This document shows, one piece after another, positions 1 to 64,000 of a stretch of DNA of 64,000 bases. The position numbers and the translations under genes are program-made. The notes beneath the pieces are model-generated. The model was given only the letters and a program-made list of their open reading frames with translations. It ran no database searches and was not told the origin of the DNA. Source of the stretch: a bacterium (GTDB lineage: Bacteria; Electryoneota; Electryoneia; Electryoneales; Electryoneaceae); NCBI GenBank assembly GCA_020444265.1, contig JAHLLH010000010.1, positions 62,001 through 126,000 on the forward strand, written 5' to 3'. Numbering within the stretch: the stretch's first letter is position 1; each line of letters begins with the position of its first letter.

Positions 1-959
1 CTGGGACCACGTTTCTCAGTCAACTTCTGGACCATCATCCTGAAATTTTCATGATGCCGGGTGATTCAAAATACGCGATTGATTACATCCAATCTTGTAA
101 CTTGGAATTCGATTCCTATCCATACCAATGGGTCAGGCGTTTGATCAATCCAACGGGACAGACACCTTTCTGGTTTATTGGTCCTGAAGAAGCCGAGTTT
201 ATCAAATTTTTAACTGGCTACCAACGTCGAATCAAAGCTGGCGAGAAGGATCCATTCATTGCAGTGGTTGGAGCCTTGCAACAGGTGATTCATGGTGACA
301 AACCCATTCGGTATTGGGGAGAAAAGACACCTGAAAACGAACTCTATGCAGATCTGCTCCTGAAGCGGTTCCCAGAAGCAAAATTTGTACACCTGATTCG
401 TGACCCGCTATCCAATATTTATTCCCAGAAGCAGTTCCGGATGCAACGATCCCTTAGTTTCGACATCCGAAAAGTCAGCGTGCGTGAAAAACTGATGTTT
501 GAGGCCGCATTACGAAACCTGGAGACGATCGGTCCTGAACGCTATATCTTGTTGAAATACGAAGATCTGGTTGCAGAACGGGAAGCAACTATGCGTGAGA
601 TTGCGCGTTTCCTTGGTATAAACTTCGACCCGATTCTTCTAACCCCCACGATCAAAGGGTTAGAAGCCAGCTCGAATTCATCATTCGCGGATCGAAGGGC
701 GAAGAAATCTCAGGCTCGTGACGAGAACAAGCCGCGATGGGAGGCGGGGTTAACTCGTGCAGAAAAGCAGATTATCGTCTCGTTTATGAAGCCATCTGCA
801 GAGAAATTGGGGTACAATTGGTCCAAGGAGGGGCCGGGGAAGTATTCCACTTTATTGCACAAGATGGTCGCTCAGCCTCTCGCTATGCTCGCTGGAAGAA
901 AAGAGGGGGCAAAACGAGCGAAACTTGCGCATCATCTTGCACGTATCACAACCTCATAG
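1..959 (+). CDS. Sulfotransferase family protein, 5' end cut by window edge
   Basis: PAPS-dependent sulfotransferase, which would transfer a sulfuryl group to a sugar or other hydroxyl acceptor. The frame is already open at base 3 and reads GTTFLSQLLDHHPEIFMMPG before the first ATG at 51. GTTFL is the tail of the 5'-phosphosulfate-binding loop of this family, so the true start lies to the left of the window and the ATG at 51 is internal. The 3'-phosphate-binding stretch is FVHLIRDPLSNIYSQ (about bases 387-428). KYEDLVAE...REIARFLGI near bases 555-620 is the usual late motif of the family. The C-terminus is basic. It precedes a Wzz-like gene and several glycosyltransferases, so a polysaccharide acceptor is inferred; the acceptor itself cannot be read from sequence. 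Confidence 0.88.
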   Translation, partial: GTTFLSQLLDHHPEIFMMPGDSKYAIDYIQSCNLEFDSYPYQWVRRLINPTGQTPFWFIGPEEAEFIKFLTGYQRRIKAGEKDPFIAVVGALQQVIHGDKPIRYWGEKTPENELYADLLLKRFPEAKFVHLIRDPLSNIYSQKQFRMQRSLSFDIRKVSVREKLMFEAALRNLETIGPERYILLKYEDLVAEREATMREIARFLGINFDPILLTPTIKGLEASSNSSFADRRAKKSQARDENKPRWEAGLTRAEKQIIVSFMKPSAEKLGYNWSKEGPGKYSTLLHKMVAQPLAMLAGRKEGAKRAKLAHHLARITTS

Positions 960-1069
960 GGTTGCATTGGTCAAGGGCTATAGGATTCGCTACAGTGTGA
1001 GGCTGGAAGGTATGGTAGTAAGCTGGAAAGTCATTGCTATTAAATCCCCATTTGAAGGAATTCGATTCC

Positions 1070-2110
1070 ATGAGTGAGATGGAACAGAGCAGAGGCAGAG
1101 AAGTGATTTCTAGTGAAGATCTGAACGATCACGCAGTGGATGTATTTCAGATTGCGAGATCATGGTGGCTGCTTCTTCTCAGCCATCTTCGAGTCTTTTT
1201 TATGGTGGGCTTTATAGCAGGAGTTGTGTCCATCGCGGTAGCTCTACTCTTGCCGCAGCGATATGAGGTTGAGGCTATTGTCCTGCCCCCTCAATCCAGC
1301 AGCTCCGGTGCCACAGCAAGTCTGCTGGCCCAGTTCGGCTCGATTTCGGGGATGGGTTTTGGCAGTGCACAACTTGTCGATCTCTATCCAGCCATTGCGA
1401 AAAGCAGTTCGATCTTGCAAACGACTCTAAAGCGGGAATTTGATGGTCGCAATTTTGCCCAGGCACTGTTGGAACTAACACCTTCTGATACTGTGAGTGA
1501 GCAGCAAATAGGCAATCTCATCATTGGGTTGCAAAACACACTATCTCCGACCACGAGTAGTTTGACGGATATCTTCAAACTGCGCTACCAGCATGAAGAC
1601 CCATACCTTGCTTCAGCACTCGTAAATGCTGTTCTTGCCGAAATAGAGGATTTTTTTCAAAACAGGTTTAAAACCGAAGCTCGCAGCCAGAGGAACCAGA
1701 TTCAGAATCGTCTTGTTCAGGTGGCAGATTCACTGAAAACGGCTGAAAACAAGCTGATGGAGTTTCGTCAGGAGAACCGTTCTATTTCTGGATCGCCCCA
1801 CTTATTGCTTCAAGAGGGCAGGTTGCGTCGAGAGGTTGAGATTAAAAATTCAATGTTCCTCGAGCTAAGCAAACAACTCGAGGTCGTCAAAATCAGTGAA
1901 ATCGGGGAACGGCCTGTCTTGAACGTTCTTGATTATGCCGAACCGCCTGATGATCCGTCCTACCCCCCTCGACGCACTATTGTGCTGGGTGGTACCATTG
2001 CCCCTGTCCTACTCCTGTACATGTTCTATTTACTCCAGATGTACGGATATGTTGACCGTGTCTTGGGAGTCTTTGTTCCTGTACGGTCCAAAGAGGCGCG
2101 CGAGGAGTGA
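1070..2110 (+). CDS. Wzz/GumC-like polysaccharide chain-length determinant (no kinase domain)
   Basis: Inner-membrane polysaccharide co-polymerase expected to set chain length in a Wzx/Wzy pathway. From the ATG at 1070 (346 aa) there is one membrane segment at about residues 42-62 (VGFIAGVVSIAVALLL), a periplasmic region with coiled-coil character, and a second segment near residues 300-322. The second segment follows a Pro-rich stretch (AEPPDDPSYPPRR) typical of Wzz/GumC proteins. GAAGGA lies about 10 nt upstream of this ATG; an in-frame TTG at 1034 is a less likely start. No Walker motifs or Tyr-rich tail follow the second segment, so the BY-kinase part of Wzc-type proteins is absent here and I found none elsewhere in the window. 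Confidence 0.85.
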   Translation: MSEMEQSRGREVISSEDLNDHAVDVFQIARSWWLLLLSHLRVFFMVGFIAGVVSIAVALLLPQRYEVEAIVLPPQSSSSGATASLLAQFGSISGMGFGSAQLVDLYPAIAKSSSILQTTLKREFDGRNFAQALLELTPSDTVSEQQIGNLIIGLQNTLSPTTSSLTDIFKLRYQHEDPYLASALVNAVLAEIEDFFQNRFKTEARSQRNQIQNRLVQVADSLKTAENKLMEFRQENRSISGSPHLLLQEGRLRREVEIKNSMFLELSKQLEVVKISEIGERPVLNVLDYAEPPDDPSYPPRRTIVLGGTIAPVLLLYMFYLLQMYGYVDRVLGVFVPVRSKEAREE

Positions 2111-2197
2111 CGGTCCGCACGCTGGATGGACATTCCAGAGGGTACCCTTGAGCTTCGTTAACGGGTGATAGTTATATTTGGTTGGGGATTGAGTGCG

Positions 2198-3313
2198 GTG
2201 AAAGTCAGTTTCATTGAGCCACAATTAGGTGTTTTCGGCGGAATACGTCGTGTTCTTGAATATTCGAACCGACTGACCGAACGTGGCTATGATGTCACGA
2301 TTTACCACTCCGACGGCGAGAAACCGACCTGGATGCCCTGCCTTGCAGATACACGTCCGATCGCACAGGCTTTGGAGGACGAACACGACGTTCTGATTTT
2401 CAATGATCCTCTACCTGGTGATTACTGGACGGCGAGACGAGCGCGTGCGAAAGCGAAAGTCTATTTCACACTAGAACTATTCCACATGAACCTGTTACGC
2501 GGGTTCAGCCTGTTACTCTTTCATCCCAAAGCGACCTACACACGAACCCTTTTTCTCCGTAAAGCATTCCGTGGACATTTTGTCCTGTGGGTCAATGCGA
2601 GCTGGGAAAAGGAATGGTTGAAGAAGCACTTGGGCCTTGAATCGGATCTGCTTCTCGGGGGTGTAAATTTCGACCTCTTTCACCCTGTTGAGGTGAAACG
2701 CAACCCGGATGAGTTTCGTGTCCTGATAAGCGGAGATCATCGTCAACGTAAGGGGACCAGCGAGGTCCTGGCTGCGCTTGAACAGGTTCGCGAAAAGATT
2801 CCCGGACTCGTGATTGAGAGTTATCATGGCAAGGGGTACCCGCAAGAGAAAATGGCAGAAGTCTACTGCCGCGCAGACCTGTTTGTAGATGGTCAATGGC
2901 AGGCTGGGTGGAACAACCCGGTTGTTGAGGCGATGGCGTGTGGGACGCCGGTTGTTTGTACGGACATCGGTGGAGTTCAAGACTTCGCAACCCATGAAAA
3001 AACAGCTTTGCTAACACCAATCAAGGATGCTGATGCCATGGCTCAGGCAATCCTGCGAATGGCCCATGACAGCGAGTTGCGTGAGCAATTGAGGAGCAAT
3101 GCGCTAGAGCAAATAAGCACCTTCCAGTGGAATCTTGCAGTTGACCACATGGAAGCCCAGTTGAAAAAGGTCCTGGCAAATCCTGTGTATCCTCCCCGGG
3201 GGATCAAGGAACAAGCTGTAGACGTGATCGAGGATATTTTGTTCGGATTCGTGCGACCCCTCTATCGTGGTTTACGCAAATTGAAACGTTCAAGAGGGAA
3301 AAAGAACTCGTGA
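2198..3313 (+). CDS. Glycosyltransferase family 4 (GT-B fold)
   Basis: Retaining GT4-type glycosyltransferase, probably adding a sugar to the lipid-linked repeat unit on the cytoplasmic face. From GTG at 2198 (MKVSFIEPQLGVFGGIRRVL) it is 371 aa; GGGGA sits upstream. An in-frame GTG at 2165 would add eleven poorly fitting residues. The C-terminal nucleotide-sugar site reads AGWNNPVVEAMACGTPVVCT, a variant of the EX7E region with Asn/Val where the first Glu usually sits. SGDHRQRKGTSEVLAAL marks the start of the second Rossmann domain. The stop overlaps the GTG of the next gene (GTGA), which indicates translational coupling. Donor and acceptor are unknown. Confidence 0.85.
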   Translation: MKVSFIEPQLGVFGGIRRVLEYSNRLTERGYDVTIYHSDGEKPTWMPCLADTRPIAQALEDEHDVLIFNDPLPGDYWTARRARAKAKVYFTLELFHMNLLRGFSLLLFHPKATYTRTLFLRKAFRGHFVLWVNASWEKEWLKKHLGLESDLLLGGVNFDLFHPVEVKRNPDEFRVLISGDHRQRKGTSEVLAALEQVREKIPGLVIESYHGKGYPQEKMAEVYCRADLFVDGQWQAGWNNPVVEAMACGTPVVCTDIGGVQDFATHEKTALLTPIKDADAMAQAILRMAHDSELREQLRSNALEQISTFQWNLAVDHMEAQLKKVLANPVYPPRGIKEQAVDVIEDILFGFVRPLYRGLRKLKRSRGKKNS

Positions 3314-4263
3314 GCTCAGCTTCTCAAACTCCTGATGTCTCTGTCATCATTGTGAATTGGAATGGTGGTGAGCTGCTTAATCGTTGTGTACAATCCGTGC
3401 TCGAGTGCAGGGAACGGACATCACTCGAAGTATTGGTTGTCGATAATGCTTCCCAGGATGGAAGTGCGAGACGCGTGGAGAAAGATTTCCCCGATGTACA
3501 TGTCATACATAATAATGAAAACAAAGGTTTTGCCGCTGCGAACAACCAGGCAATCGATCTTTCAAAGGGTAGATTTGTTCTTCTGCTGAACCCGGATTCC
3601 ACCATTCCAAACGACAATCTTGAGATTGCTTTGCGGATTATGGGGGAGCAACCCAGAACGGGCTGCCTCGGCTGCAAGTTGGTGAATGAGGATGGCAGCC
3701 TGCAGACCTCCTGTCATAATTATCCAACACCGACACGTGTTTGGGCCGCACGACTTGGCATCAATCGCTTCCTGCCAAGCCATTTTCATCTTGCTCGTCT
3801 TGATATCTCCTATGACAGTCCCCTGAAGGTCGAGTACGTAAAAGGTGCATATATGTTTTTCAGGAAGGAAGCGCTAAATGCTATTGGAGGAATGGACGAA
3901 CAGTTCTTCATGTACAGCGAGGAAGCTGATATCTGTCGCCGTCTTTGGAATGCAGGTTGGGAGGTACTCTATGATCCATCAACCACGGTGACGCACTACC
4001 GGGCACGGAGTTCGGTGCAATTGCCACGTTTTGTGACGCAGGCAAGGCGTTACTTGTCACGATACCGTTTCTTCCTGAAATATAATCAGCCCATAGGGGC
4101 CGAGGTGGACCGACTCTTTATGGGGATAAACCTGGTTGCATTGTGGCTGTTGGACCTTATTCGAGGCAATCGATCTGGAATGAAGAACTCGGCAGGTTTT
4201 CTCAAGGCAATCCTGACAAATAAGTATCCTGTTGGTAACTGGATCGGGAGCCCAAAATCCTGA
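3310..4263 (+). CDS. Glycosyltransferase family 2 (rhamnosyltransferase-like)
   Basis: Inverting GT-A glycosyltransferase of the GT2 family. N-terminal VSVIIVNWNGGELLNRCVQS and VLVVDNASQDGS form the nucleotide-binding region. NKGFAAANNQAI and LLLNPDS contain the metal-binding area, and FFMYSEEADICRRLWNAGW is the typical catalytic-base region of rhamnosyltransferase-like GT2 enzymes. It has 317 aa, the usual length. GTG start at 3310 overlaps the previous stop, so the two are co-translated. With dTDP-rhamnose genes at 16.7 kb and 57.3 kb, a rhamnosyl donor is plausible but not proven. Confidence 0.87.
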   Translation: MSSASQTPDVSVIIVNWNGGELLNRCVQSVLECRERTSLEVLVVDNASQDGSARRVEKDFPDVHVIHNNENKGFAAANNQAIDLSKGRFVLLLNPDSTIPNDNLEIALRIMGEQPRTGCLGCKLVNEDGSLQTSCHNYPTPTRVWAARLGINRFLPSHFHLARLDISYDSPLKVEYVKGAYMFFRKEALNAIGGMDEQFFMYSEEADICRRLWNAGWEVLYDPSTTVTHYRARSSVQLPRFVTQARRYLSRYRFFLKYNQPIGAEVDRLFMGINLVALWLLDLIRGNRSGMKNSAGFLKAILTNKYPVGNWIGSPKS

Positions 4264-4271
4264 ATTGGTAT

Positions 4272-5243
4272 CTACGGTTTGACTCGTCTAAGCAGTTGAA
4301 ACCAGATTAACCCAAATCGATACTTAAGAGAATTGTCTTCCCTGGCACGATTCCCAACGAAAAGCATTGCACCGAGATCGTGGATTGCCCCGCGGAGATG
4401 TCCTAATCTCCCCAGTGGACGGTACTGAGCCCCATATTTTGGGGCATAGTCAAACAGTTCCATTGTTGGTAATGCGATCTCTTCCAGTCGACGAATTGTC
4501 CGATCGGGCAATACTTCCCATTTTCGTTTATTTTCTGCCTTGATTGGCTTACCAAAATTGATTTTTCCATCGGTAACATTGCCCACGAATCGGTGATGCT
4601 CTAACATCCGTTCCGACCATTCGATTCCGAGGAAGCTGGTAATTCCTTTCGTTACAGTCTCTGTATCAGAAAGAAGGTCTTCAAACTTAATAACGTGAAC
4701 TCGTCCTGGGTAATCATCGGCGAGTTGATAAACCTGTTTCATTCGATGACGCCATTTTTCTGCAACCAAGGGCATATGTTTCCCCCATTTTCGATTCCAT
4801 GACAGGCAAACATCACGGACATCCCGTGCAACGATCAAACCCTTCGCTTCCGGGTCGATCGAGAAGAGGGTCGCAAGGTTTTCGCTGTTTTGAGGCGTCT
4901 TGTCGCCCCAAACCATTTCTCCTCGCGTACCGTGTGCTGCACGAACGATCTCCATTACGGATTTCGGGAGGGAGGTTCGTATCGCTTCGATTTGCCCGTC
5001 CCGCAAACCTAGCAGATTATCATAGTGGTCGAGTTCGCTCAATTGACGAATCAGCTTATCGAATTGATCAGGAGTATTTATCAGAGGGTTACCGGAGTAG
5101 CCGTGATCGAGGAGGCGAGAATAAAATGGTAGCTCGCCCTGTATCAGGATCGATGGATGTGCGTTGCAGACAAGGCGTAGTAAATCGGTTCCGCCACTGG
5201 GAAAACCGCCCAGGTGAAGATGAATGCTTGGCACACTATCCAT
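4272..5243 (-). CDS. Sulfotransferase family protein
   Basis: Second PAPS-dependent sulfotransferase of the window (323 aa). HLGGFPSGGTDLLRLVCNAH at the N-terminus is a divergent phosphosulfate-binding loop. LIVARDVRDVCLSWNRKWG carries the Arg/Ser 3'-phosphate-binding motif, and VIKFEDLLSDTETVTKGITS is the late family motif. ATG at 5243 is preferred: AGAGGA lies upstream, and a good promoter (TTGTCA-17-TATATT) ends at 5280, which overlaps and excludes the longer GTG start at 5291. It is transcribed alone and convergent with the GT2 gene, with only 8 nt between stops. It differs clearly from the sulfotransferase at the left edge, so the two probably act on different positions. Confidence 0.88.
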   Translation of the reverse strand: MDSVPSIHLHLGGFPSGGTDLLRLVCNAHPSILIQGELPFYSRLLDHGYSGNPLINTPDQFDKLIRQLSELDHYDNLLGLRDGQIEAIRTSLPKSVMEIVRAAHGTRGEMVWGDKTPQNSENLATLFSIDPEAKGLIVARDVRDVCLSWNRKWGKHMPLVAEKWRHRMKQVYQLADDYPGRVHVIKFEDLLSDTETVTKGITSFLGIEWSERMLEHHRFVGNVTDGKINFGKPIKAENKRKWEVLPDRTIRRLEEIALPTMELFDYAPKYGAQYRPLGRLGHLRGAIHDLGAMLFVGNRAREDNSLKYRFGLIWFQLLRRVKP

Positions 5244-5279
5244 GGTGAAAGATGTCCTCTTTGAATGTGATGACCGCCC

Positions 5280-5308
5280 AATATAGCGCACACCTTTCCC
5301 CTTGACAA
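5280..5308 (-). promoter_or_regulatory. Sigma70-like promoter for the 4272-5243 sulfotransferase
   Basis: On the minus strand TTGTCA (5308-5303) is followed after exactly 17 nt by TATATT (5285-5280). Predicted transcription would begin near 5273, giving a leader of about 30 nt that contains the AGAGGA ribosome-binding site before ATG 5243. A TTGACA hexamer (5302-5307) is also present on the plus strand, but has no convincing -10 box. Confidence 0.55.
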
Positions 5309-5345
5309 AGTATATTAGCTTGCGTTACGGGCCCTCGTTGCCCAG

Positions 5346-6581
5346 GTGGATTGTTTGTCAGTAAGCAATGTTTTGGGAGTTAACCGGTTGTCCAGGAAAA
5401 CGGAATCTGTGAATCGACAGGGGTCGATTTTACTCTTTCAGCGTGAGGCTAGTGCTTACCGGCTTCCGCTTTACGAACAACTCTTCCGTTCACTCGAAGT
5501 CATCACTTGTCATAGCCGAGAGCGAGCCGGGGCAAGCTTGAAGGATGTGGGGGAGAAGTTGACGACTCCACATGAGAGATTGAGCCGATTCTATTTCGGC
5601 AAGAACCCGACCAATCTGGTTCAGAATGTCCTGCCCGTGTTACTGAAATACCGTCCCTCTATTGTGATCACCCAGGTCGAAACGCTCTATATGACTCACT
5701 GGCTGCTGCGACTTCTTCAGCCTGTTTTCGGTTACAGGATGATCGCCTGGTCGCATGGTGTCATTAATAGCGAGATGCATCATCCATTCGTACCTGGAAA
5801 TGGAAAGGTGCGTCTCTGGATATTCCGTCACGTTCATGCTATTCTTGTATACAGCGATGCACGAAAGAAGCTGGTCGAGAAGCACCTGCCACCTGCAAAT
5901 ACACCTGTTTTTACTGCTTGGAATAGCACCGATACGAACGATCTCTTTTCCTATCGGGACTCATTGAGGAAAGAGGGAGTAGCTCGGGTGCGCGAACGTA
6001 TTGGGTACACCAACAAGTACAATCTTCTCTTCATTAGCAGATTGGATCGTCGCAAACGTCTCGATATTTTAGTTGAGGCTTTTGATAAAGTGCTGGAAAG
6101 TGGCCTGGATGTCGCGCTGCATGTCATTGGTGATGGGGAGATGATGCCCTGGTTGCTCGAGCAGGCAGGCAAGCGCAAGGCCCTTTTGGCTCATGGCAGA
6201 ATAGAAGGGACACAAGCCAAGGGTGATCACCTGTTTGCGGCCGACCTCAGTGTCATGCCGGGGGATGTAGGACTAAGTATTGTTGACAGTTTTTCATTTG
6301 GTACCCCTTTCATCACGCTGGCTCGGACACCCGACGGTCCGTTCCATGGCCCGGAACTGGATTATCTACGTCCAGGTAAAAATGGTTCCATCGTTGATGG
6401 TGGGGCATCGGAGCTGGCAGAAGAGATTGTAGATTTATTGAAGGCAGAGCCTACTCTGAAACAAATGAGCCTTGAGGCGGAACGCACTGCTCGAGAAGGA
6501 TGTTCTATTGAGCGAATGATGGAAGGATTCGAAGCGGCAATCAAATCGGTTGGGCCAGGAGGAAAGACTCAATATGCCTGA
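5346..6581 (+). CDS. Glycosyltransferase family 4-like
   Basis: GT-B glycosyltransferase of 411 aa from GTG 5346, or 390 aa from GTG 5409 (MNRQGSILLFQREASAYRLP), which has a better AGGA upstream and may be the real start. FISRLDRRKRLDILVEAF opens the C-terminal Rossmann domain and HVIGDGEMMPWLLEQA is the usual GT4 loop. The acidic EX7E pair is less canonical here (GDVGLSIVDSFSFGTPF), so nucleotide-sugar contacts may differ from standard GT4 enzymes. It is divergent from the sulfotransferase and overlaps the heparinase-like gene by 8 bp, so the two are probably in one operon. Confidence 0.82.
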   Translation: MDCLSVSNVLGVNRLSRKTESVNRQGSILLFQREASAYRLPLYEQLFRSLEVITCHSRERAGASLKDVGEKLTTPHERLSRFYFGKNPTNLVQNVLPVLLKYRPSIVITQVETLYMTHWLLRLLQPVFGYRMIAWSHGVINSEMHHPFVPGNGKVRLWIFRHVHAILVYSDARKKLVEKHLPPANTPVFTAWNSTDTNDLFSYRDSLRKEGVARVRERIGYTNKYNLLFISRLDRRKRLDILVEAFDKVLESGLDVALHVIGDGEMMPWLLEQAGKRKALLAHGRIEGTQAKGDHLFAADLSVMPGDVGLSIVDSFSFGTPFITLARTPDGPFHGPELDYLRPGKNGSIVDGGASELAEEIVDLLKAEPTLKQMSLEAERTAREGCSIERMMEGFEAAIKSVGPGGKTQYA

Positions 6582-8526
6582 TCTGCTTTGGTATGTGAGA
6601 CGACTCAGCGCCATGAGCGCCGAGGAAGTACTCTATCGCGTGCGAATGGAGCTTCTGCGTCGTCGCTATCGACGTCTGTACAATAAAGGTGTTTTTCCCC
6701 CTGTAGATCCTCCTGATCTAACCAGATATAGAACCAACTTGTCCACACCACATCTGGATCATCCGCTGGATGGGCAGCAACAGTTTCTACAGCATGCGGA
6801 TAATTTACTTGAGTACAAGTGGGATTATTTCGCTCTTGATGGTACCAAAGAGAAGCCATTGAATTGGCACCGCGATCCATCGACCGGGACCATCTCGCCC
6901 CGTGTGTACAGCCTGGATTTGAACTACCGCTCGCCAAAGGTTGTTGGAAACCTGAAGTATGTCTGGGAGAAGAACCGTCATTCCCACTTTTCACGCCTAG
7001 CTGCTGCTTTCCGGATCAGCGGGGACGAAAAGTACGCTGAGCATTTAGCGGAACGGTTCGAGACGTGGGTCGACCAAAATCCATTCCTCGAGGGGATCAA
7101 CTGGACCCATCCCCTCGAACACGGTCTCCGGCTGCTCGTATGGGTCTGGTGTGAACGATGGCTGAGGGGTTCTACCCAGCACGAGCGGCTTTTTGGAGCA
7201 AATTCTCCTCTCTGGGAATCGATTGAGCGTCACATGCGGTTTATCGAAATGACGTATTCGGTCGGCTCATCCGCAAACAATCATTTGATCGGGGAAATGG
7301 CAGGCATGTTTGCCGCAAGCGCAGCCTGGCCGGTGTTCCCTCGTAGTGAGAGCAGAATCAAATTGGCCGGAAGGCTGCTCGAACAGGAACTTGCAAGGCA
7401 GACCTTTCCTGATGGCCTGAACCGTGAGCAGGCATTTTTCTATCATGTGAACGTTGCCGAATACTACCTGCTCTGTTTCGATGAAGCGCAGCGCTGTGGG
7501 TATACGTTTGGTGAAGAAACCCACGCTATCCTTCGTCGCATGATCGAGGCGATTTATGCGTTGACGGACAAGGAGGGTATTGCTCCTCGATATGGCGATT
7601 CGGATGATGCGACGGTACTGGAGATAATGCCACCAGGAGAAAGCCGTTTCAGTTGGCTCTACCTGATGGCAAACGAACTACTTGGAACCTCTTTTCCAGT
7701 TGGACAGGATAGCGATATCGCACGTTTTCTGTTGAGCTATGAATCAAAAACCGTAGCCAGGGAAAAGAACGCCTACATTCGGACCCGTAGTTTCCCAGAT
7801 GCGGGGAAATACCAGTTGACAACAGATCGTGATCTGCCAAGCGAAATCAAAGTTGTCGCGCATGCCGGCCCGTTAGGGTTTGGGGCGCTTGCTGCTCATG
7901 GTCATGCGGATGCTCTCTCGTTCGAATTGAGCGCTGGTGGAAAAAGCATGTTGGTGGATCCGGGTACCTACACGTACCATTTCGATGATGATGAGCGGAA
8001 TCGATTCCGTGGCACGATCTACCATAATACAGTCGTGGTGGATGAAATAGACCAGTCTCGACCAGCTGGACCGTTTCTCTGGGCCAGCAAAGCGGGCTGT
8101 AGCGTACACGATTGGATTGTGGATCCCGACGGCAGTCGTTTGGTTGCATCACATGATGGCTACAAATCAATCGGAGTGGGGCATCTTCGGTCCCTCCAAC
8201 TTCATGGGACCCGGTTAACGATCGAGGATCAGGTCACTGGTTCGGATCAGCATACTGTCGATATCATGTTTCATTTCCATCCGGATTGTGATGTTGTTTT
8301 AAAGGATGGAAACATCTTCGCGCGTCGGGGTGGTGTGGAAGTGCAGATAACACCTCCGACAGATTGGTCAGCTGATCTGTTCCATGGTGAAAATGAATTA
8401 GGCTGGTATTCCCCTGTCTTCGGGAGCAAAGTGCCCGCCAGCACACTTCGGATACGTCGAACAGCCGAACTTCCCGTCACATCTGTCAGCCAGATCGATG
8501 TTCGGATCGATGTTGGGCAGCATTAG
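6574..8526 (+). CDS. Heparinase II/III-family protein (putative uronate-polysaccharide lyase)
   Basis: Heparinase II/III-like protein of 650 aa: N-terminal alpha/alpha-toroid (to about residue 380) followed by a beta-sandwich domain. Landmarks are LNYRSPKVVGNLKYVWEKNR, SSANNHLIGEMAGMFAASAA (Asn/His/Glu region), AHGHADALSFELSAGGKSML and the later YHNTVVVD. The His in HGHAD and the Tyr/His around it belong to the catalytic region of these lyases. ATG 6574 is chosen because AGGAGG lies 10 nt upstream; it overlaps the preceding glycosyltransferase by 8 bp. No clear signal peptide is visible, as for many members found in exopolysaccharide loci. With AlgD directly downstream, a uronic-acid polymer as substrate is likely. 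It may trim or edit the polymer rather than degrade it for food. Confidence 0.87.
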   Translation: MPDLLWYVRRLSAMSAEEVLYRVRMELLRRRYRRLYNKGVFPPVDPPDLTRYRTNLSTPHLDHPLDGQQQFLQHADNLLEYKWDYFALDGTKEKPLNWHRDPSTGTISPRVYSLDLNYRSPKVVGNLKYVWEKNRHSHFSRLAAAFRISGDEKYAEHLAERFETWVDQNPFLEGINWTHPLEHGLRLLVWVWCERWLRGSTQHERLFGANSPLWESIERHMRFIEMTYSVGSSANNHLIGEMAGMFAASAAWPVFPRSESRIKLAGRLLEQELARQTFPDGLNREQAFFYHVNVAEYYLLCFDEAQRCGYTFGEETHAILRRMIEAIYALTDKEGIAPRYGDSDDATVLEIMPPGESRFSWLYLMANELLGTSFPVGQDSDIARFLLSYESKTVAREKNAYIRTRSFPDAGKYQLTTDRDLPSEIKVVAHAGPLGFGALAAHGHADALSFELSAGGKSMLVDPGTYTYHFDDDERNRFRGTIYHNTVVVDEIDQSRPAGPFLWASKAGCSVHDWIVDPDGSRLVASHDGYKSIGVGHLRSLQLHGTRLTIEDQVTGSDQHTVDIMFHFHPDCDVVLKDGNIFARRGGVEVQITPPTDWSADLFHGENELGWYSPVFGSKVPASTLRIRRTAELPVTSVSQIDVRIDVGQH

Positions 8527-8632
8527 GCATTCTTCTCCTACGCTCGGAGTTCCGACAACGGGGGGGGCGCCCGCATTTGTCGAGCCTTATCTTAGTCGAT
8601 CTTTCAACGCATTAACACAAGGTGAATTCACG

Positions 8633-9934
8633 ATGCGTGTCAGCATTTTCGGCATGGGCTATGTAGGGTTGGTGACTGCAGCCTGTCTATACAGAAATGG
8701 GCATACAATTGTCGGTGTCGACATCGATCCGACGAAAATTGAGATGCTTCGAGAAGGGAAATCTCCAATTGTCGAACCGGGGCTTCCTGAATTGCTGAAG
8801 GCTGGTGTCGAAGCGGGGAAGATTACTGCCACCTCGGTCGCCGCTGAAGCGATAGCTGAAACGGATGTCTCCCTGATCTGTGTGGGGACCCCAAGTCGTT
8901 CAGATGGGGCTCAAAACCTCTCTTTCGTTCATCGCGTCAGCCGTCAGATCGGTGAATCCATTGCAGAGAAGGACACTGAACACACGGTTGTTCTTCGCAG
9001 CACGGTCACCCCGGGGACAACACTCGTTGTCCGGGATATCATTGACGAAGTCGCAGGGGAGGGAAAGACACACTTCGCGTTCAACCCTGAATTCCTGCGC
9101 GAAGGTTCGTCTATCAAGGACTTCGACAATCCTCCCTACACGGTAATCGGGGCACTCGACGAGGTTGCCGATAGGAACCTGCGAGAAATCTACAGCGGGG
9201 TTTCTGGACCGGTGATTACGACCGCACCAACTGTGGCCGAGATGATCAAAATGACTGCCAATGCCTGGCATGCGACCAAGATTACCTTTGCAAACGAAGT
9301 TGGCCGTCTTGCCCAGCTTGCAGGTGTTGATGGACGTGAGGTGATGAACATCATCATGCAGGATACCAAGCTGAATGTCTCAACTGCCTACATGCGGCCT
9401 GGTTTTGCTTACGGCGGGTCTTGCCTGCCAAAGGATGTCCGGGCACTCTCTTTCCTCGGGCGAATGGAGAATGTGCCGGTACCATTGCTCGATTCTTTGG
9501 AACGGTCCAACCACAGCCACATCGGGCACGCTCTAAACCTGATCCAGAAGACAGGCAAGAAGAAAATCGGGATGCTCGGTCTCGCTTTTAAATCCAATAC
9601 GGATGACCTCCGCGAGAGTCCCGCCGTCGAATTGGCAGAACGTCTCCTCGGCAAGGGTTATGAGCTGCTGATTCATGATCCTGCCGTGCAGGAAGCAAAG
9701 CTAATGGGTGCCAACAAGGCCTATATCGAGAGCATGCTGCCACATCTCTCCGGCCTGCTTGTCGAGAATGCACAGCAGGTCGTGGAACATGCGGACGTGA
9801 TGCTGGTTACCCATGGGGATAAAAGCTTCTCCGCCATTCTTGATAAACTGCCCGAATCGGTTATTATTGTTGATGTCGCAGGTTACTTGAACAACAAACC
9901 CGAAGGCCGCTCCTATGTCGGCATCGCCTGGTAA
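8633..9934 (+). CDS. algD: GDP-mannose 6-dehydrogenase (AlgD-type)
   Basis: Four-electron NAD-dependent oxidation of GDP-mannose to GDP-mannuronate. The 433 aa from ATG 8633 (MRVSIFGMGYVGLVTAACLY) match the UDP-Glc/GDP-Man dehydrogenase fold and resemble Pseudomonas AlgD in diagnostic places: GKSPIVEPGL, NPEFLREGSSIKDFDNPP, MRPGFAYGGSCLPKDVRALS (catalytic Cys) and ANKAYIESMLPHLSGLL. The last motif is typical of AlgD rather than of UDP-glucose dehydrogenases. The in-frame extension back to 8498 overlaps the heparinase gene and is not credible. ManC at 49.4 kb would supply GDP-mannose. The next gene overlaps its end by 20 bp. Confidence 0.88.
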   Translation: MRVSIFGMGYVGLVTAACLYRNGHTIVGVDIDPTKIEMLREGKSPIVEPGLPELLKAGVEAGKITATSVAAEAIAETDVSLICVGTPSRSDGAQNLSFVHRVSRQIGESIAEKDTEHTVVLRSTVTPGTTLVVRDIIDEVAGEGKTHFAFNPEFLREGSSIKDFDNPPYTVIGALDEVADRNLREIYSGVSGPVITTAPTVAEMIKMTANAWHATKITFANEVGRLAQLAGVDGREVMNIIMQDTKLNVSTAYMRPGFAYGGSCLPKDVRALSFLGRMENVPVPLLDSLERSNHSHIGHALNLIQKTGKKKIGMLGLAFKSNTDDLRESPAVELAERLLGKGYELLIHDPAVQEAKLMGANKAYIESMLPHLSGLLVENAQQVVEHADVMLVTHGDKSFSAILDKLPESVIIVDVAGYLNNKPEGRSYVGIAW

Positions 9935-11117
9935 AAAGAAAGTCCTGATCATCGTTGAGAATCTCCCGGTTCCCTTCGATCGACGTGTCTGGATGGAAGC
10001 GACAACACTGCATGCTGATGGCTGGCAGGTGAGTGTGATCTGTCCAACGGGTAAAGGGTATACGAAGGAATACGAGGAAATTGACGGGATTCACATTTAC
10101 CGTCACCCACTGCCGGAGGAGGTGAGTTCAGCCTTTGGATATCTACGAGAATACTCAGCAGCACTTTACTGGCAGTTTCGCCTCTCGATGCGAGTTGCCA
10201 GGGAACGCGGCTTCCGTATTATCCAGGCATGCAATCCCCCTGACCTGATGTTCCTCGTCGCTTTGCCTTATAAGTATCTGCGGGGTGTGAAATTCATCTT
10301 CGATCACCATGATCTCAGTCTCGAACTCTACGAATCGAAGTTCAACAAGCGTGGCTTTTTTCATACTGCCTTGGCGGTGATGGAAAAACTCACTTTCTGG
10401 ACAGCAGATCGTGTGATGAGTACCAATGAGTCCTACAAGGAAGTGGCGATTAAACGTGGCGGGAAAAATCCTGACCATGTCCAAGTTGTTCGTAGTGGCC
10501 CAGACTTGAATTTCTTTAACCCGGTTCCTGTCAATAAGAGCCTTAAACAGGGACGTAAATTCCTCGTAGGCTATCTCGGGGTGATGGGCGAATTCGATGG
10601 TGTGGATCACCTCGTACGAGCAGCTCATCACCTCATCAGCGAGGACAAACGGGATGACATCCATTTTGTCTTTGTCGGTGATGGGCCCATGCGTTCATCC
10701 TTGATCGATTTAGCCGAAGAATTCGGCATCAGTGAGCAATTGGAGTTCACTGGACGGATCCCGGATAAGGAGATGATCGAGACCCTCTCCAGCTGCGATG
10801 TATGTGTCAATGCTGACCCGCTTAATCCGCTTAACGACAAATCGACCATGAACAAGATTCTCGAGTACATGGCATTGTCTAAGCCGATTGTGCAGTACGA
10901 GTTGAAAGAGGGAAGGTATTCCGCCGGTGAAGCATCCCTCTACGCAGAACCGAATAATACGCGCGATATGGCGGACAAGATTGCTGAGTTGCTGGCGGAT
11001 GAACCTAAACGCGCAGAGATGGGACGTATTGGACGTGCTCGGATGGAAGAACAGTTCGAGTGGAAGCACCAACGAATGCACCTCTTAGACGTCTACAACC
11101 GACTGATAGAAGAGTAG
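9915..11117 (+). CDS. Glycosyltransferase family 4
   Basis: GT4 glycosyltransferase of 400 aa. VLIIVENLPVPFDRRVWMEA is the typical N-terminal motif of the FDRRVW subgroup in exopolysaccharide clusters, followed by EEIDGIHIYRHPLP. GYLGVMGEFDGVDHLVRAA begins the second domain and FVGDGPMRSSLIDLAEEF and NKILEYMALSKPIVQYE form the donor site. ATG 9915 lies inside the end of algD (20-bp overlap), so translation is coupled. This pairing suggests, without proof, that it could be the transferase using GDP-mannuronate or mannose. A hairpin terminator follows at 11140. Confidence 0.87.
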   Translation: MSASPGKKKVLIIVENLPVPFDRRVWMEATTLHADGWQVSVICPTGKGYTKEYEEIDGIHIYRHPLPEEVSSAFGYLREYSAALYWQFRLSMRVARERGFRIIQACNPPDLMFLVALPYKYLRGVKFIFDHHDLSLELYESKFNKRGFFHTALAVMEKLTFWTADRVMSTNESYKEVAIKRGGKNPDHVQVVRSGPDLNFFNPVPVNKSLKQGRKFLVGYLGVMGEFDGVDHLVRAAHHLISEDKRDDIHFVFVGDGPMRSSLIDLAEEFGISEQLEFTGRIPDKEMIETLSSCDVCVNADPLNPLNDKSTMNKILEYMALSKPIVQYELKEGRYSAGEASLYAEPNNTRDMADKIAELLADEPKRAEMGRIGRARMEEQFEWKHQRMHLLDVYNRLIEE

Positions 11118-11139
11118 ACAATTCACAAATCAATACTCC

Positions 11140-11165
11140 AACCCTGCTTTCCGGCAGGGTTTTCC
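11140..11165 (+). terminator. Rho-independent terminator after the algD operon
   Basis: AACCCTGC (11140-11147) pairs with GCAGGGTT (11154-11161) around a 6-nt loop. It is followed by a short T-rich run and lies 22 nt after the stop of the glycosyltransferase at 9915-11117. Confidence 0.6.
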
Positions 11166-11191
11166 ATCTCTCACCCTTGCCTCGCATACTC

Positions 11192-11220
11192 TTGACTCAT
11201 CGAAGGTAATCGCGTATGTT
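11192..11220 (+). promoter_or_regulatory. Sigma70-like promoter for the first beta-helix gene
   Basis: TTGACT (11192-11197) and TATGTT (11215-11220) are separated by exactly 17 nt, right after the terminator of the previous operon. The predicted start near 11227 leaves a leader of about 100 nt before ATG 11327. The -10 box is embedded in the palindromic operator described next. Confidence 0.5.
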
Positions 11221-11243
11221 GAACATACTGAACGTATGTTCAG
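11214..11243 (+). promoter_or_regulatory. Palindromic operator over the -10 box
   Basis: GTATGTT-G-AACATAC (11214-11228) is a perfect inverted repeat overlapping the -10 hexamer. CTGAAC-GTAT-GTTCAG (11228-11243) is a second one directly abutting it. GTATGTT also occurs as a direct repeat at 11214 and 11234, 20 bp apart (two helical turns). The position over the -10 and start point suggests a repressor site; the regulator is unknown. Confidence 0.45.
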
Positions 11244-11326
11244 TTACCTGCCTTGTCTGATTCAGACCGAAGTAACTCTTCAGTTCCTACCGTCGAGAAG
11301 TATCCCACCAGAAAGAGGACTCTCCC

Positions 11327-12532
11327 ATGAAACACGATCAAACCATTACGACCCTCGCTTTGCTTCTTCTGTTGTCTTTCTCTATCGTCCCAATCTGCTC
11401 AGCCGAAGTTTGGTATGTCCGTGCAACAGGCAGTGATTCGAACAGCGGACTCAGCTGGTCGGATCCCTATGCAACACTGTTTGAAGCGCACGAATCGATG
11501 ACTGCAGGAGATACCATTGTTGTTGCTTCGGGTGATACCCTGGTTGAGAAGGCCACTTTCCTCAAAAGTGCTTTCCTTTGGCCTATCGAAGAGGAAGACT
11601 CCCTCAGCTTGCATCCATCAAACAGACACTTCCTGATGGGGAATATTAAAGCCTCTGACCATGATGATTTCCTTGTTGCGAAAGGTGCAGGAGTGGTTCT
11701 CAGTGTTGAAGGAGTGACCTTGCTGGGAAACCTGGATGGATCTGGGGTGGATGTTATACGTACTCACTTGCTGGCCAGAGATGGTGGCAGCATCATTGCC
11801 CGCCGGATACTTGGCAAGGATGGTATGCGTGCGCTAAATCTTTATCAAGATGGCACCCTCGATCTTAAAGATGCCAGGTTCGAAGGGGTGCGTGAGTTTG
11901 CGATTTTGGTGACCAATTCAAATGGCAACATGGAAAATGTCGAGTTCATAGAATCTAGAGGGACCATTCTAAACAGTCGTGACAACCGAGCGAACCATAA
12001 CCTTGAACTGGTGCGGTGTACCTTCATTGGGGGCGAAAATGGTTTTGTCTTCAATGAGGAAGACAGCTTGGACTTGAGCCTTGATCACTGTCTCATTGCC
12101 CAACTTGACACGACTGGTATACAGCACAGAGGAGCAGGCGTCCATCAAATCAATAATACCACCTTTGCGTCGCTGGGAAATGTGATCGAGCTGGGAGAAT
12201 CGGGGCGTGCAACCTTTACGGATTGCATTGTCACGGATTGCGATTCCCTTCTTATGGTTTCTCCTGGTGCATCCCTCGAGTTGATTGGAGTCTTACTCTG
12301 GTCAACAGCGGTTCCAGACCCCTTTCCTCATGAAGTCGAGGGGCAAGCGGTACTCGGGAATCCCAACTTTATCTCTTCTATCGGTTGGGGCTATCGACCG
12401 GGGAATGGTCCCCTGGTACGTGCCGTCGCAGTCGCCTCTCCTTGGTGCGGGGCTGTTGAACCGGTCAGGAGTTCCAGTGAGTCGTGGGGACGTCCTGGTT
12501 GGTCAAAATATTGTCAACGCTATGGTCGATAA
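11327..12532 (+). CDS. Secreted right-handed beta-helix repeat protein, probably frameshifted near its 3' end
   Basis: Exported protein with a signal peptide (ALLLLLSFSIVPICSA, cleavage after residue 26). It then has the sequence typical of the start of parallel beta-helix proteins, WYVRATGSDSNSGLSWSDPY, and repeated short strands (LARDGGSIIARRI, LDLKDARFEGV, LELVRCTFIGG, FTDCIVTDCDSLL). Such proteins bind or cleave polysaccharides. I see no clear catalytic residues. The last 40 residues look unnatural. If one C is removed from the CCCC run at 12410-12413, the frame continues GNGPWYVPSQSPLLGAG, the usual end of this fold, and stops at 12599 instead of 12532. This could be a sequencing error or a real mutation. 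A good Shine-Dalgarno sequence (AGAGGA) precedes ATG 11327. Confidence 0.78.
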   Translation: MKHDQTITTLALLLLLSFSIVPICSAEVWYVRATGSDSNSGLSWSDPYATLFEAHESMTAGDTIVVASGDTLVEKATFLKSAFLWPIEEEDSLSLHPSNRHFLMGNIKASDHDDFLVAKGAGVVLSVEGVTLLGNLDGSGVDVIRTHLLARDGGSIIARRILGKDGMRALNLYQDGTLDLKDARFEGVREFAILVTNSNGNMENVEFIESRGTILNSRDNRANHNLELVRCTFIGGENGFVFNEEDSLDLSLDHCLIAQLDTTGIQHRGAGVHQINNTTFASLGNVIELGESGRATFTDCIVTDCDSLLMVSPGASLELIGVLLWSTAVPDPFPHEVEGQAVLGNPNFISSIGWGYRPGNGPLVRAVAVASPWCGAVEPVRSSSESWGRPGWSKYCQRYGR

Positions 12533-12599
12533 CTTGAATAGTCCAGTCATTAGAAATATACCGGTCGATCGACCGGTATATTTCTCGCTCCAAGCCTAA
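12410..12599 (+). pseudogene. Likely displaced C-terminus of the 11327 beta-helix gene (+1 frame)
   Basis: In the +1 frame after the C4 run at 12410-12413 the sequence reads PWYVPSQSPLLGAGLLNRSG and runs to a stop at 12599. SPLLGAG is the kind of motif that ends beta-helix proteins, whereas the nominal frame ends in Arg/Ser/Trp-rich residues. The displaced tail would run across the 34-bp palindrome at 12552-12585. Confidence 0.5.
12552..12585. repeat. Perfect 34-bp palindrome
   Basis: AGAAATATACCGGTCGA (12552-12568) is followed directly by its exact reverse complement (12569-12585), with no spacer. It lies 20 nt after the stop at 12532. In RNA it would form a long hairpin with a small GAUC loop, but no T-run follows, so it is an atypical terminator. 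A dimeric protein binding site or cruciform is an alternative. Confidence 0.85.
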
Positions 12600-12766
12600 C
12601 TTCTTGGAAGTTTCGTTGCATTAAATACTTCTACCTGGTAAGCACCAGCTGTTCACAAAAGTAGAACCCATTTTTGGAACTTTGATCACTACGAAAATGA
12701 CCGAAAAACTTTGGTTCTGAGATGATTACATTTTAGGTATAGAAAAACCCTTCAGCACGAAGGTGA

Positions 12767-14698
12767 ATGAGAGGCGAAATGGCCCGGCTGCATCGTTTTA
12801 CCACGAGTCACTTCATGATCTCGAAGAAAATCCTTGTCAGGTATATCTTGGTACTCGGAATCATGGGAGTGGTGAGGTTGTCGAACGCAACCGAAATCCA
12901 GACGTCTAGAGAAAGATGGGAAGAGTACCATGCTAGCCGGACTGAATTACTTCAACAGATAGCGAGAAACACTTCAGGACACCTCAAGGAAATTGTGTCG
13001 GCCGCTCATCGCGACACCATTCGGTTGTCATCAATCAGAGAGTTGATTGAGCAATCTTCCACAGCATCAGGTGGCTCAGAAGTTTGGCTCCTTACTCAAA
13101 GTCTCATCTTTGATCCAGCTGACCGTGTTCTGGTGCCCAAAGCTGTCACACTGAAAGTGAACGAGGGTATCAGCCTGCTTGGATCGCTCAGTGGTTTACG
13201 GGTAGAAGGAACGATAGATGCGGGTGCCTATTCCATCTTCGGAAGCACGATGGCCGACCTGCCTGACCTGAGTTCCCTACGCAATGTAAATGCAGCGTGG
13301 TTCGGCTTGATCTCAGGAGTGGATGGTGCGAACTCATCTGGCAACGCAATCAGGCGAGCCATTGCCAGCGGTGGAGATATACTGATCCCGGAAGGTCGGT
13401 ACTTCTTCAACGAAACTATTTCCCTGGGATCTCGTTTCAGTGGACGCTCCTTCTATGCTGAAAGCTCCTATGAGGTAACTTTCATCACGCTTCGGTCAGG
13501 ACCTGTTATCCACGTGAAGAATGCGTCCGATGTCCTTGTTGCAGGAATCGAATTCGAGTCAGAGCTACCGCCCGACGATCAGGCTAGTGCTGCGGTGCTC
13601 GTCGATGGCTGTACGAATGTCGTGCTCGGTGGACTCTCAATTCGGGGCAGCTACCGTTCAACCCGTCTCGTCCGCATATCCTTAAAGGGTTTCGTCTCAG
13701 GTGGTGATCGGTTGAGAATCAAGCTTGGCGGGGATCAGGTCGAGATTCCTCACACCTCCACCCGTCAGGACATGCTGGAAAAAGCCGTTGACAAGTTGGA
13801 TGGCCTTCGGCAGGTGAGTCGTGCTGCAATTGAGGGGGACGAGACTCTTCTAATCGAATTGACTGCTCCCGGCGAAGTGTATCTGAAGGCATTCCGGGTT
13901 GATCAGGATGGCAACCAGACGCCGCTTTCTATTTCAGGACGCATCGATGAACCCTCCAGTATGACTGTCCCTTCAGCCAGTTTTCTGAATGGAGTTTTTT
14001 TCAGAGACTGTGTTTACGTTCTTGTGACCAATTGTCACTTCGAAGAAGGGGTCTATACTCCTGTCCGTTTTCGACGAACAACGGATGGTGAAGCACGTGC
14101 AAACACAATCCATAATACCGTTCGGTTTGCGATGATTGACCAGGAAAAGCCCTACTCTCAAGGGTGTGAGGTGGTGGATAACCGCGGGAGCAACGTTCGT
14201 CACATTTTTATAAAGTCTGAAAAAGGGGTACCTGGAACAGTCATCGAGCGTAATCATCTGGTAATTGAGGAGGATGCCGTTACGTGGGGAAAGCCGGGTG
14301 GGATCATCGTAGTCCAGGGGCCCAATGCGAACATTCGAGGAAACACACTCTCTATTTCTCCAAACGTGGTTCGAGCGATGAGTGGGATTACTGTTTCACA
14401 ATACGGAAGAGGAACAATCGTTGCGGGGAATACCATTTCGCCGGCTGTCTTTAAGTCCAATCCTCATTATCGCCTTGGTGAAATTGGTCAGGCAGCGATT
14501 CGGGTCCAGAATCTGAAAGGAAGCGGTCAGGTGAGGATAGAGAACAATCAGATCGGCTCGCCAGGCGGGGGGCGAGGGATCTTCGTCCGGGCAGATTCTG
14601 TGATCGTTCGAGACAATTACTTCGAAGCAGAAGCCGATTCAACGGGGCATCTAGTTGTCGTTGACCGGGCATCACGATCCGTTCAGGTCAATCCCTAG
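12767..14698 (+). CDS. Exported beta-helix protein with pectate-lyase-3-like domain
   Basis: 643 aa protein with an N-terminal hydrophobic segment (ILVRYILVLGIMGVV) suiting a signal peptide after a long basic n-region. Starts at 12767, 12779 or 12815 are possible; GAAGG precedes the first. NVNAAWFGLISGVDGANSSG and AIASGGDILIPEGRYFFNET (about residues 173-215) are the classic entry of pectate-lyase-3/glycosyl hydrolase 28-like beta-helices. Later coils include VLVAGIEFES, VFFRDCVYVLVTNCHFEEGV, ANIRGNTLSIS and VRIENNQIG. Residues 300-380 form an insert between coils. Like its upstream neighbour it probably acts on, or binds, the secreted polysaccharide. Lyase activity is not certain, since no clear active site was recognised. 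Confidence 0.78.
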   Translation: MRGEMARLHRFTTSHFMISKKILVRYILVLGIMGVVRLSNATEIQTSRERWEEYHASRTELLQQIARNTSGHLKEIVSAAHRDTIRLSSIRELIEQSSTASGGSEVWLLTQSLIFDPADRVLVPKAVTLKVNEGISLLGSLSGLRVEGTIDAGAYSIFGSTMADLPDLSSLRNVNAAWFGLISGVDGANSSGNAIRRAIASGGDILIPEGRYFFNETISLGSRFSGRSFYAESSYEVTFITLRSGPVIHVKNASDVLVAGIEFESELPPDDQASAAVLVDGCTNVVLGGLSIRGSYRSTRLVRISLKGFVSGGDRLRIKLGGDQVEIPHTSTRQDMLEKAVDKLDGLRQVSRAAIEGDETLLIELTAPGEVYLKAFRVDQDGNQTPLSISGRIDEPSSMTVPSASFLNGVFFRDCVYVLVTNCHFEEGVYTPVRFRRTTDGEARANTIHNTVRFAMIDQEKPYSQGCEVVDNRGSNVRHIFIKSEKGVPGTVIERNHLVIEEDAVTWGKPGGIIVVQGPNANIRGNTLSISPNVVRAMSGITVSQYGRGTIVAGNTISPAVFKSNPHYRLGEIGQAAIRVQNLKGSGQVRIENNQIGSPGGGRGIFVRADSVIVRDNYFEAEADSTGHLVVVDRASRSVQVNP

Positions 14699-14721
14699 CC
14701 AACTCCCCCGTTCCACTCTGT

Positions 14722-16413
14722 CTACCGAGTCCAGAAATTATAGGCAACTCGTACGAGAGCAAAGCTGTAATCCTTCCCGACGTCGGACCCGCGTGCATAT
14801 TGAACTTCCACCACAGCCCGTTCAAGAGCTTGAACATGAGCGGCAATTCCAACCTCTCGACTATCCTCACGTACTCCATCCAGGAAAGGGAATATTCCTT
14901 CATTGCCCCCGCTTCTCACTGTTTCATTTCTAGCGCCCCCGACAACAGGTTCTCCTTCTGGTGTCGCACCGTGCCGCCTGCCGGAAGCAAATAATTCGAT
15001 CCACAGATGATTTTGGGCATACCATCGCCACTGGACATGCCATTCGTCACTATTGGGGGGCAGGTAGGTTGCGAGGGGTCGATCCCACGTAGTAGGACGA
15101 TTGATAGGGAACCAATGTGTAAAAACAAATGGCCGGACCTTTGTGTACTCGATCCTGATATCCTGACGTGGTAATCCGATCCACCGACTCCCGACGGTAT
15201 AAGCGGTCCTGTTACCAAACTCTTCAGAGCCAAACGCTCCAAGATTTGCTTCATCAAGGAGGAATTCTCCATACAACATCAGAGATCGAATGGGTTTGAC
15301 ACGAATATCGGCGTTCCAGAGAACATTGTCATCATAATCCTGATGATGTCCCTCAGACCAATAAAGATTCATGGGAAGGAGATAACCAATTTCAGCGGAA
15401 CGCTCCCCGTAAATCACAGCTTCATTGAGGCCGATCGAAACCCAATTCGTTGGATTCAACTCTAGTCGATGTCCCGCGATGAACTTGTTCGGGTACATCC
15501 TTCGAACATTACCCTCCGGGGTCGTGAAAAGGGTATCCCGAAGTGCGGGTCCAGCATTCAGCTCTCCATGAAGAATGAGAAAGCGTATCTTGTCACCAAT
15601 CATCAACTGTGTTTCAATAAATGGATATGGGGCATGAAGGTGATCAAGGAGCAGAGGATTCCAGTAAGATGGCCCCCAGGAGTGTTTTGAGCGGCCAGCC
15701 CGGAGGCTGAAGAATGAATTTGCATAGCCGACGTATGCTTGTGTTTGATCATACGAAAGAGATGCTTCACCAATGTCACGATACCCGGAGGTTTGTCCAT
15801 ACACGACTCGATGTGAACTGGCACCTCGTTCTATAGTATCCGTAAACCGTACGTAAGCACCCCAGTTCTCTTTCCAGTTTGCCCAGCTCTCAACACCCCA
15901 AGTGTGTATGATGAAGGGATCATTTTTAAATCGCTCATCAAGGATGGCATCAAAACGCTGAATGAAATCGATTCCGAACTCCAGATTGTTCTTCCTGTCA
16001 TAATAGGTGAAAAGATGGTCACGGTTGTTGAACAATCTGCTGGCAAACCCATCCAATCGCATCAGCCTGCCAAATAGAAACTCTGAAAACCAGATGGATC
16101 GATCTGCTTTCACGGTGGAAACGGTATCGAAGGATAATTGGTATCGGTTTACTAGATATTGCCCATATCCACCACTAATCCTCTCGTTTGCGTTCTCCAC
16201 AAATTGTGCCGCAAACCTTGTAGAAAGGGGCATATATCCTGGTGGCGGCGTCAGTGAATCGGAAGACAGCCAGAGATAGTGGCTGTCGAATGCCTCTTCT
16301 GTGTATCGCTCAACGAACAATGGGTGAGCCATCAGTGGACTGGTGATTAAGAAAAGAGCTGCTATCAGGAAGAACCTTTTGGTTACACCATGGACACGGT
16401 GCTGACAATGCAT
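14722..16413 (-). CDS. Wzi-like capsule assembly outer-membrane barrel
   Basis: Outer-membrane beta-barrel of 563 aa resembling the capsule-assembly Wzi family, which anchors or organises polysaccharide on the surface. The signal peptide ends at LMA (residue 29). Strands alternate through the sequence, with FFSLRAGRSKHSWGPSYWNP as the recognisable family motif (about residues 235-254). LVRVAYNFWTR* supplies a terminal aromatic strand for barrel insertion. GAGGA lies 7 nt upstream of the ATG at 16413. It faces the beta-helix gene tail to tail with 23 nt between stops and is divergent from rmlA. Its place beside secreted beta-helix proteins suggests all three act at the cell surface. Confidence 0.8.
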   Translation of the reverse strand: MHCQHRVHGVTKRFFLIAALFLITSPLMAHPLFVERYTEEAFDSHYLWLSSDSLTPPPGYMPLSTRFAAQFVENANERISGGYGQYLVNRYQLSFDTVSTVKADRSIWFSEFLFGRLMRLDGFASRLFNNRDHLFTYYDRKNNLEFGIDFIQRFDAILDERFKNDPFIIHTWGVESWANWKENWGAYVRFTDTIERGASSHRVVYGQTSGYRDIGEASLSYDQTQAYVGYANSFFSLRAGRSKHSWGPSYWNPLLLDHLHAPYPFIETQLMIGDKIRFLILHGELNAGPALRDTLFTTPEGNVRRMYPNKFIAGHRLELNPTNWVSIGLNEAVIYGERSAEIGYLLPMNLYWSEGHHQDYDDNVLWNADIRVKPIRSLMLYGEFLLDEANLGAFGSEEFGNRTAYTVGSRWIGLPRQDIRIEYTKVRPFVFTHWFPINRPTTWDRPLATYLPPNSDEWHVQWRWYAQNHLWIELFASGRRHGATPEGEPVVGGARNETVRSGGNEGIFPFLDGVREDSREVGIAAHVQALERAVVEVQYARGSDVGKDYSFALVRVAYNFWTR

Positions 16414-16723
16414 GGGTCAATCCTCAGCCATTATATGAATCAGGAATAAGCAGTTTTCGGGCCTTTCAGTCTCGCCAATGAAGATGATGAATTATTCTCT
16501 TTGGTTCAATCTACTTCGCATCAGGAGCACTTTTTGTAGGCGAATCCGTTCGAGATAGCAGCAAGACTCAATGGAACCGAGGGCCTTTCAGGAGAGTGGG
16601 ATCATCCTGAGTAGCGCCTTATCTTCTACGATTGCTTTTATGGTAGGGCACCAAGGTGAAAAGCTACCCTGCCTATTGGTAGGTACAAAAATCTAATCGT
16701 TGATTGAACCCAGGGGCGACCGC
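16414..16723. other. Divergent intergenic region between wzi-like gene and rmlA (310 bp)
   Basis: No gene is visible. GGGCCTTTCAG occurs twice in direct orientation (16459-16469 and 16581-16591). Near the rmlA side a small nested structure is possible: GGTAG ... CACC-AA-GGTG ... CTACC (about 16642-16669). No convincing -35/-10 pair was found for either gene. Confidence 0.4.
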
Positions 16724-17599
16724 ATGAAAGGCATTATTCTCGCTGGTGGAAGTGGTACGAGACTCTACCCCGTCACAAGACCGATCGTGAAGCAGTTGCT
16801 GCCGATCTATGACAAGCCCATGATCTATTACCCGCTGTCGGTGCTGATGCTCGCCGGGATCCGTGAAATCCTTATCATCTCAACTCCAGCTGATACACAC
16901 AAGTTTGAGGAGATGTTCGGGGATGGCTCTGCACTAGGCATCGATCTGCAGTACAAAGTTCAACCCGCACCGGAAGGGCTTGCCCAGGCATTCCTGTTAG
17001 GCGAAGATTTCATTGGCGATGATGATGTATGCCTGATTCTTGGTGATAATATTTTCTACGGACATGGCTTCACGGATCTTCTTGAACAAAGCCGGAAAAC
17101 AGTTGAGGAAGAGAAGAAGGCTGTTGTCTTCGGCTATTACGTTCAGGATCCTAACCGCTATGGCATTGTTGAGTTTGACAAACAGGGTAAGGTGTTGTCC
17201 ATAGAGGAAAAACCGGACCACCCACGCAGCAATTACGCAGTTGTCGGACTCTATTTTTATACGAATGATGTTATTCAGATAGCCAAACAAGTGAAGCCAT
17301 CCCATCGCGGTGAACTTGAGATTACGTCTGTGAACCAAGCCTATCTCGAGCAAAAGCGACTTACAGTTGAACTGATGGGACGAGGCTACGCATGGCTGGA
17401 CACCGGAACCCACCAGAGTCTCCTCGATGCAAGCGTTTTTGTTGAAACTCTGGAAAAACGGACCAGCTTAAAGATTGCATGTATCGAAGAGATCGCCTAC
17501 CGTCAGGGCTACATCACCCGCGATGAGCTGCTCCAACTTGCGCAACCGATGGCCAAGAACGAGTACGGTCAGTACCTGATGCGAATTGCGGACGAATAG
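16724..17599 (+). CDS. rmlA: Glucose-1-phosphate thymidylyltransferase
   Basis: First step of dTDP-L-rhamnose synthesis: glucose-1-phosphate plus dTTP gives dTDP-glucose. 291 aa from ATG 16724 (AGGGGCGA upstream), the usual length. [20 protein letters not shown] is the nucleotide-binding signature, then [52 protein letters not shown] and [18 protein letters not shown]. The longer TTG start at 16700 is unlikely. It leads an rmlA-rmlC-rmlD operon that lacks rmlB, which lies about 40 kb away at 57.3 kb. Confidence 0.96.
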
Positions 17600-17649
17600 T
17601 ATCGTGGCAGATGCCTTTTCGGGGGGAAAAGAGGAAGATGGGAGACGGA

Positions 17650-18213
17650 ATGCAGTTTGAAAAAACCGATATTGAAGGTGTCTGGATCATCACTCCGAAA
17701 CTATTTCCTGATGACCGGGGTTATTTCATGGAATCGTTTCGACAGGATTTGTTCGAAAAACATGTTGGAGCGGTCAACTTCATTCAGGACAATGAGTCGA
17801 AGTCGGAACATGGTGTCCTCCGTGGGTTGCATTACCAGCTTCCTCAATTCGCCCAATCCAAACTGGTCCGTGCTGTCCAGGGGAAAGTTTTGGATGTCGT
17901 CGTGGATATACGCGAAGGTTCGCCGACATTCGGCAAGCATGTCGCCTGCGTGCTCTCTGATGAAAACAAGAAGCAACTTTTTGCGCCTCGCGGTTTTGCA
18001 CACGCCTTTATTACCCTGTCGCCCACTGCTGTCTTTCAGTACAAAGTTGACAATCTCTACAATAAAAACTCTGAACGGCGAATCAAGTACGATGACCCGG
18101 TGCTGAAGATCGACTGGAAATTGGAAGAGAAACGCATTTCGCAGTCAGCACAAGATGAAACAGCACCTTTGCTGAGGGATGCAGACATTTTCAATCTGGG
18201 GTGGGATCGATGA
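17650..18213 (+). CDS. rmlC: dTDP-4-dehydrorhamnose 3,5-epimerase
   Basis: Third step of dTDP-L-rhamnose synthesis, epimerising C3 and C5 of dTDP-4-keto-6-deoxyglucose. 187 aa cupin. PKLFPDDRGYFMESFRQDLF, NESKSEHGVLRGLHYQLP (catalytic His region), GKVLDVVVDIREGSPTFGKH and APRGFAHAFITLSPTAVFQY are all canonical. ATG 17650 is preceded by GGGAG at a 5-nt spacing; ATG 17638 and an upstream start at 17611 are alternatives. The stop overlaps the rmlD start (ATGA). Confidence 0.95.
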   Translation: MQFEKTDIEGVWIITPKLFPDDRGYFMESFRQDLFEKHVGAVNFIQDNESKSEHGVLRGLHYQLPQFAQSKLVRAVQGKVLDVVVDIREGSPTFGKHVACVLSDENKKQLFAPRGFAHAFITLSPTAVFQYKVDNLYNKNSERRIKYDDPVLKIDWKLEEKRISQSAQDETAPLLRDADIFNLGWDR

Positions 18214-19058
18214 AGATATTGGTGACGGGAGCCAACGGTCAGTTGGGATGCGAGATTCGAAGGCTTGCACCTTCAACAGGATGGCAGTTCGATTTTGTTG
18301 ATATCGAAGAACTCGACATTACCGATGGTGAAGCTGTACTTGAATATGTGCGTTCGCTTGTCCCGGATGTGATTGTCAATGGTGCTGCTTACACCGCGGT
18401 GGACAAGGCAGAAGAGGATCGTGACCTTGCATTCAAGGTGAACAGGGATGGTTCGGCGAACCTTGCAGTCGCCGCGAAAGCCAATGGTGCTCGTCTGGTT
18501 CATGTGTCGACCGATTTTGTATTCGATGGTAAAAAGGACGCCACCTATTTCGAAGACGATCCAACTTGTCCATTGGGTGTATACGGGGAGAGCAAACGGG
18601 CGGGGGAGAAGGCGGTCGAGGAGCTTTCCGGCAATGGGGTTATCATTCGTACATCCTGGCTCTACAGCGCATTCGGAGCAAACTTCGTAAAGACGATGCG
18701 TCGTCTCGGAATGGAAAAGGATTCCATCAAGGTGGTGAATGATCAGGTAGGAAGCCCAACTTGGGCGCATGACTTGGCTGTCGCGATTCTCACCATTATC
18801 CCAAAGCTGAAGAATCAAGGGGTCGAGTATTACCACTATGCGAATCGCGGGGAAGCCAGTTGGTACGATTTCGCCAAGGCGATAATGGTTGAATCTGGAA
18901 TTGACTGCGTTGTGAACCCCATCCCGTCCAGCGAGTTTCCGACCAAAGCTGAACGTCCCGCTTACAGTTACATGGATACATCAAAAATCGAACAAGAATT
19001 TGGCTTGACGATACCTCCCTGGAGGGAGTCACTCATCCGAATGCTAACAGAATTGTAA
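18210..19058 (+). CDS. rmlD: dTDP-4-dehydrorhamnose reductase
   Basis: Final NAD(P)H-dependent step giving dTDP-L-rhamnose. 282 aa extended SDR protein: MKILVTGANGQLGCEIRRLA (GxxGxxG), VNGAAYTAVDKAEEDRDLAF, HVSTDFVFDG, and YGESKRAGEKAV (the YxxxK catalytic pair). RTSWLYSAFGANFVKTM and VVNDQVGSPTWAHDLA are RmlD signatures. ATG 18210 overlaps the rmlC stop by 4 nt, with GGGTGGGA as the ribosome-binding site. No obvious terminator follows before ugd. Confidence 0.95.
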   Translation: MKILVTGANGQLGCEIRRLAPSTGWQFDFVDIEELDITDGEAVLEYVRSLVPDVIVNGAAYTAVDKAEEDRDLAFKVNRDGSANLAVAAKANGARLVHVSTDFVFDGKKDATYFEDDPTCPLGVYGESKRAGEKAVEELSGNGVIIRTSWLYSAFGANFVKTMRRLGMEKDSIKVVNDQVGSPTWAHDLAVAILTIIPKLKNQGVEYYHYANRGEASWYDFAKAIMVESGIDCVVNPIPSSEFPTKAERPAYSYMDTSKIEQEFGLTIPPWRESLIRMLTEL

Positions 19059-19221
19059 CTGATTGCTGTTTCTTTTCAGACGAAAGTGATGATCGGGACA
19101 GAGGCTTCACCGGAGCCCTTACAGAGAATGGTGGGCAGCAAAGGAACCTTGCTGTCATTACATTTCCCATCCTCCCCGAATTGTTAGTCTTCATACAACT
19201 GTCAAGAGTTGGAGTTTTTAC

Positions 19222-20535
19222 ATGCGTATCGCCATAGTTGGAACTGGGTATGTGGGCCTGGTGGCCGGAGCTTGCTTTGCAACAACCGGAAATACGATCC
19301 ATTGTGTGGATATTGACGAGAAGAAGATTGAAGATCTTAAGCAGGGCATCATTCCAATTTACGAGCCAGGTCTTGAGGATATCGTCGAGGACGGTATCAA
19401 GAAAGAACGTCTTCTCTTCACCACCGACCTCGCAGAAGCGGTTCGTAAAAGTGATCTGATTTTTATCGCTGTTGGTACCCCGCCCAATGAAGATGGCAGC
19501 GCCGATCTGCAGCATGTTCTTGCGGTTGCCGAGGGGATTGGGAAGTCGATGGACGGCTTCAAGGTGGTCGTAGACAAATCTACCGTCCCCGTTGGAACAG
19601 CTCAAAAGGTAAAAGAGGCCATCCTTAAGCATACTGACCATGAAGTCGCCGTTGCTTCGAACCCGGAATTTCTGAAAGAGGGCGATGCAATCAATGATTT
19701 CCTCAAGCCAGACCGTGTTGTGCTGGGAAGCGATGATGAACGGGCGAAAGAGATGCTTGACCGCCTCTATCGTCCTTTTGTACGAACTGGATCCCCGATT
19801 ATCCACATGGATGTCGTCTCGGCCGAGTTGACGAAATACGCTGCAAATGCCTTCCTGGCGACGAAGATTTCCTTCATGAACGAACTTAGTCGGCTCTGTG
19901 AACGAGTAGGTGCTGACATTGAGAATGTCCGCTTTGGAATCAGCACAGATCAGCGGATCGGAAAGCACTTCCTCTTCGCCGGTGCTGGATATGGTGGTTC
20001 CTGTTTCCCGAAAGATGTGAAGGCAATTATTCGGACTGCTAACGAGTACGGGATGGACCTCAAGATCATCAATTCGACCGAGGTGGTCAACGAAGAGCAG
20101 AAAAGTGTGCTGGTCGATAAGATCGTGAAGCATTACGACGGAAACCTTCAGGGCAAGGTATTTGCAATCTGGGGCCTCTCTTTTAAACCTCGTACGGATG
20201 ATATGCGCGAAGCTCCTGCCATCGTGATCATCAACTCCTTGCTCGAAGCGGGTGCGTCCGTCCGTGCGTTTGATCCGGAAGCGATGGATGTGTCGAAGGG
20301 TATTTTCGGCGACAGCATCACCTTCTGCGATTCGGAATACGAAGCGTGCGAAGGTGCCGATGCACTCGCCCTGGTAACGGAATGGCAGGATTTCCGCACC
20401 CCGGACTTCGATAAGCTCGCGACCATGCTCAGCGACAAAGTGCTCTTCGACGGCCGGAATATCTGGAACCAGAAATATGCCAGGACCGCAGGTCTTGCCT
20501 ATTATGGGATTGGCCGACGGGTTGAAGAAAACTGA
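19222..20535 (+). CDS. ugd: UDP-glucose 6-dehydrogenase
   Basis: Oxidises UDP-glucose to UDP-glucuronate with two NAD+. 437 aa. MRIAIVGTGYVGLVAGACFA is the NAD-binding motif, SNPEFLKEGDAINDFLKPDR the substrate loop, AANAFLATKISFMNELSRLC the central helix with its Lys, and GAGYGGSCFPKDVKA holds the catalytic Cys. GLSFKPRTDDMREAPA lies in the C-terminal domain. The product feeds the UDP-xylose synthase just downstream and the uronate 4-epimerase at 53.1 kb. A strong terminator follows at 20569. This is distinct from the AlgD-type and UDP-HexNAc-type dehydrogenases in the same window. Confidence 0.95.
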   Translation: MRIAIVGTGYVGLVAGACFATTGNTIHCVDIDEKKIEDLKQGIIPIYEPGLEDIVEDGIKKERLLFTTDLAEAVRKSDLIFIAVGTPPNEDGSADLQHVLAVAEGIGKSMDGFKVVVDKSTVPVGTAQKVKEAILKHTDHEVAVASNPEFLKEGDAINDFLKPDRVVLGSDDERAKEMLDRLYRPFVRTGSPIIHMDVVSAELTKYAANAFLATKISFMNELSRLCERVGADIENVRFGISTDQRIGKHFLFAGAGYGGSCFPKDVKAIIRTANEYGMDLKIINSTEVVNEEQKSVLVDKIVKHYDGNLQGKVFAIWGLSFKPRTDDMREAPAIVIINSLLEAGASVRAFDPEAMDVSKGIFGDSITFCDSEYEACEGADALALVTEWQDFRTPDFDKLATMLSDKVLFDGRNIWNQKYARTAGLAYYGIGRRVEEN

Positions 20536-20568
20536 CTCCTAAGCTATAAATGCTTGATTGCGAACAAC

Positions 20569-20621
20569 AAACCGAAATGCCATATTCGCCATGCGGTATT
20601 GGTCAGCATTTCGGTTTTTTT
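20569..20621 (+). terminator. Rho-independent terminator after ugd
   Basis: AAACCGAAATGC (20569-20580) pairs perfectly with GCATTTCGGTTT (20606-20617) around a 25-nt loop that can itself fold. The stem is followed directly by an uninterrupted T-run to 20621. It sits 34 nt after the ugd stop. Confidence 0.85.
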
Positions 20622-20670
20622 CATTGTAAGTTGATTCTTAGAAAAACGAACTTTCACAGGACACCTAGAG

Positions 20671-21633
20671 ATGAAACGGATCCTGGTTACAGGTGGTGCC
20701 GGTTTTTTAGGTAGTCATTTGATCGACAGGTTGTTGGAACAGGGACATGATGTCATCTGTCTGGACAATTTCTTCACAGGCAGCAAGGACAATATTCGTC
20801 ATCTGCTCGATCACGACCATTTTGAATTGATCCGGCATGACGTAACCGAACCAATCCTGTTGGAAGTTGACCGGATTTTCAATCTTGCATGTCCGGCTTC
20901 ACCGGTTCATTACCAGTACAATGCAATCAAGACGATCAAGACATCGGTGATGGGTGCGATCCACATGCTCGGGCTTGCCAAGCGTGTGCATGCTCGAATC
21001 CTCCAGGCGTCCACCTCCGAGGTCTACGGCGATCCAGCTGTCCATCCCCAAGTGGAAGAGTACTGGGGTAATGTCAATCCCATCGGGGTGCGTTCCTGCT
21101 ATGATGAGGGGAAACGTGCTGCGGAAACCCTCATGATGGATTACAACCGGATGAACAAGGTTGATATCCGGATTATCCGCATTTTCAACACGTACGGCCC
21201 ACGCATGGCGATTGATGACGGCCGTGTTGTCTCCAACTTCATCGTTCAAGCGCTGAAGGGGGAACCGTTGACGGTTTATGGCGAGGGGACGCAGACTCGT
21301 AGCTTCTGCTATGTAGATGATCTCGTTAACGGGATGATGAAACTGATGGACCATGACTCTGAAATTCGTCCGGTCAACATCGGTAATCCCAACGAGTTTA
21401 CCATTCTTCAACTTGCAGAAGCCATTCAGGAAATTCTTGGGTCGAATGTCCAGATCGAGCACAAACCATTGCCTCAGGACGATCCTACCCAGCGTCAACC
21501 CGATATTACTCGTGCGAAGGACGTTCTTGGTTGGGAACCGAAGGTCGGATTAGCAGAAGGCTTAAAAAAGACTATTCCCTATTTTGAGCAAAAACTGGCA
21601 GAGTTGAACAAGATCGGTGTAAAACAAGCGTAA
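20671..21633 (+). CDS. uxs: UDP-glucuronate decarboxylase (UDP-xylose synthase)
   Basis: Converts UDP-glucuronate into UDP-xylose, so it follows ugd in function as in position. 320 aa extended SDR protein. Motifs: [59 protein letters not shown] (strongly characteristic of UXS), [38 protein letters not shown] (YxxxK) and [16 protein letters not shown] 20671 follows a leader free of other genes. A weak hairpin lies 45 nt downstream. The long leader before the next gene separates it from the phosphoglycosyltransferase. Confidence 0.95.
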
Positions 21634-22014
21634 ACAAAGAGTAGTAAAGATACTTTCAGGGGACATTAGCATTATTTTGCGAAGTAAGTACTTTTTCGCT
21701 TTTAACTTGTGCTGGACTGTCCCATCGAAGTACCTTTTCTCCTCCCCGCTCCGTCGCCTTTGAACGTGCTGACTTTGTGGATTCCGATTAACGGAGTGTG
21801 AGACGATTCTTGTGTATCGTTAGGAATCGTCCCAGTGGGGAATCTAAGAGTAAGTTTTGGGGGAATTAAGTAATTCTCCCTGATGTGATTTACGACACAT
21901 CATTGCCTCACTTTGGCTGGCGATTTTAGTGTTGGAATCGGGACGGATCAGCTCAACAAATTCGATCCTTCCTGTTGTGGTCAGCTAAGGCTTTGTCGAA
22001 GGAATAGATGTGAA
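21634..22014 (+). other. Structured 381-bp leader upstream of the phosphoglycosyltransferase
   Basis: No gene is visible, but several inverted repeats are. A weak terminator-like hairpin with outer arms GCGAA/TTCGC and inner arms AGTA/TACT plus a T-run lies at 21679-21703. GACGATTC/GAATCGTC is at 21802-21831. GGGGGAATTA-AG-TAATTCTCCC (one G-T pair) is at 21859-21880. A CRP-like palindrome is at 21881-21902. The density of structure suggests a regulated promoter or leader for the committed step of the pathway. Confidence 0.5.
21881..21902. promoter_or_regulatory. CRP/FNR-family-like site upstream of the phosphoglycosyltransferase
   Basis: TGTGA (21884-21888), six bases, then ACACA (21895-21899): one mismatch to TGTGA-N6-TCACA. 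The dyad extends outward as TGATGTG (21881-21887) and CACATCA (21896-21902), exactly complementary. It lies about 113 nt upstream of ATG 22015. Confidence 0.4.
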
Positions 22015-23415
22015 ATGATAGGGCGTATCTCCAGACGGTGGGTCCCTTGGCTGGCTGACGCTGGCGCTCTGGCAATCTCCTTTATGATTGCTGTGATTGC
22101 CATCAGGGTCACGGGGATCACCATACCCAGAATTCTTACGCCTCCAGGGAACAGTGAGTCCCTGCAGTTTGTCGCGTATGCTATTGCCATCCAGTATTTT
22201 GTCTTCCTTTGGGAGGGTGTCTACCGGAGAGAAGTGAGTCTGCTGGATATTCATGGGTCGAGACGGTTGCTGCGTGGGATTACCTTTACCACCCTTACCC
22301 TGATGATCGTCTCAAGTCTTCCCATGTTTACCGGGATGAGCGTCGGGGTGGTCCTGCTTACCGGTTTCTTCAGCCTGTTGATCACTCCAACATTTCGGGC
22401 GATCCTCGCAAGCCGCAAATTGCCCCAGTTTGATCGAAAGGCAGAACCTCGTGAATTGCTGATTCTTGGCAATGGAACCGCTGGCCAAAGTCTGCTTCGC
22501 AGAGTGGTGCAGGATAACCGCAAACGCTACAAACTAGTTGGATTCCTCGAGAATAGTTCGGAACGTGTCGGTCAGTTTATTACAACCGACAGTTTGGAGG
22601 TACGGGGCTCAGCCAAGATCCTTGGTACCTACGATCACTTCGATCAGTTGACTGATGATCGTGCTGTTGATGAGATATGGATCAACGATCCGAACATTAC
22701 ACAAGACAAACTCCAATACCTCTTCAATTCCTGCAAGACTCGTGGGATCGAGGTGTCACTTGTGCCCTCGATCGGGGAATTCCCCCCCCAGACGCTTGAA
22801 GTCGAGATGCTCGACTTTATCCCTGTATTGCGTAAGAAACAGGTGAAGAAGCAGCCGATGTACGAGATCTCTAAACGGTTGATTGACATTCTCGCCTCCG
22901 GCACGCTCCTCTTTGTCATGTCGCCACTTCTCCTGTCCGTTGCTTTCCTGGTCCGCCGTAGTTCTCCCGGTCCAGCGTTGTTCCGTCAAAAGCGCATCGG
23001 CTTGAACGGCAAGCCATTTACGATGTTTAAGTTCCGCACGATGTTTACGGACTCGAACCCTTACAGCCTGACTCCGCAATCCTCAAGCGATCAACGGATC
23101 ACCAAGATTGGAAAGTTTCTTCGCAGGACATCGCTCGATGAATTGCCTCAGCTCCTGAATGTTATCACTGGTGAGATGAGCCTTGTTGGCCCTCGACCGG
23201 AAATGCCATTTGTGGTCGATTCCTACAATGATATGGAACGTCTTCGTTTGGTGGTGAAGCCCGGTATTACAGGACTCTGGCAGTTGTCCGCAGATCGTAC
23301 TATTCCCATTCACAAAAACCTTGATTATGATCTGTTCTACATTCAGAATCGTTCGATGATGCTGGATCTCACCCTTCTTTGGAGAACGCTTTTCCAAAGT
23401 ATGAGAGGGATCTGA
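22015..23415 (+). CDS. Undecaprenyl-phosphate glycosylphosphotransferase (initiating PGT)
   Basis: Polyisoprenyl-phosphate hexose-1-phosphate transferase that starts the repeat unit on undecaprenyl phosphate. 466 aa from ATG 22015 (AAGGAAT upstream). Four to five N-terminal membrane segments (ADAGALAISFMIAVIAIRVT onwards) precede a Rossmann-like domain (LLILGNGTAGQSLLRRVVQD). A C-terminal bacterial sugar transferase domain covers about residues 285-466: FRQKRIGLNGKPFTMFKFRT, TSLDELPQLLNVITGEMSLV, GPRPEMPF (the Asp-Glu pair and PRP motif), and KPGITGLWQLS. The architecture is that of WbaP/WcaJ/PssY-type enzymes. The sugar added (glucose, galactose or another) cannot be decided. Confidence 0.93.
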   Translation: MIGRISRRWVPWLADAGALAISFMIAVIAIRVTGITIPRILTPPGNSESLQFVAYAIAIQYFVFLWEGVYRREVSLLDIHGSRRLLRGITFTTLTLMIVSSLPMFTGMSVGVVLLTGFFSLLITPTFRAILASRKLPQFDRKAEPRELLILGNGTAGQSLLRRVVQDNRKRYKLVGFLENSSERVGQFITTDSLEVRGSAKILGTYDHFDQLTDDRAVDEIWINDPNITQDKLQYLFNSCKTRGIEVSLVPSIGEFPPQTLEVEMLDFIPVLRKKQVKKQPMYEISKRLIDILASGTLLFVMSPLLLSVAFLVRRSSPGPALFRQKRIGLNGKPFTMFKFRTMFTDSNPYSLTPQSSSDQRITKIGKFLRRTSLDELPQLLNVITGEMSLVGPRPEMPFVVDSYNDMERLRLVVKPGITGLWQLSADRTIPIHKNLDYDLFYIQNRSMMLDLTLLWRTLFQSMRGI

Positions 23416-23567
23416 CTGGTAGCTGTACTGATGGGGGGGTGGGGGATCAGATCTACTATGATCCCATGTTTCGTGGTTCCGTCGTAAAGTGGTGACACGG
23501 AATGAAACGTTCATGACCTCCTGAGCTGACGAGAGATCAGGATAAGCCAAGTCGGGGTTGTAAACAG

Positions 23568-24659
23568 ATGCATCTCGTATCGATTGCCGGGGTTCGTCCA
23601 AACTTTGTGAAGATCGCTCCCATTGCGCGTGCACTTCAAGAAGTGGACGGGTATACCCATTCCATCATTCACACTGGACAGCATTACGATGATGACATGT
23701 CGGGCTCATTTATACGTGTGCTCGATATGCCGGCACCGGATGTGACTCTTGAGGTGGGTACCGCACGGCACGGTACACAGCTCGGGCATATCATGGAAGC
23801 GCTGGAGCCCGAACTACTCCGCCTTAAACCTGACTGGCTTCTCATTTACGGAGATGACAACTCCACCGCCGCAGCTGCTATTCTCGCCGGGAAACTAGGG
23901 ATCAAAACGGCACATATCGAAGCTGGTCTTCGCGCCCATCGTGACGATGCCGCCGATGAAACGAACCGTAAACTGGCAGACGATGTAAGTGATCTCCTTT
24001 TTGCGACGGAACCTTCTGCGGTGGCGAACCTGAAGGAAGAAGGATTCGCCGAGGAGCGGATTCATTTTGTCGGGAATGTGGTTATTGACAGCTTGGTTCA
24101 ACTGGTTGACAGGGCGCGGGCAGGTTGTGCATGGGAGCATTTCGACCTGATTGAGCATGAGTATGTTCTGGCAACTGTTCATTATCCGTTCAACGTCGAT
24201 AATGAGGGAGCTTTGCGTGGGTTGGTAGACAGCCTGATAGCTTGCAGTAAAACGCTCCCTGTTGTCTTTTCTGTCCACCCACGTACTCGAAGTCGTCTAC
24301 GTCACTGGGACCTCTGGAACCAACTTGCATCCAATGATCGCGTCGTCTTGACAGAACCTCTTGATTACCTGACCTTTCTCTCGCTGGAAACTGGTGCTGC
24401 TGCTGTTTTAACGGATTCCGGTGCTGTGCAGGAAGAGTGTACCTACCTGAACATTCCATGTCTCGCGATCAGGCCCTATACTGAACGGCCTGTTACCGTC
24501 GAGCTTGGCACCAACGAGTTGGTTGATTCGACCTACGAGAGCTTGTCGAAAGCTTTGGACCGTGTGATCGCGAAAGAGTGGAAGAGCGGTCAAATCCCGG
24601 AACTCTGGGATGGAGAAACGGCCAAGAGGATTGTCGACACGATCATCAACCATAAGTAA
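23568..24659 (+). CDS. UDP-N-acetylglucosamine 2-epimerase family protein (diverged paralogue)
   Basis: Non-hydrolysing UDP-GlcNAc 2-epimerase fold, normally giving UDP-ManNAc. 363 aa. IAGVRPNFVKIAPIARAL keeps the N-terminal Lys, YGDDNSTAAAAILAGKL the Asp, and TAHIEAGLRAHRDDAADETN the two Glu positions. ATVHYPFNVDN retains the His, but the usual HRPxN arrangement is altered and the PEExNR motif is replaced by ADETNR. The paralogue at 45.7 kb has the standard forms of both. Catalytic residues as I can place them are present, so activity is likely, but with a shifted substrate. ATG 23568 is fixed by the conserved N-terminus. Confidence 0.85.
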   Translation: MHLVSIAGVRPNFVKIAPIARALQEVDGYTHSIIHTGQHYDDDMSGSFIRVLDMPAPDVTLEVGTARHGTQLGHIMEALEPELLRLKPDWLLIYGDDNSTAAAAILAGKLGIKTAHIEAGLRAHRDDAADETNRKLADDVSDLLFATEPSAVANLKEEGFAEERIHFVGNVVIDSLVQLVDRARAGCAWEHFDLIEHEYVLATVHYPFNVDNEGALRGLVDSLIACSKTLPVVFSVHPRTRSRLRHWDLWNQLASNDRVVLTEPLDYLTFLSLETGAAAVLTDSGAVQEECTYLNIPCLAIRPYTERPVTVELGTNELVDSTYESLSKALDRVIAKEWKSGQIPELWDGETAKRIVDTIINHK

Positions 24660-24775
24660 TCTTCCCTCTTGATTGTGCTCTATCAGTGTGGGGGAGGACT
24701 CTCTCTTGGCTTCTATCTCCACTCAAACGTACCTTCCAGATTCAGGCAAGCTTCGATTCTATCTGAAGGCAGATC

Positions 24776-25717
24776 ATGAAAATTCTCGTGACGGGTGGGG
24801 CCGGGTTCATCGGCTCGCACATCGTAGACCATCTCATCGCTCGTGGCGATGAAGCTGTTGTTCTGGACGATCTGTCGGCTGGATTTCGCAGCAATCTACC
24901 CGATAATGTGCAACTGCACGAGCTTGATATCCGCTCGTCCGAGGCGGCAATGCTGGTTCGAGAGGGTGGCTTTGAGGTGATGATTCACCTCGCTGCGCAA
25001 ATGTCGGTTGCGGTATCAACAAGCAAACCTGGGTTCGATGCCGAGGTGAATATCGGTGGCCTGTTGAATTTGATGGAAGCGGCGAGAGCAAGTGGAACGG
25101 TCAAAAAGGTTCTCTTCTCCTCGACTGGTGGAGCTATGTATGACGACAGCGTCCCTTGGCCGACACCAGAAGAGGTAGTTGCTCGTCCCTTGTCACCGTA
25201 TGGAATCGCAAAGCTTTCCAGCGAAATGTACCTTCGCTATTACTGGCTGACATATGGGATTCCCTACACTGCATTGCGGCTTGGAAATGTGTACGGACCT
25301 CGTCAGAACCCGCATGGTGAAGCAGGTGTGATTGCCATTTTCGCGAAGAACATGATCGAGGGCAAACCGGTCCGGATCAATGGCGATGGCAAGCAAACAC
25401 GTGACTATGTATTTGTGGAAGATGTCGCACGCGCGTTTGTCGCCGCTCTCGGTCAAGATGCGGTAGAAAGCATCAACGTTGGCACATCGATTGAGACCAA
25501 TGTCTTGACAATCTATAATGAGCTGGCGAAGGCACTCAAAGTGAATCGTCCTGCAGATCACTTCCCCGCCCGACCGGGCGAGGTGCGAAGGTCCTGTTTG
25601 CAGAATAAGAAAGCAGCCGAGTTGTTGAACTGGTCGCCATCGGTATCACTTAGTGATGGCATGGGAAGAACGGCAGAGTTTTTCCGTCACAAGGCTGAAA
25701 ATCCAGATGCCCGTTAG
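24776..25717 (+). CDS. NAD-dependent nucleotide-sugar epimerase (GalE-like)
   Basis: Extended short-chain dehydrogenase of 313 aa, probably a UDP-glucose or UDP-HexNAc 4-epimerase. [20 protein letters not shown] binds NAD, VLDDLSAGFRSNLP and HLAAQMSVAVSTSKPGFDAE are typical of the GalE-like branch, and YGIAKLSSEMYLRYY holds YxxxK. The middle motif SSTGGAMYDDSVPWPTPEEV is like that of bacterial GalE homologues in O-antigen clusters. ATG 24776. It is not a dehydratase of the RmlB type. The exact substrate cannot be read from sequence. Confidence 0.88.
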   Translation: MKILVTGGAGFIGSHIVDHLIARGDEAVVLDDLSAGFRSNLPDNVQLHELDIRSSEAAMLVREGGFEVMIHLAAQMSVAVSTSKPGFDAEVNIGGLLNLMEAARASGTVKKVLFSSTGGAMYDDSVPWPTPEEVVARPLSPYGIAKLSSEMYLRYYWLTYGIPYTALRLGNVYGPRQNPHGEAGVIAIFAKNMIEGKPVRINGDGKQTRDYVFVEDVARAFVAALGQDAVESINVGTSIETNVLTIYNELAKALKVNRPADHFPARPGEVRRSCLQNKKAAELLNWSPSVSLSDGMGRTAEFFRHKAENPDAR

Positions 25718-25750
25718 CAATCTGTGGCAATTTGCTGTGGAGGTTTGGTC

Positions 25751-26323
25751 ATGAAAAAGATAGTAATGCTGTCAGTACTTTTTACCCTGATGGTACCGAC
25801 TGCCCAGGCTGGAATTCGGGTCGGTCCATATCTCTCGGGCGGAATTGTATCTTATGATGATATCAATGTCGAGACTCTTGCGAGAGAAGAGCATTCAACA
25901 GGAGTTGCCTTCATAGGTGTCAATATTGTCCGACCCGTACTCTCAGGGGTCTTTCTTTCTGCCTATGCAGGAGCAGGGATGACATTGTCCCGCACACAGA
26001 CAACACCTCTACCACCGGGAGCAGGAGCGGGTAATATCGAGGTGACCTCCAAATACCGTGCTTATCGAGCCGCCCTTGACATCAGCTCATTGATTGGTGA
26101 ATCAACCTTTCTCTTCGCGGGCGGTGGCTATGATATGATTCGGCTTCGCTTCGCGGGAGACATCAACGAGGTTAACGCGGATTCGGATGAGGTTTTTGTC
26201 GAAGCTGGGATTGGCTATATGTTCACTGATGACCATCTGCTGCGCTTGAAGGGGACCTTCAATTCAGATAGAGCATCCCTGTCGCTCAGCTACACTGTTT
26301 TTATGGTGAATACAGGGTATTGA
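25751..26323 (+). CDS. Small outer-membrane beta-barrel-like protein
   Basis: 190 aa protein with a clear signal peptide (MKKIVMLSVLFTLMVPTAQA, cleavage after residue 20). The rest alternates hydrophobic and polar residues in strands rich in Gly and Tyr (VGPYLSGGIVSYDD, VFLSAYAGAGMTLSR, STFLFAGGGYDMIRLRF, EVFVEAGIGYMFTDDHLLRL), ending SYTVFMVNTGY. This fits a small eight-stranded outer-membrane barrel. ATG 25751 has GGAGG 9 nt upstream; the earlier ATG at 25724 lacks one. It is convergent with the SLBB exporter and shares its bidirectional terminator. Function unknown; a role beside the export apparatus is a guess. Confidence 0.75.
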   Translation: MKKIVMLSVLFTLMVPTAQAGIRVGPYLSGGIVSYDDINVETLAREEHSTGVAFIGVNIVRPVLSGVFLSAYAGAGMTLSRTQTTPLPPGAGAGNIEVTSKYRAYRAALDISSLIGESTFLFAGGGYDMIRLRFAGDINEVNADSDEVFVEAGIGYMFTDDHLLRLKGTFNSDRASLSLSYTVFMVNTGY

Positions 26324-26340
26324 TTTATTGCAGGATAGCA

Positions 26341-26378
26341 AAAGGCGGCGGATGAACAGTCATCCGCCGCCTTGCTGT
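26341..26378. terminator. Bidirectional terminator between the barrel gene and the SLBB exporter
   Basis: AAGGCGGCGGATGA (26342-26355) and TCATCCGCCGCCTT (26360-26373) form a perfect 14-bp stem with an ACAG loop. T-rich tails lie on both sides (CTGTTTT on plus; CCTTTTGC on minus). It separates two convergent genes. Confidence 0.85.
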
Positions 26379-26393
26379 TTTCTAGGGAAGGAA

Positions 26394-29300
26394 TCAGTTG
26401 ATCCTTGTCGCGAGGACAATAATTGTCAGTGCGGAGGTAAGCAGAGTCAGGGTTTCCTTTGTCACCTCAGTGATGTCCAGCGGTTCACCCTTTTCCGCAT
26501 CTGGTTCCGGTGCTTTTTCTCGCACCTCAATCACCGATCCATCATAAACCCTTGGATTATGCCAGAAGTCAACCTTCAGGCTTCTACCACTGGCATACCG
26601 GACAAAAATCTCGCCTGCATCTTCAAGTGTCCCACCTGATTCCCTGATGTAATCCTTGACGCGCTTTCCAGAGTAATACTTGTATAGGCCGGGGTTGTAG
26701 ACAAGACCTTCAACACTGACCGTACCCGGCTCAGTTGGAATGACGATCCGATCTCCTGGCAGGACGACAATGTCTTCTTTCTTGTTCCTCTTTTCCAAAA
26801 GCTCATAGAAATCGATATTGATGCGCTTGCCATCTCTGAAGAGTTGCGCACCACGAACCGAGGCAATCGAGGAAACCCCACCGGCACGACGTACGATGTC
26901 AGAAACGTGCTCATCCAGGGTGACCAGGCTGAATCGGCCCGGGAAGTTGACTTCGCCTTCGATCTCTACGAAACGAGGGGCATGGTATTCCGGGTTCTTC
27001 AAGATGGTGACACGGTCCATCGGCTGCAGGAAGAAGGTACTGAGATGTTCGCTCTCCTCTATGACACGACGTGCTATCTCATCCGGGCGCATGGTTGAAT
27101 CGGCATCAAGACTCAGCGGAATGCGTCGAGTTATAGCGATTGAATCACCGGGTAGGTCAACCATGTTATACCGTGTCAATTCTGCCTCAAACAGCCAAGC
27201 ATCCTGTGTAAAACCTCCTCCCATAAGTAGAAGGTCCGCCATGGTCATATTTTTTCGTAAGCGGTAGGATCCAGGAGAATTGATTTCACCGGCCAGAGTA
27301 ACGCTGTGTTCTTCGATTTCAATCGTTCGTTGGCTGTAGATCTGAATGCGATCTTCCGGCAGTAAGGGATAGGAGGCAGCGTCACCACCCGCCCAAACTT
27401 CGAGGAGGGGAAGTGAAATGGTACGCAGGGTGCGTCCATCATCATTCAGCCTGAAAATGTCCAGACGCTGCTGATATGCTCTGGCAAAAAAGACGGAATC
27501 TTCAAATCCAGAGTGAAGGTATACAAGGTCACCAATGGTCAGGTTATCCAGATACGTGTATGTACCGGGACGCTTCACATGACCTTCGAGGATAATCCGA
27601 GGTTCAGGCTGGAACCGGTTTTTTTCGTACATGACGACCCGGTCACCAGGCTGCAACGATTTGTTCGCATCCGGGACCTTGTTCCAAACGTCCATTGGAT
27701 TGAATTCGACAATCTTGAACAACTTGCCGTTCACCTGCCTTCTCAGTAAATCGGCACGGTTCATGACGGTACTGCCAAGACGAACTGAATCCTGCAACCC
27801 TGCGTGGGCGAACATTAGATCATAAAGTGTCTGGTTTTCAGCAAAAGGATAGGTTCCTGGTTCCCTGACATACCCAAGTAGCTGAACCGTTTTTTCTGGT
27901 CGCCAATCACTGGTGGAATAGATTCGCACCTGATCCTGGGGCAGCAAGACCAGATTGTCAGCAGGGTCCCCTTGCATCGCCTTTAGCAAGTCGATTGAAA
28001 GAAACAGCTCCGTACCGTTGGGTTGCATGCGTCGAATGTCAGCCTTGCCAAGGTAGGCATCACCTGTAAGACTATCCGCAGCAAGTACAAGGTCCTTTAC
28101 ACGCTTGATGTCGCCCAATTGGTAGACACCCGGACGTAATACACCTAGACCATTAATTGTGACAAACTGCGTCAAAATGTCGTTGTAGGGGAAAAGTGTG
28201 ATCCTGTCTCCATCTTCGAGCTTGACAACCTTCTTACCACTTAATACGTCCGCGAGATTGACGTCGATTAAGCGACGATCATCACCCACTTTTGTTCGTT
28301 CTTCAAAGGGGACAATGCGGTCGATCTGGGCACGGAACGTATAGCTGGTCGGTGCTGGACTCCCTGCAAACTGGATCAAGTCCAACAGGGTTTCACCCTT
28401 CTTCATTTCGTAGATGCCTGGATGCAGCACAGGACCACCGATAGCCACACTCTTTCCACGAGGTGGGACAAAAACAAGATCATTTTCCCAAAGCCTGATA
28501 TCCTCTACGTCCTTGCCTTTCACGAGACTGGCATAAAGGTCCACGCTCGCAAAGACCTTGTTGTCTCGGATGACACGGACATCTCGCAAGCTTCCCTGGA
28601 CCGGGGGACCACCCGTTGCGTATAGCAAGTTGAAGACGGTTGCGTAGCTTGAGACGCTGTAAGTGCGAGGGGTACGAACATTTCCCATCAGGTAGACATT
28701 TTTACTTCGGGGTTGAGCAATAGAGACTTCCAGAAAGCTGCGAGGAGGTGACGTTGTCAGGGTTGAATAAAACCGTGAAAACGATTTTATCAGTTTGTTC
28801 TGCAGATTATCATACCGAGTACCTGAAAGGAAGATGGGCCCAACATTTGGAACAGTGATGTTTCCGTTCTCACTAACGGTAAACTCATATTGGAATTGCT
28901 GCTCGCCCCAAACATAAACACGAAGAACATCACCACGACTGATAAGGTATCCTGGATCAATTGGGCCAACTGAAAGTGAGCCCAAATTTCCCTGGCCTTC
29001 AAACAGGGTGCGGTAGCCGATGTAGGTCAGGCCACGGAAGCGCCCAGTACCTTCGAACTCTCCGGGAGATGGTTCGAGCTGGTCATCATTCGTGGACTTT
29101 TCCGAGTCTGTATCCTGCTCGGTCTCGTCTTCAAGCAAATCTTTTGTTTCTTCGTCAGCCTTTTCTTCGGTTTCCCCCTGCTGTTGATCTCCATTTCCAG
29201 CTTGCTCATCACTAGCAGGATCCAGGTTTTCGAAGGGATCGACTTGAGGCGTATCCATGTTCGCCTCATTACTCTGGTATCTTGACAGATAATCCTGAAT

Positions 29301-29657
29301 TTGTGATTCAGGCACACCAAGTTCACGAGCACGTTCAAGAGCTTGCTGTGGGTTAGATGGATCGATTCCCATTTCACGAAGCTGTTGCTCGCTTACACCG
29401 GCCTCCTTTGTGCCCTGCTCCAGTTGTTCAGATGTAGGTGGCGGGATCGGAGTCTGGCTGCCTGGTGTCGGGGTAGTCGCCGGCACATTTGCCGGGGACT
29501 GCTGGTTGGAAGCAGGGGTGCTCGATTGGTTCGAACTGCTCTGCTGTGGGGTAGCTGTCTGAGAAAAACTTTGGGGGACCAATCCGATGATGAAGAGCAG
29601 AATGGCCACAGCGAGAACCGGACCGCTAGTTAAAAGACGATGCATTGCCCTCTTCAC
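26394..29657 (-). CDS. Polysaccharide export protein with eight SLBB domains
   Basis: Wza-like outer-membrane polysaccharide export protein, unusually long at 1087 aa. Signal peptide at residues 8-32 (VLAVAILLFIIGLVPQSFSQ); no lipobox. A disordered Ser/Gln/Pro region follows, then a helical segment (EQQLREMGIDPSNPQQALER) and a strongly acidic linker to about residue 205. The export domain (about 232-315) starts DPGYLISRGDVLRVYVWGE. Eight SLBB units follow, for example KNVYLMGNVRTPRTYSVSS, FVTINGLGVLRPGVYQLGD, RIILEGHVKRPGTYTYLDN and TVSVEGLVYNPGLYKYYSG. The last 25 residues include a hydrophobic segment (LLTSALTIIVLA). Starts at GTG 29657 or ATG 29645 are both possible. Wza itself has far fewer SLBB units, so this one may span more of the periplasm. 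Confidence 0.92.
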   Translation of the reverse strand: MKRAMHRLLTSGPVLAVAILLFIIGLVPQSFSQTATPQQSSSNQSSTPASNQQSPANVPATTPTPGSQTPIPPPTSEQLEQGTKEAGVSEQQLREMGIDPSNPQQALERARELGVPESQIQDYLSRYQSNEANMDTPQVDPFENLDPASDEQAGNGDQQQGETEEKADEETKDLLEDETEQDTDSEKSTNDDQLEPSPGEFEGTGRFRGLTYIGYRTLFEGQGNLGSLSVGPIDPGYLISRGDVLRVYVWGEQQFQYEFTVSENGNITVPNVGPIFLSGTRYDNLQNKLIKSFSRFYSTLTTSPPRSFLEVSIAQPRSKNVYLMGNVRTPRTYSVSSYATVFNLLYATGGPPVQGSLRDVRVIRDNKVFASVDLYASLVKGKDVEDIRLWENDLVFVPPRGKSVAIGGPVLHPGIYEMKKGETLLDLIQFAGSPAPTSYTFRAQIDRIVPFEERTKVGDDRRLIDVNLADVLSGKKVVKLEDGDRITLFPYNDILTQFVTINGLGVLRPGVYQLGDIKRVKDLVLAADSLTGDAYLGKADIRRMQPNGTELFLSIDLLKAMQGDPADNLVLLPQDQVRIYSTSDWRPEKTVQLLGYVREPGTYPFAENQTLYDLMFAHAGLQDSVRLGSTVMNRADLLRRQVNGKLFKIVEFNPMDVWNKVPDANKSLQPGDRVVMYEKNRFQPEPRIILEGHVKRPGTYTYLDNLTIGDLVYLHSGFEDSVFFARAYQQRLDIFRLNDDGRTLRTISLPLLEVWAGGDAASYPLLPEDRIQIYSQRTIEIEEHSVTLAGEINSPGSYRLRKNMTMADLLLMGGGFTQDAWLFEAELTRYNMVDLPGDSIAITRRIPLSLDADSTMRPDEIARRVIEESEHLSTFFLQPMDRVTILKNPEYHAPRFVEIEGEVNFPGRFSLVTLDEHVSDIVRRAGGVSSIASVRGAQLFRDGKRINIDFYELLEKRNKKEDIVVLPGDRIVIPTEPGTVSVEGLVYNPGLYKYYSGKRVKDYIRESGGTLEDAGEIFVRYASGRSLKVDFWHNPRVYDGSVIEVREKAPEPDAEKGEPLDITEVTKETLTLLTSALTIIVLATRIN

Positions 29658-30020
29658 TCCAGCTGTTTGAGGAAACTATTGAAACAAGGAACTAAATAAA
29701 TGAACGAAACTGTGATCTACTGCTACAATCAACTGTATTTTGCGCTATGGAAAAAAGATACTTCGCTCCGCTTGGCCCGGGCAACAAAAATCTATGCTTG
29801 AGGCCCCTAACCCTTGGATGAAGGTACCTTTCGGTAGGATGGAAATCTATGACCATCGTCCCTCCAACTGAGAACAGGAGGTTCGGAGCATCGCATCGTT
29901 CTGAAATTCGGTGACTACTCCGGGGATGGTTCAGAAGTTGCGCACAATCAAGATTATCATCTTACCTTGCTACACGAACGAATAGACCCCAGTTCCTGAC
30001 ATTTTCCAAAGAGTGGAGCC
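29658..30020. other. Divergent intergenic region (363 bp) between exporter and ATP-grasp gene
   Basis: No gene, RNA or clear promoter was recognised. AATCTATG occurs twice (near 29789 and 29846). It should hold the divergent promoters for the exporter and for the ATP-grasp-wzx-glycosyltransferase operon. Confidence 0.35.
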
Positions 30021-31058
30021 ATGTCCAGGCTTGCGATTCATCATCGAACAGCCAGTTTTTCCTCGCGTTGGATCAAAGAGTGCGAACGACGCGGAATTGA
30101 TCATCGAGTCGTGAATGTCTATTCGCCTGATCGCGAGCAGCAATTGGCGGATGTAGACGGCTTCATGTGGCACTGGGCACAGCACCAATCCCGCGATCTG
30201 GTCATGGCCATCCCCATCTTGCGTTCCATGCAGGAAAAAGGGGTAAAGGTGTTTCCGAACATCGATACGTGCTGGCATTTTGATGACAAGGTTGCTCAAT
30301 CGATCCTGCTCGAAGCGATTGACGCTCCCTGTATACCCTTCAAGCTATTTCATAGCTATCGCGATGTTGTCAAGTGGTCCAGGACCGCGACCTGGCCGAT
30401 GGTCTTCAAACTCAGGCGCGGTGCAGGTTCACTCAATGTCAGGCTCGTCCACAACCGAGAAGAAGCGCTACGTCTCGCGCGGCGGATGTTCAGCTTCGGC
30501 ATCACCCCAATCGCTGGCCCTCTAGCCGATGTGAGAACCAGAATTCGGAAAAGCGGTGGGGCAAAGGGATTGGTGTCGTTGGCGAAGAGTGCCCCTGCGG
30601 GCATCATGCGTGTCCTGAGACGTAAATGGGCAGTACCGAGGGAACGAGATTACTTTTACGTGCAGGACTATATCCCCGGCAACACCCATGATAATCGAGT
30701 CATTGTCATCGGGGATCGTCTCTTCGCCCACCGTCGTGCCATGCGACCAGGCGATTTCCGTGCTTCTGGTAGCGGTTTGAATGATTTCAATCCCAAGCAT
30801 GTTCACCCGGATTGCCTTACTATCTCGCGTGATCTGGCAGACCGTCTTCGTGCCCAAAGTATGGTCCTCGATTTTCTGGTCACCCCGGAAGACAAGCCCC
30901 TGATCGTTGAAATCAGTTATGTGACGATCGATAATCTCGTTTATCAGTGCGAGGGGTATTGGGACCGAGCAGGGAATTGGCACGAGGGGCACTTCTGGCC
31001 TCAGGATTTGCTGCTTGATGACATGTTGGCGCAGCTCGAGAGGGGCAGCGGGGAATGA
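30021..31058 (+). CDS. ATP-grasp family protein in a polysaccharide operon
   Basis: ATP-grasp ligase-like protein of 345 aa, of the RimK-like type that joins a carboxylate to an amine or thiol through an acyl phosphate. FPNIDTCWHFDDKVAQSILL marks the pre-ATP-grasp/ATP-binding start, WPMVFKLRRGAGSLNVRLV has the ATP-contacting Lys and Gly-rich loop, and FYVQDYIPGNTHDNRVIVIG the next strand pair. The Mg2+ region ends KPLIVEISYVTIDN, with Ser where the usual Asn of E-x-N is expected, so metal binding may be altered. ATG 30021 (GGAG upstream). Its stop overlaps the flippase start (ATGA), so they are co-translated. It could attach an amino acid to a uronic acid of the repeat unit; no substrate is known. 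Confidence 0.78.
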   Translation: MSRLAIHHRTASFSSRWIKECERRGIDHRVVNVYSPDREQQLADVDGFMWHWAQHQSRDLVMAIPILRSMQEKGVKVFPNIDTCWHFDDKVAQSILLEAIDAPCIPFKLFHSYRDVVKWSRTATWPMVFKLRRGAGSLNVRLVHNREEALRLARRMFSFGITPIAGPLADVRTRIRKSGGAKGLVSLAKSAPAGIMRVLRRKWAVPRERDYFYVQDYIPGNTHDNRVIVIGDRLFAHRRAMRPGDFRASGSGLNDFNPKHVHPDCLTISRDLADRLRAQSMVLDFLVTPEDKPLIVEISYVTIDNLVYQCEGYWDRAGNWHEGHFWPQDLLLDDMLAQLERGSGE

Positions 31059-32488
31059 AACTGTTTCGACACAGCATGATTTACCTGTTGTCGCGGGGTA
31101 TCCCTGCGTTGCTTAGTATCGCCAGCCTCGTTGTCTTTACCCGTCTGCTCGATCCCTCTGTGTACGGCCTTTACATCCTTGTCGCTGCCGCAGCCAGCCT
31201 ATTGGATGGGCTTCTGATGCAGTGGGTTTACTGGGCACTGGTTCGATTCTCACCGGGCGAAGAAGATCCGAAGGCCTTTGAACAAAGCCTTATCAATGCT
31301 TTTTACGGATTATTGGGTGCGGGCGCTGTTGCAGCCTTGATTTTCTATTTTATAGCTGGCACGAATGTTCCACTTCCGCTGATCATCGCGGGCTATCTCT
31401 ACTTCGCAAGTCATAGCTGGTACTCACTCCACTTGCAAACGGCTCGTGCCGAACTTCTTCCCATGCATTTCGGTCGGTACGAAGCGTTTCGTTCTGTGCT
31501 TGGATTCCTTGGCGCATTGACCCTGATTCTCATTGGCTGGGGCGCCTTCGGACTGCTGCTGGGATTGGTGGCCGGTCGTATCCTGCCCACCCTGATCTTC
31601 CCGAAAAAGAGATGGTGGCGTCTACCCGGTCGCGGCGGCCGTATGATGCGTCAGCTTCTAAACTTCGGCCTTCCGCTTGGGCTTAGCACGGCCCTTGCGT
31701 ACGTGATTAACGTTTCGGATCGATTGATCATCGGCGCGATGATGGGGCAGGAGTCCGCCGGACTGTATGGCGCGGGGTACGATCTGGTGCTCCGGGCAAT
31801 GATGGCGCTGATGTCTGTACTAAACCTTGCGAGCTACCCTCTCGTTGTACGCGCCCTCGAGGAAGAGGGGGAAGAATCAGCGCTTTCGCTGTTAAAAAAC
31901 TATTTCACCCTTTTCGTACTGCTTGCAGGAAGCATGGCGATGGGACTGGCCATGTTGTCTTCTGATCTGGTCAATCTGTTGCTCGGTGAGGCCTATCGTG
32001 CTGCGGCAATTCGATTGATCCCGATTGCTTCACTTGGTGTCTTCCTTTCCGGGCTTCGCAGTTTTTATTTCAACTATGCTTTCCAGCTTAGCAAAAGGAC
32101 TATTGATCAGATCTGGGTGAGTTTACCTGCTGCGATCCTCGATATCGTTCTGGTCCTTCTTTGGCTTCCCCGTTTCGGAATCCAAGGTGCGATCTACGCA
32201 TCAGCATGTGCGTTTGGACTTGCATTGTTACTCAGCATCCTGTTGGGCCATCGAGCCTTTATCATGCCTATCCCATTTTTCGATCTGTTGAAGTTGATCG
32301 GTATTATTGGAGGGATGGCGATCATTTTCGCTATAATGGCAGATTTCGAAGGAGTGTGGAATCTCGTGCTCAAAGCATTGCTGGCGGCCAGTACCGGATT
32401 TACGCTCCTGCTTGTGCTGAATCCGTCTGAGATGCGGAGCCCCATCATGAATGTGATTCGACGTATCGCGAAGGGAGAGCGAGTTTGA
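31055..32488 (+). CDS. wzx: Polysaccharide flippase (Wzx-like, MOP superfamily)
   Basis: Integral membrane protein of 477 aa with about 12-14 hydrophobic segments, from FRHSMIYLLSRGIPALLSIA to the C-terminal LLAASTGFTLLLVLN. LLDPSVYGLYILVAAAASLL is the characteristic N-terminal motif of the oligosaccharide flippase family, and FGLPLGLSTALAYVINVSDR the second-half motif. It would flip the completed undecaprenyl-linked repeat unit across the inner membrane. ATG 31055 overlaps the ATP-grasp stop by 4 nt and its stop overlaps the next start, so three genes form a tightly coupled set. It is the only Wzx candidate seen. Confidence 0.9.
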   Translation: MKLFRHSMIYLLSRGIPALLSIASLVVFTRLLDPSVYGLYILVAAAASLLDGLLMQWVYWALVRFSPGEEDPKAFEQSLINAFYGLLGAGAVAALIFYFIAGTNVPLPLIIAGYLYFASHSWYSLHLQTARAELLPMHFGRYEAFRSVLGFLGALTLILIGWGAFGLLLGLVAGRILPTLIFPKKRWWRLPGRGGRMMRQLLNFGLPLGLSTALAYVINVSDRLIIGAMMGQESAGLYGAGYDLVLRAMMALMSVLNLASYPLVVRALEEEGEESALSLLKNYFTLFVLLAGSMAMGLAMLSSDLVNLLLGEAYRAAAIRLIPIASLGVFLSGLRSFYFNYAFQLSKRTIDQIWVSLPAAILDIVLVLLWLPRFGIQGAIYASACAFGLALLLSILLGHRAFIMPIPFFDLLKLIGIIGGMAIIFAIMADFEGVWNLVLKALLAASTGFTLLLVLNPSEMRSPIMNVIRRIAKGERV

Positions 32489-33672
32489 AACTGAGATCGC
32501 TGAATGTCTGTCTGATTATCACTGGTCTTGATCGTGGTGGTGCCGAGACCCAGGTAGTCCGTCTCGCCCACAGGTTGATCAAACGCGGGCACCGGCTTTC
32601 GGTCATTTCTGTAATCGAACCGGGAGTTTTTGGCGATGTCCTTCAGGAAACAGGTGTCGAACTTCACTCGCTCCACATCCCTCGTGGGAAGATGGATCCA
32701 CGTATCGTAACACGTGCTGTGTCGCTGTTCCGTAAGATTAGCCCAGACGTGATTGTCAGTTTCATGTTCCATGCCACCTTGACTGCACGCATCGCTGGCA
32801 GGATCGCTGGTGTGCCGGTTATCATCGGGTCGGTCCGTGGAGAGAGTTTCGGCGAAGGGGGGTGGGCACCGAGCGACTGGAAAGTCCGCAGTCGCGAAAT
32901 CGTGTTCCGCTTAACAGCCTTTCTTGGTGACTCGATGACAACCATGTCGAAAGCGACTGGGCGGCTGCTGGTCACCAAACGCATCGTCAAGTCATCCGAA
33001 CTACGGGTCATTCCGAATATTGTCAAGATCGCGGACAGAGGCGCGCCGCCCAATAATCGCAAAAACAAGTGCGATGAACTCGGGATCAGCGAAGATGTTT
33101 TCCTCTTTGTGAACATGGCCCGCATTCACGCGATCAAGGATCACGGCAACCTGGTCAAAACGGTAGAAAAGGCTGTTGCTTTGACAGATCGTCCTTTCCA
33201 TGTCGCCGTCGCCGGTGGTGGGGATGTCAAGCCTTTCGAGGAGCTTGCCGCGAAACTGGGTGTCGCAAATCGTATCACCTTCCTCGGTGACCGGTCCGAT
33301 GCCGCTGAATGGTTTGAGGCGAGCGATGCAGTGGTCCACTCTTCGTTCACAGAGGGCTTGCCCAACGCGCTGATCGAGGCGCATGCGCATGAAAAGGCTG
33401 TTGCGGCGACGACTGCAGGGGGGACGGCGGAGGTGGTCCGGGACGGTATTTCCGGTTTTGTTGTCCCGATCCGTGACCCGGAAGCACTCGCCGGGGCGAT
33501 GCTTAAGCTGATGGAGATGACCGCCGAAGAACGTGCCGCTTTTGGCAAGGTGGGTCGTGAGTGGGTCATCGAACAGTACAGCGAGGAAGAGGTGATTGAC
33601 CGCTGGGAAGCCCTCTTCGCTGAATTACTGTCCTCGAAGGGAATTCAGTGCGTGGCAGAGAGCTCTGAATAG
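32485..33672 (+). CDS. Glycosyltransferase family 4
   Basis: GT4 glycosyltransferase of 395 aa starting at TTG 32485, which overlaps the flippase stop by 4 nt and has GGGAGAG upstream. LIITGLDRGGAETQVVRLAH is the canonical N-terminal loop; FVNMARIHAIKDHGNLVKTV starts the second domain; SSFTEGLPNALIEAHAHEKA is a proper EX7E site. The 3' end overlaps that of the convergent glycosyltransferase by 28 bp. Donor and acceptor unknown; its coupling to wzx places it in repeat-unit synthesis. Confidence 0.9.
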   Translation: MKLRSLNVCLIITGLDRGGAETQVVRLAHRLIKRGHRLSVISVIEPGVFGDVLQETGVELHSLHIPRGKMDPRIVTRAVSLFRKISPDVIVSFMFHATLTARIAGRIAGVPVIIGSVRGESFGEGGWAPSDWKVRSREIVFRLTAFLGDSMTTMSKATGRLLVTKRIVKSSELRVIPNIVKIADRGAPPNNRKNKCDELGISEDVFLFVNMARIHAIKDHGNLVKTVEKAVALTDRPFHVAVAGGGDVKPFEELAAKLGVANRITFLGDRSDAAEWFEASDAVVHSSFTEGLPNALIEAHAHEKAVAATTAGGTAEVVRDGISGFVVPIRDPEALAGAMLKLMEMTAEERAAFGKVGREWVIEQYSEEEVIDRWEALFAELLSSKGIQCVAESSE

Positions 33673-34787
33673 ACATCCAGGTGGGTCTGTACAACACGCT
33701 GGATGGTGAATCGTTCCTCTGCCAATTTCCTGCTCTTCTCTCCCATTCTCTCGCGCATTTCACGCGATACCAGCAGTTTCGCGAGGGCATCCGCGAGGGC
33801 ATGTGCATCCCGCACGGGCACCAGCGAACCATTTTCACCTTCTGTCACCATTTCACGGCAGCCAGGTGTATCGGTGGTGACAATTGGTAGTGATGCTGCG
33901 GCGGCTTCAAGCAGGAAACGGGGTGTCCCCTCACGGTAGGAGGGAAGGCAGGCGATATCCGCACGGCTCAGCCAATTGGCCATGTCATCCTGATGCCCAA
34001 GCCATTCAACAACTCCCTCTTCATTCCATTCTTTCAACTCCTCGACCTGGATCGCACTCGGGTTGCCCTCGTCTGGCGCGCCCAACAGCATGATTCGACA
34101 GGCGATCCCACGCTCACGCAGCATTCGCCCGGCTTCCACCAGCTCGACAAGCCCCTTGTCACGCAGCATCCGTGCTCCGAAGAGTACCACAGGCGGATCA
34201 TTCTGCAAGGTATCATGATGGTAACGGGACATCTCGACCCCGGAACCATTGACCATCACCACTTGCTCGGGTGTGACAGTTCCACCTTTCAGGAAAGCGT
34301 CAAGATCATCCCGGTTCTGAAAGAGAACCTTGTTCATACGATGACGGAAGGTCCAGCCGAGGACTTGCATGACCAGGGCACGGGTGAGCCGCACGTTTGC
34401 ACTCTCGCGCATGAAGAGGAAACCGAGTCCCGTAACCGCGTTCACCATGGCAGGTTGGTTCTGGATTCGGACGGCGAGGGAACCAAGGAGGACAGGTCGC
34501 AAGGAAATATGCTGGACGAGGTCCGGCTGGACACGGCGGTAGAGGGAGAGGATCTCGATCAAGGCGAGGGCTTCACGGAAGGGGTTGATCTTCTGGCCAC
34601 CAATGTAACGCAAGGGGTGGATGCGGATGCCCTGCCCCTCAAGCTCAGCCTTGAAATCGGTCACTTTGCAGGCGAGATGGACATCGTAGCCCGCCTCGAT
34701 TGCCGCAAGTGCAATTGGGAGACGATGGCTGCGAAAAAACCAGTCGTTCTGCGCGAGAAAGAGAAGGAGTGGCTTGTCCCGTTTCAT
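33645..34787 (-). CDS. Glycosyltransferase family 4
   Basis: GT4 glycosyltransferase of 380 aa on the minus strand. LLLFLAQNDWFFRSHRLPIA, QHISLRPVLLGSLAVRI and VNAVTGLGFLFM are typical of the subgroup around PglA/WbpU-like enzymes of O-antigen and N-glycan clusters. VLFGARMLRDKGLVELVEAG opens the second domain and PSYREGTPRFLLEAAAASLP holds an intact EX7E. It overlaps the preceding convergent gene by 28 bp and is divergent from the ligase/polymerase gene. Several long antisense frames over it are coding-bias shadows. Confidence 0.88.
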   Translation of the reverse strand: MKRDKPLLLFLAQNDWFFRSHRLPIALAAIEAGYDVHLACKVTDFKAELEGQGIRIHPLRYIGGQKINPFREALALIEILSLYRRVQPDLVQHISLRPVLLGSLAVRIQNQPAMVNAVTGLGFLFMRESANVRLTRALVMQVLGWTFRHRMNKVLFQNRDDLDAFLKGGTVTPEQVVMVNGSGVEMSRYHHDTLQNDPPVVLFGARMLRDKGLVELVEAGRMLRERGIACRIMLLGAPDEGNPSAIQVEELKEWNEEGVVEWLGHQDDMANWLSRADIACLPSYREGTPRFLLEAAAASLPIVTTDTPGCREMVTEGENGSLVPVRDAHALADALAKLLVSREMRERMGEKSRKLAEERFTIQRVVQTHLDVYSELSATH

Positions 34788-34954
34788 CCCGGTCCTGTTT
34801 TGTTGTTGCTGCCCGTGATGCTGTGCAAAGATACGATTTGGAAGGAAGCAGGGTGCAAGCCCCGAGGGAATCCATTACCATGGTGGCAAACTTCTTCCCG
34901 TACCGTTATATTTTCGGCAACTTGGGATAGAAAGTTTCCGAAACGAGCAGATCA

Positions 34955-36274
34955 ATGCCCACTCTGGACGGACCGTCCGTCGTCAAACCGTTGCGTCCTG
35001 CAGAACCGCTGAAGATGCGGTATGTCGGTATTGCCACTCTCTGGGTCACCTTCTATGCCGCTTCCCTGGTGACGGGCATTTTTCTCGCTCAATTGTTCGC
35101 CGGCTTGGGTGGCCTGCTCGCGATTGTCATCTATCGGCGTAGAGGAGCTGGGAAACTGCACTGGCACCCGGCAAGCTGGGCAACCATGGCAGTAGTCGGC
35201 ATCGGCCTGATGTCCGCCCTGCTGAGTGAACGTCCCCTCTTTTCACTGGGGCACGCGTTCCGCAATTTCACCCTGCCAGCACTGGGGTTTTATGCGACCC
35301 TGCTTCTCGCACGATCTCAGGTGGTGCGCAAACGTGGCATCCAAGTACTTCTGATCGCAGGAGTGGTCAGCAGTTTGTACGCCTTGTTCCAGCATTTGAC
35401 GGGCACCGATCCACTCTACGGCCAGGAAATCAAGGGACCGATCCATGGCAGCACGATCATTCCGCTTTATGGTCCGAAGGGATTGCTTAACAACACCCTG
35501 ACTTACGCTGGGGTCCAAGTAACCATCCTGTTGTTCCTCTTGCCGACAGCGTGGCGTAACCGAACCCTCAAAGGCTGGCCCTATTGGACGGGCATCCTTG
35601 TGCTCTTCATGTCGATCTTCATTACGTACAAACGAGGGCCCTTGTTGGCGCTGCTTGCGGTGACGGGCCTTTTCTTCATGACTCGTAGTAAAAAAGCAGC
35701 GGTGATCACCATTCTCGGTGGGCTTGTGATGCTCACCGGACTCTACTTCGCCGCACCGGAGCTTCGGGCACGTGTGCAGTCCGCCGTCAACCTGGAAAGT
35801 TCCAGTGAAACAGACCGTCTCTACCTCTGGGATGCTTCCTGGCGTATCGGACTGGACCATCCTGTTCTTGGAGTCGGTCCCGGGCTTTGGCGGGATTACA
35901 TTCGGGACTACATCCCGCAGGATCGTGAATTCGAATCTCTGGCTCATCCACACAGCGATCCGTTTTATGTCTGGTCTACATCAGGTTTTCTGGGCACCCT
36001 CGCTACCCTCGCTCTCTATGGCCTCCTGCTCTGGCGTGGCAGAAAAGAGCTCTGGAAGTGGAAAGGTGAAATGCCGGAACGTGACCTCTATTCAGGCGGG
36101 GTCCTGACCCTTGCCGGCTTTGGCATCTTGGGCCTGTTTCAGTGTTACCTGATCGATGGTGAGAACATGCTGATGCTCGGCTACCTCCTCGGACTTGCCC
36201 TCGCGGGACGGGAAATGTGGCTGCGCAGTGAGCTTGTGGAACTCACCGGAGATCGTCGCTACGCACGCAAGTAA
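34955..36274 (+). CDS. O-antigen ligase/polymerase family protein (Wzy or WaaL-like)
   Basis: Polytopic membrane protein of 439 aa with about 10-12 segments (YVGIATLWVTFYAASLVTGI, LLAIVIYRR, ILVLFMSIFI, LLALLAVTGLFFM). A large periplasmic loop contains WDASWRIGLDHPVLGVGPGL and LAHPHSDPFYVWSTSGFLG; the H-x-H-x-D/N stretch is the family hallmark of the O-antigen ligase/Wzy superfamily. As the only such gene in the locus it is the best candidate for the polymerase (Wzy). A ligase role cannot be excluded from sequence. ATG 34955 is preceded by a weak ribosome-binding site. Confidence 0.85.
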   Translation: MPTLDGPSVVKPLRPAEPLKMRYVGIATLWVTFYAASLVTGIFLAQLFAGLGGLLAIVIYRRRGAGKLHWHPASWATMAVVGIGLMSALLSERPLFSLGHAFRNFTLPALGFYATLLLARSQVVRKRGIQVLLIAGVVSSLYALFQHLTGTDPLYGQEIKGPIHGSTIIPLYGPKGLLNNTLTYAGVQVTILLFLLPTAWRNRTLKGWPYWTGILVLFMSIFITYKRGPLLALLAVTGLFFMTRSKKAAVITILGGLVMLTGLYFAAPELRARVQSAVNLESSSETDRLYLWDASWRIGLDHPVLGVGPGLWRDYIRDYIPQDREFESLAHPHSDPFYVWSTSGFLGTLATLALYGLLLWRGRKELWKWKGEMPERDLYSGGVLTLAGFGILGLFQCYLIDGENMLMLGYLLGLALAGREMWLRSELVELTGDRRYARK

Positions 36275-36413
36275 GGTTTCCTCTCTCTTCATCCAGATCC
36301 CCGTTTGTTCCCAAGAGAAAGCGATCCACAACGAATCGTAGTGGCGTGCTCTCTCGTTCCGGGGATATATTCGAACGGTTAGAGATTCTTAACTAAAGGA
36401 GCATCGGCAAGCG

Positions 36414-38705
36414 ATGGCGCATTCAGCAAACCTGGGATTCCCTCGATTCGGGGTGAACCGTGAGTGGAAAAAAGCAAGTGAACGGTACTGGTCTGGCAAA
36501 CTCACGCGGGAGGAGATGTTGGCGACTGCCGACGATCTCATGATGCGCCATTGGATGCTTCAGAAAGAGGCTGGAATCGATATTATTCCGGTCAATGATT
36601 TTGCCTTCTACGACCACGTTCTTGATACCATCGCCCTGCTCGGTGCGGTTCCTGCACGATACAACCATCCTGCGGGCAGCCAGGTGGATGTTGATACCTA
36701 TTTCGCGATGGCGCGAGGTCGTCAGGACGCCACGACCGATGTGACCGCGATGGAGATGACCAAGTGGTTTGATACCAACTACCACTATATCGTCCCCGAG
36801 CTGAGTGGTGATATGCAGTTCCAAATCGCCAGCGAACGACCTTTTGAGGCGGTAGAGAAGGCACGTTCTGTGGGAGTCGAAAATCCACGCCCAGTTCTGC
36901 TTGGCCCCGTTTCCTTTCTGCTGCTCGGTAAGACTGTGGAGGATGGGGTTGAACTGAACGAACTCCTTAATAGACTGCTTCCGGTTTATACCGAAATCCT
37001 CCAGCGCTACAAGGATATGGGGATTCAGCAGGTTCAGATCGATGAACCCACCTTGGTCCTTGATCTAAATGATGAGGCGGTGGCGCTGTTCCGCACTGCC
37101 TACGACCATTTCGCAACCCGGAACGAGCGTCCCGACCTGCTCGTCGCGACCTATTTCGGTACCATCGAACACAACCTTGAATTGGCTGCTTCCCTCGCGG
37201 AAGGTCTGCATATTGATCTCGTCCGTGCACCGGGGCAGTTGAATGCGGTGGCTGGGGTATTGGGTGAGAGCCAGATACTTAGCCTCGGTGTGGTTGATGG
37301 ACGGAATGTCTGGCGCACCGACTTGGAACGTGCGCTCCGGATGGTGAAAGAGGGAGTGGAGATACTCGGCTCGGACCGTATTCAGCTCGCACCATCCTGC
37401 TCGCTGCTGCACAGCCCGATTGATCTGGAACGTGAAACGAAGATGGACCCGGATGTCCTCGAGTGGCTTGCTTACGGAAAGCAGAAGCTGGAAGAAATCA
37501 ACGCTTTGACCCTCGCTGCAAATGGTAAGCAGGATGAGGTAGCGGATTTCTTTGATGCCAACGCGAAGGCTGTACAGAAACGACGTTCCAGCAGCAAAGT
37601 GACCAACCCGGCGGTGCAGGAACGGATGGCGAAGCTGAACGACGATATGGCACGTCGCTACACCCCCTTCAACGAGCGCATTCGAATCCAGCAGGAAAAA
37701 CTGCATCTGCCGCCCTACCCGACCACTACTATCGGCTCGTTCCCGCAGACAAAAGAGGTCCGTCGTCTGCGGGCGAACCTGAAAAAAGGTGAGATCACCC
37801 AGCAACAGTATGATGATGCGATTGCCGAAGTCACCCTTGATACCATTCGGTTCCAGGAAGAAGCGGACCTCGATGTGCTGGTGCATGGTGAGTTTGAACG
37901 CAACGACATGGTAGAATACTTCGGCGAACAGCTGGATGGATTCGTCTTCTCGCAGAATGGCTGGGTGCAGTCCTATGGCAGCCGTGGTGTCAAACCTCCG
38001 ATCATCTTCGGCGACATCAATCGGCCGGGGCCCATGACAGTCAAGTGGTCCAAGTTCGCGAAGGATCATACGGACCGTCCAATGAAAGGCATGCTCACCG
38101 GTCCTGTGACTATCCTGCAGTGGTCGTTTGTGCGTGACGATCAGCCGCGGAAGACCACCTGCGAGCAGATTTCCCTTGCCATACGAGATGAGGTTGTCGA
38201 TTTAGAAGCGGCGGGGATTGATGTGATCCAGATTGACGAACCCGCCATTCGCGAAGGGTTGCCTTTGCGCAGGCAAGATTGGGCGGACTACCTCGATTGG
38301 GCGGTGCGCTGCTTCCGCATCAGCGCCAGCGGCGTGCAGGATCAAACCCAGATCCACACCCACATGTGCTACAGCGAGTTCAATGACATGATCGAGAGCA
38401 TTGCGGCGATGGATGCCGATGTTATCTCGATTGAAGCGAGCCGCAGCAGAATGGAGCTGCTCGACAGCTTCGACAGTTTTGTCTACCCCAACGACATCGG
38501 TCCCGGAGTCTGGGACATCCACTCACCGCGTGTCCCGTCCCGTGATGAGATGGTCGAACTGCTCGAAGCGGCTCTGAAGCATGTGCCAAAAGAGCGCTTG
38601 TGGGTTAATCCTGACTGCGGATTGAAGACTCGCGGTTGGGAGGAGACACGAACCAGTGTCCGCAATATGGTCGAGGCTGCGAAAGCCTTACGCGAACGGG
38701 CGTAG
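36414..38705 (+). CDS. metE: Cobalamin-independent methionine synthase
   Basis: Transfers the methyl group of 5-methyl-tetrahydropteroyl-glutamate to homocysteine. 763 aa, full length. N-terminal GFPRFGVNREWKKASERYWS and C-terminal catalytic half with YPTTTIGSFPQTKEVRRLR. The zinc ligands are visible: HTHMCYSEF (His and Cys), SIEASRS (Glu) and WVNPDCGLKTRG (Cys). AAGGAG lies 12 nt upstream of ATG 36414. I saw no SAM or cobalamin riboswitch in the 139-bp leader. It is followed by a terminator and the REPIN-like element, then by the MTHFR fusion that would make its methyl donor. Confidence 0.96.
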   Translation: MAHSANLGFPRFGVNREWKKASERYWSGKLTREEMLATADDLMMRHWMLQKEAGIDIIPVNDFAFYDHVLDTIALLGAVPARYNHPAGSQVDVDTYFAMARGRQDATTDVTAMEMTKWFDTNYHYIVPELSGDMQFQIASERPFEAVEKARSVGVENPRPVLLGPVSFLLLGKTVEDGVELNELLNRLLPVYTEILQRYKDMGIQQVQIDEPTLVLDLNDEAVALFRTAYDHFATRNERPDLLVATYFGTIEHNLELAASLAEGLHIDLVRAPGQLNAVAGVLGESQILSLGVVDGRNVWRTDLERALRMVKEGVEILGSDRIQLAPSCSLLHSPIDLERETKMDPDVLEWLAYGKQKLEEINALTLAANGKQDEVADFFDANAKAVQKRRSSSKVTNPAVQERMAKLNDDMARRYTPFNERIRIQQEKLHLPPYPTTTIGSFPQTKEVRRLRANLKKGEITQQQYDDAIAEVTLDTIRFQEEADLDVLVHGEFERNDMVEYFGEQLDGFVFSQNGWVQSYGSRGVKPPIIFGDINRPGPMTVKWSKFAKDHTDRPMKGMLTGPVTILQWSFVRDDQPRKTTCEQISLAIRDEVVDLEAAGIDVIQIDEPAIREGLPLRRQDWADYLDWAVRCFRISASGVQDQTQIHTHMCYSEFNDMIESIAAMDADVISIEASRSRMELLDSFDSFVYPNDIGPGVWDIHSPRVPSRDEMVELLEAALKHVPKERLWVNPDCGLKTRGWEETRTSVRNMVEAAKALRERA

Positions 38706-38728
38706 ACACCGCTCATGATTTGATGTGA

Positions 38729-38753
38729 AACGCCCGGTCCACCGGGCGTTTTC
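38729..38753 (+). terminator. Rho-independent terminator after metE
   Basis: AACGCCCGGT (38729-38738) and ACCGGGCGTT (38741-38750) form a GC-rich stem with a very tight loop, followed by TTC. It lies 24 nt after the metE stop. Confidence 0.6.
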
Positions 38754-38771
38754 TCGATATTTCTGTCAGTG

Positions 38772-38906
38772 GCTTGGGTGCCCCGCCACCCAAGCGTGCA
38801 TATCAGCACAGTTTCGTGTTGACTTGCGGACCGGGAGAATCGGACCGTCGGCAGGACATATCATTTTTGTGCTGAAATGCGAGCCCGGGTGACGGGGCAC
38901 CCGGGC
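38772..38906. repeat. REPIN-like pair of inverted hairpin repeats
   Basis: Two 39-bp arms in opposite orientation flank a 57-bp spacer. Arm 1 (38772-38810) is a hairpin GCTTGGGTG-CCCCGC-CACCCAAGC followed by a 15-nt tail ending CAGCACA. Arm 2 read on the minus strand (38906-38868) is GCCCGGGTG-CCCCGT-CACCCGGGC followed by a tail also ending CAGCACA. The arms agree at 31 of 39 positions, and four of the eight differences are paired compensatory changes within the stem. It lies between metE and the MTHFR fusion, ending 41 nt before the next ATG. Confidence 0.75.
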
Positions 38907-38947
38907 CACTTGCAGGTTCCTCATCAGGATAGAGGGACGGGGGAAAG

Positions 38948-40879
38948 ATGAAGAGTTTTCTCGAACGGATTGAACGAGGTGTGCTACTCGGTGATGGTGC
39001 GATGGGGACCCAGCTCTATGAACGCGGGGTCTACATCAACCGGAACTATGACGACCTTAATCTCTCCGATCCCCACATCGTAAAAGCTGTCCACCGTGAC
39101 TACATGCAGGCCGGTGCGATGGTGATCGAGACGAACACCTTTGGTGCAAACTCGATCAAGCTCGGCAAGCATGGTGTGGCGGATAAGGCTTATGAGATCA
39201 ACAAAGCCGGAGCAGAAATTGCCCGGCGTTGTGCTGATGAAGGTGCCAATGTGTTGGTGGCCGGAAGCATAGGCCCGCTTGGCAAACCGGTCACACCCAT
39301 CGGCAAGATCAGCGATGACGAGGCGATGAATGCCTTCAGCGAGCAGGCACGTGGCTTGAATGATGGCGGCGTTGACCTCTTCATCCTCGAAACCTTCCTC
39401 GATTTGCACGAGATCCTGCTCGCGATCCACGCCGTTCGATCCAGCAGTGACAAGCCGATTGTGGCGATGATGACCATCGACCACACCGGGATGACGGTCT
39501 ACGGGCGATCTCCGGCTCAAATCGCCGGAGCTCTCGCATCAGAACCGGTTGAGGTGATCGGCCTCAACTGTTCAACCGGTCCCCAGACCATCCTCGATGC
39601 CATCGTGCAGATGCGCGAAGTCACCGACAAACCGCTTGCCGCGTTCGCCAACGCTGGTGAGCCGAAGATGGTAGATGGACGCATCATCTACCTCTCCACT
39701 CCCGAATACTTTGCGGAATACACGAAACGTCTCATCCAGAACGGCGTTCGCTTTATCGGGGGCTGCTGCGGGACGGGACCGAGCCACATCAAGTCGATGG
39801 CGAGCGCGATCCGTGCCCTGCAACCGCGTGATGTCATGCTGGGCGATGATGCGACTGTCGATATTGCGGTTGAGACGGGGGAGGGGATAGAAAACGTAGA
39901 TGTTACCCTTGCACCTCGTGCGGAAAGGTCCAACCTCGGCAAGCTGCTCGACCAGGGAGTCTTTCCGGTATCCTGCGAGCTTCACCCACCGCGTTCCCCA
40001 GAGATCGGACGGATTCTACGTCAGGTGAAAATGCTTGACGCCGCCGGGATCAATGTGGTTAACATTCCCGATGGTCCGCGTGCCTCGGCGCGCATGAGCC
40101 CAATGGCCCTCGCGCATCTGATTATGTCCCAGACAGGGATGGATACCATCCTGCATTATACCTGTCGTGACCGCAACATCCTCGGGATGCAGTCGGACCT
40201 ACTGGGCGCGGAAGCACTCGGAATTAACAACATCCTCGCAGTCACCGGCGATCCCCCGAAGCTGGGTGATTACCCGATGGCAACGGCGGTCTTTGATGTC
40301 GATGCAATCGGCCTGTTGCGCATCGCCTCGCACCTGAACCAGAGCCGTGACCTCGCGGGTAATCCAATCCCACGCCCCACAACCTTCTTCCTGGGGGCGG
40401 GTTTCAATCCCGGCGCAATCGATATGAAGCTCGAGGTGAGCCGCTTGCACGAGAAAATCGAAGCGGGCGCGGAGTACATCCTCACACAGCCGGTCTTCGA
40501 CCAGGAGAAGCTGGTCGCATCGCTTGAGATGACGGGGAAACTTGATGTTCCGATCTTTGTCGGGATCCTGCCGCTTGCATCGCTACGTAATGCGGAGTTT
40601 TTCCACTACGAAGTCCCCGGGATGGATGTCCCCGATGCGATCCGTGCCCGAATGAAAGAGGCGTCCGCCAAGGGACGTGAAGAGGCCGCCGCTGAGGGAG
40701 TTGCCATCGCCCAGGAAGCGCTTCTCTCCGTCCTCGAGCATGTCCAAGGCGCCTACATCATGCCGCCTTTTGGTCGAGTTGAGCTTGCGATTGAGACGGT
40801 GAGTGTGCTGAGGGGAAGACCTTCGCTTCAGGAAGTCGAAGTGAAGGTGGGGAATGGGGACAATCCTCTAAAGGGGTGA
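38948..40879 (+). CDS. Bifunctional homocysteine S-methyltransferase / 5,10-methylenetetrahydrofolate reductase
   Basis: Two-domain protein of 643 aa. Residues 1 to about 290 are a homocysteine methyltransferase: LLGDGAMGTQLYERG, VIETNTFGANS, GLNCSTGP and FIGGCCGTGPSHI (three zinc Cys). From about residue 335 it is methylenetetrahydrofolate reductase: FPVSCELHPPRSPEIGRILR, HYTCRDRNILGMQSDLLGAE, NILAVTGDPPKLGDYP and EYILTQPVFDQEKLVAS. No cobalamin-binding or activation domain is present, as in YitJ-type fusions. It would supply methyl-folate to MetE and may itself methylate homocysteine from another donor. Its stop overlaps that of the DUF116 gene by 12 bp, tail to tail. Confidence 0.93.
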   Translation: MKSFLERIERGVLLGDGAMGTQLYERGVYINRNYDDLNLSDPHIVKAVHRDYMQAGAMVIETNTFGANSIKLGKHGVADKAYEINKAGAEIARRCADEGANVLVAGSIGPLGKPVTPIGKISDDEAMNAFSEQARGLNDGGVDLFILETFLDLHEILLAIHAVRSSSDKPIVAMMTIDHTGMTVYGRSPAQIAGALASEPVEVIGLNCSTGPQTILDAIVQMREVTDKPLAAFANAGEPKMVDGRIIYLSTPEYFAEYTKRLIQNGVRFIGGCCGTGPSHIKSMASAIRALQPRDVMLGDDATVDIAVETGEGIENVDVTLAPRAERSNLGKLLDQGVFPVSCELHPPRSPEIGRILRQVKMLDAAGINVVNIPDGPRASARMSPMALAHLIMSQTGMDTILHYTCRDRNILGMQSDLLGAEALGINNILAVTGDPPKLGDYPMATAVFDVDAIGLLRIASHLNQSRDLAGNPIPRPTTFFLGAGFNPGAIDMKLEVSRLHEKIEAGAEYILTQPVFDQEKLVASLEMTGKLDVPIFVGILPLASLRNAEFFHYEVPGMDVPDAIRARMKEASAKGREEAAAEGVAIAQEALLSVLEHVQGAYIMPPFGRVELAIETVSVLRGRPSLQEVEVKVGNGDNPLKG

Positions 40880-42040
40880 GACCAAATCAGTTTGATAATT
40901 TACCATCTGTTTCGAATGCAGTAATTCTTCGAGGGCAGTCAGGTTGAACTGGCTGCCTTCTCGTTTCTCGAACCAGTGGGTGCAGCCGGGATGGTCAAGG
41001 GCGATGCAGGTGGCGGGAATACCACGTCGTGCCGCTTCCAGTCCTCCCTCGATCAGGTTCGCAGCACAAGCGATCCCGATGATACCGGCATCCTCGACTC
41101 GGGATGAATCGTCAATCCACGCTGCGAAACTGCTATTGTGCTCGATCAGGACCAGTTCGGCACCGTACTCATCGCAAAGTCGTTCCACAGCTGCTACTGA
41201 ACATCTTGCAGAGCAATGTGAGCAGGTGTAGCTGCCTGCATCTTCGGTGGCGAGACAGTTGTCCGCATCCTTTTCACAGAGGCAGCGAGGGGCGAGCACG
41301 ATCGTCCTTGCTGCCTGCTCGAAGGAGGGCAGGTTCGCGGATTGAATCAACTCGGCAAGGACGAGGTTGAGTTGGATTTCGGTGGCGCTGTGCAGACGCT
41401 GGATCTGATCTGCATCCTGGCGTGGGGCCTCCATCCGCTGGCAAATGTAAGCATCACAAGTGCGTGTGATCAGTCCCAGTGCGGTTTCGGCAGCTTTGCT
41501 GAACCAGTTTGCAAATGCGACCGCCTCGAGCAAAGAACGCTGTAAGAAAAGCGAGCCACCCTTACTCAGTTCGAGCAGAAAACACCGCAACAGATCGACC
41601 GTCCTCGAGTAATCCCCCAGAGCTTCAAGAAAGAGGAGAAAACGTTCCAGATTCGGTGCGGTCAAAGAGGGCAATTTCGCGATTTTCGCAGGACAATGGA
41701 CAAGGAATTCGGTGTAGGCGTTTGCACGACTTTGGTCGAGGGTATCTTTCATTTCTGGAGCGGCGTCGCGTAGACGGCAAACTTCGGCCGTTAGATGCAG
41801 GTCCGCCGGGTTGATCTTTTGAGCCCAGGCGCCGTAGTCACGCCACAGCACTCCGAAGAGCAGCACACCGTGCAATGGATTCCAGCTATCACCCGCTTCT
41901 TCGCAGCGAAGATTGAGCAGGTCATGTGACAAGCCTCGCGCCGCCTGTTCAAGCAAATGGCCGGAGAAAGCACTCAGTGTTGCCTGATCTTGTCGCCCGG
42001 ACGAGCTTGCTGAATTCAGTTTGTAGGGGAGGAGAATCAT
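40868..42040 (-). CDS. DUF116-domain protein with helical N-terminal half
   Basis: 390 aa protein of unknown function. The last 150 residues resemble DUF116: APRCLCEKDADNCLA, YTCSHCSARCSVAAVERLCD (a Cys-rich, probably metal-binding cluster), AELVLIEHNSSFAAWI, GIIGIACAANLIEGGLEAAR and GIPATCIALDHPGCTHW. The first 235 residues are helical and Leu-rich and I do not recognise them. No signal peptide or membrane segment. It is convergent with the methyltransferase-MTHFR fusion. ATG 42040 has only a weak AGAAAGA upstream. A C1- or cofactor-related role is only a guess from the neighbours. Confidence 0.72.
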   Translation of the reverse strand: MILLPYKLNSASSSGRQDQATLSAFSGHLLEQAARGLSHDLLNLRCEEAGDSWNPLHGVLLFGVLWRDYGAWAQKINPADLHLTAEVCRLRDAAPEMKDTLDQSRANAYTEFLVHCPAKIAKLPSLTAPNLERFLLFLEALGDYSRTVDLLRCFLLELSKGGSLFLQRSLLEAVAFANWFSKAAETALGLITRTCDAYICQRMEAPRQDADQIQRLHSATEIQLNLVLAELIQSANLPSFEQAARTIVLAPRCLCEKDADNCLATEDAGSYTCSHCSARCSVAAVERLCDEYGAELVLIEHNSSFAAWIDDSSRVEDAGIIGIACAANLIEGGLEAARRGIPATCIALDHPGCTHWFEKREGSQFNLTALEELLHSKQMVNYQTDLVSPL

Positions 42041-42143
42041 CGTACACCGTTCTTTCTGTTGTTACCGCCCCTGTGTGCAACCACAATGCCAAAAAGGGAG
42101 TCACGGAAAGCCTTGGTTTTTTCAGAGATGTGAGAGTCGATTG

Positions 42144-42159
42144 TGTGATTCGCTTCACA
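42144..42159. promoter_or_regulatory. Perfect CRP-type site (TGTGA-N6-TCACA)
   Basis: TGTGATTCGCTTCACA at 42144-42159 matches the CRP consensus half-sites exactly. It lies in the divergent region between the DUF116 gene and the TPR lipoprotein, 70 nt upstream of ATG 42230. An overlapping 10-bp palindrome CACACGTGTG follows at 42158-42167. Confidence 0.5.
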
Positions 42160-42229
42160 CACGTGTGGGGTGAACGCTACACACAGGGAGGAGTGATGGA
42201 GTATCTTGCTACACTAATCAGGGGGTCAA

Positions 42230-43045
42230 ATGAAACGATTGCTGCTCTTATTTCCACTAGCAATGGGTATGCTGTTCGCAGGGTGTGACCAAACCTCACG
42301 TGATCAGTTGCGTGCTCTGAATGCCATACGAAAGGGAGATCATGCCGGGGCGGTTGCTGCGTATACACGAATTCTGGGACGTGAAGAGGTTATGCCTGAC
42401 TCGATGTGGGCGATTACATGCCTGATGCGGGGAAATGTTCAAGCCGATTGGTTCAAACAGAGCGGGGACAGCACTCATCTCGAACTGGCACTTGCTGACT
42501 TTGACACCGCACTTGCAATCGATCCGGACAACTGGCGTGGTCTGTTGATCCGTTTCCGCACGCTTTCGCAGGCAGGTCGGCACGAGGAGGCCTTCCGTGA
42601 TGCACATCGATTGTGGAAACACGATCCTTCCAACTCAAAATGGGCATGGTGGGCTGCGGGAGAACTAAGCTTCCTGAAGCGGCGCGAAGAGGCGATAGCC
42701 CTGCTTGACTCCGCACTACTTCTTCATGCTGAGGATCCAAGGCTGCTGGATACCAAAGCGACTCAGCTTGTCCTGCTGAAACGAATCAATGAAGCGATTC
42801 CTGTGGTGAATATACTGATCGAGCTTGAACCAGGTGACCCAGATCATTTCAGGCTACGTTCCCTCGCACACCGTCTGGACGGCAATATTGAAGCTGCTAT
42901 CGAGGATATGAATCGTGCGATTGAGTTGGGTGATTCATTTTCTTATAACTTTGAGACTCGAGCATCTCTTTACCTGATGTTTGGGGATACTGTTCGTGCT
43001 CGTACCGATTCCCTTGTGGCAGAATCGATGAAAGCTGAAATCTGA
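42230..43045 (+). CDS. TPR-repeat lipoprotein
   Basis: 271 aa lipoprotein. The signal sequence MKRLLLLFPLAMGMLFAGC carries a lipobox LFAGC with Cys19, followed by Asp, which in some bacteria favours inner-membrane retention. The rest is TPR-like helix pairs (GDHAGAVAAYTRILGREEVM, LALADFDTALAIDPDNWRGL, RREEAIALLDSALLLHAEDP, INEAIPVVNILIELEPGDPD, GNIEAAIEDMNRAIELGDS). Proteins of this kind serve as scaffolds in envelope assembly. It starts at ATG 42230, downstream of a perfect CRP-type site, and stands before a new sugar-nucleotide block. Confidence 0.82.
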   Translation: MKRLLLLFPLAMGMLFAGCDQTSRDQLRALNAIRKGDHAGAVAAYTRILGREEVMPDSMWAITCLMRGNVQADWFKQSGDSTHLELALADFDTALAIDPDNWRGLLIRFRTLSQAGRHEEAFRDAHRLWKHDPSNSKWAWWAAGELSFLKRREEAIALLDSALLLHAEDPRLLDTKATQLVLLKRINEAIPVVNILIELEPGDPDHFRLRSLAHRLDGNIEAAIEDMNRAIELGDSFSYNFETRASLYLMFGDTVRARTDSLVAESMKAEI

Positions 43046-43158
43046 GACCGCCTCATGGTCCTCGCCTCCCTGTTCATCGCCTTTACTACTGCTACAAAAA
43101 CGGTTAGATTACCGCATCTCCGTTGAGAAACGCGCACACTACTGCGATAGGATAAAGA

Positions 43159-44475
43159 ATGGCCAACCAGTTCGTAGATACGATGAAAGCGAAATTTGAG
43201 GATCGTTCGGCGGTTGTCGGGGTGATCGGCATGGGCTATGTCGGTCTTCCGATGGCGGAACTCGCGGCGAACCAGGGTTATCATGTCGTTGGGATCGAAG
43301 TCGATGAGGGCCGTGTAGAACGCATCAACAAAGGTGACAGCTACATCCTGGATGTCCCTTCCAGCAAACTTAAAGCATTGACGGACCAAGGCTTGATCCG
43401 TGCGACGACCGACTATGCCGAACTGGCAAAGGTGGATGTCGTCCTGATCACGGTCCCCACCCCGCTCGGCAAGACCGGCGATCCGGACATGAGCTTCATC
43501 CTCGATGCTATCAAGTTCATGGAGCCCTATCTCCATGCCGGTATGCTGATCGCCCTGGAGAGTACCACGTACCCGGGAACGACTGAAGAGCTGTTTGTTC
43601 CAATGGCTGAACGAGCAGGATTGGCCGTTGGTGAGGAACTTTTCTTATCCTTCAGCCCGGAACGTGTTGATCCGGGGAATGCGACGTATGGCACCAAAAA
43701 CACCCCGAAGGTCGTGGGCGGTCTGACACCTGCGTGTACGGATGTTTCCAATGCCTACTATGGATCAGTGATCGATCATCCGGTTCCGGTCAGCTCGACA
43801 ACGGCCGCTGAGATGGTCAAGCTCTACGAAAACACCTTCCGTGCGATCAACATTGGCCTTGTCAATGAGTTGGCGATCATCTGCAACCTGCTGAAGGTGG
43901 ATGTCTGGGAAATCGTCAATGCTGCTGCAACCAAGCCCTTTGGCTTCATGCCCTTCTATCCAGGCCCCGGCCTTGGTGGGCACTGCATCCCGGTCGACCC
44001 AAGCTACCTCGCGTGGCGCATGCGTACCCTGCAGTACAAGACGCGTTTCATCGATCTTGCAACTGAGGTAAACACCAAGATGCCGGAATGGGTCGTGACC
44101 CGTGCGATGGAAATGCTGAACGATGAAGCGAAAGCGTTGCGCGGTGCGAAAATCATGTTGCTTGGTGTCGCTTACAAGAACGATATCGACGATCTACGTG
44201 AATCGCCTGCGCTCGATGTTTTCGATCTGCTGGTGCATCGTGGTGCGGATGTCAGCTATCATGATCCCTACTGTGCCCAGATGAAGGTTGAGGGGGGGGT
44301 GATTCATTCCCAAGCTTTGACCAAAGAAACGCTCGAACAACAGGATCTGGTCATCTTGACAACGGGTCATAAAAAGGTTGACTACAATCTTGTTCTCGAC
44401 AATACATCCCTGCTGTTTGACACACGAAATGTGACAAGGGATATGAAGGGGAAAGCGAAAGTCGTCTTCCTCTGA
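43159..44475 (+). CDS. UDP-N-acetyl-hexosamine 6-dehydrogenase (WbpA/WecC-like)
   Basis: NAD-dependent oxidation of UDP-GlcNAc or UDP-ManNAc to the corresponding uronate. 438 aa. GVIGMGYVGLPMAELAANQG binds NAD; ESTTYPGTTEELFVP, SFSPERVDPGNATYGTKNTP and FYPGPGLGGHCIPVDPSYLA (catalytic Cys) are diagnostic of the HexNAc branch, as opposed to AlgD and Ugd elsewhere in the window. GVAYKNDIDDLRESPALDVF is in the C-terminal domain. PDMSFILDAI and the TTYPGTTEE motif resemble WbpA-type (UDP-GlcNAc) enzymes most. ATG 43159. A hairpin terminator follows. The 2-epimerase at 45.7 kb is its natural partner. Confidence 0.93.
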   Translation: MANQFVDTMKAKFEDRSAVVGVIGMGYVGLPMAELAANQGYHVVGIEVDEGRVERINKGDSYILDVPSSKLKALTDQGLIRATTDYAELAKVDVVLITVPTPLGKTGDPDMSFILDAIKFMEPYLHAGMLIALESTTYPGTTEELFVPMAERAGLAVGEELFLSFSPERVDPGNATYGTKNTPKVVGGLTPACTDVSNAYYGSVIDHPVPVSSTTAAEMVKLYENTFRAINIGLVNELAIICNLLKVDVWEIVNAAATKPFGFMPFYPGPGLGGHCIPVDPSYLAWRMRTLQYKTRFIDLATEVNTKMPEWVVTRAMEMLNDEAKALRGAKIMLLGVAYKNDIDDLRESPALDVFDLLVHRGADVSYHDPYCAQMKVEGGVIHSQALTKETLEQQDLVILTTGHKKVDYNLVLDNTSLLFDTRNVTRDMKGKAKVVFL

Positions 44476-44495
44476 TAATGTCGATCATTTGAACG

Positions 44496-44528
44496 ACCGG
44501 GGTCGCGGAATCGGCCCCGGTTGCTCTT
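44496..44528 (+). terminator. Probable terminator after the UDP-HexNAc dehydrogenase
   Basis: ACCGGGG (44496-44502) pairs with CCCCGGT (44515-44521), followed by a moderately T-rich TTGCTCTTTG. It lies 20 nt after the stop of the dehydrogenase. Confidence 0.5.
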
Positions 44529-44578
44529 TGTACCATTCTCGTCCCAGCTTAGTTTACCTGATTGGGCCGGTGAGGTAC

Positions 44579-44651
44579 TATACTCAAACGATTTGTAAGA
44601 TTGATCAGGAGAACTGCCATGATTGCAGTTCCAGACAGGCCAACCGTTTAA
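44579..44651 (+). other. Possible promoter -10 and 10-codon leader ORF before cysQ
   Basis: TATACT at 44579-44584 is a good -10 box, though no clear -35 is seen. Downstream, AGGAGA precedes an ATG at 44619 by an ideal 7-8 nt, yet this frame encodes only MIAVPDRPTV before a TAA at 44649-44651. The phosphatase begins 21 nt later in another frame with a poor ribosome-binding site. This arrangement fits a leader peptide used for translational coupling. Confidence 0.35.
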
Positions 44652-44671
44652 CAAACCAGAGTTTACGCGCG

Positions 44672-45661
44672 ATGATTCCGTCGATCCCATCCCAGCTAGA
44701 ACCAGTCCTTGAAGCGGTCCGTGAAGCGGCACGTCTCTGCACCTCGGTCCAGCGTACAGTAACTGATGATGTGTTGGAGAAGAAGGACAAAAGCCCGGTC
44801 ACCGTGGCCGATTTTGGAAGTCAAGCCTTGGTTTTGAGAGCGGTGCGTGAGGCCTTCCCAGAGGATCCAATCATCGCGGAAGAGGGGTCTGCGGAACTGC
44901 GAAAGGATGAAAACTCGCATCTTCGTGACCGGATGATGAATGAAATCAATACAATCCGCCCTGATGCAACCTTCGAGGATGTTGCCAGTTGGATTGATTT
45001 CGGTGACAATCGTGAAGGTGGGGATCGTTTCTGGACACTCGACCCAATCGATGGGACCAAGGGCTTTCTTCGTGGTGAACAGTATGCGATTTCCCTGGGC
45101 ATGCTGGAAGAGGGAGAGATCAAACTCGGTATCCTTGCCCTGCCCAATTTTGGCAGTTTTTTACCCGAAGTGGGGGATACGGGAGTCCTTTTCATCGCTG
45201 TTCGCGGAGAGGGTGTCGCAGCACAGCCACTTTCCGGTGGGGCTTTTGTTGAGGTGAAGGTATCTGGCTTGGAAGACGTCTCGAAAGCGCGGTTCTGCGA
45301 ATCTGTTGAGTCTGGGCACAGCGATCATAGCTGGTCTGGCCAGGTAGCGAAACGTCTCGGGATTACTGAGGAGTCGGTTCGCATGGACAGCCAGGCGAAA
45401 TACGGTGCGCTTTCGATGGGTGCAGCGGATATTTATCTCCGTCTCCCGACCCGCCCAGGATACCGCGAGATGATCTGGGATCACGCCGCCGGGGTGATTG
45501 TAGTCGAGGAAGCAGGTGGTAAAGTGTCTGATGTTGATGGCAAGCCCCTTGACTTCACTCGTGGCTACAGGCTTGAAGAGAACCGAGGCGTGATTGTATC
45601 CTGCGGCCCGTTTCATCAGCAGATTGTTGATACGGTCATCGAGGTTGAGAAAAACTTGTAG
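44672..45661 (+). CDS. cysQ: 3'(2'),5'-bisphosphate nucleotidase (PAP phosphatase, CysQ/HAL2 type)
   Basis: Li+-sensitive inositol-monophosphatase-fold enzyme that hydrolyses PAP, the by-product of every sulfotransferase reaction, to AMP. 329 aa from ATG 44672. KSPVTVADFGSQALVLRAVR and IIAEEGSAELR supply the first metal ligands, FWTLDPIDGTKGFLRGEQYA is the DPIDGT signature in its HAL2-like form, and YREMIWDHAAGVIVVEEAGG holds the last Asp. The longer frame back to 44489 lacks family similarity. Two sulfotransferases and a PAPS synthase in the same locus make this role likely. Confidence 0.9.
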   Translation: MIPSIPSQLEPVLEAVREAARLCTSVQRTVTDDVLEKKDKSPVTVADFGSQALVLRAVREAFPEDPIIAEEGSAELRKDENSHLRDRMMNEINTIRPDATFEDVASWIDFGDNREGGDRFWTLDPIDGTKGFLRGEQYAISLGMLEEGEIKLGILALPNFGSFLPEVGDTGVLFIAVRGEGVAAQPLSGGAFVEVKVSGLEDVSKARFCESVESGHSDHSWSGQVAKRLGITEESVRMDSQAKYGALSMGAADIYLRLPTRPGYREMIWDHAAGVIVVEEAGGKVSDVDGKPLDFTRGYRLEENRGVIVSCGPFHQQIVDTVIEVEKNL

Positions 45662-45694
45662 GCGAACCCTGTTCTTGTGATTCGGACTGGCAAC

Positions 45695-46798
45695 ATGCAC
45701 ATCGTATCCATCGTGGGCGCACGCCCTAATTTTGTCAAGATCGCTCCCATCGCACGGGCTTGCTGTGGAATGGAAGGGGTCCGTCACACCTTGATCCATA
45801 CGGGGCAGCATTATGATCGTGCGATGTCCGATTCTTTTTTTGATGTACTCGGGATTCCCGAACCAGACGTCAATTTGAACGTTGGGTCCGGGTCGCATGG
45901 GGTTCAGACCGGCAAGGTGATGATAGCCATTGAGCCCGTCTTGCAGGAGCTCCAGCCGGATTGGGTGGTCACAGTTGGCGATGTCAATTCAACTGCTGCA
46001 GCTGCCCTGGTTGCGGTGAAACTCGGATTGAAGACCGTACATGTGGAAGCGGGACTTCGCTCATTTGACCGTACCATGCCCGAAGAGATCAACCGTCTGG
46101 TTACCGATGCAATCAGCGATGAACTGTTTGTCACCGAACAAGCGGCACTCGACAACCTGAAAAATGAGGGCGTGGCGGATGAGATCGTCCATTTCACCGG
46201 AAATGTGATGATTGATTCACTTGTCCATGCCCTCCCGAAGGTAGAAGCAGCGCAAGCGTGGAAGAGTTTTGGCCTGGAGAAGGGGAGCTACGTGCTTGTG
46301 ACCCTCCACCGGCCCTCAAATGTGGACCAGCGCGAATCGCTAGAAGGCTTGGTCCACGCTTTGAGTGACATCAGCAAACGAACTCCTGTCCTTTTCCCGG
46401 CACATCCGCGTACAAAAGCTCGGCTTGAAGAATTCGGTCTTCTGGCAATGTTTACCGAAAGCGGTAGAGTTCATTTAACTGCACCACAGGATTACCAAAG
46501 TTTCCTTTCACTGGTAACAGGCGCACGCGCGATGCTGACAGATTCAGGCGGGATACAGGAAGAGACAACGTACCTCGGCATTCCCTGCATTACCTTGCGA
46601 CCGAACACGGAACGACCCAGTACGATTAATCTCGGAACCAACGAGTTGGTCACCCCGGAATATAAACCTGTGATGGAAGCTTTCGGGAGAATCGCCTCCG
46701 GAAGCTGGAAAGAGGGAACCGTTCCGCCACTCTGGGATGGGAAAGCGGCGGAGAGGATCGTACGAATCCTTGGGGAGCTGGATGGACAAGGCCGTTGA
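45695..46798 (+). CDS. wecB: UDP-N-acetylglucosamine 2-epimerase (WecB/WbpI type)
   Basis: Non-hydrolysing 2-epimerase giving UDP-ManNAc (or the 2-epimer of a derived uronate). 367 aa from ATG 45695. IVGARPNFVKIAPIARA, VTVGDVNSTAAAALVAVKLG, VHVEAGLRSFDRTMPEEINR, FTGNVMIDSLVHAL, VTLHRPSNVDQRESLEGLVH and LTDSGGIQEETTYLGIPCIT are all standard, unlike the diverged copy at 23.6 kb. Together with the dehydrogenase at 43.2 kb this gives a UDP-ManNAcA-type sugar, in either order. Its stop lies inside the next gene. Confidence 0.93.
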   Translation: MHIVSIVGARPNFVKIAPIARACCGMEGVRHTLIHTGQHYDRAMSDSFFDVLGIPEPDVNLNVGSGSHGVQTGKVMIAIEPVLQELQPDWVVTVGDVNSTAAAALVAVKLGLKTVHVEAGLRSFDRTMPEEINRLVTDAISDELFVTEQAALDNLKNEGVADEIVHFTGNVMIDSLVHALPKVEAAQAWKSFGLEKGSYVLVTLHRPSNVDQRESLEGLVHALSDISKRTPVLFPAHPRTKARLEEFGLLAMFTESGRVHLTAPQDYQSFLSLVTGARAMLTDSGGIQEETTYLGIPCITLRPNTERPSTINLGTNELVTPEYKPVMEAFGRIASGSWKEGTVPPLWDGKAAERIVRILGELDGQGR

Positions 46799-48026
46799 CA
46801 GCCCACTGTTTTCAGCTGAACTGTTTTCCCCCCCGTTACAATACCTGCTCGAATTGCTCCCTCTCGACAGGGTCGCATTCCCCGATGAACCAGCATCAAG
46901 TCAATTGAGTCAGAATGATCAGTTTTCCGACCTGGTTCTGAAGCATCATCTCCTTTGGAGTGTGCTGACGTCTGTGATGGGTAAGGAACTCGAAGTACCA
47001 GAAGCATTGACGAAACCACTTCTCGCCCGCTATCCCACCCAGGCAACACAGGCACTGCGTGTCGCAACAAAGCTGAAGCAGATCGCCTTACTTTTCGAAG
47101 ATGCTGGTCTGCCCTTTGTTCCGCTGAAGGGTGTCCTGCTCGGTCAACAACTCTATGGTGATCCCAGCCGTCGTCACCCTGGCGACATTGACATTCTGGT
47201 GGAAGCGAACCGTGCCCAGGAAGCGGGCAAACTGCTCGTCTCTGCTGAGTACCATCCAGTCATTCCTGCGAGGTGGCCTACCGATGAGGAATGGCGCATT
47301 CTGCTGAGAACGCACCAGCATATTACCCTTCACACCCCTGATAACTCGGTTGAAGTCGAATTGCATTGGAAAGCCGAGCGCAGTGGGCGCTGCTTTGACC
47401 TGACCCTATGCAAGGATGAACTGGTCCAGGTTGAAATGATGGGTCACAGCTACCCACAGTTGCCTGCAGATCTGCTGCTCCTCTACCTCGCTGTGCACGG
47501 AAACAAACACGGGTGGGCATCCCTGCATTGGTTGGTTGACTTCGCGCTGTTGGCCAAGCAATTAGATTACGAGGGGTGGCAGGCAGTATTGGATCGTGCA
47601 AGATCCTGTGGATACATGAATCATCTCGCGCTGGCATGTTTCCTTGCGGCTGATCTGTTTAAGATCAGTCTCCCGGATCAGGTCAGAATGGCGCTGGTGC
47701 GACACAAGCCGAACCGATTTATCCGAGACATGGTAGTTCGACGTATCGAGCATGGAAACCCGACAAGTGTACCCGAGCAGATCAAGCATCTCATCTATTC
47801 GATGACATTTGAACAAGGACTGCAAGCTAGATGGGCGGTACTCGCAAAGGAATGGACCGACCCTAATGAGTGGACGCGATACAATCTTCCGAAGTCACTC
47901 TTTTTCCTCTATTACCTGATTCGGCCTTTCTCCATGTTCTACCGACGTATCCTTCGTCCTATCTTCGGTCTGTCGGACAAGAGGAGCATTGCGGCTCAGC
48001 CAAGACGGGACATGAAAGATGAGTAA
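46782..48026 (+). CDS. Nucleotidyltransferase-fold family protein (NTP_transf_5-like)
   Basis: 414 aa protein of the group often called nucleotidyltransferase family protein and found in polysaccharide and natural-product loci. LFEDAGLPFVPLKGVLLGQQ followed by LYGDPSRRHPGDIDILVEAN is the core: G-x-x-L, then D-I-D, the probable metal-binding Asp pair. ITLHTPDNSVEVELHWKAER and LLLYLAVHGNKHGWASLHWL are also characteristic. ATG 46782 has GGGGAG upstream and overlaps the epimerase end by 17 bp; the last 8 bp overlap gmhB. Biochemical function of the family is not established; it might transfer a nucleotide or phospho-group to a sugar. Confidence 0.78.
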   Translation: MDKAVDSPLFSAELFSPPLQYLLELLPLDRVAFPDEPASSQLSQNDQFSDLVLKHHLLWSVLTSVMGKELEVPEALTKPLLARYPTQATQALRVATKLKQIALLFEDAGLPFVPLKGVLLGQQLYGDPSRRHPGDIDILVEANRAQEAGKLLVSAEYHPVIPARWPTDEEWRILLRTHQHITLHTPDNSVEVELHWKAERSGRCFDLTLCKDELVQVEMMGHSYPQLPADLLLLYLAVHGNKHGWASLHWLVDFALLAKQLDYEGWQAVLDRARSCGYMNHLALACFLAADLFKISLPDQVRMALVRHKPNRFIRDMVVRRIEHGNPTSVPEQIKHLIYSMTFEQGLQARWAVLAKEWTDPNEWTRYNLPKSLFFLYYLIRPFSMFYRRILRPIFGLSDKRSIAAQPRRDMKDE

Positions 48027-48567
48027 TTCACGCCTGATCCTTTTGGATCGAGACGGGACATTGATTGTCGAAAAGGACTACCTCAATTCTCCAGATGGTG
48101 TGGATTTGATCGAGGGAGCGGCGTCCGCTGTTTCTTCTCTCCGCGAAATGGGGCACAGGGTGGTGCTGATCACCAATCAGTCCGGTGTGGCACGCGGGTA
48201 TTTCACGGTTGAGACGGTGGAACATATTCACCGCAGGATCGAGGAGTTGCTCAGTGTTCACGGGGCTGTGTTGGATGGTGTGTACTACTGTCCTCACGGG
48301 CCAGAAGATGGGTGTAACTGCCGTAAGCCAAACTCGGGGATGTTGCAGCAGGCCGCCAAAGATACGGGGCTACCGTTGGAAACCGCCGTTGTCGTTGGGG
48401 ACAAGCCTGCTGATATCGAAGCGGCCAAACGTGTGGGTGCAACTGCTGTGCTTGTTCGAACCGGCTATGGGCTGACCACGGAACAAAGGAAGACCTCCCA
48501 GCCGGACGCCATTCTTGATTCCATTGCGGACCTGCCCGGATTCCTCGTAAACCCGCTGTCGAGCTAG
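48019..48567 (+). CDS. gmhB: D-glycero-D-manno-heptose-1,7-bisphosphate 7-phosphatase
   Basis: HAD-family phosphatase of ADP- or GDP-heptose synthesis. 182 aa. LILLDRDGTLIVEKDYL has the two catalytic Asp residues, VLITNQSGVARGYFT the second HAD motif, YYCPHGPEDGCNCRKP the zinc loop (Cys-x-His ... Cys-x-Cys) typical of GmhB, and VVGDKPADIEAAKRVGA the Mg2+ site. ATG 48019 overlaps the previous gene by 8 bp. Its stop abuts that of gmhA on the other strand with no gap. Confidence 0.94.
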   Translation: MSNSRLILLDRDGTLIVEKDYLNSPDGVDLIEGAASAVSSLREMGHRVVLITNQSGVARGYFTVETVEHIHRRIEELLSVHGAVLDGVYYCPHGPEDGCNCRKPNSGMLQQAAKDTGLPLETAVVVGDKPADIEAAKRVGATAVLVRTGYGLTTEQRKTSQPDAILDSIADLPGFLVNPLSS

Positions 48568-49152
48568 TTACACGCCGTACAATACCTGCTCGCTTAATTC
48601 GCAGAGCAGATGGCCCATGATTTCCTGCATTTCCTGGATTCGTTGAGTGTTGCTGGACGGTACGATCAGGGACAGTGTGCAATGCTCCGCAAGCTTGCCG
48701 CCATCTTTCCCCAAGATACCAAGGGTTGTAGCGCCCTTTGAAGCCGCCATCTTTGCGGCAAGCAAGAGGTTTTCCGAATTTCCCGAGGTGCTGATCAGGA
48801 TCAACAGGTCGCCTTCCGTAGCAAATGCCTCTACCTGCCGTTCAAAAACATGATCATAGCCGAGGTCATTCGCACCCGCTGTGAGTATCGATGTGTCCGT
48901 ACTAAGAGCGATGGCTGGAAGGGCAGGGCGATTCAACGTTGGGGAAAGGCGAATGACCCATTCAGCAGCCCAATGCTGGGCATCTGCTGCGCTGCCACCA
49001 TTGCCCGCCAGGAGTAGCTTATGCCCGCCCTTTAGAGTTTCAGAGACCAGGTTGACTGCTGCCACGATTTCTTCATTCATCGATTCGCGAACTGTCAGCG
49101 CCAATTCAATGTGGTCAACCCAAGCTTTGTCAATCTCATGGGCTAGGTTCAT
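48568..49152 (-). CDS. gmhA: Phosphoheptose isomerase
   Basis: Sedoheptulose-7-phosphate isomerase, the first step of heptose synthesis. 194 aa SIS-domain protein: LLAGNGGSAADAQHWAAEWV, LSTDTSILTAGANDLGYDHV and LISTSGNSENLLLAAKMAAS are characteristic. ATG 49152. Convergent with gmhB and divergent from manC. The kinase/nucleotidyltransferase steps (HldE, or HddA and HddC) are not in this window, so the heptose either goes to lipopolysaccharide core with genes elsewhere or the set is incomplete here. Confidence 0.94.
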   Translation of the reverse strand: MNLAHEIDKAWVDHIELALTVRESMNEEIVAAVNLVSETLKGGHKLLLAGNGGSAADAQHWAAEWVIRLSPTLNRPALPAIALSTDTSILTAGANDLGYDHVFERQVEAFATEGDLLILISTSGNSENLLLAAKMAASKGATTLGILGKDGGKLAEHCTLSLIVPSSNTQRIQEMQEIMGHLLCELSEQVLYGV

Positions 49153-49336
49153 CGCTCTCTCCTCGTAGGTTGCTCACACTAAAGCTAACTCCTCTGGCGA
49201 GTCTGCAAAAGAGTAGACTCTGGCATCTGGAGAAAGGAGATCAGCTTCAATCATTACTTGACCAGATGGTGGGGATCGAAGGGTCCTGTCTCTATGCGGC
49301 TGACGGATTGACCTTTCGCAGGTTGGAGTCTACCTT

Positions 49337-49366
49337 TTGACATTCCAGTGCGGCAAATACCGTATT
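49337..49366 (+). promoter_or_regulatory. Candidate promoter of manC
   Basis: TTGACA (49337-49342) followed after 18 nt by CGTATT (49361-49366), within a perfect small palindrome AAATAC-C-GTATTT (49355-49367). The predicted start near 49373 leaves about 22 nt to ATG 49395 with GGAG as the ribosome-binding site. The -10 box is weak. Confidence 0.38.
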
Positions 49367-49394
49367 TCATCTGAATTCACCGGAGTACTTTGAT

Positions 49395-50447
49395 ATGTTG
49401 CATGCGGTCATTCTTGCGGGAGGAGGGGGAACCAGGCTGTGGCCCTTGTCAACCGCCGCTCGTCCCAAGCAGTACCTACCCCTGACCGGCCAAAAAAGCA
49501 TCCTCGAGATGACCGTAGAGCGTGCATCCTCATTTGTACCCCTCGACCGGATTTGGATTGTGACCACGCAGGAGCAGATGCCCTTGGTCGAGGCACTGGG
49601 GACAGGCGTTCCTTCCGAAAACATTCTTCGTGAACCGATGGGACGCAACACGGCACCCTGCATCGGTCTCGCGTCAGTCCGTCTGCGTGAGCGCGACCAG
49701 GATGCGACCATGCTTGTCTTACCTGCGGATCACCTGATTCGTGATGTGGACGCGTTTCAAAGCTGTGTTAACACAGCAGTGGAGCACACCGAAGCAGAAG
49801 GTGGGTTGGTTACTTTCGGAATCACTCCTTCGCGTCCGGAAACGGGCTACGGTTACATTCATGCGGCCGCTGAACCCGGCCCGAGCGGGGCGTACACTGT
49901 CGTCGCCTTCAAAGAGAAGCCCGACGCAGCTACAGCGCTGCAATTTGTGAAGTCGGGTGACTATTTCTGGAATAGCGGGATGTTTGTCTGGAAGGCGGCG
50001 ACCATCCTGGACATGTTTGCTAGTTGTCTGCCGACCCATCATTCCATCCTCAGTACAATCGGTGCAGTGGGAGATGGCGATGCTCGATTCGCTGAGCTAT
50101 ATGGTTCGATGGAGGCGATTTCAATTGACTATGGCATACTGGAACACGCCGACAATGTTGCGATGGTGCGTGGTGATTTCGACTGGAGTGACGTTGGAGG
50201 ATTCGAGGAACTTCAGCGAATCAGCGAGAAGGACGAAGAGGGGAACCATGTCGAGGGACATGTCCTCCTGGAAGGTGTGACAGACTCCTATGTGAAGTCG
50301 AGTGATCCACGGCCTGTCGCGGTGATCGGACTTGAGGGGGTGACGGTGGTCGTCAACGAGGACGGCATCCTGATCAGCCGCACGACTGAATCCCAGAAGG
50401 CGAAGCTCGCCTCCCAGTGGAGCAATGAAAACGCAGGGAAGAAATAG
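49395..50447 (+). CDS. manC: Mannose-1-phosphate guanylyltransferase
   Basis: Makes GDP-mannose from mannose-1-phosphate and GTP. 350 aa, so it is the single-domain form without a fused phosphomannose isomerase. HAVILAGGGGTRLWPLSTAA and RPKQYLPL are the signature, followed by PMGRNTAPCIGLAS, VLPADHLI, TGYGYIHAA, FKEKPDAATALQFV, YFWNSGMFVWKA and VRGDFDWSDVGGFEEL. GDP-mannose can feed the AlgD-type dehydrogenase at 8.6 kb. It is convergent with the SpoIIE phosphatase with a 20-nt gap. Confidence 0.95.
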   Translation: MLHAVILAGGGGTRLWPLSTAARPKQYLPLTGQKSILEMTVERASSFVPLDRIWIVTTQEQMPLVEALGTGVPSENILREPMGRNTAPCIGLASVRLRERDQDATMLVLPADHLIRDVDAFQSCVNTAVEHTEAEGGLVTFGITPSRPETGYGYIHAAAEPGPSGAYTVVAFKEKPDAATALQFVKSGDYFWNSGMFVWKAATILDMFASCLPTHHSILSTIGAVGDGDARFAELYGSMEAISIDYGILEHADNVAMVRGDFDWSDVGGFEELQRISEKDEEGNHVEGHVLLEGVTDSYVKSSDPRPVAVIGLEGVTVVVNEDGILISRTTESQKAKLASQWSNENAGKK

Positions 50448-50467
50448 CTTGATCGAAGCTGGTGCCG

Positions 50468-53017
50468 TTACTCAGCCTTCGCGATGAAGATAGTCACATC
50501 GTCTTCGATTGGGACATCTTCAATGAATTGCTGAAGGTTCTGGGTGAGGGCATCATGAATAGCATCGGGAGTGCCGGCCCGCTTCTCAGAGACCACCTCG
50601 ACAATCTTTTCCTCGCCGAACATCTCATCCGCAGGGTTGGTCGCTTCGCTGATTCCGTCCGTGAAAGCGACCAGGATATCCCCTGCTTCAAAGGGGAGTG
50701 TCGCTTCCTCGTAGGGCATCTGGCCCATCATTCCCAGGATTAATCCCCCTTCGGTCAGCTCAACGACTTCACCGCTGCTGCGGACAATGCGGGGCGGGTT
50801 GTGGCCCGCATTGACATAGGTGATAGCCTTCTTCACTGGATCGTAGATCGCTGCGAAATAGGTGATAAACTGTTCAGGTGCGGTGCTCTGGGCGATCAGG
50901 GTGTTGATCTTTTTGATCATGTTTGCGAGCGACACACCAGTATCGGTTAATGCGCGCAGCGAGGCCTGTACATTGGCCATGATCATCGCCGCACCGGCAC
51001 CCTTGCCGGAAACATCGCCAACCGCGAAGAGGGTGCTGCCATCCTCGATCGGGATAACATCGAACGTGTCACCAGCCACCTCAAGGCAGAAGGAGCAGGT
51101 GGCCGAAATCTGCAAGCCAGGAGTGTCAGGCAGAGACTCAGGCAAGAATTGCTGCTGCACCTTACGGGCGGTGGCCAGCTGTTCCTCCAAGCGTTGCTTC
51201 TCGATGTTTTCTTCCAGCAGGCGAAGGTTTTCATTCTCCAGCGCGACACGTGTGGTGATCGAGGCGAGGATGTCAAGTTCTTCCGCACGAATCTCATCGT
51301 AGCCGTACTCAAACTCCAGCGCCATCATACCAATCAGTTCCTTGTGAACCTGGATCGGCACGAGGACCGTCGCCCCAAGATCGTGCAGCCACTCCTTCTC
51401 CTGGGTTGATACGACAATCTCATTGCTGCCTTCGAGTTCCTCGACAGAGAGGGCGCGGACATGCTTCTGCAATTCCTGTTGGAGGGCACCGTTCCCGGGC
51501 AGTTCAACCGTCTCTCCATTCAAACGCTGGAACTGGCGCATCTTGGGGTCGAGCAGGAAGACATGCATGTTTTTGACGCCGATGTTTTTGCGCAATCGAC
51601 TACCGAATTCTTCCCACAGACTCGCACGGTTTGGCAGGGAGGAGGTGATCTCGAGGAAATTCTCGAGCATCTCACGCAGTTTCCAGCGTGTATGGAAAAT
51701 GCGTTTCTCAATCTTTCCCTGCAACCAGTTGTGAACTGGGACATAAGCCAGTGCGAGGACAAGGCTGAAGAAGATTGCACGGGAGCGTCCCTCCCAACCG
51801 AAGGTGTTCAGCGCCAGGTTGGACAGCAGGTAGAAAAGAACAAAGACCACTACCAACAATCCGCCAGAACTCAACAGCAGGGTAAATCCTCGTTTGATCC
51901 GTCCTTCCACTTCCAGCAGACGGTACTTGCTGAAAGCATACGCGAACCCTCCGGGGATTAGCATCAGACCTGCAACGATTCCTGCAAATGAGATTAGAAT
52001 ACCGAGTTCATTGGGGATATCCCTGGAGACAAATAAGACCATTCCCAGCGAAAAGAGGACCATGATCAGGATGCCGAGCCCAACACTCTGAAGCAGGACC
52101 TTGATTTGGCGTTTTTCGAGGGGCGACTCAGTCCGAACCCCTCGTACGATGAACATGACGAACGCGAAGGCTGCTTGGGAAATTCCAAAGGCCATTGAGC
52201 TGACCTGGTGTAGCGAAAAAGTATTCTGGACAGCGAGTGCCGGGTTGATCAGGACAGGGAGTACAAAACCAAAATTGACCACGTAGGCCAGCAGGTAGAC
52301 CACCCATGCATTTTTGCGCATGAATTTCGAGGGCGATGGAAAGAGGAAAGCCAGGTGGAACCAGAAACCTGTGTTCATCGACGATAGGATCATCGCCGGG
52401 ATATTGTACCATGGGAATCGGAAGTTCTCAGCCGCATTTGCCGCATTCCCCGCCGCACCCGCTTCCATTCCCGTCAAGATTCCTTGAAGTGTCAGGAGGA
52501 AAAAAACTGAAAGCGACATGATCAGCATTGCGAGAACACGAACTCCCGCGTTCTGCCAGCGACGGATCATTGCCCAGATTGCGACGATGAAAAACGGAAT
52601 CGGGAGAATGGTCAAAAGGAGCAGTAGAATGGATGCAATATTTCGAGACTGTGGGAGGTAGACGAGGGTCGCCTCGAATCGTCCCAGGCTGCTACCGATC
52701 GTAACAGGAACCTTCGTTCCCTTTTTACCGGGCACGTTGAACAGCCTGGCAACCATCTCAGGAGTAGGGGTTTCGCCGTGAACGGAGAGGAGAGTGTCTC
52801 CCTTGATCGGGATGACACGCCCTTCAAACTCTTTCTCACGGACCTCATCAAACAGGATGGCCTGCGATAGCGAATCAGTCGAAACACTGGTTCGGATCAC
52901 ACTGATCTGATTGAGCTGTGCGATAAATTTCAGCGGTTTGTAAACGTTGATTGCCCACGCAAGAATCACATAGAGAATCACCAACCAGATGAAACCCGCG
53001 ATTGCACGGCTATTCAT
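50468..53017 (-). CDS. Membrane-bound SpoIIE-type PP2C phosphatase with PDZ-like and GAF domains
   Basis: 849 aa signalling protein. One N-terminal membrane segment, then an extracytoplasmic part with a PDZ-like stretch (GDTLLSVHGETPTPEMVARL, about residues 73-92). About eight further membrane segments follow to residue 420, then a GAF-like domain (about 450-610; VLVPIQVHKELIGMMALEFE) and a coiled coil (LRLLEENIEKQRLEEQLATA). The C-terminal PP2C domain of SpoIIE/RsbU type has FDVIPIEDGSTLFAVGDVSG and KGAGAAMIMANVQASLRAL for metal binding and YVNAGHNPPRIV late. Such phosphatases usually act on an anti-sigma-factor antagonist in a partner-switching system. No STAS or anti-sigma gene is nearby, so the partner is elsewhere. 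Confidence 0.88.
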   Translation of the reverse strand: MNSRAIAGFIWLVILYVILAWAINVYKPLKFIAQLNQISVIRTSVSTDSLSQAILFDEVREKEFEGRVIPIKGDTLLSVHGETPTPEMVARLFNVPGKKGTKVPVTIGSSLGRFEATLVYLPQSRNIASILLLLLTILPIPFFIVAIWAMIRRWQNAGVRVLAMLIMSLSVFFLLTLQGILTGMEAGAAGNAANAAENFRFPWYNIPAMILSSMNTGFWFHLAFLFPSPSKFMRKNAWVVYLLAYVVNFGFVLPVLINPALAVQNTFSLHQVSSMAFGISQAAFAFVMFIVRGVRTESPLEKRQIKVLLQSVGLGILIMVLFSLGMVLFVSRDIPNELGILISFAGIVAGLMLIPGGFAYAFSKYRLLEVEGRIKRGFTLLLSSGGLLVVVFVLFYLLSNLALNTFGWEGRSRAIFFSLVLALAYVPVHNWLQGKIEKRIFHTRWKLREMLENFLEITSSLPNRASLWEEFGSRLRKNIGVKNMHVFLLDPKMRQFQRLNGETVELPGNGALQQELQKHVRALSVEELEGSNEIVVSTQEKEWLHDLGATVLVPIQVHKELIGMMALEFEYGYDEIRAEELDILASITTRVALENENLRLLEENIEKQRLEEQLATARKVQQQFLPESLPDTPGLQISATCSFCLEVAGDTFDVIPIEDGSTLFAVGDVSGKGAGAAMIMANVQASLRALTDTGVSLANMIKKINTLIAQSTAPEQFITYFAAIYDPVKKAITYVNAGHNPPRIVRSSGEVVELTEGGLILGMMGQMPYEEATLPFEAGDILVAFTDGISEATNPADEMFGEEKIVEVVSEKRAGTPDAIHDALTQNLQQFIEDVPIEDDVTIFIAKAE

Positions 53018-53047
53018 AATCGTCCCCAGAATCTATCGGCTCCCCCC

Positions 53048-53070
53048 AAAAAGGCAGACTTCTGCCCTTT
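53048..53070 (-). terminator. Terminator after the uronate epimerase
   Basis: On the minus strand GGGCAG-AAGT-CTGCC (53067-53053, with the core stem GGCAG/CTGCC) is followed by TTTTT (53052-53048). It lies about 80 nt past the stop of the epimerase at 53148. Confidence 0.55.
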
Positions 53071-53147
53071 GCAGAAGCTAACCTACCCTGAACTCGGAGG
53101 AAAGATAGGAGTAGAAATCAGGTGACAAACTATGGGGGGAAATGCCA

Positions 53148-54173
53148 TCAAACGAGGGGTTTGCCCTGCTTGATATAGTAGTCCTTAAACCAGGCTACGT
53201 AGTTGGCGATTCCTTCCTCGACCTCGACTTTGGGATCGTAGCCAACTGCCTCACGGATGCGTGAGATATCCGAATAGGTCCGTTTCACATCCCCAGGCTG
53301 CATGCCCAACTTCTCAACAATGGCTGGCTTCCCCATTTCCCTTTCGATCAGTTCGAGAAAAGTGGTCAGCTTGACCGGATTGCCTGCACCAATGTTGTAG
53401 ACGGTGTAGGGAGAGGGTGCGCTGCTCGGATCTGGATGCGCCCCATCCCAGTCGGGGTTGGCGGAGGGTGGCTGGTTAATCAGCAGGGTGATTCCCTGGA
53501 CAATGTCATCGATATAAGTAAAATCCCGCTCCATATCCCCACCGTTGTAAAGCTGAAGCGGAACCCCTTGCTCAATCGCACGGCAAAACTTGGCAAGCGC
53601 CATGTCGGGTCGTCCCCATGGACCGTAGACCGTAAAGAAGCGAAGTCCTGTGCTTGGGACGCCGAAGAGGTGAGCGTACGTATGTGCGGTCAATTCGTTC
53701 GATTTTTTCGTCGCGGCGTAAAGCGAAATTGGGTGGTCGATGTTGTCTGTTTCGGAGAATGGCATCTTGGTGTTTAAGCCGTACACGGAGCTCGAGGAAG
53801 CGTAGAGGAGATGACCGACATTGTTGTGTCGGCAACCTTCCAGAATGTTGAAGAATCCGATCTGGTTTGAATCAATGTATGCACGCGGATTATCAATGCT
53901 GTAGCGTACACCAGCCTGGGCAGCCAAGTGGACCACCCGCTCAAACTTTTCCGTTTTAAACAAGGCTGCAATAGTCTCGCCATCCTCAAGATTGGTACGC
54001 AGAAGGCGAAACCGATCCTCTTTTTCGAGCAAGGTGTTGCGGTCTTCTTTCAACTGGACGGAGTAATAATTGTTCACGTTGTCCAGGCCGACAACATCCC
54101 AACCCTCGCGTAGAAGACGGCGGGCGAGGTGAAAACCAATAAATCCTGCGGTTCCTGTGACCAGGATCTTCAA
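53148..54173 (-). CDS. UDP-glucuronate 4-epimerase-like NAD-dependent epimerase
   Basis: Extended SDR protein of 341 aa that likely interconverts UDP-GlcA and UDP-GalA. KILVTGTAGFIGFHLARRLL is the NAD site. GLDNVNNYYSVQLKEDRN is the hallmark of the CapI/LpsL uronate-epimerase group, with HLAAQAGVRYSIDNPRAYID, YAATKKSNELTAHTYAHLFG (YxxxK) and RFFTVYGPWGRPDMALAKFC. A TTG at 54173 is chosen as the start because GGAGG lies just upstream and the protein then begins LKILVTG; the upstream in-frame extension to 54254 has no similarity. Ugd at 19.2 kb supplies the substrate. Confidence 0.9.
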   Translation of the reverse strand: MKILVTGTAGFIGFHLARRLLREGWDVVGLDNVNNYYSVQLKEDRNTLLEKEDRFRLLRTNLEDGETIAALFKTEKFERVVHLAAQAGVRYSIDNPRAYIDSNQIGFFNILEGCRHNNVGHLLYASSSSVYGLNTKMPFSETDNIDHPISLYAATKKSNELTAHTYAHLFGVPSTGLRFFTVYGPWGRPDMALAKFCRAIEQGVPLQLYNGGDMERDFTYIDDIVQGITLLINQPPSANPDWDGAHPDPSSAPSPYTVYNIGAGNPVKLTTFLELIEREMGKPAIVEKLGMQPGDVKRTYSDISRIREAVGYDPKVEVEEGIANYVAWFKDYYIKQGKPLV

Positions 54174-54339
54174 GAGAACTTCCTCCAAAGCAGAAGACGT
54201 CAATACCTGTTGATCGTACTCGATCGCAACTGTGACGCGGGTTTCACAATGCACGCATTGTACGGGATGTTCCCGGTTTCACGCAAGCAGATTAGCAGAT
54301 CAGATTGTCCAGCGAGGGCTCAATTATCAGGATTGAGTT

Positions 54340-54909
54340 TTAAATGATCAGGAAAAGGGTAACCGCCTGTGGCCCATGTACGCCAAGGACGAGTTCCTTC
54401 TCGATATCTGCTGTTCGTGACGGGCCTGTTACCATGACCGCTGAGCCTGAAGAGTTTCCTGCATCTTGCCACGTTTTCAACAGGGATCCAATGTCGGGTA
54501 CGAGTTGCTCTTCCCGCAGGAACAGCCAGTGTACCGGAGGCAGCAGACTCATGGCACGTTCATCAGGCGTGTGCGGTGGTAAAAGAGCTGATCCGGTTTC
54601 ACTCGCCACTCCAACACAGGATGTGATACCCACGTCCGCACCGGCAAGAGCCTGATGCCATTCTTCCACATCTTGCCGAGTCTCATCTCCTTTAAGCGGC
54701 CCAATCAGCCCAACCCCATTTTCCAGCAGGTGACTGGAGAGTTCAAGATCTTTGAGTAGCTCATCGTTCCCGATTGCTGCTGTAGAGATTGAACCTCTTT
54801 CTACCTGAGTGCGAACAATACCCTGCATTGCGTCCGCCTGGACCAGAACCAGCTCGGTGTCGATTTCTTCGAGGACTCGGCGGAGTGAATCAAAGCGCTT
54901 GTCATTCAT
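54340..54909 (-). CDS. lutC: Lactate utilization protein C (LUD domain)
   Basis: Small subunit of the LutABC iron-sulfur L-lactate dehydrogenase. 189 aa from ATG 54909 (AAGGAGAAGG upstream). GADVGITSCVGVASETGSAL and HWLFLREEQLVPDIGSLLK are the LUD-domain motifs, ending VMVTGPSRTADIEKELVLGV and HGPQAVTLFLI. Its ATG overlaps the lutB stop (ATGA). It is last in a lutA-lutB-lutC operon on the minus strand. Confidence 0.92.
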   Translation of the reverse strand: MNDKRFDSLRRVLEEIDTELVLVQADAMQGIVRTQVERGSISTAAIGNDELLKDLELSSHLLENGVGLIGPLKGDETRQDVEEWHQALAGADVGITSCVGVASETGSALLPPHTPDERAMSLLPPVHWLFLREEQLVPDIGSLLKTWQDAGNSSGSAVMVTGPSRTADIEKELVLGVHGPQAVTLFLII

Positions 54910-56306
54910 GCCTTCTCCTTGTCCCAAGAATCAAAAAGATCACGAAAGGGTTTCGGAGCAAGCATGGGGGAGTCACGATGGTCACTCCAGCCCGGAAGGG
55001 GTACCTGGTGACCCGGGATCAGGCTTTGTCCCAAACGTGCCAGTTTCGTGGTAGCTTCATACCCATACCTCGAAGTCATCATCCAGCGGAACATCGCCCA
55101 AATGGGTTTCTCTGGATCGAATGATCCACGGCTATCCACTCGCTGTTTTCTACCCTCGAGTAGCATCTTCGGAAGCGGTATTTTGACCGGGCAGACCTCT
55201 TCGCATGCCCCGCAGAGGCTGCTGGCAAAGGGGTGGTGAGGCGCTTCTTTGGGACCATTTAACAATGGAGTCAGGACCGAGCCGATCGGGCCCGGGTAGG
55301 TGCCGCCGTAAGGATGCCCGCCAACCTGTTGATAGACTGGGCAGGCATTGAGGCACGCCCCGCAACGGATACAGCGTAGAACTTCTCGAGCTTCGGGGTC
55401 TTCATGGATCGCTTTACGCCCATTGTCCACAATGACCAGGTGGACCTCGCCCGGTCCGCCAGGTCCCTGTGAGGGTCCCTGCAGGAGTGAGAGGTAGCTT
55501 GTCGCACGTTGCCCGGTGGCGCTGCGTGCCAGAATCTGCCACAGTTCCCCAAGGTCGGCCATCGATTGAGTAACTCGTTCCCACCCCATCAGTGCAATCA
55601 CCACGGGTGGCAGGGTGTTCACCATGCGCCCGTTGCCTTCATTGGTAACCGTCACCAGATGCCCAGTCTCTGCGACTGCAAAATTCACCCCTATCATCCC
55701 GGCGGGAGCGTGGAGGAAGCGTTGACGTAGCACCTTACGTGCGATTTTCGTCAGCTCACTGGGGTCTTCAGTATAAGGGATGCCGAGTTTGTCCGCGAAT
55801 AGCTGTCCTACATCCTGGCGGAAGAGGTGCATCCCGGGCATCGTGATATGGCTTGGAGCTTCATTGCGAAGCTGGACGATATACTCACCGAGATCGGTCT
55901 CGAGGGGCTCAATACCTTCGGTGACGAGATGATTGTTGATCTCGATTTCCTCACTGAGCATGCTTTTCGACTTGAGGATTTCCGAAATACCCCGTTGATG
56001 CAGGATTGAGGTGATGATGGCTCGAGCGTCCGCTGCATCAGCGGCATCGTGGATCGTGATCCCATGTTTCGACCACTGCTTACGCAGGCTTTCGTGCAAC
56101 TCTTTCAGCCCGTCAACTGCCTGTTGCCGACGCTCGGTGATCCGATCTCGTCGCTCTTCAAAATCGGGCCACTCTGCGGCACGCAGGTCTCGTGTCCGAG
56201 TTGCCTTGATCGTGTTCTTTTTGAATGGCAGAGGACCGCCATCTCGGGCTTTAAGAGATCGATTGACCTGCTTTTTCAAGTCTCGCGGGTGAGAGGGATG
56301 GCTCAT
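54906..56306 (-). CDS. lutB: Lactate utilization protein B (LUD domain, 4Fe-4S)
   Basis: 466 aa iron-sulfur subunit of LutABC. N-terminal LUD domain with VTEGIEPLETDLGEYIVQLR, HITMPGMHLFRQDVGQLF and GVNFAVAETGHLVTVTNEGN. It is followed by two ferredoxin-like clusters, CIRCGACLNACPVYQQVGGH and CGACEEVCPVKIPLPKMLLE. ATG 56306 has GGGGAGGAG upstream and overlaps the lutA stop by 4 nt. It would work with LutA and LutC to oxidise L-lactate to pyruvate at the membrane. Confidence 0.94.
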   Translation of the reverse strand: MSHPSHPRDLKKQVNRSLKARDGGPLPFKKNTIKATRTRDLRAAEWPDFEERRDRITERRQQAVDGLKELHESLRKQWSKHGITIHDAADAADARAIITSILHQRGISEILKSKSMLSEEIEINNHLVTEGIEPLETDLGEYIVQLRNEAPSHITMPGMHLFRQDVGQLFADKLGIPYTEDPSELTKIARKVLRQRFLHAPAGMIGVNFAVAETGHLVTVTNEGNGRMVNTLPPVVIALMGWERVTQSMADLGELWQILARSATGQRATSYLSLLQGPSQGPGGPGEVHLVIVDNGRKAIHEDPEAREVLRCIRCGACLNACPVYQQVGGHPYGGTYPGPIGSVLTPLLNGPKEAPHHPFASSLCGACEEVCPVKIPLPKMLLEGRKQRVDSRGSFDPEKPIWAMFRWMMTSRYGYEATTKLARLGQSLIPGHQVPLPGWSDHRDSPMLAPKPFRDLFDSWDKEKA

Positions 56307-57031
56307 TGGAGCTCCTCCCCAGCCAGGATGCGAGCATAATGCATCGTCTTGAAGGTAAATTTTTGACGCTTTGCCAGACCGGAGATGTGCATCAGGCAGG
56401 AATCATCTGTCGCCGTGACAACTGCTGCGGCGCTTCGTTGGATAGCCTCAATCTTGTCCTGGCCAATCGCAGCGGACAGCGAGGAGAATTTCGCTGCAAA
56501 GGTGCCCCCGAAGCCACAGCAGGCGTGACGATCGTCAAGCTGCACCACGTCGATGTCGCGTACACTACTTAGCAGTTGCAAAGGTTGGTTGTGAATACCG
56601 AGTTCACGCAGGCCGTGGCAGGATGCATGGTAGGCGACACGGTGGGGAAAAGGCCCAAGCTCATTCTCGTAGTGAAGCTCATCAACGAGGAATTCACTTA
56701 GCTCAAATGTGCGCTCCCGGAGGCTTTCCCACTCTTTACGCAGAGCAGGCTCGAGATCGAGTTGACCGTAGTGGGTCCGTACCATCGCGGCGCAGGAACC
56801 TGAGGGGGTGACGATGGTCTCAGCATCAACAAAAAGACGGATGAACTTCTCGGCGAGCATGCAGCTATCGTGCTGAAACCCGCTGTTGAATGCGGGCTGA
56901 CCGCAGCAGGTCTGATCACGGTTATAGTGGACGTCGCAATCAGCGCGACGGAGTAGCTCCGCGGTGGCCAGTCCTGTCTCTGGAAAAAACTGGTCGACAA
57001 AACAGGGGATGAAAAGTGATACCTTGCGCAT
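56303..57031 (-). CDS. lutA: Lactate utilization protein A (CCG-domain)
   Basis: 242 aa subunit of LutABC with two Cys-rich CCG domains: CDVHYNRDQTCCGQPAFNSG and VVQLDDRHACCGFGGTFAAK. YHASCHGLRELGI and TPSGSCAAMVRTHYG supply the other Cys residues. ATG 57031 (RKVSLFIPCFVDQFFPETG) is the conserved start with GGAGG upstream; the longer frame to 57241 is not supported. It leads the operon. It is divergent from rmlB, with 229 bp between. Confidence 0.94.
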   Translation of the reverse strand: MRKVSLFIPCFVDQFFPETGLATAELLRRADCDVHYNRDQTCCGQPAFNSGFQHDSCMLAEKFIRLFVDAETIVTPSGSCAAMVRTHYGQLDLEPALRKEWESLRERTFELSEFLVDELHYENELGPFPHRVAYHASCHGLRELGIHNQPLQLLSSVRDIDVVQLDDRHACCGFGGTFAAKFSSLSAAIGQDKIEAIQRSAAAVVTATDDSCLMHISGLAKRQKFTFKTMHYARILAGEELQ

Positions 57032-57260
57032 ACCTGCCAACACCTCCGGTGGCCGACTCAATATGTGCACAGTTCGGTGGGGAACACCACCCGGACTCCT
57101 GGGGCATTCAGAATAGACTTGGGATGCTTGGTGTTTTGAATAGCAGGCTGCAACGTAGAACTTCTTGGAGCCCACAATTCTGTTGGACGCGGTAGTGGGA
57201 ACCTTTACCATCAGGCGCAGGTACGAAGCGGACAGGCTCATACCAAAAGGATGTCAAGCA

Positions 57261-58283
57261 ATGCGGGTGATTATTACAGGCGGTGCCGGCTTTATCGGGG
57301 CGAATCTCGTCCACCTTCTTCATCGGGAGCGTCCCGACTGGACCATCCTGAACATCGATGCCTTGACCTACGCAGGTAATCTCGAGAACCTTAAAGAGCT
57401 CGAGGAAAGTGAACGATACAGGTTCCAGCAGGTAGATATCACCGATGAGGAGAAGGTGCGAGAGGTCTTTGCTGCCTTCCAACCGGATGCGGTGATGCAT
57501 CTTGCAGCGGAATCCCACGTGGACCGATCCATCCTCGATCCGATGAGTTTCATCCGGACAAATGTGCTCGGCACACAGATATTGTTGAACGAAACTCGCA
57601 ATCTGGACAAGGATGTCCGCTTTTTGCATGTAAGCACGGACGAGGTCTACGGAACCCTGGGTGCAACTGGCTATTTCACCGAAACAACCCCCTACGCACC
57701 GAACTCGCCCTATTCTGCAAGCAAAGCGGGTAGCGACTTCCTGGTTCGTGCGGCTTTCCATACGCACGGTATGGATGTGGTGACCACCAATTGTTCGAAT
57801 AATTATGGCCCGTACCAGTTCCCGGAAAAGCTGATCCCGCTGATGATATCAAATGCGGTCGAGGACAAAGCCCTGCCGGTGTATGGTGATGGTATGCAGG
57901 TGCGCGACTGGCTCTATGTCGAGGACCATTGTTCCGCAATGCTGCGTGTCTTGGAGAAGGGGAAAGCCGGCGAGACCTACAACATTGGTGGCAATAACGA
58001 GCGTCCGAACATCGAGATCGTTAGGGCGATCTTAAGCCACCTGGACAAACCGGACAGCCTGATTCGCTACGTGCAAGATCGTCCCGGCCATGACCGTCGC
58101 TACGCAATCGACGCGTCAAAGATCAAGAATGAACTCGGTTGGGAACCTTCCTGGACCTTCGAGGAGGCATTGCCGAAGACGATTAACTGGTACCTGGATA
58201 ATCGCGGGTGGGTTGAACGGATTCAAAGCGGTGCCTACCGGGATTACTACGAAGAGCAGTACGGGAAACGGCTTACGGACTGA
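57261..58283 (+). CDS. rmlB: dTDP-glucose 4,6-dehydratase
   Basis: Second step of dTDP-L-rhamnose synthesis. 340 aa from ATG 57261 (AAGGATG upstream). RVIITGGAGFIGANLVHLLH, LTYAGNLENLKELEESERY, HLAAESHVDRSILDPMSFIR, STDEVYGTLGATGYFTE, YSASKAGSDFLVRAAFHTHG (YxxxK) and NCSNNYGPYQFPEKLIPLMI are diagnostic. It completes the pathway with rmlA, rmlC and rmlD at 16.7-19.1 kb, from which it is separated by about 38 kb. A strong terminator follows. Confidence 0.96.
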   Translation: MRVIITGGAGFIGANLVHLLHRERPDWTILNIDALTYAGNLENLKELEESERYRFQQVDITDEEKVREVFAAFQPDAVMHLAAESHVDRSILDPMSFIRTNVLGTQILLNETRNLDKDVRFLHVSTDEVYGTLGATGYFTETTPYAPNSPYSASKAGSDFLVRAAFHTHGMDVVTTNCSNNYGPYQFPEKLIPLMISNAVEDKALPVYGDGMQVRDWLYVEDHCSAMLRVLEKGKAGETYNIGGNNERPNIEIVRAILSHLDKPDSLIRYVQDRPGHDRRYAIDASKIKNELGWEPSWTFEEALPKTINWYLDNRGWVERIQSGAYRDYYEEQYGKRLTD

Positions 58284-58305
58284 TACCTGCCTGGTCGATA
58301 CAGTT

Positions 58306-58334
58306 GTAAAGCCGCACATGGTGCGGCTTTTTTA
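58306..58334 (+). terminator. Rho-independent terminator after rmlB
   Basis: AAAGCCGCAC (58308-58317) pairs with GTGCGGCTTT (58321-58330) around a 3-nt loop, followed by T to 58333. The T-run touches the stop codon of the convergent response-regulator gene. Confidence 0.85.
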
Positions 58335-59204
58335 CTCAACCTTCAGGATGCGTGCTATCTCTAGAATGATATCCTTGTCACGCAGGATACCGACCAGTTC
58401 CTCACCCTCCAGTACCGGCAAATTTATCAACCCGTTTTCCAACATCAGATGAACAGCTTCCATAATGGGAGTGTCTGTCGAGATGGCAGGTTGGTCACGC
58501 AAGAGGTCCGAAATACTCTTCCTCGGCAGACTTCGGGCCTGGTTCATGAACATGCCCGTAAATGAGCTCATGTAGGGAGAATGCTCAAACGAGGAGGGGT
58601 GGACAAGACGCAGGATGTCGTCCAAGTGGACGATTCCCTGGAAACTTCCTTTTCGATCGAAAACGAGGGCCGAGCGAAGTCGAGTACGCACTTCCTGGCC
58701 GCTGGCATCAAAGAAGGCATTTTTGAGAACCTTGATTGCTTTGGTGACCGATTCGTGGAGGAAAACCTTTGGGTAGAGTTCCGGCGCGATCATTAATTCG
58801 GTCACCGTCGGCTCATGAAATCCCTCATCGGACCCCTGTCGAAGTGTTGATACAATCGCCGATGTCAACTCATCCAGGTTGATCGGTTTTTCAAGGACGC
58901 TGGTCGCCCCCAGAGCCTCAAGCTGTTTCCTTAATTTCGGGGTTACATGTTCACTCATGACGATGACCGGGATCTGTTCGTTCTTGCGACGGATAACCTT
59001 GATCAACCGTTTTCCATCGTCGCTGCTGAGACCGAGGTCGATCAAGACCGCATCGATTGAATCATTACGCAAAGAGGAATGCATCTCTTCTTCATTGCGT
59101 GCAGTCGTGCAGCTGAAACGCAGCTTCCCCAAAGCACGAGCTTTGGTCTGAAACTCGATGTCGTCATCGATCAGCAGCAGGTGAATATCTGAATGACCGT
59201 TCAT
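58332..59204 (-). CDS. Response regulator receiver protein with CBS-domain pair
   Basis: 290 aa regulator. Residues 1 to about 120 are a receiver domain: HLLLIDDDIEFQTKARA (acidic pocket), VLIDLGLSSDDG (phospho-acceptor Asp), VIVMSEH and VLEKPINLDEL (Lys). The remainder is a pair of CBS modules (MIAPELYPKVFLHESVTKAI, GIVHLDDILRLVHP, SDLLRDQPAISTDTPIMEAV, LPVLEGEELVGILRDKDIIL), which usually bind adenosine nucleotides. No DNA-binding domain is present. ATG 59204 has GAGG upstream and lies 13 nt after the stop of the anion transporter, so they are co-transcribed. An allosteric link to the transporter is an attractive inference, given that adenosine nucleotides (APS, PAPS, PAP) are metabolites of this block. 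Confidence 0.87.
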   Translation of the reverse strand: MNGHSDIHLLLIDDDIEFQTKARALGKLRFSCTTARNEEEMHSSLRNDSIDAVLIDLGLSSDDGKRLIKVIRRKNEQIPVIVMSEHVTPKLRKQLEALGATSVLEKPINLDELTSAIVSTLRQGSDEGFHEPTVTELMIAPELYPKVFLHESVTKAIKVLKNAFFDASGQEVRTRLRSALVFDRKGSFQGIVHLDDILRLVHPSSFEHSPYMSSFTGMFMNQARSLPRKSISDLLRDQPAISTDTPIMEAVHLMLENGLINLPVLEGEELVGILRDKDIILEIARILKVE

Positions 59205-59216
59205 CTGAAGCCTCAA

Positions 59217-61049
59217 TCAGGGATAGTTCAATACCATGGGCCAGTAGTACAATGCCATACCAATCAACACGAGAAACGCGAGGAGTGTGGCAAGTATACC
59301 GACCCGCAGAAAATCTTTTGGGACCAGATGGCCGCTTGAATAAACAATCGTATTCGGTGGCGTGCCAATAACAATCAAGAAGGCGAATGAGGATGCCAGT
59401 GAAGTGGCGAGGCCCATCATCGGGATCAGTGCTGTACCTGGTGAAGCCGATGCCGCCATCTCGAGAGTGATAGGGGCCACCGCAGCAGCTGTCGGACCTG
59501 CAGCGAGCAGGTTTGTCAATCCAGTGGTGATCAAACTGCCTGAAAGGATCAAAGCGAGACCGCTGGTCAAGTTGAGTGATGAAAGAGCGTTGAGTAGGGA
59601 TCCCGCCAGCCAGGCTGCAGTCCCTGTCTGATCGAGAATGCGTCCGAAGACAATGGCACCGGCATAGAGCCAGACGACGCCCCAGTCGACATCGTGCTGG
59701 TAATCCTTCCAGTCCACAACACCACTGATCATGTAAATCACCGCACCAGTCACCGCAATCACACCGATGCCAGGGCTGAAGCCAAGCAGCTCTTTCAGCA
59801 GTGTTTTATCCGTAATCCAGCCAAAGATGGCGAGTGCAAAGATGGCCATGGTGAATAGTTGTGTTCGGTTCCATGGTCCCATATGAGTGATATCGGCACG
59901 CAGGGTGCGCATCGCGGGGCTGAGGTCGCGGATTTTAGGTTTGAACATCAGGTTGACCAGCACCCAGACCAGCACCATCATCACCAGTACAAAGGGCATG
60001 GCGTAGAGGATCCATTGGCTGTAGCTGATGGTGATGCCGTACAAATCCTCGAGATAGTTCATCACGATGATGTTGCGCGCCCCGCCGGAAGGGGTACCAA
60101 ATCCACCAATATTGCAGGCCATGGCGATGGTAATCATCAGCATTTTCGCCAGTTCCGGGTCTTCCGGGTTTTTACGGGACAAACTGTTGTTGTAAAAAAT
60201 CAGGCCGATGGGCAGGAAAATGGCCGCAAGAACATGATCTGAAAGCACGGCGGCAAGCGGACTGATGACAAGCACCAGCATGCCCGTGACAGTCGGGACC
60301 GTTGGTTTACGAAGGATGCCGAAGAAGAGAAGGCTGATACGTTTATCCAACCCGGTTTTCACCAGCGCAGTCGCAAGCATCAGACTGCCCATAATGAACC
60401 AGGTCGCATCGCTCCAGAACATGGAGGCGATTTCACGTGGATTGACCAGTCCACCGAAAACTGAAACCAGCCCGATGGTGAATGCGACAGCGGGGAAGGG
60501 CATTGCTTCGAAGATGAAACAGAAAACGACAAAGACTACCAGCGCAGTACCCAGCCGGATGTTTCGGGTGCCTCGATCCACCTCTCTCTGCTGATCAGCA
60601 TCCAGCTGTTGCTCGATTCCCCGTCCCAGTTCCAGTGATCGTGTTGATTGAATCAAACTGGAAAGACGCTCTGTCGATAGTGTGTCGAGGATTGCCAGAG
60701 CCTGTCCGATGATGGGATCCGGCCTGGAGATCCCTGCATCCTTCCACTCGGTACCATCCAAAGCGAGGAAGGCATCCACATCGCTACGGCCCTCACCAGC
60801 ATAGAGGATTATCAGCTCGAGAACAGTCTCTTCTGGTTTGTCGAGCTGGCTGGTGGGTCGGGAGAAAAGGGAATCGGCGAGCGCAGTCCGGGCGATGTCC
60901 TCTGCCACGGTGAAACGTACCGCAACCTGCCGCATGCTGGATGTGATCGGGAGCAGGAGAACGATGACAAACAATACGGCACCGATGCCAAGTCGAGTAA
61001 CGACTCGGCGTCGTTTCGCAGCAATCGGTTTTTTGAGGAGTCGAAGCAC
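59217..61049 (-). CDS. DASS/SLC13-family anion symporter with extra extracytoplasmic domain
   Basis: 610 aa Na+-coupled anion transporter of the divalent anion symporter family (sulfate, di- or tricarboxylates). The core from about residue 165 has the family repeats: MACNIGGFGTPSGGARNIIV and FAFLIVIGTPPNTIVYSSGH form the two substrate/Na+ hairpin regions. Unusually, a first membrane segment (residues 20-37) is followed by about 125 polar residues that are predicted to lie outside the cytoplasm, before the first core segment. GTG 61049. It lies downstream of the ATP sulfurylase-APS kinase gene and upstream of the response regulator. Sulfate is therefore the favoured substrate, but this is inferred from context. 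Confidence 0.87.
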   Translation of the reverse strand: MLRLLKKPIAAKRRRVVTRLGIGAVLFVIVLLLPITSSMRQVAVRFTVAEDIARTALADSLFSRPTSQLDKPEETVLELIILYAGEGRSDVDAFLALDGTEWKDAGISRPDPIIGQALAILDTLSTERLSSLIQSTRSLELGRGIEQQLDADQQREVDRGTRNIRLGTALVVFVVFCFIFEAMPFPAVAFTIGLVSVFGGLVNPREIASMFWSDATWFIMGSLMLATALVKTGLDKRISLLFFGILRKPTVPTVTGMLVLVISPLAAVLSDHVLAAIFLPIGLIFYNNSLSRKNPEDPELAKMLMITIAMACNIGGFGTPSGGARNIIVMNYLEDLYGITISYSQWILYAMPFVLVMMVLVWVLVNLMFKPKIRDLSPAMRTLRADITHMGPWNRTQLFTMAIFALAIFGWITDKTLLKELLGFSPGIGVIAVTGAVIYMISGVVDWKDYQHDVDWGVVWLYAGAIVFGRILDQTGTAAWLAGSLLNALSSLNLTSGLALILSGSLITTGLTNLLAAGPTAAAVAPITLEMAASASPGTALIPMMGLATSLASSFAFLIVIGTPPNTIVYSSGHLVPKDFLRVGILATLLAFLVLIGMALYYWPMVLNYP

Positions 61050-61079
61050 ACGTTCCCCTGATCAGGAATGGACCATGGA

Positions 61080-61115
61080 GAGAAATTCCCCGGCCCGAAG
61101 GTAGGACCGGGGAAT
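61080..61115 (-). terminator. Terminator after the ATP sulfurylase-APS kinase gene
   Basis: On the minus strand ATTCCCCGG (61115-61107) pairs with CCGGGGAAT (61093-61085), followed by TTCTC. The 9-bp stem has a 13-nt loop. It lies 44 nt past the stop and separates this gene from the transporter. Confidence 0.6.
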
Positions 61116-61158
61116 ACGGATCGTCCACTCAAAAGATCACAATACGTAAGTCGACCGT

Positions 61159-62889
61159 TTACTCTTCCATGCTGGCAACAAAACCCTGGTTGGCAAGGTA
61201 GACAAGAATCTTGTGGGTCGCCTCTTCCGGGGTCAGTTCGGTCGTGTTAATCACGATCTCGGCATCTTCCGGGGTTTCGTAGGGATCGGAAATCCCTGTG
61301 AATTCCTTGATGATACCGGCACGAGCCTTGGCGTAGAGTCCCTTACGGTCTCGCTCTTCGCAGACTTCCAGCGGTGTCGCGACATGCACAAGGATAAACC
61401 CGCCGAGGGGTGCCACCATCTCACGGACTTCCTTACGAATATTGTCGTAAGGAGCGATCGGCGCGCAAATCGCGATGCCGCCATTTTTGGTGATCTCGCT
61501 GGCCACCCAGCCGATACGACGGATGTTGATGTCGCGGTGTTCCTTGCTGAAGCCCAGCTCGCTGGAGAGATTCTTTCGAACCAGGTCGCCGTCCAGCAGG
61601 GTCAGAGGACGATCTCCGCGCTGCATCAGCTTGGTCGACAGGGCGTTCGCGATGGTCGACTTGCCGGAGCCGGAAAGGCCGGTGAAGAAGACGGTATAGC
61701 CCTGCTTGTTGCGCGGCGGGAAGGTGCGACGAAGCTCCTTGGCCACTTCCGGGAAGGTGAACCATTCGGGAATGGCACGGCCTTCACTCAAACGTTGACG
61801 CAGCTCGGTGCCAGAAATCGACGAAGTCTTGGTGCCTTCCGGGACCTCGTCAATCGGCATGTACTGGTCTTCGTCCGGAAGATAGACCATCATCTTGAAC
61901 TCGACCATTTTTACGCCAAGCTCTACTTCATGCTGCTTGAGAAGTTCCTGCGCATCGTACGGGCCATAGAAGGGCTTGCCACTGCTGTCCGAACCGGGAC
62001 CGGCATGGTCACGTCCAACGATCAGGTGGGTGCAGCCATAGTTCTTACGGATGATGGCATGCCAGAGCGCTTCGCGAGGGCCGCCCATGCGCATCGCCAG
62101 CGGGAGCAGGCTGAGCATGGTAGTCTGCTGCGGATAGTGCGACAGCAGTTCTTTGTAGCAACGGACACGGGTGAAGTGATCGACATCGCCCGGTTTGGTG
62201 GCACCGACGACCGGGTGCACGAGCAGGTTGGCCTCGGCGGTACGTGCTGCTTGGCGAGTCAGCTCAAAATGTGCGCGGTGCATCGGGTTACGGGTCTGGA
62301 AAGCGACCACGCGACGCCAGCCGCGCTTGTTGAACTGGTAGCGTAGCTCTTCTGGTGTATTGCGAAGGTCGACGAAATCGTAGTAGAAGGGTATCTGCGC
62401 ACCTTCGATACGTCCGCCGAGGTACACAGTGCCAGTCTGGTTCATCAAGTGCGCGACAGCCGGATGCTCGGTATTGGTCGTACCAAATACCTTTTCGGCC
62501 TCAACGTTTTTGTCCGGGGTCCAGATATCCTCAACATGCAGTACGGCAAGCATGACACCTTCGGCATCACGCAATGCAACCTTCGATTCCCCAGCCTTCA
62601 GGGTAGAGGCAAATTCTTCACTGACATCGAGCGTGATCGGCATAGGCCACAAGGTGCCATCAGGTAGACGCATGTCATTACAAACGCCATCATACTCACT
62701 TTTAGTCATGAAGCCCTGCAGCGGGCTGAAACCGCCATTCATCAGCAATTCGAGATCAAAAAGCTGACGCTCTTTCAGATCATGAGAGGGCCAATCGCGA
62801 GATTCGGACTTTAATGCTTCCTGACGGGCATCGTCCGCGATCAGGTTGACAAGTTTCCCACCATGGGGGGAAATCAGATGGTCTTCCAT
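61159..62889 (-). CDS. Bifunctional sulfate adenylyltransferase / adenylylsulfate kinase (PAPS synthase)
   Basis: Makes PAPS from sulfate and two ATP in one polypeptide. 576 aa from ATG 62889. The N-terminal ATP sulfurylase part (about 1-390) has FQTRNPMHRAHFELTRQAAR (HxxH), VGRDHAGPGSDSSGKPFYGP and SISGTELRQRLSEG. The C-terminal APS kinase (about 395-576) has FFTGLSGSGKSTIANALSTK (P-loop), LDGDLVRKNLSSELGFSKEH and GLYAKARAG. The sulfurylase-then-kinase order is that of Met3-like/Aquifex-type fusions. Without APS or PAPS reductase genes here, its product most likely serves the two sulfotransferases. A CRP-like site lies about 200 nt upstream. Confidence 0.95.
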   Translation of the reverse strand: MEDHLISPHGGKLVNLIADDARQEALKSESRDWPSHDLKERQLFDLELLMNGGFSPLQGFMTKSEYDGVCNDMRLPDGTLWPMPITLDVSEEFASTLKAGESKVALRDAEGVMLAVLHVEDIWTPDKNVEAEKVFGTTNTEHPAVAHLMNQTGTVYLGGRIEGAQIPFYYDFVDLRNTPEELRYQFNKRGWRRVVAFQTRNPMHRAHFELTRQAARTAEANLLVHPVVGATKPGDVDHFTRVRCYKELLSHYPQQTTMLSLLPLAMRMGGPREALWHAIIRKNYGCTHLIVGRDHAGPGSDSSGKPFYGPYDAQELLKQHEVELGVKMVEFKMMVYLPDEDQYMPIDEVPEGTKTSSISGTELRQRLSEGRAIPEWFTFPEVAKELRRTFPPRNKQGYTVFFTGLSGSGKSTIANALSTKLMQRGDRPLTLLDGDLVRKNLSSELGFSKEHRDINIRRIGWVASEITKNGGIAICAPIAPYDNIRKEVREMVAPLGGFILVHVATPLEVCEERDRKGLYAKARAGIIKEFTGISDPYETPEDAEIVINTTELTPEEATHKILVYLANQGFVASMEE

Positions 62890-63248
62890 CGTACTCAAAC
62901 CTTTGTTGTGTTCAGAATAAACAGCAAAGGGCACGTCGGCCCCGTCTGTTTTCACTCTTGTGCCTTTGTCTTATCGAATAGGACGGCCTAAAGGTGTCAT
63001 ATCCGAACAAAGGATGCAATCGAAAGTACAAGCCCGTGTCTCCCGGAAACTCGTACGCGGGTGGAAGATTACGAGGGAAATATTGTCAAGGTGTGATAGC
63101 TGTCACCCAATGGAGTCCTGCCAGGTTTCCATCTGCTGAGTGTGACTGAGCTATAGGGCGGAACATGATGATCTTCATGAGTCCGAACGATCTCGGTCTG
63201 TTAGTGGATGATCGAATACGATGTTGTTGCACATCGGTCGGTAGGTAA
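62890..63248. other. Intergenic region upstream of the PAPS synthase gene (359 bp)
   Basis: No gene or RNA was recognised. It contains a CRP-like site (63092-63107). A TTGACA on the minus strand (63089-63084) lies directly downstream of that site, but no good -10 box is found at the right distance. Confidence 0.4.
63092..63107. promoter_or_regulatory. CRP/FNR-family-like site upstream of the PAPS synthase gene
   Basis: TGTGA (63092-63096), six bases, then TCACC (63103-63107), one mismatch from TGTGA-N6-TCACA. On the minus strand it abuts a TTGACA hexamer at 63089-63084, the usual geometry for an activator site near a -35 box. Confidence 0.4.
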
Positions 63249-63950
63249 CTACGCACGCTTCATGGCTGCGAGTCGATCCTTTGCTTCCACTTCAAGATCT
63301 TCCAGCCTCTTTTTCAACAAGACATCAAAATGTGCACGATCTTCATCTGTAAGTCTGCGCGGAACATAGATCGGTTCGGTCACACAGAGCGCCACACGGC
63401 TGAAGGGCAGGGGTAATTCGTAGTGATCCCATGTGGGGAAATGGATTTTCCATTCGGCAGCAGCATAGCCAAGGATGATGGGTTTTCCCGTTAATGAGGC
63501 GATGGTGATGACACCGGCCTGTACGGATCGATTCGGACCCGAAGCGCCATCCAGAGCAACCGCGTAATCTTTGTTTTCACGTAACGTGCGGATGAGTTTT
63601 TTTAATTCCCCGATATTTCTGAAGTTTGTGGATGAACGAATCAGGTTGAAGCCGAGTCCTTTGAGCACACTTCCGATAAGATCACCAAGCCAGACCGGGC
63701 TGACCAGTACGCTGACACCACGATTTCTCTGAATGTAAACAGGACAGGCAGTATTGCCATGCCACGAGGCCATGATCACGCCACCTTCGCGGCGCGCCTT
63801 GCTGATGTGCTCGAGATGATATCGTTTAAGACGTAACGTTCGAGCCCAGAAGAGAATAATGGGGGGAAGGACACGACCTGCAAATGCAGGAAGCTGGTCG
63901 AAGATCCATCCTTTTGGCTGGAAAGGCTTCTGTTCTTTCTCCTGCGCCAT
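63249..63950 (-). CDS. DUF374 lysophospholipid acyltransferase-like protein
   Basis: 233 aa protein of the DUF374 family, related to lysophospholipid and lipid A acyltransferases. Membrane-associated N-terminus (LPAFAGRVLPPIILFWAR), then IMASWHGNTACPVYIQRNRG, where WHG carries the family His. LVSPVWLGDLIGSVLKGLGF, VALDGASGPNRSVQAGVIT and GKPIILGYAAAEWKIHFPTW are typical of the family. ATG 63950 has GGGGA upstream. It may act in lipid A or envelope lipid synthesis; the acyl donor is unknown. It follows the surface-polysaccharide genes but is in its own transcript as far as can be seen. Confidence 0.88.
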   Translation of the reverse strand: MAQEKEQKPFQPKGWIFDQLPAFAGRVLPPIILFWARTLRLKRYHLEHISKARREGGVIMASWHGNTACPVYIQRNRGVSVLVSPVWLGDLIGSVLKGLGFNLIRSSTNFRNIGELKKLIRTLRENKDYAVALDGASGPNRSVQAGVITIASLTGKPIILGYAAAEWKIHFPTWDHYELPLPFSRVALCVTEPIYVPRRLTDEDRAHFDVLLKKRLEDLEVEAKDRLAAMKRA

Positions 63951-64000
63951 TCAATCCCCGTATATCTCAGCAAATAGTGGAGAAAACGCGGATGTAGGGT

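Follow-up and report, generated by a model that had tools for sequence, protein, structure and literature searches.

Between metE and the gene for a bifunctional homocysteine S-methyltransferase/MTHFR, two GC-rich hairpins stand in opposite orientation, which raises the question of whether they are a mobile repeat or an RNA element that serves the downstream gene. The window, i.e. the whole 64-kb stretch of DNA analysed, corresponds to positions 62001–126000 of contig C13 in a 4.33-Mb assembly (19 contigs, 94% complete). The host belongs to Candidatus Electryoneaceae in the phylum Candidatus Electryoneota of the FCB group; Candidatus Electryonea clarkiae (G001) is a genome of the same family. 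We are highly confident that the hairpins are two members of a REP family that depends on a RAYT, standing inverted with their heads outward as a doublet, and that this doublet has inserted between the two genes.

Structure of the hairpin pair

Copy 1 (GTGGCTTGGGTGCCCCGCCACCCAAGCGTGCATATCAGCACA, 38769–38810, forward strand) and copy 2 (GTGGCCCGGGTGCCCCGTCACCCGGGCTCGCATTTCAGCACA, 38868–38909, reverse strand) are 42-nt units composed of a GTGG head, a 9-bp stem, a 6-nt loop and a tail that ends in TCAGCAC. More specifically, the stem of copy 1 is formed by positions 38772–38780 and 38787–38795 around the loop CCCCGC, and the tail is GTGCATATCAGCACA. In copy 2 the GTGG head is at 38909, the stem is formed by 38898–38906 and 38883–38891, the loop is CCCCGT and the tail is TCGCATTTCAGCACA. 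Copy 1 is a member of the CTTGG-stem subfamily (72.3 bits with the covariance model, E = 1.6e-15) and copy 2 of the CCCGG-stem subfamily (64.7 bits, E = 2.0e-13). The heads point outward and the tails inward, and a 57-nt spacer (38811–38867) separates the tails. The preliminary description of this locus had delimited two opposed 39-nt arms (38772–38810, forward; 38868–38906, reverse) with 31 of 39 positions identical, which is correct to the base, and its 9-bp stems, CCCCG(C/T) loops and CAGCACA tail ends are likewise found here. The REP element exceeds these arms at each outer end by 3 nt, which hold the first three letters of the GTGG head (38769 and 38909). Four of the eight differences between the arms make up two compensated pairs, TT/AA versus CC/GG.

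The entire inverted-repeat unit spans 38763–38915, has 48-nt arms that are 79% complementary and can be folded as one long hairpin. It has the shape of a REPIN (two inverted REPs, a short spacer, one hairpin), and it is the sole copy of the REP family inside the window. A second mini-hairpin in the tail (GTGC-ATATCA-GCAC) was considered as well; it is possible in copy 1, not in copy 2, and the tail variants TTGCAT and GAAGCAT break it.

Copies in the genome and the cognate RAYT

With a covariance model trained on 32 copies, 81 REP places at E<1e-3 are identified in the genome. This is a lower bound, since the scoring covered 150 of the 3179 first-look candidates. A search with the tail GCATNTCAGCAC added a few places to these, and a DNA search gave 68 matches, with both strands of one palindrome counted. 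The hairpin with its tail thus recurs about 80 times and is not unique in the genome. The conserved stretch starts at GTGG and ends at CAGCAC, and the outer flanks look unrelated; in most of the listed copies GTGG is present at the 5' foot of the GC-rich hairpin. The base before GTGG is biased to A (48 of 81 copies; 42 of 81 have AA or CA), perhaps as a signature of the target or the cut site. As expected of REPs, the copies are mostly extragenic: 19 of 75 lie wholly inside long ORFs as compared to 81% of random positions. This placement is approximate, as the gene model is a rough, ORF-based one, and the extragenic bias is if anything understated because some of the long ORFs are probably spurious. 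The covariance model finds no copy of the host REP in six genomes of the same family.

Two further observations concern the surroundings of the copies. At C6:109320–109633 (L130:1521–1833) two REPs 228 nt apart have identical 30-nt downstream flanks, i.e. a tandem duplication has carried the REP along. Other repeats (e.g. CTGGGGATGACAG) often adjoin REPs, for instance at L019, L020, L081, L120 and L135, so that several repeat families together form a mosaic in the intergenic regions.

In the host genome five genes match Pfam Y1_Tnp. The 64-kb window holds no RAYT gene, in agreement with the preliminary description, and neither does its contig C13. On another contig, C1, a gene for a protein of 182 aa (341035–341580) is bracketed by inverted copies of the same REP; in the coordinates of this locus (L034) a forward REP is at 1280–1321, the RAYT at 1414–1962 and a reverse REP at 1969–2010. 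Such bracketing of a RAYT by two inverted REPs is a known arrangement (PMC2817692). The protein scores 97.3 bits with NCBIfam NF047646 (REP-associated tyrosine transposases; cut-off 80), and its Pfam Y1_Tnp score of 20.7 bits is just below the cut-off of 23. It carries the motifs MPDHVH and YIHGNP, and its HUH histidines and tyrosine are invariant in 15 relatives; together with the NF047646 score they mark a Y1 protein of the RAYT type rather than of IS200. The closest solved relative by family profile is 4er8, the E. coli TnpA-REP, and the tyrosine of YIHGNP is aligned with Y115 of that protein. Previously it has been shown that Y115F is a catalytic mutant of E. coli TnpA-REP (PMC8266576). 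Flanking copies and sequence identity indicate that the L034 RAYT is cognate to the host REP family, and the family has almost certainly been spread by this RAYT encoded elsewhere in the genome. The REP/RAYT reading put forward earlier is therefore borne out by about 80 copies and by a RAYT flanked by inverted copies.

Between the left REP and the RAYT gene (L034:1317–1413) the REP tail has two further tandem repeats at 40-nt intervals (CAAGCTTGCATTTCAGCAC). These extra tails may have been left behind by cleavage at the tail end, or they may serve as a regulatory array.

Insertion site

Is the pair an RNA element of the downstream gene? metE (cobalamin-independent methionine synthase; 36414–38705) and the MTHFR fusion gene (38948–40879) are both on the forward strand, and the junction between them is 242 nt in the window, of which the inverted unit takes 153 nt. 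The doublet region folds with −96.6 kcal/mol (z-score −9.0), and none of 200 shuffles is equally stable. So stable a transcript region would suit an RNA-level regulator of the MTHFR fusion (a riboswitch, an attenuator or an mRNA-stability hairpin) that resembles a repeat by accident, as would the distance to the ATG, which lies 41 nt past the end of the second hairpin, as had been noted before. However, the REP sequence adjoins unrelated genes in both orientations at its roughly 80 occurrences. Moreover, a scan with Rfam riboswitch and sRNA families gives 16.8 bits at best as compared to gathering scores of 43 and 38, so no family reaches its threshold. In three relatives of the family, too, the MTHFR gene directly follows metE. 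Their junctions measure about 49, 336 and 91 nt up to the first aligned residue, and none of them contains such a REP. Taken together, an RNA regulator that looks like a repeat by chance is very improbable, and the RNA role in the downstream gene that the preliminary description had kept as an alternative is not supported.

Our results suggest instead that the doublet entered the metE–MTHFR junction in the host lineage. The relatives belong to other genera, and their junctions have no evident match to the window junction from which a precise pre-insertion site could be read. The G-rich stretch preceding the ATG of the MTHFR fusion is intact. Most likely the pair at this site is a neutral or tolerated insertion that spared the start region of the MTHFR fusion gene. 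A local effect of the doublet on the mRNA is possible, with no sign of a conserved one, and a conserved RNA role at this junction is not supported. The double hairpin before the MTHFR gene is thus a mobile repeat rather than a conserved RNA regulator.

Upstream of the doublet there is a terminator-like hairpin of metE at 38728–38751 (forward strand; AACGCCCGG TCCA CCGGGCGTT TTCTC) that is distinct from the REPs. This hairpin has no match in the consensus terminator scan, and the promoter and terminator scan of the junction finds none.

Stem covariation and subfamilies

Among 77 copies, 96% of the stem cells form standard pairs. Changes on both sides of a pair number 31, as compared to a mean of 5.3 and a maximum of 12 in shuffled data; the REP stem is under selection. 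Pair 6–25 is seen as T-A, C-G, A-T and G-C, and pair 7–24 as T-A, C-G and G-C. Because both pairs vary across copies, the difference TT/AA versus CC/GG between the window arms is a genome-wide split. In the same 77 copies, CTTGG stems occur 50 times, mostly with GTGCAT-like tails, and CCCGG stems 10 times, never with GTGCAT tails. The preliminary description was right that the four paired differences keep the stem; however, these changes separate subfamilies across the genome, and the copies compared indicate that they did not arise at this site.

The window doublet combines one CTTGG and one CCCGG member. The remaining two close doublets are likewise CCCGG plus CTTGG-like, at C13:148517/148630 (second arm CTCGG) and C1:345403/345480, and so is a looser head-outward pair on contig C10. 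Heterodimers of REPs with different stems are known in other REP families (PMC3733652).

What is moved, single REP or doublet

Regarding the unit that is spread, 69 of the 81 copies stand alone as singlets, the nearest other copy being more than 400 nt away, and their mean pairwise identity (0.828) is about equal to that in the close doublets (0.819). For P. fluorescens SBW25 the corresponding shares are 61% of the REPs in doublets and 18% as singlets; the doublets are better conserved and the singlets are read as dead remnants (PMC3116915). A strict REPIN interpretation of the host family would in the same manner have the whole doublet replicate and the singlets be decayed remnants that have lost one arm. 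Several observations fit it: the close pairs (gap <100 nt), only three in number, are all head-outward, with a chance of about 0.001–0.004 for three or more such pairs; inverted tail motifs downstream of copies (≤1 mismatch) are found 9 times as compared to 0.4 expected, a count that takes both members of a pair; and the cognate REPs of one relative, G026, are mostly head-outward doublets. On the other hand, the singlets are in excess and no more decayed than the doublet members, the inverted tail remnants are few in number, the spacers of the three close doublets have no visible similarity to each other, and for at least 68 copies no second arm (tail, ≤2 mismatches) can be recognised within 250 nt downstream. 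The host family is thus not one of mostly doublets with the doublets better conserved, and we consider replication of the whole doublet unlikely, though clearly worth keeping in mind.

The inverted ends around a short unrelated middle, and a RAYT gene with the same ends, could also be taken to mean an ordinary MITE, an internally deleted transposon derivative with terminal inverted repeats, and a MITE is what the preliminary description had named as an alternative. Yet most copies are single ends, every arm is itself a hairpin like the substrates of Y1 enzymes, the doublet spacers are unrelated to each other and unlike the interior of the RAYT element, and by eye there is no target-site duplication at the ends. 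There is hardly any probability left for a MITE, for which a related interior and a target-site duplication would be expected. Derivation of the doublet by internal deletion of the RAYT element was also considered and rejected, as the spacers are by eye unlike the RAYT flanks.

From the copy statistics we infer that the RAYT mostly spreads a single long-tailed REP. As head-outward pairs exceed chance, doublets are real products of the process, though not the main one. Of the earlier REPIN reading, an inverted REP pair of a RAYT system holds; the doublet as a mobile unit does not clearly follow. It is important to note that singlets outnumber doublets in this genome without greater decay, a case that is relevant to what a RAYT moves.

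Proposed mechanism and comparison with known systems

By analogy with E. coli TnpA-REP, the RAYT would bind the single-stranded REP hairpin exposed at replication, with GTGG serving as the recognition or guide sequence; its tyrosine would cut near the end of the conserved tail, and the cut strand would be pasted elsewhere. The main spreading unit would be the single long-tailed REP, and the close doublets would be pairings of one CTTGG-like and one CCCGG-type REP. Analogous enzymes are known from E. coli, Stenotrophomonas and Marinomonas, and when the Marinomonas REP was changed from GTAG to GTGG, cleavage at CA still occurred (PMC8266576). In the host, 38 of 81 copies have an A after the CAGCAC of the tail end, which fits a cut between C and A without proving it. 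It is quite possible, although we put it forward tentatively, that the FCB RAYT clade works on REPs with long tails (GTGG as the guide, then a hairpin and a 9–14-nt tail, with the cut at the tail end around TNTCNNNAC, like one end of an IS200/IS605 transposon) and that in the host genome the single REP moves.

This kind of element is already known. REPtrons, i.e. REPs with their RAYT/TnpA-REP, have been described for P. fluorescens PF17 (GTGGCGAGGGAGCTTGCTCCCGCT) and for Stenotrophomonas (PMC2817692, PMC3686654), and the host family shares with them the GT(A/G)G head, the GC-rich hairpin with compensatory stem variation, the mostly extragenic position, tens to hundreds of copies and a RAYT flanked by two inverted REPs. 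In contrast, the host REP is 42 nt long with a conserved tail of 14–15 nt after the stem, as compared to about 23–26 nt for the REPs listed there, and the host RAYT, in Electryoneota, is far from proteobacterial RAYTs. The REPINs of SBW25 (PMC3116915) have in common with the host doublet the head-outward inverted arrangement that folds as one hairpin; unlike in SBW25, the host singlets dominate and are conserved equally with doublet members. GTAG-24 of P. aeruginosa consists of heterodimeric GTAG REP dimers, and GTAG-20 of O. terrae has GTGG heads (PMC3733652), so that partners with different stems and the GTGG head variant both have precedents. However, the host differs from the GTAG dimers in sequence family, phylum and tail length, the tails of GTAG-1 and GTAG-2 being 3 bp (PMC3733652). 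The E. coli TnpA-REP with its BIMEs (PDB 4er8; PMC8266576) is the closest solved protein; the HUH motif and the catalytic tyrosine are conserved in the host RAYT, and a hairpin with a 5' tetranucleotide is the substrate in E. coli as it would be in the host. E. coli REPs have GTAG and a stem bulge that is required (PMC8266576), whereas the host REP has a perfect stem and GTGG. What is new is the occurrence in the little-studied Electryoneota, together with the long tail and the singlet excess as distinguishing points.

RAYT systems in the phylum and in the host genome

RAYTs of the same clade occur throughout the phylum with 38–47% identity, and several relatives have GTGG hairpins of their own beside their own RAYT. 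In G026 the hairpin at the RAYT flank, with its tail TTTCNTTAC, has 47 matches, and in G033 a GTGG-headed tailed REP of its own has 26 matches, mostly single. At several relatives (e.g. L039, L041, L147) an automatic search for GTRG hairpins beside the RAYT finds none, so a REP of this kind is seen in a part of the clade. Judging by these comparisons, the architecture of head, hairpin and tail seems to belong to the RAYT clade and the sequence itself to vary within it, which is what co-evolving REP/RAYT pairs would show. Well-formed REP/RAYT systems are thereby extended to the candidate phylum Electryoneota, and a candidate cut site is suggested by the tails that are conserved in two related RAYT systems. 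In Zixiibacteriota (L160, JAHIVM010000128.1, downstream of 2754) a RAYT has a tandem array of at least five GTGG REPs behind it, spaced by about 82 nt; most of these REPs have a tail like AACTAGACAGCAGC.

Four more RAYT-like genes are encoded in the host genome, and every one of them has a palindrome of its own next to it. The second REP/RAYT system, GTAGGCCGGATT-CTTG-AATCCGGC, occurs at 51 places genome-wide and includes 11 head-outward doublets with gaps of 61–109 nt, i.e. classical REPINs; its RAYT (L032:59–562, reverse strand, on contig C1; NF047646 127 bits) directly adjoins one doublet. The third RAYT-like gene (L035:1308–1930, C11:414218–414840) has GTCAGGTC...GACCTGAC palindromes on both sides, and this palindrome is found at 102 places in 20-nt and 30-nt forms. 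A fourth RAYT (192 aa; L033:1383–2103 on contig C2) is bracketed by GGCCCGACACTTCAGTGTCGGG in inverted orientation, and the core palindrome is present 30 times. The fifth Y1 transposase (218 aa; L031:1362–2141 on contig C10) lies between two long AT-rich palindromes (TTATTAGTGACAGTTACTAATTAGATTAATTAGTAACTGTCACTAATAA) and looks like the TIR-flanked (TIRYT) kind.
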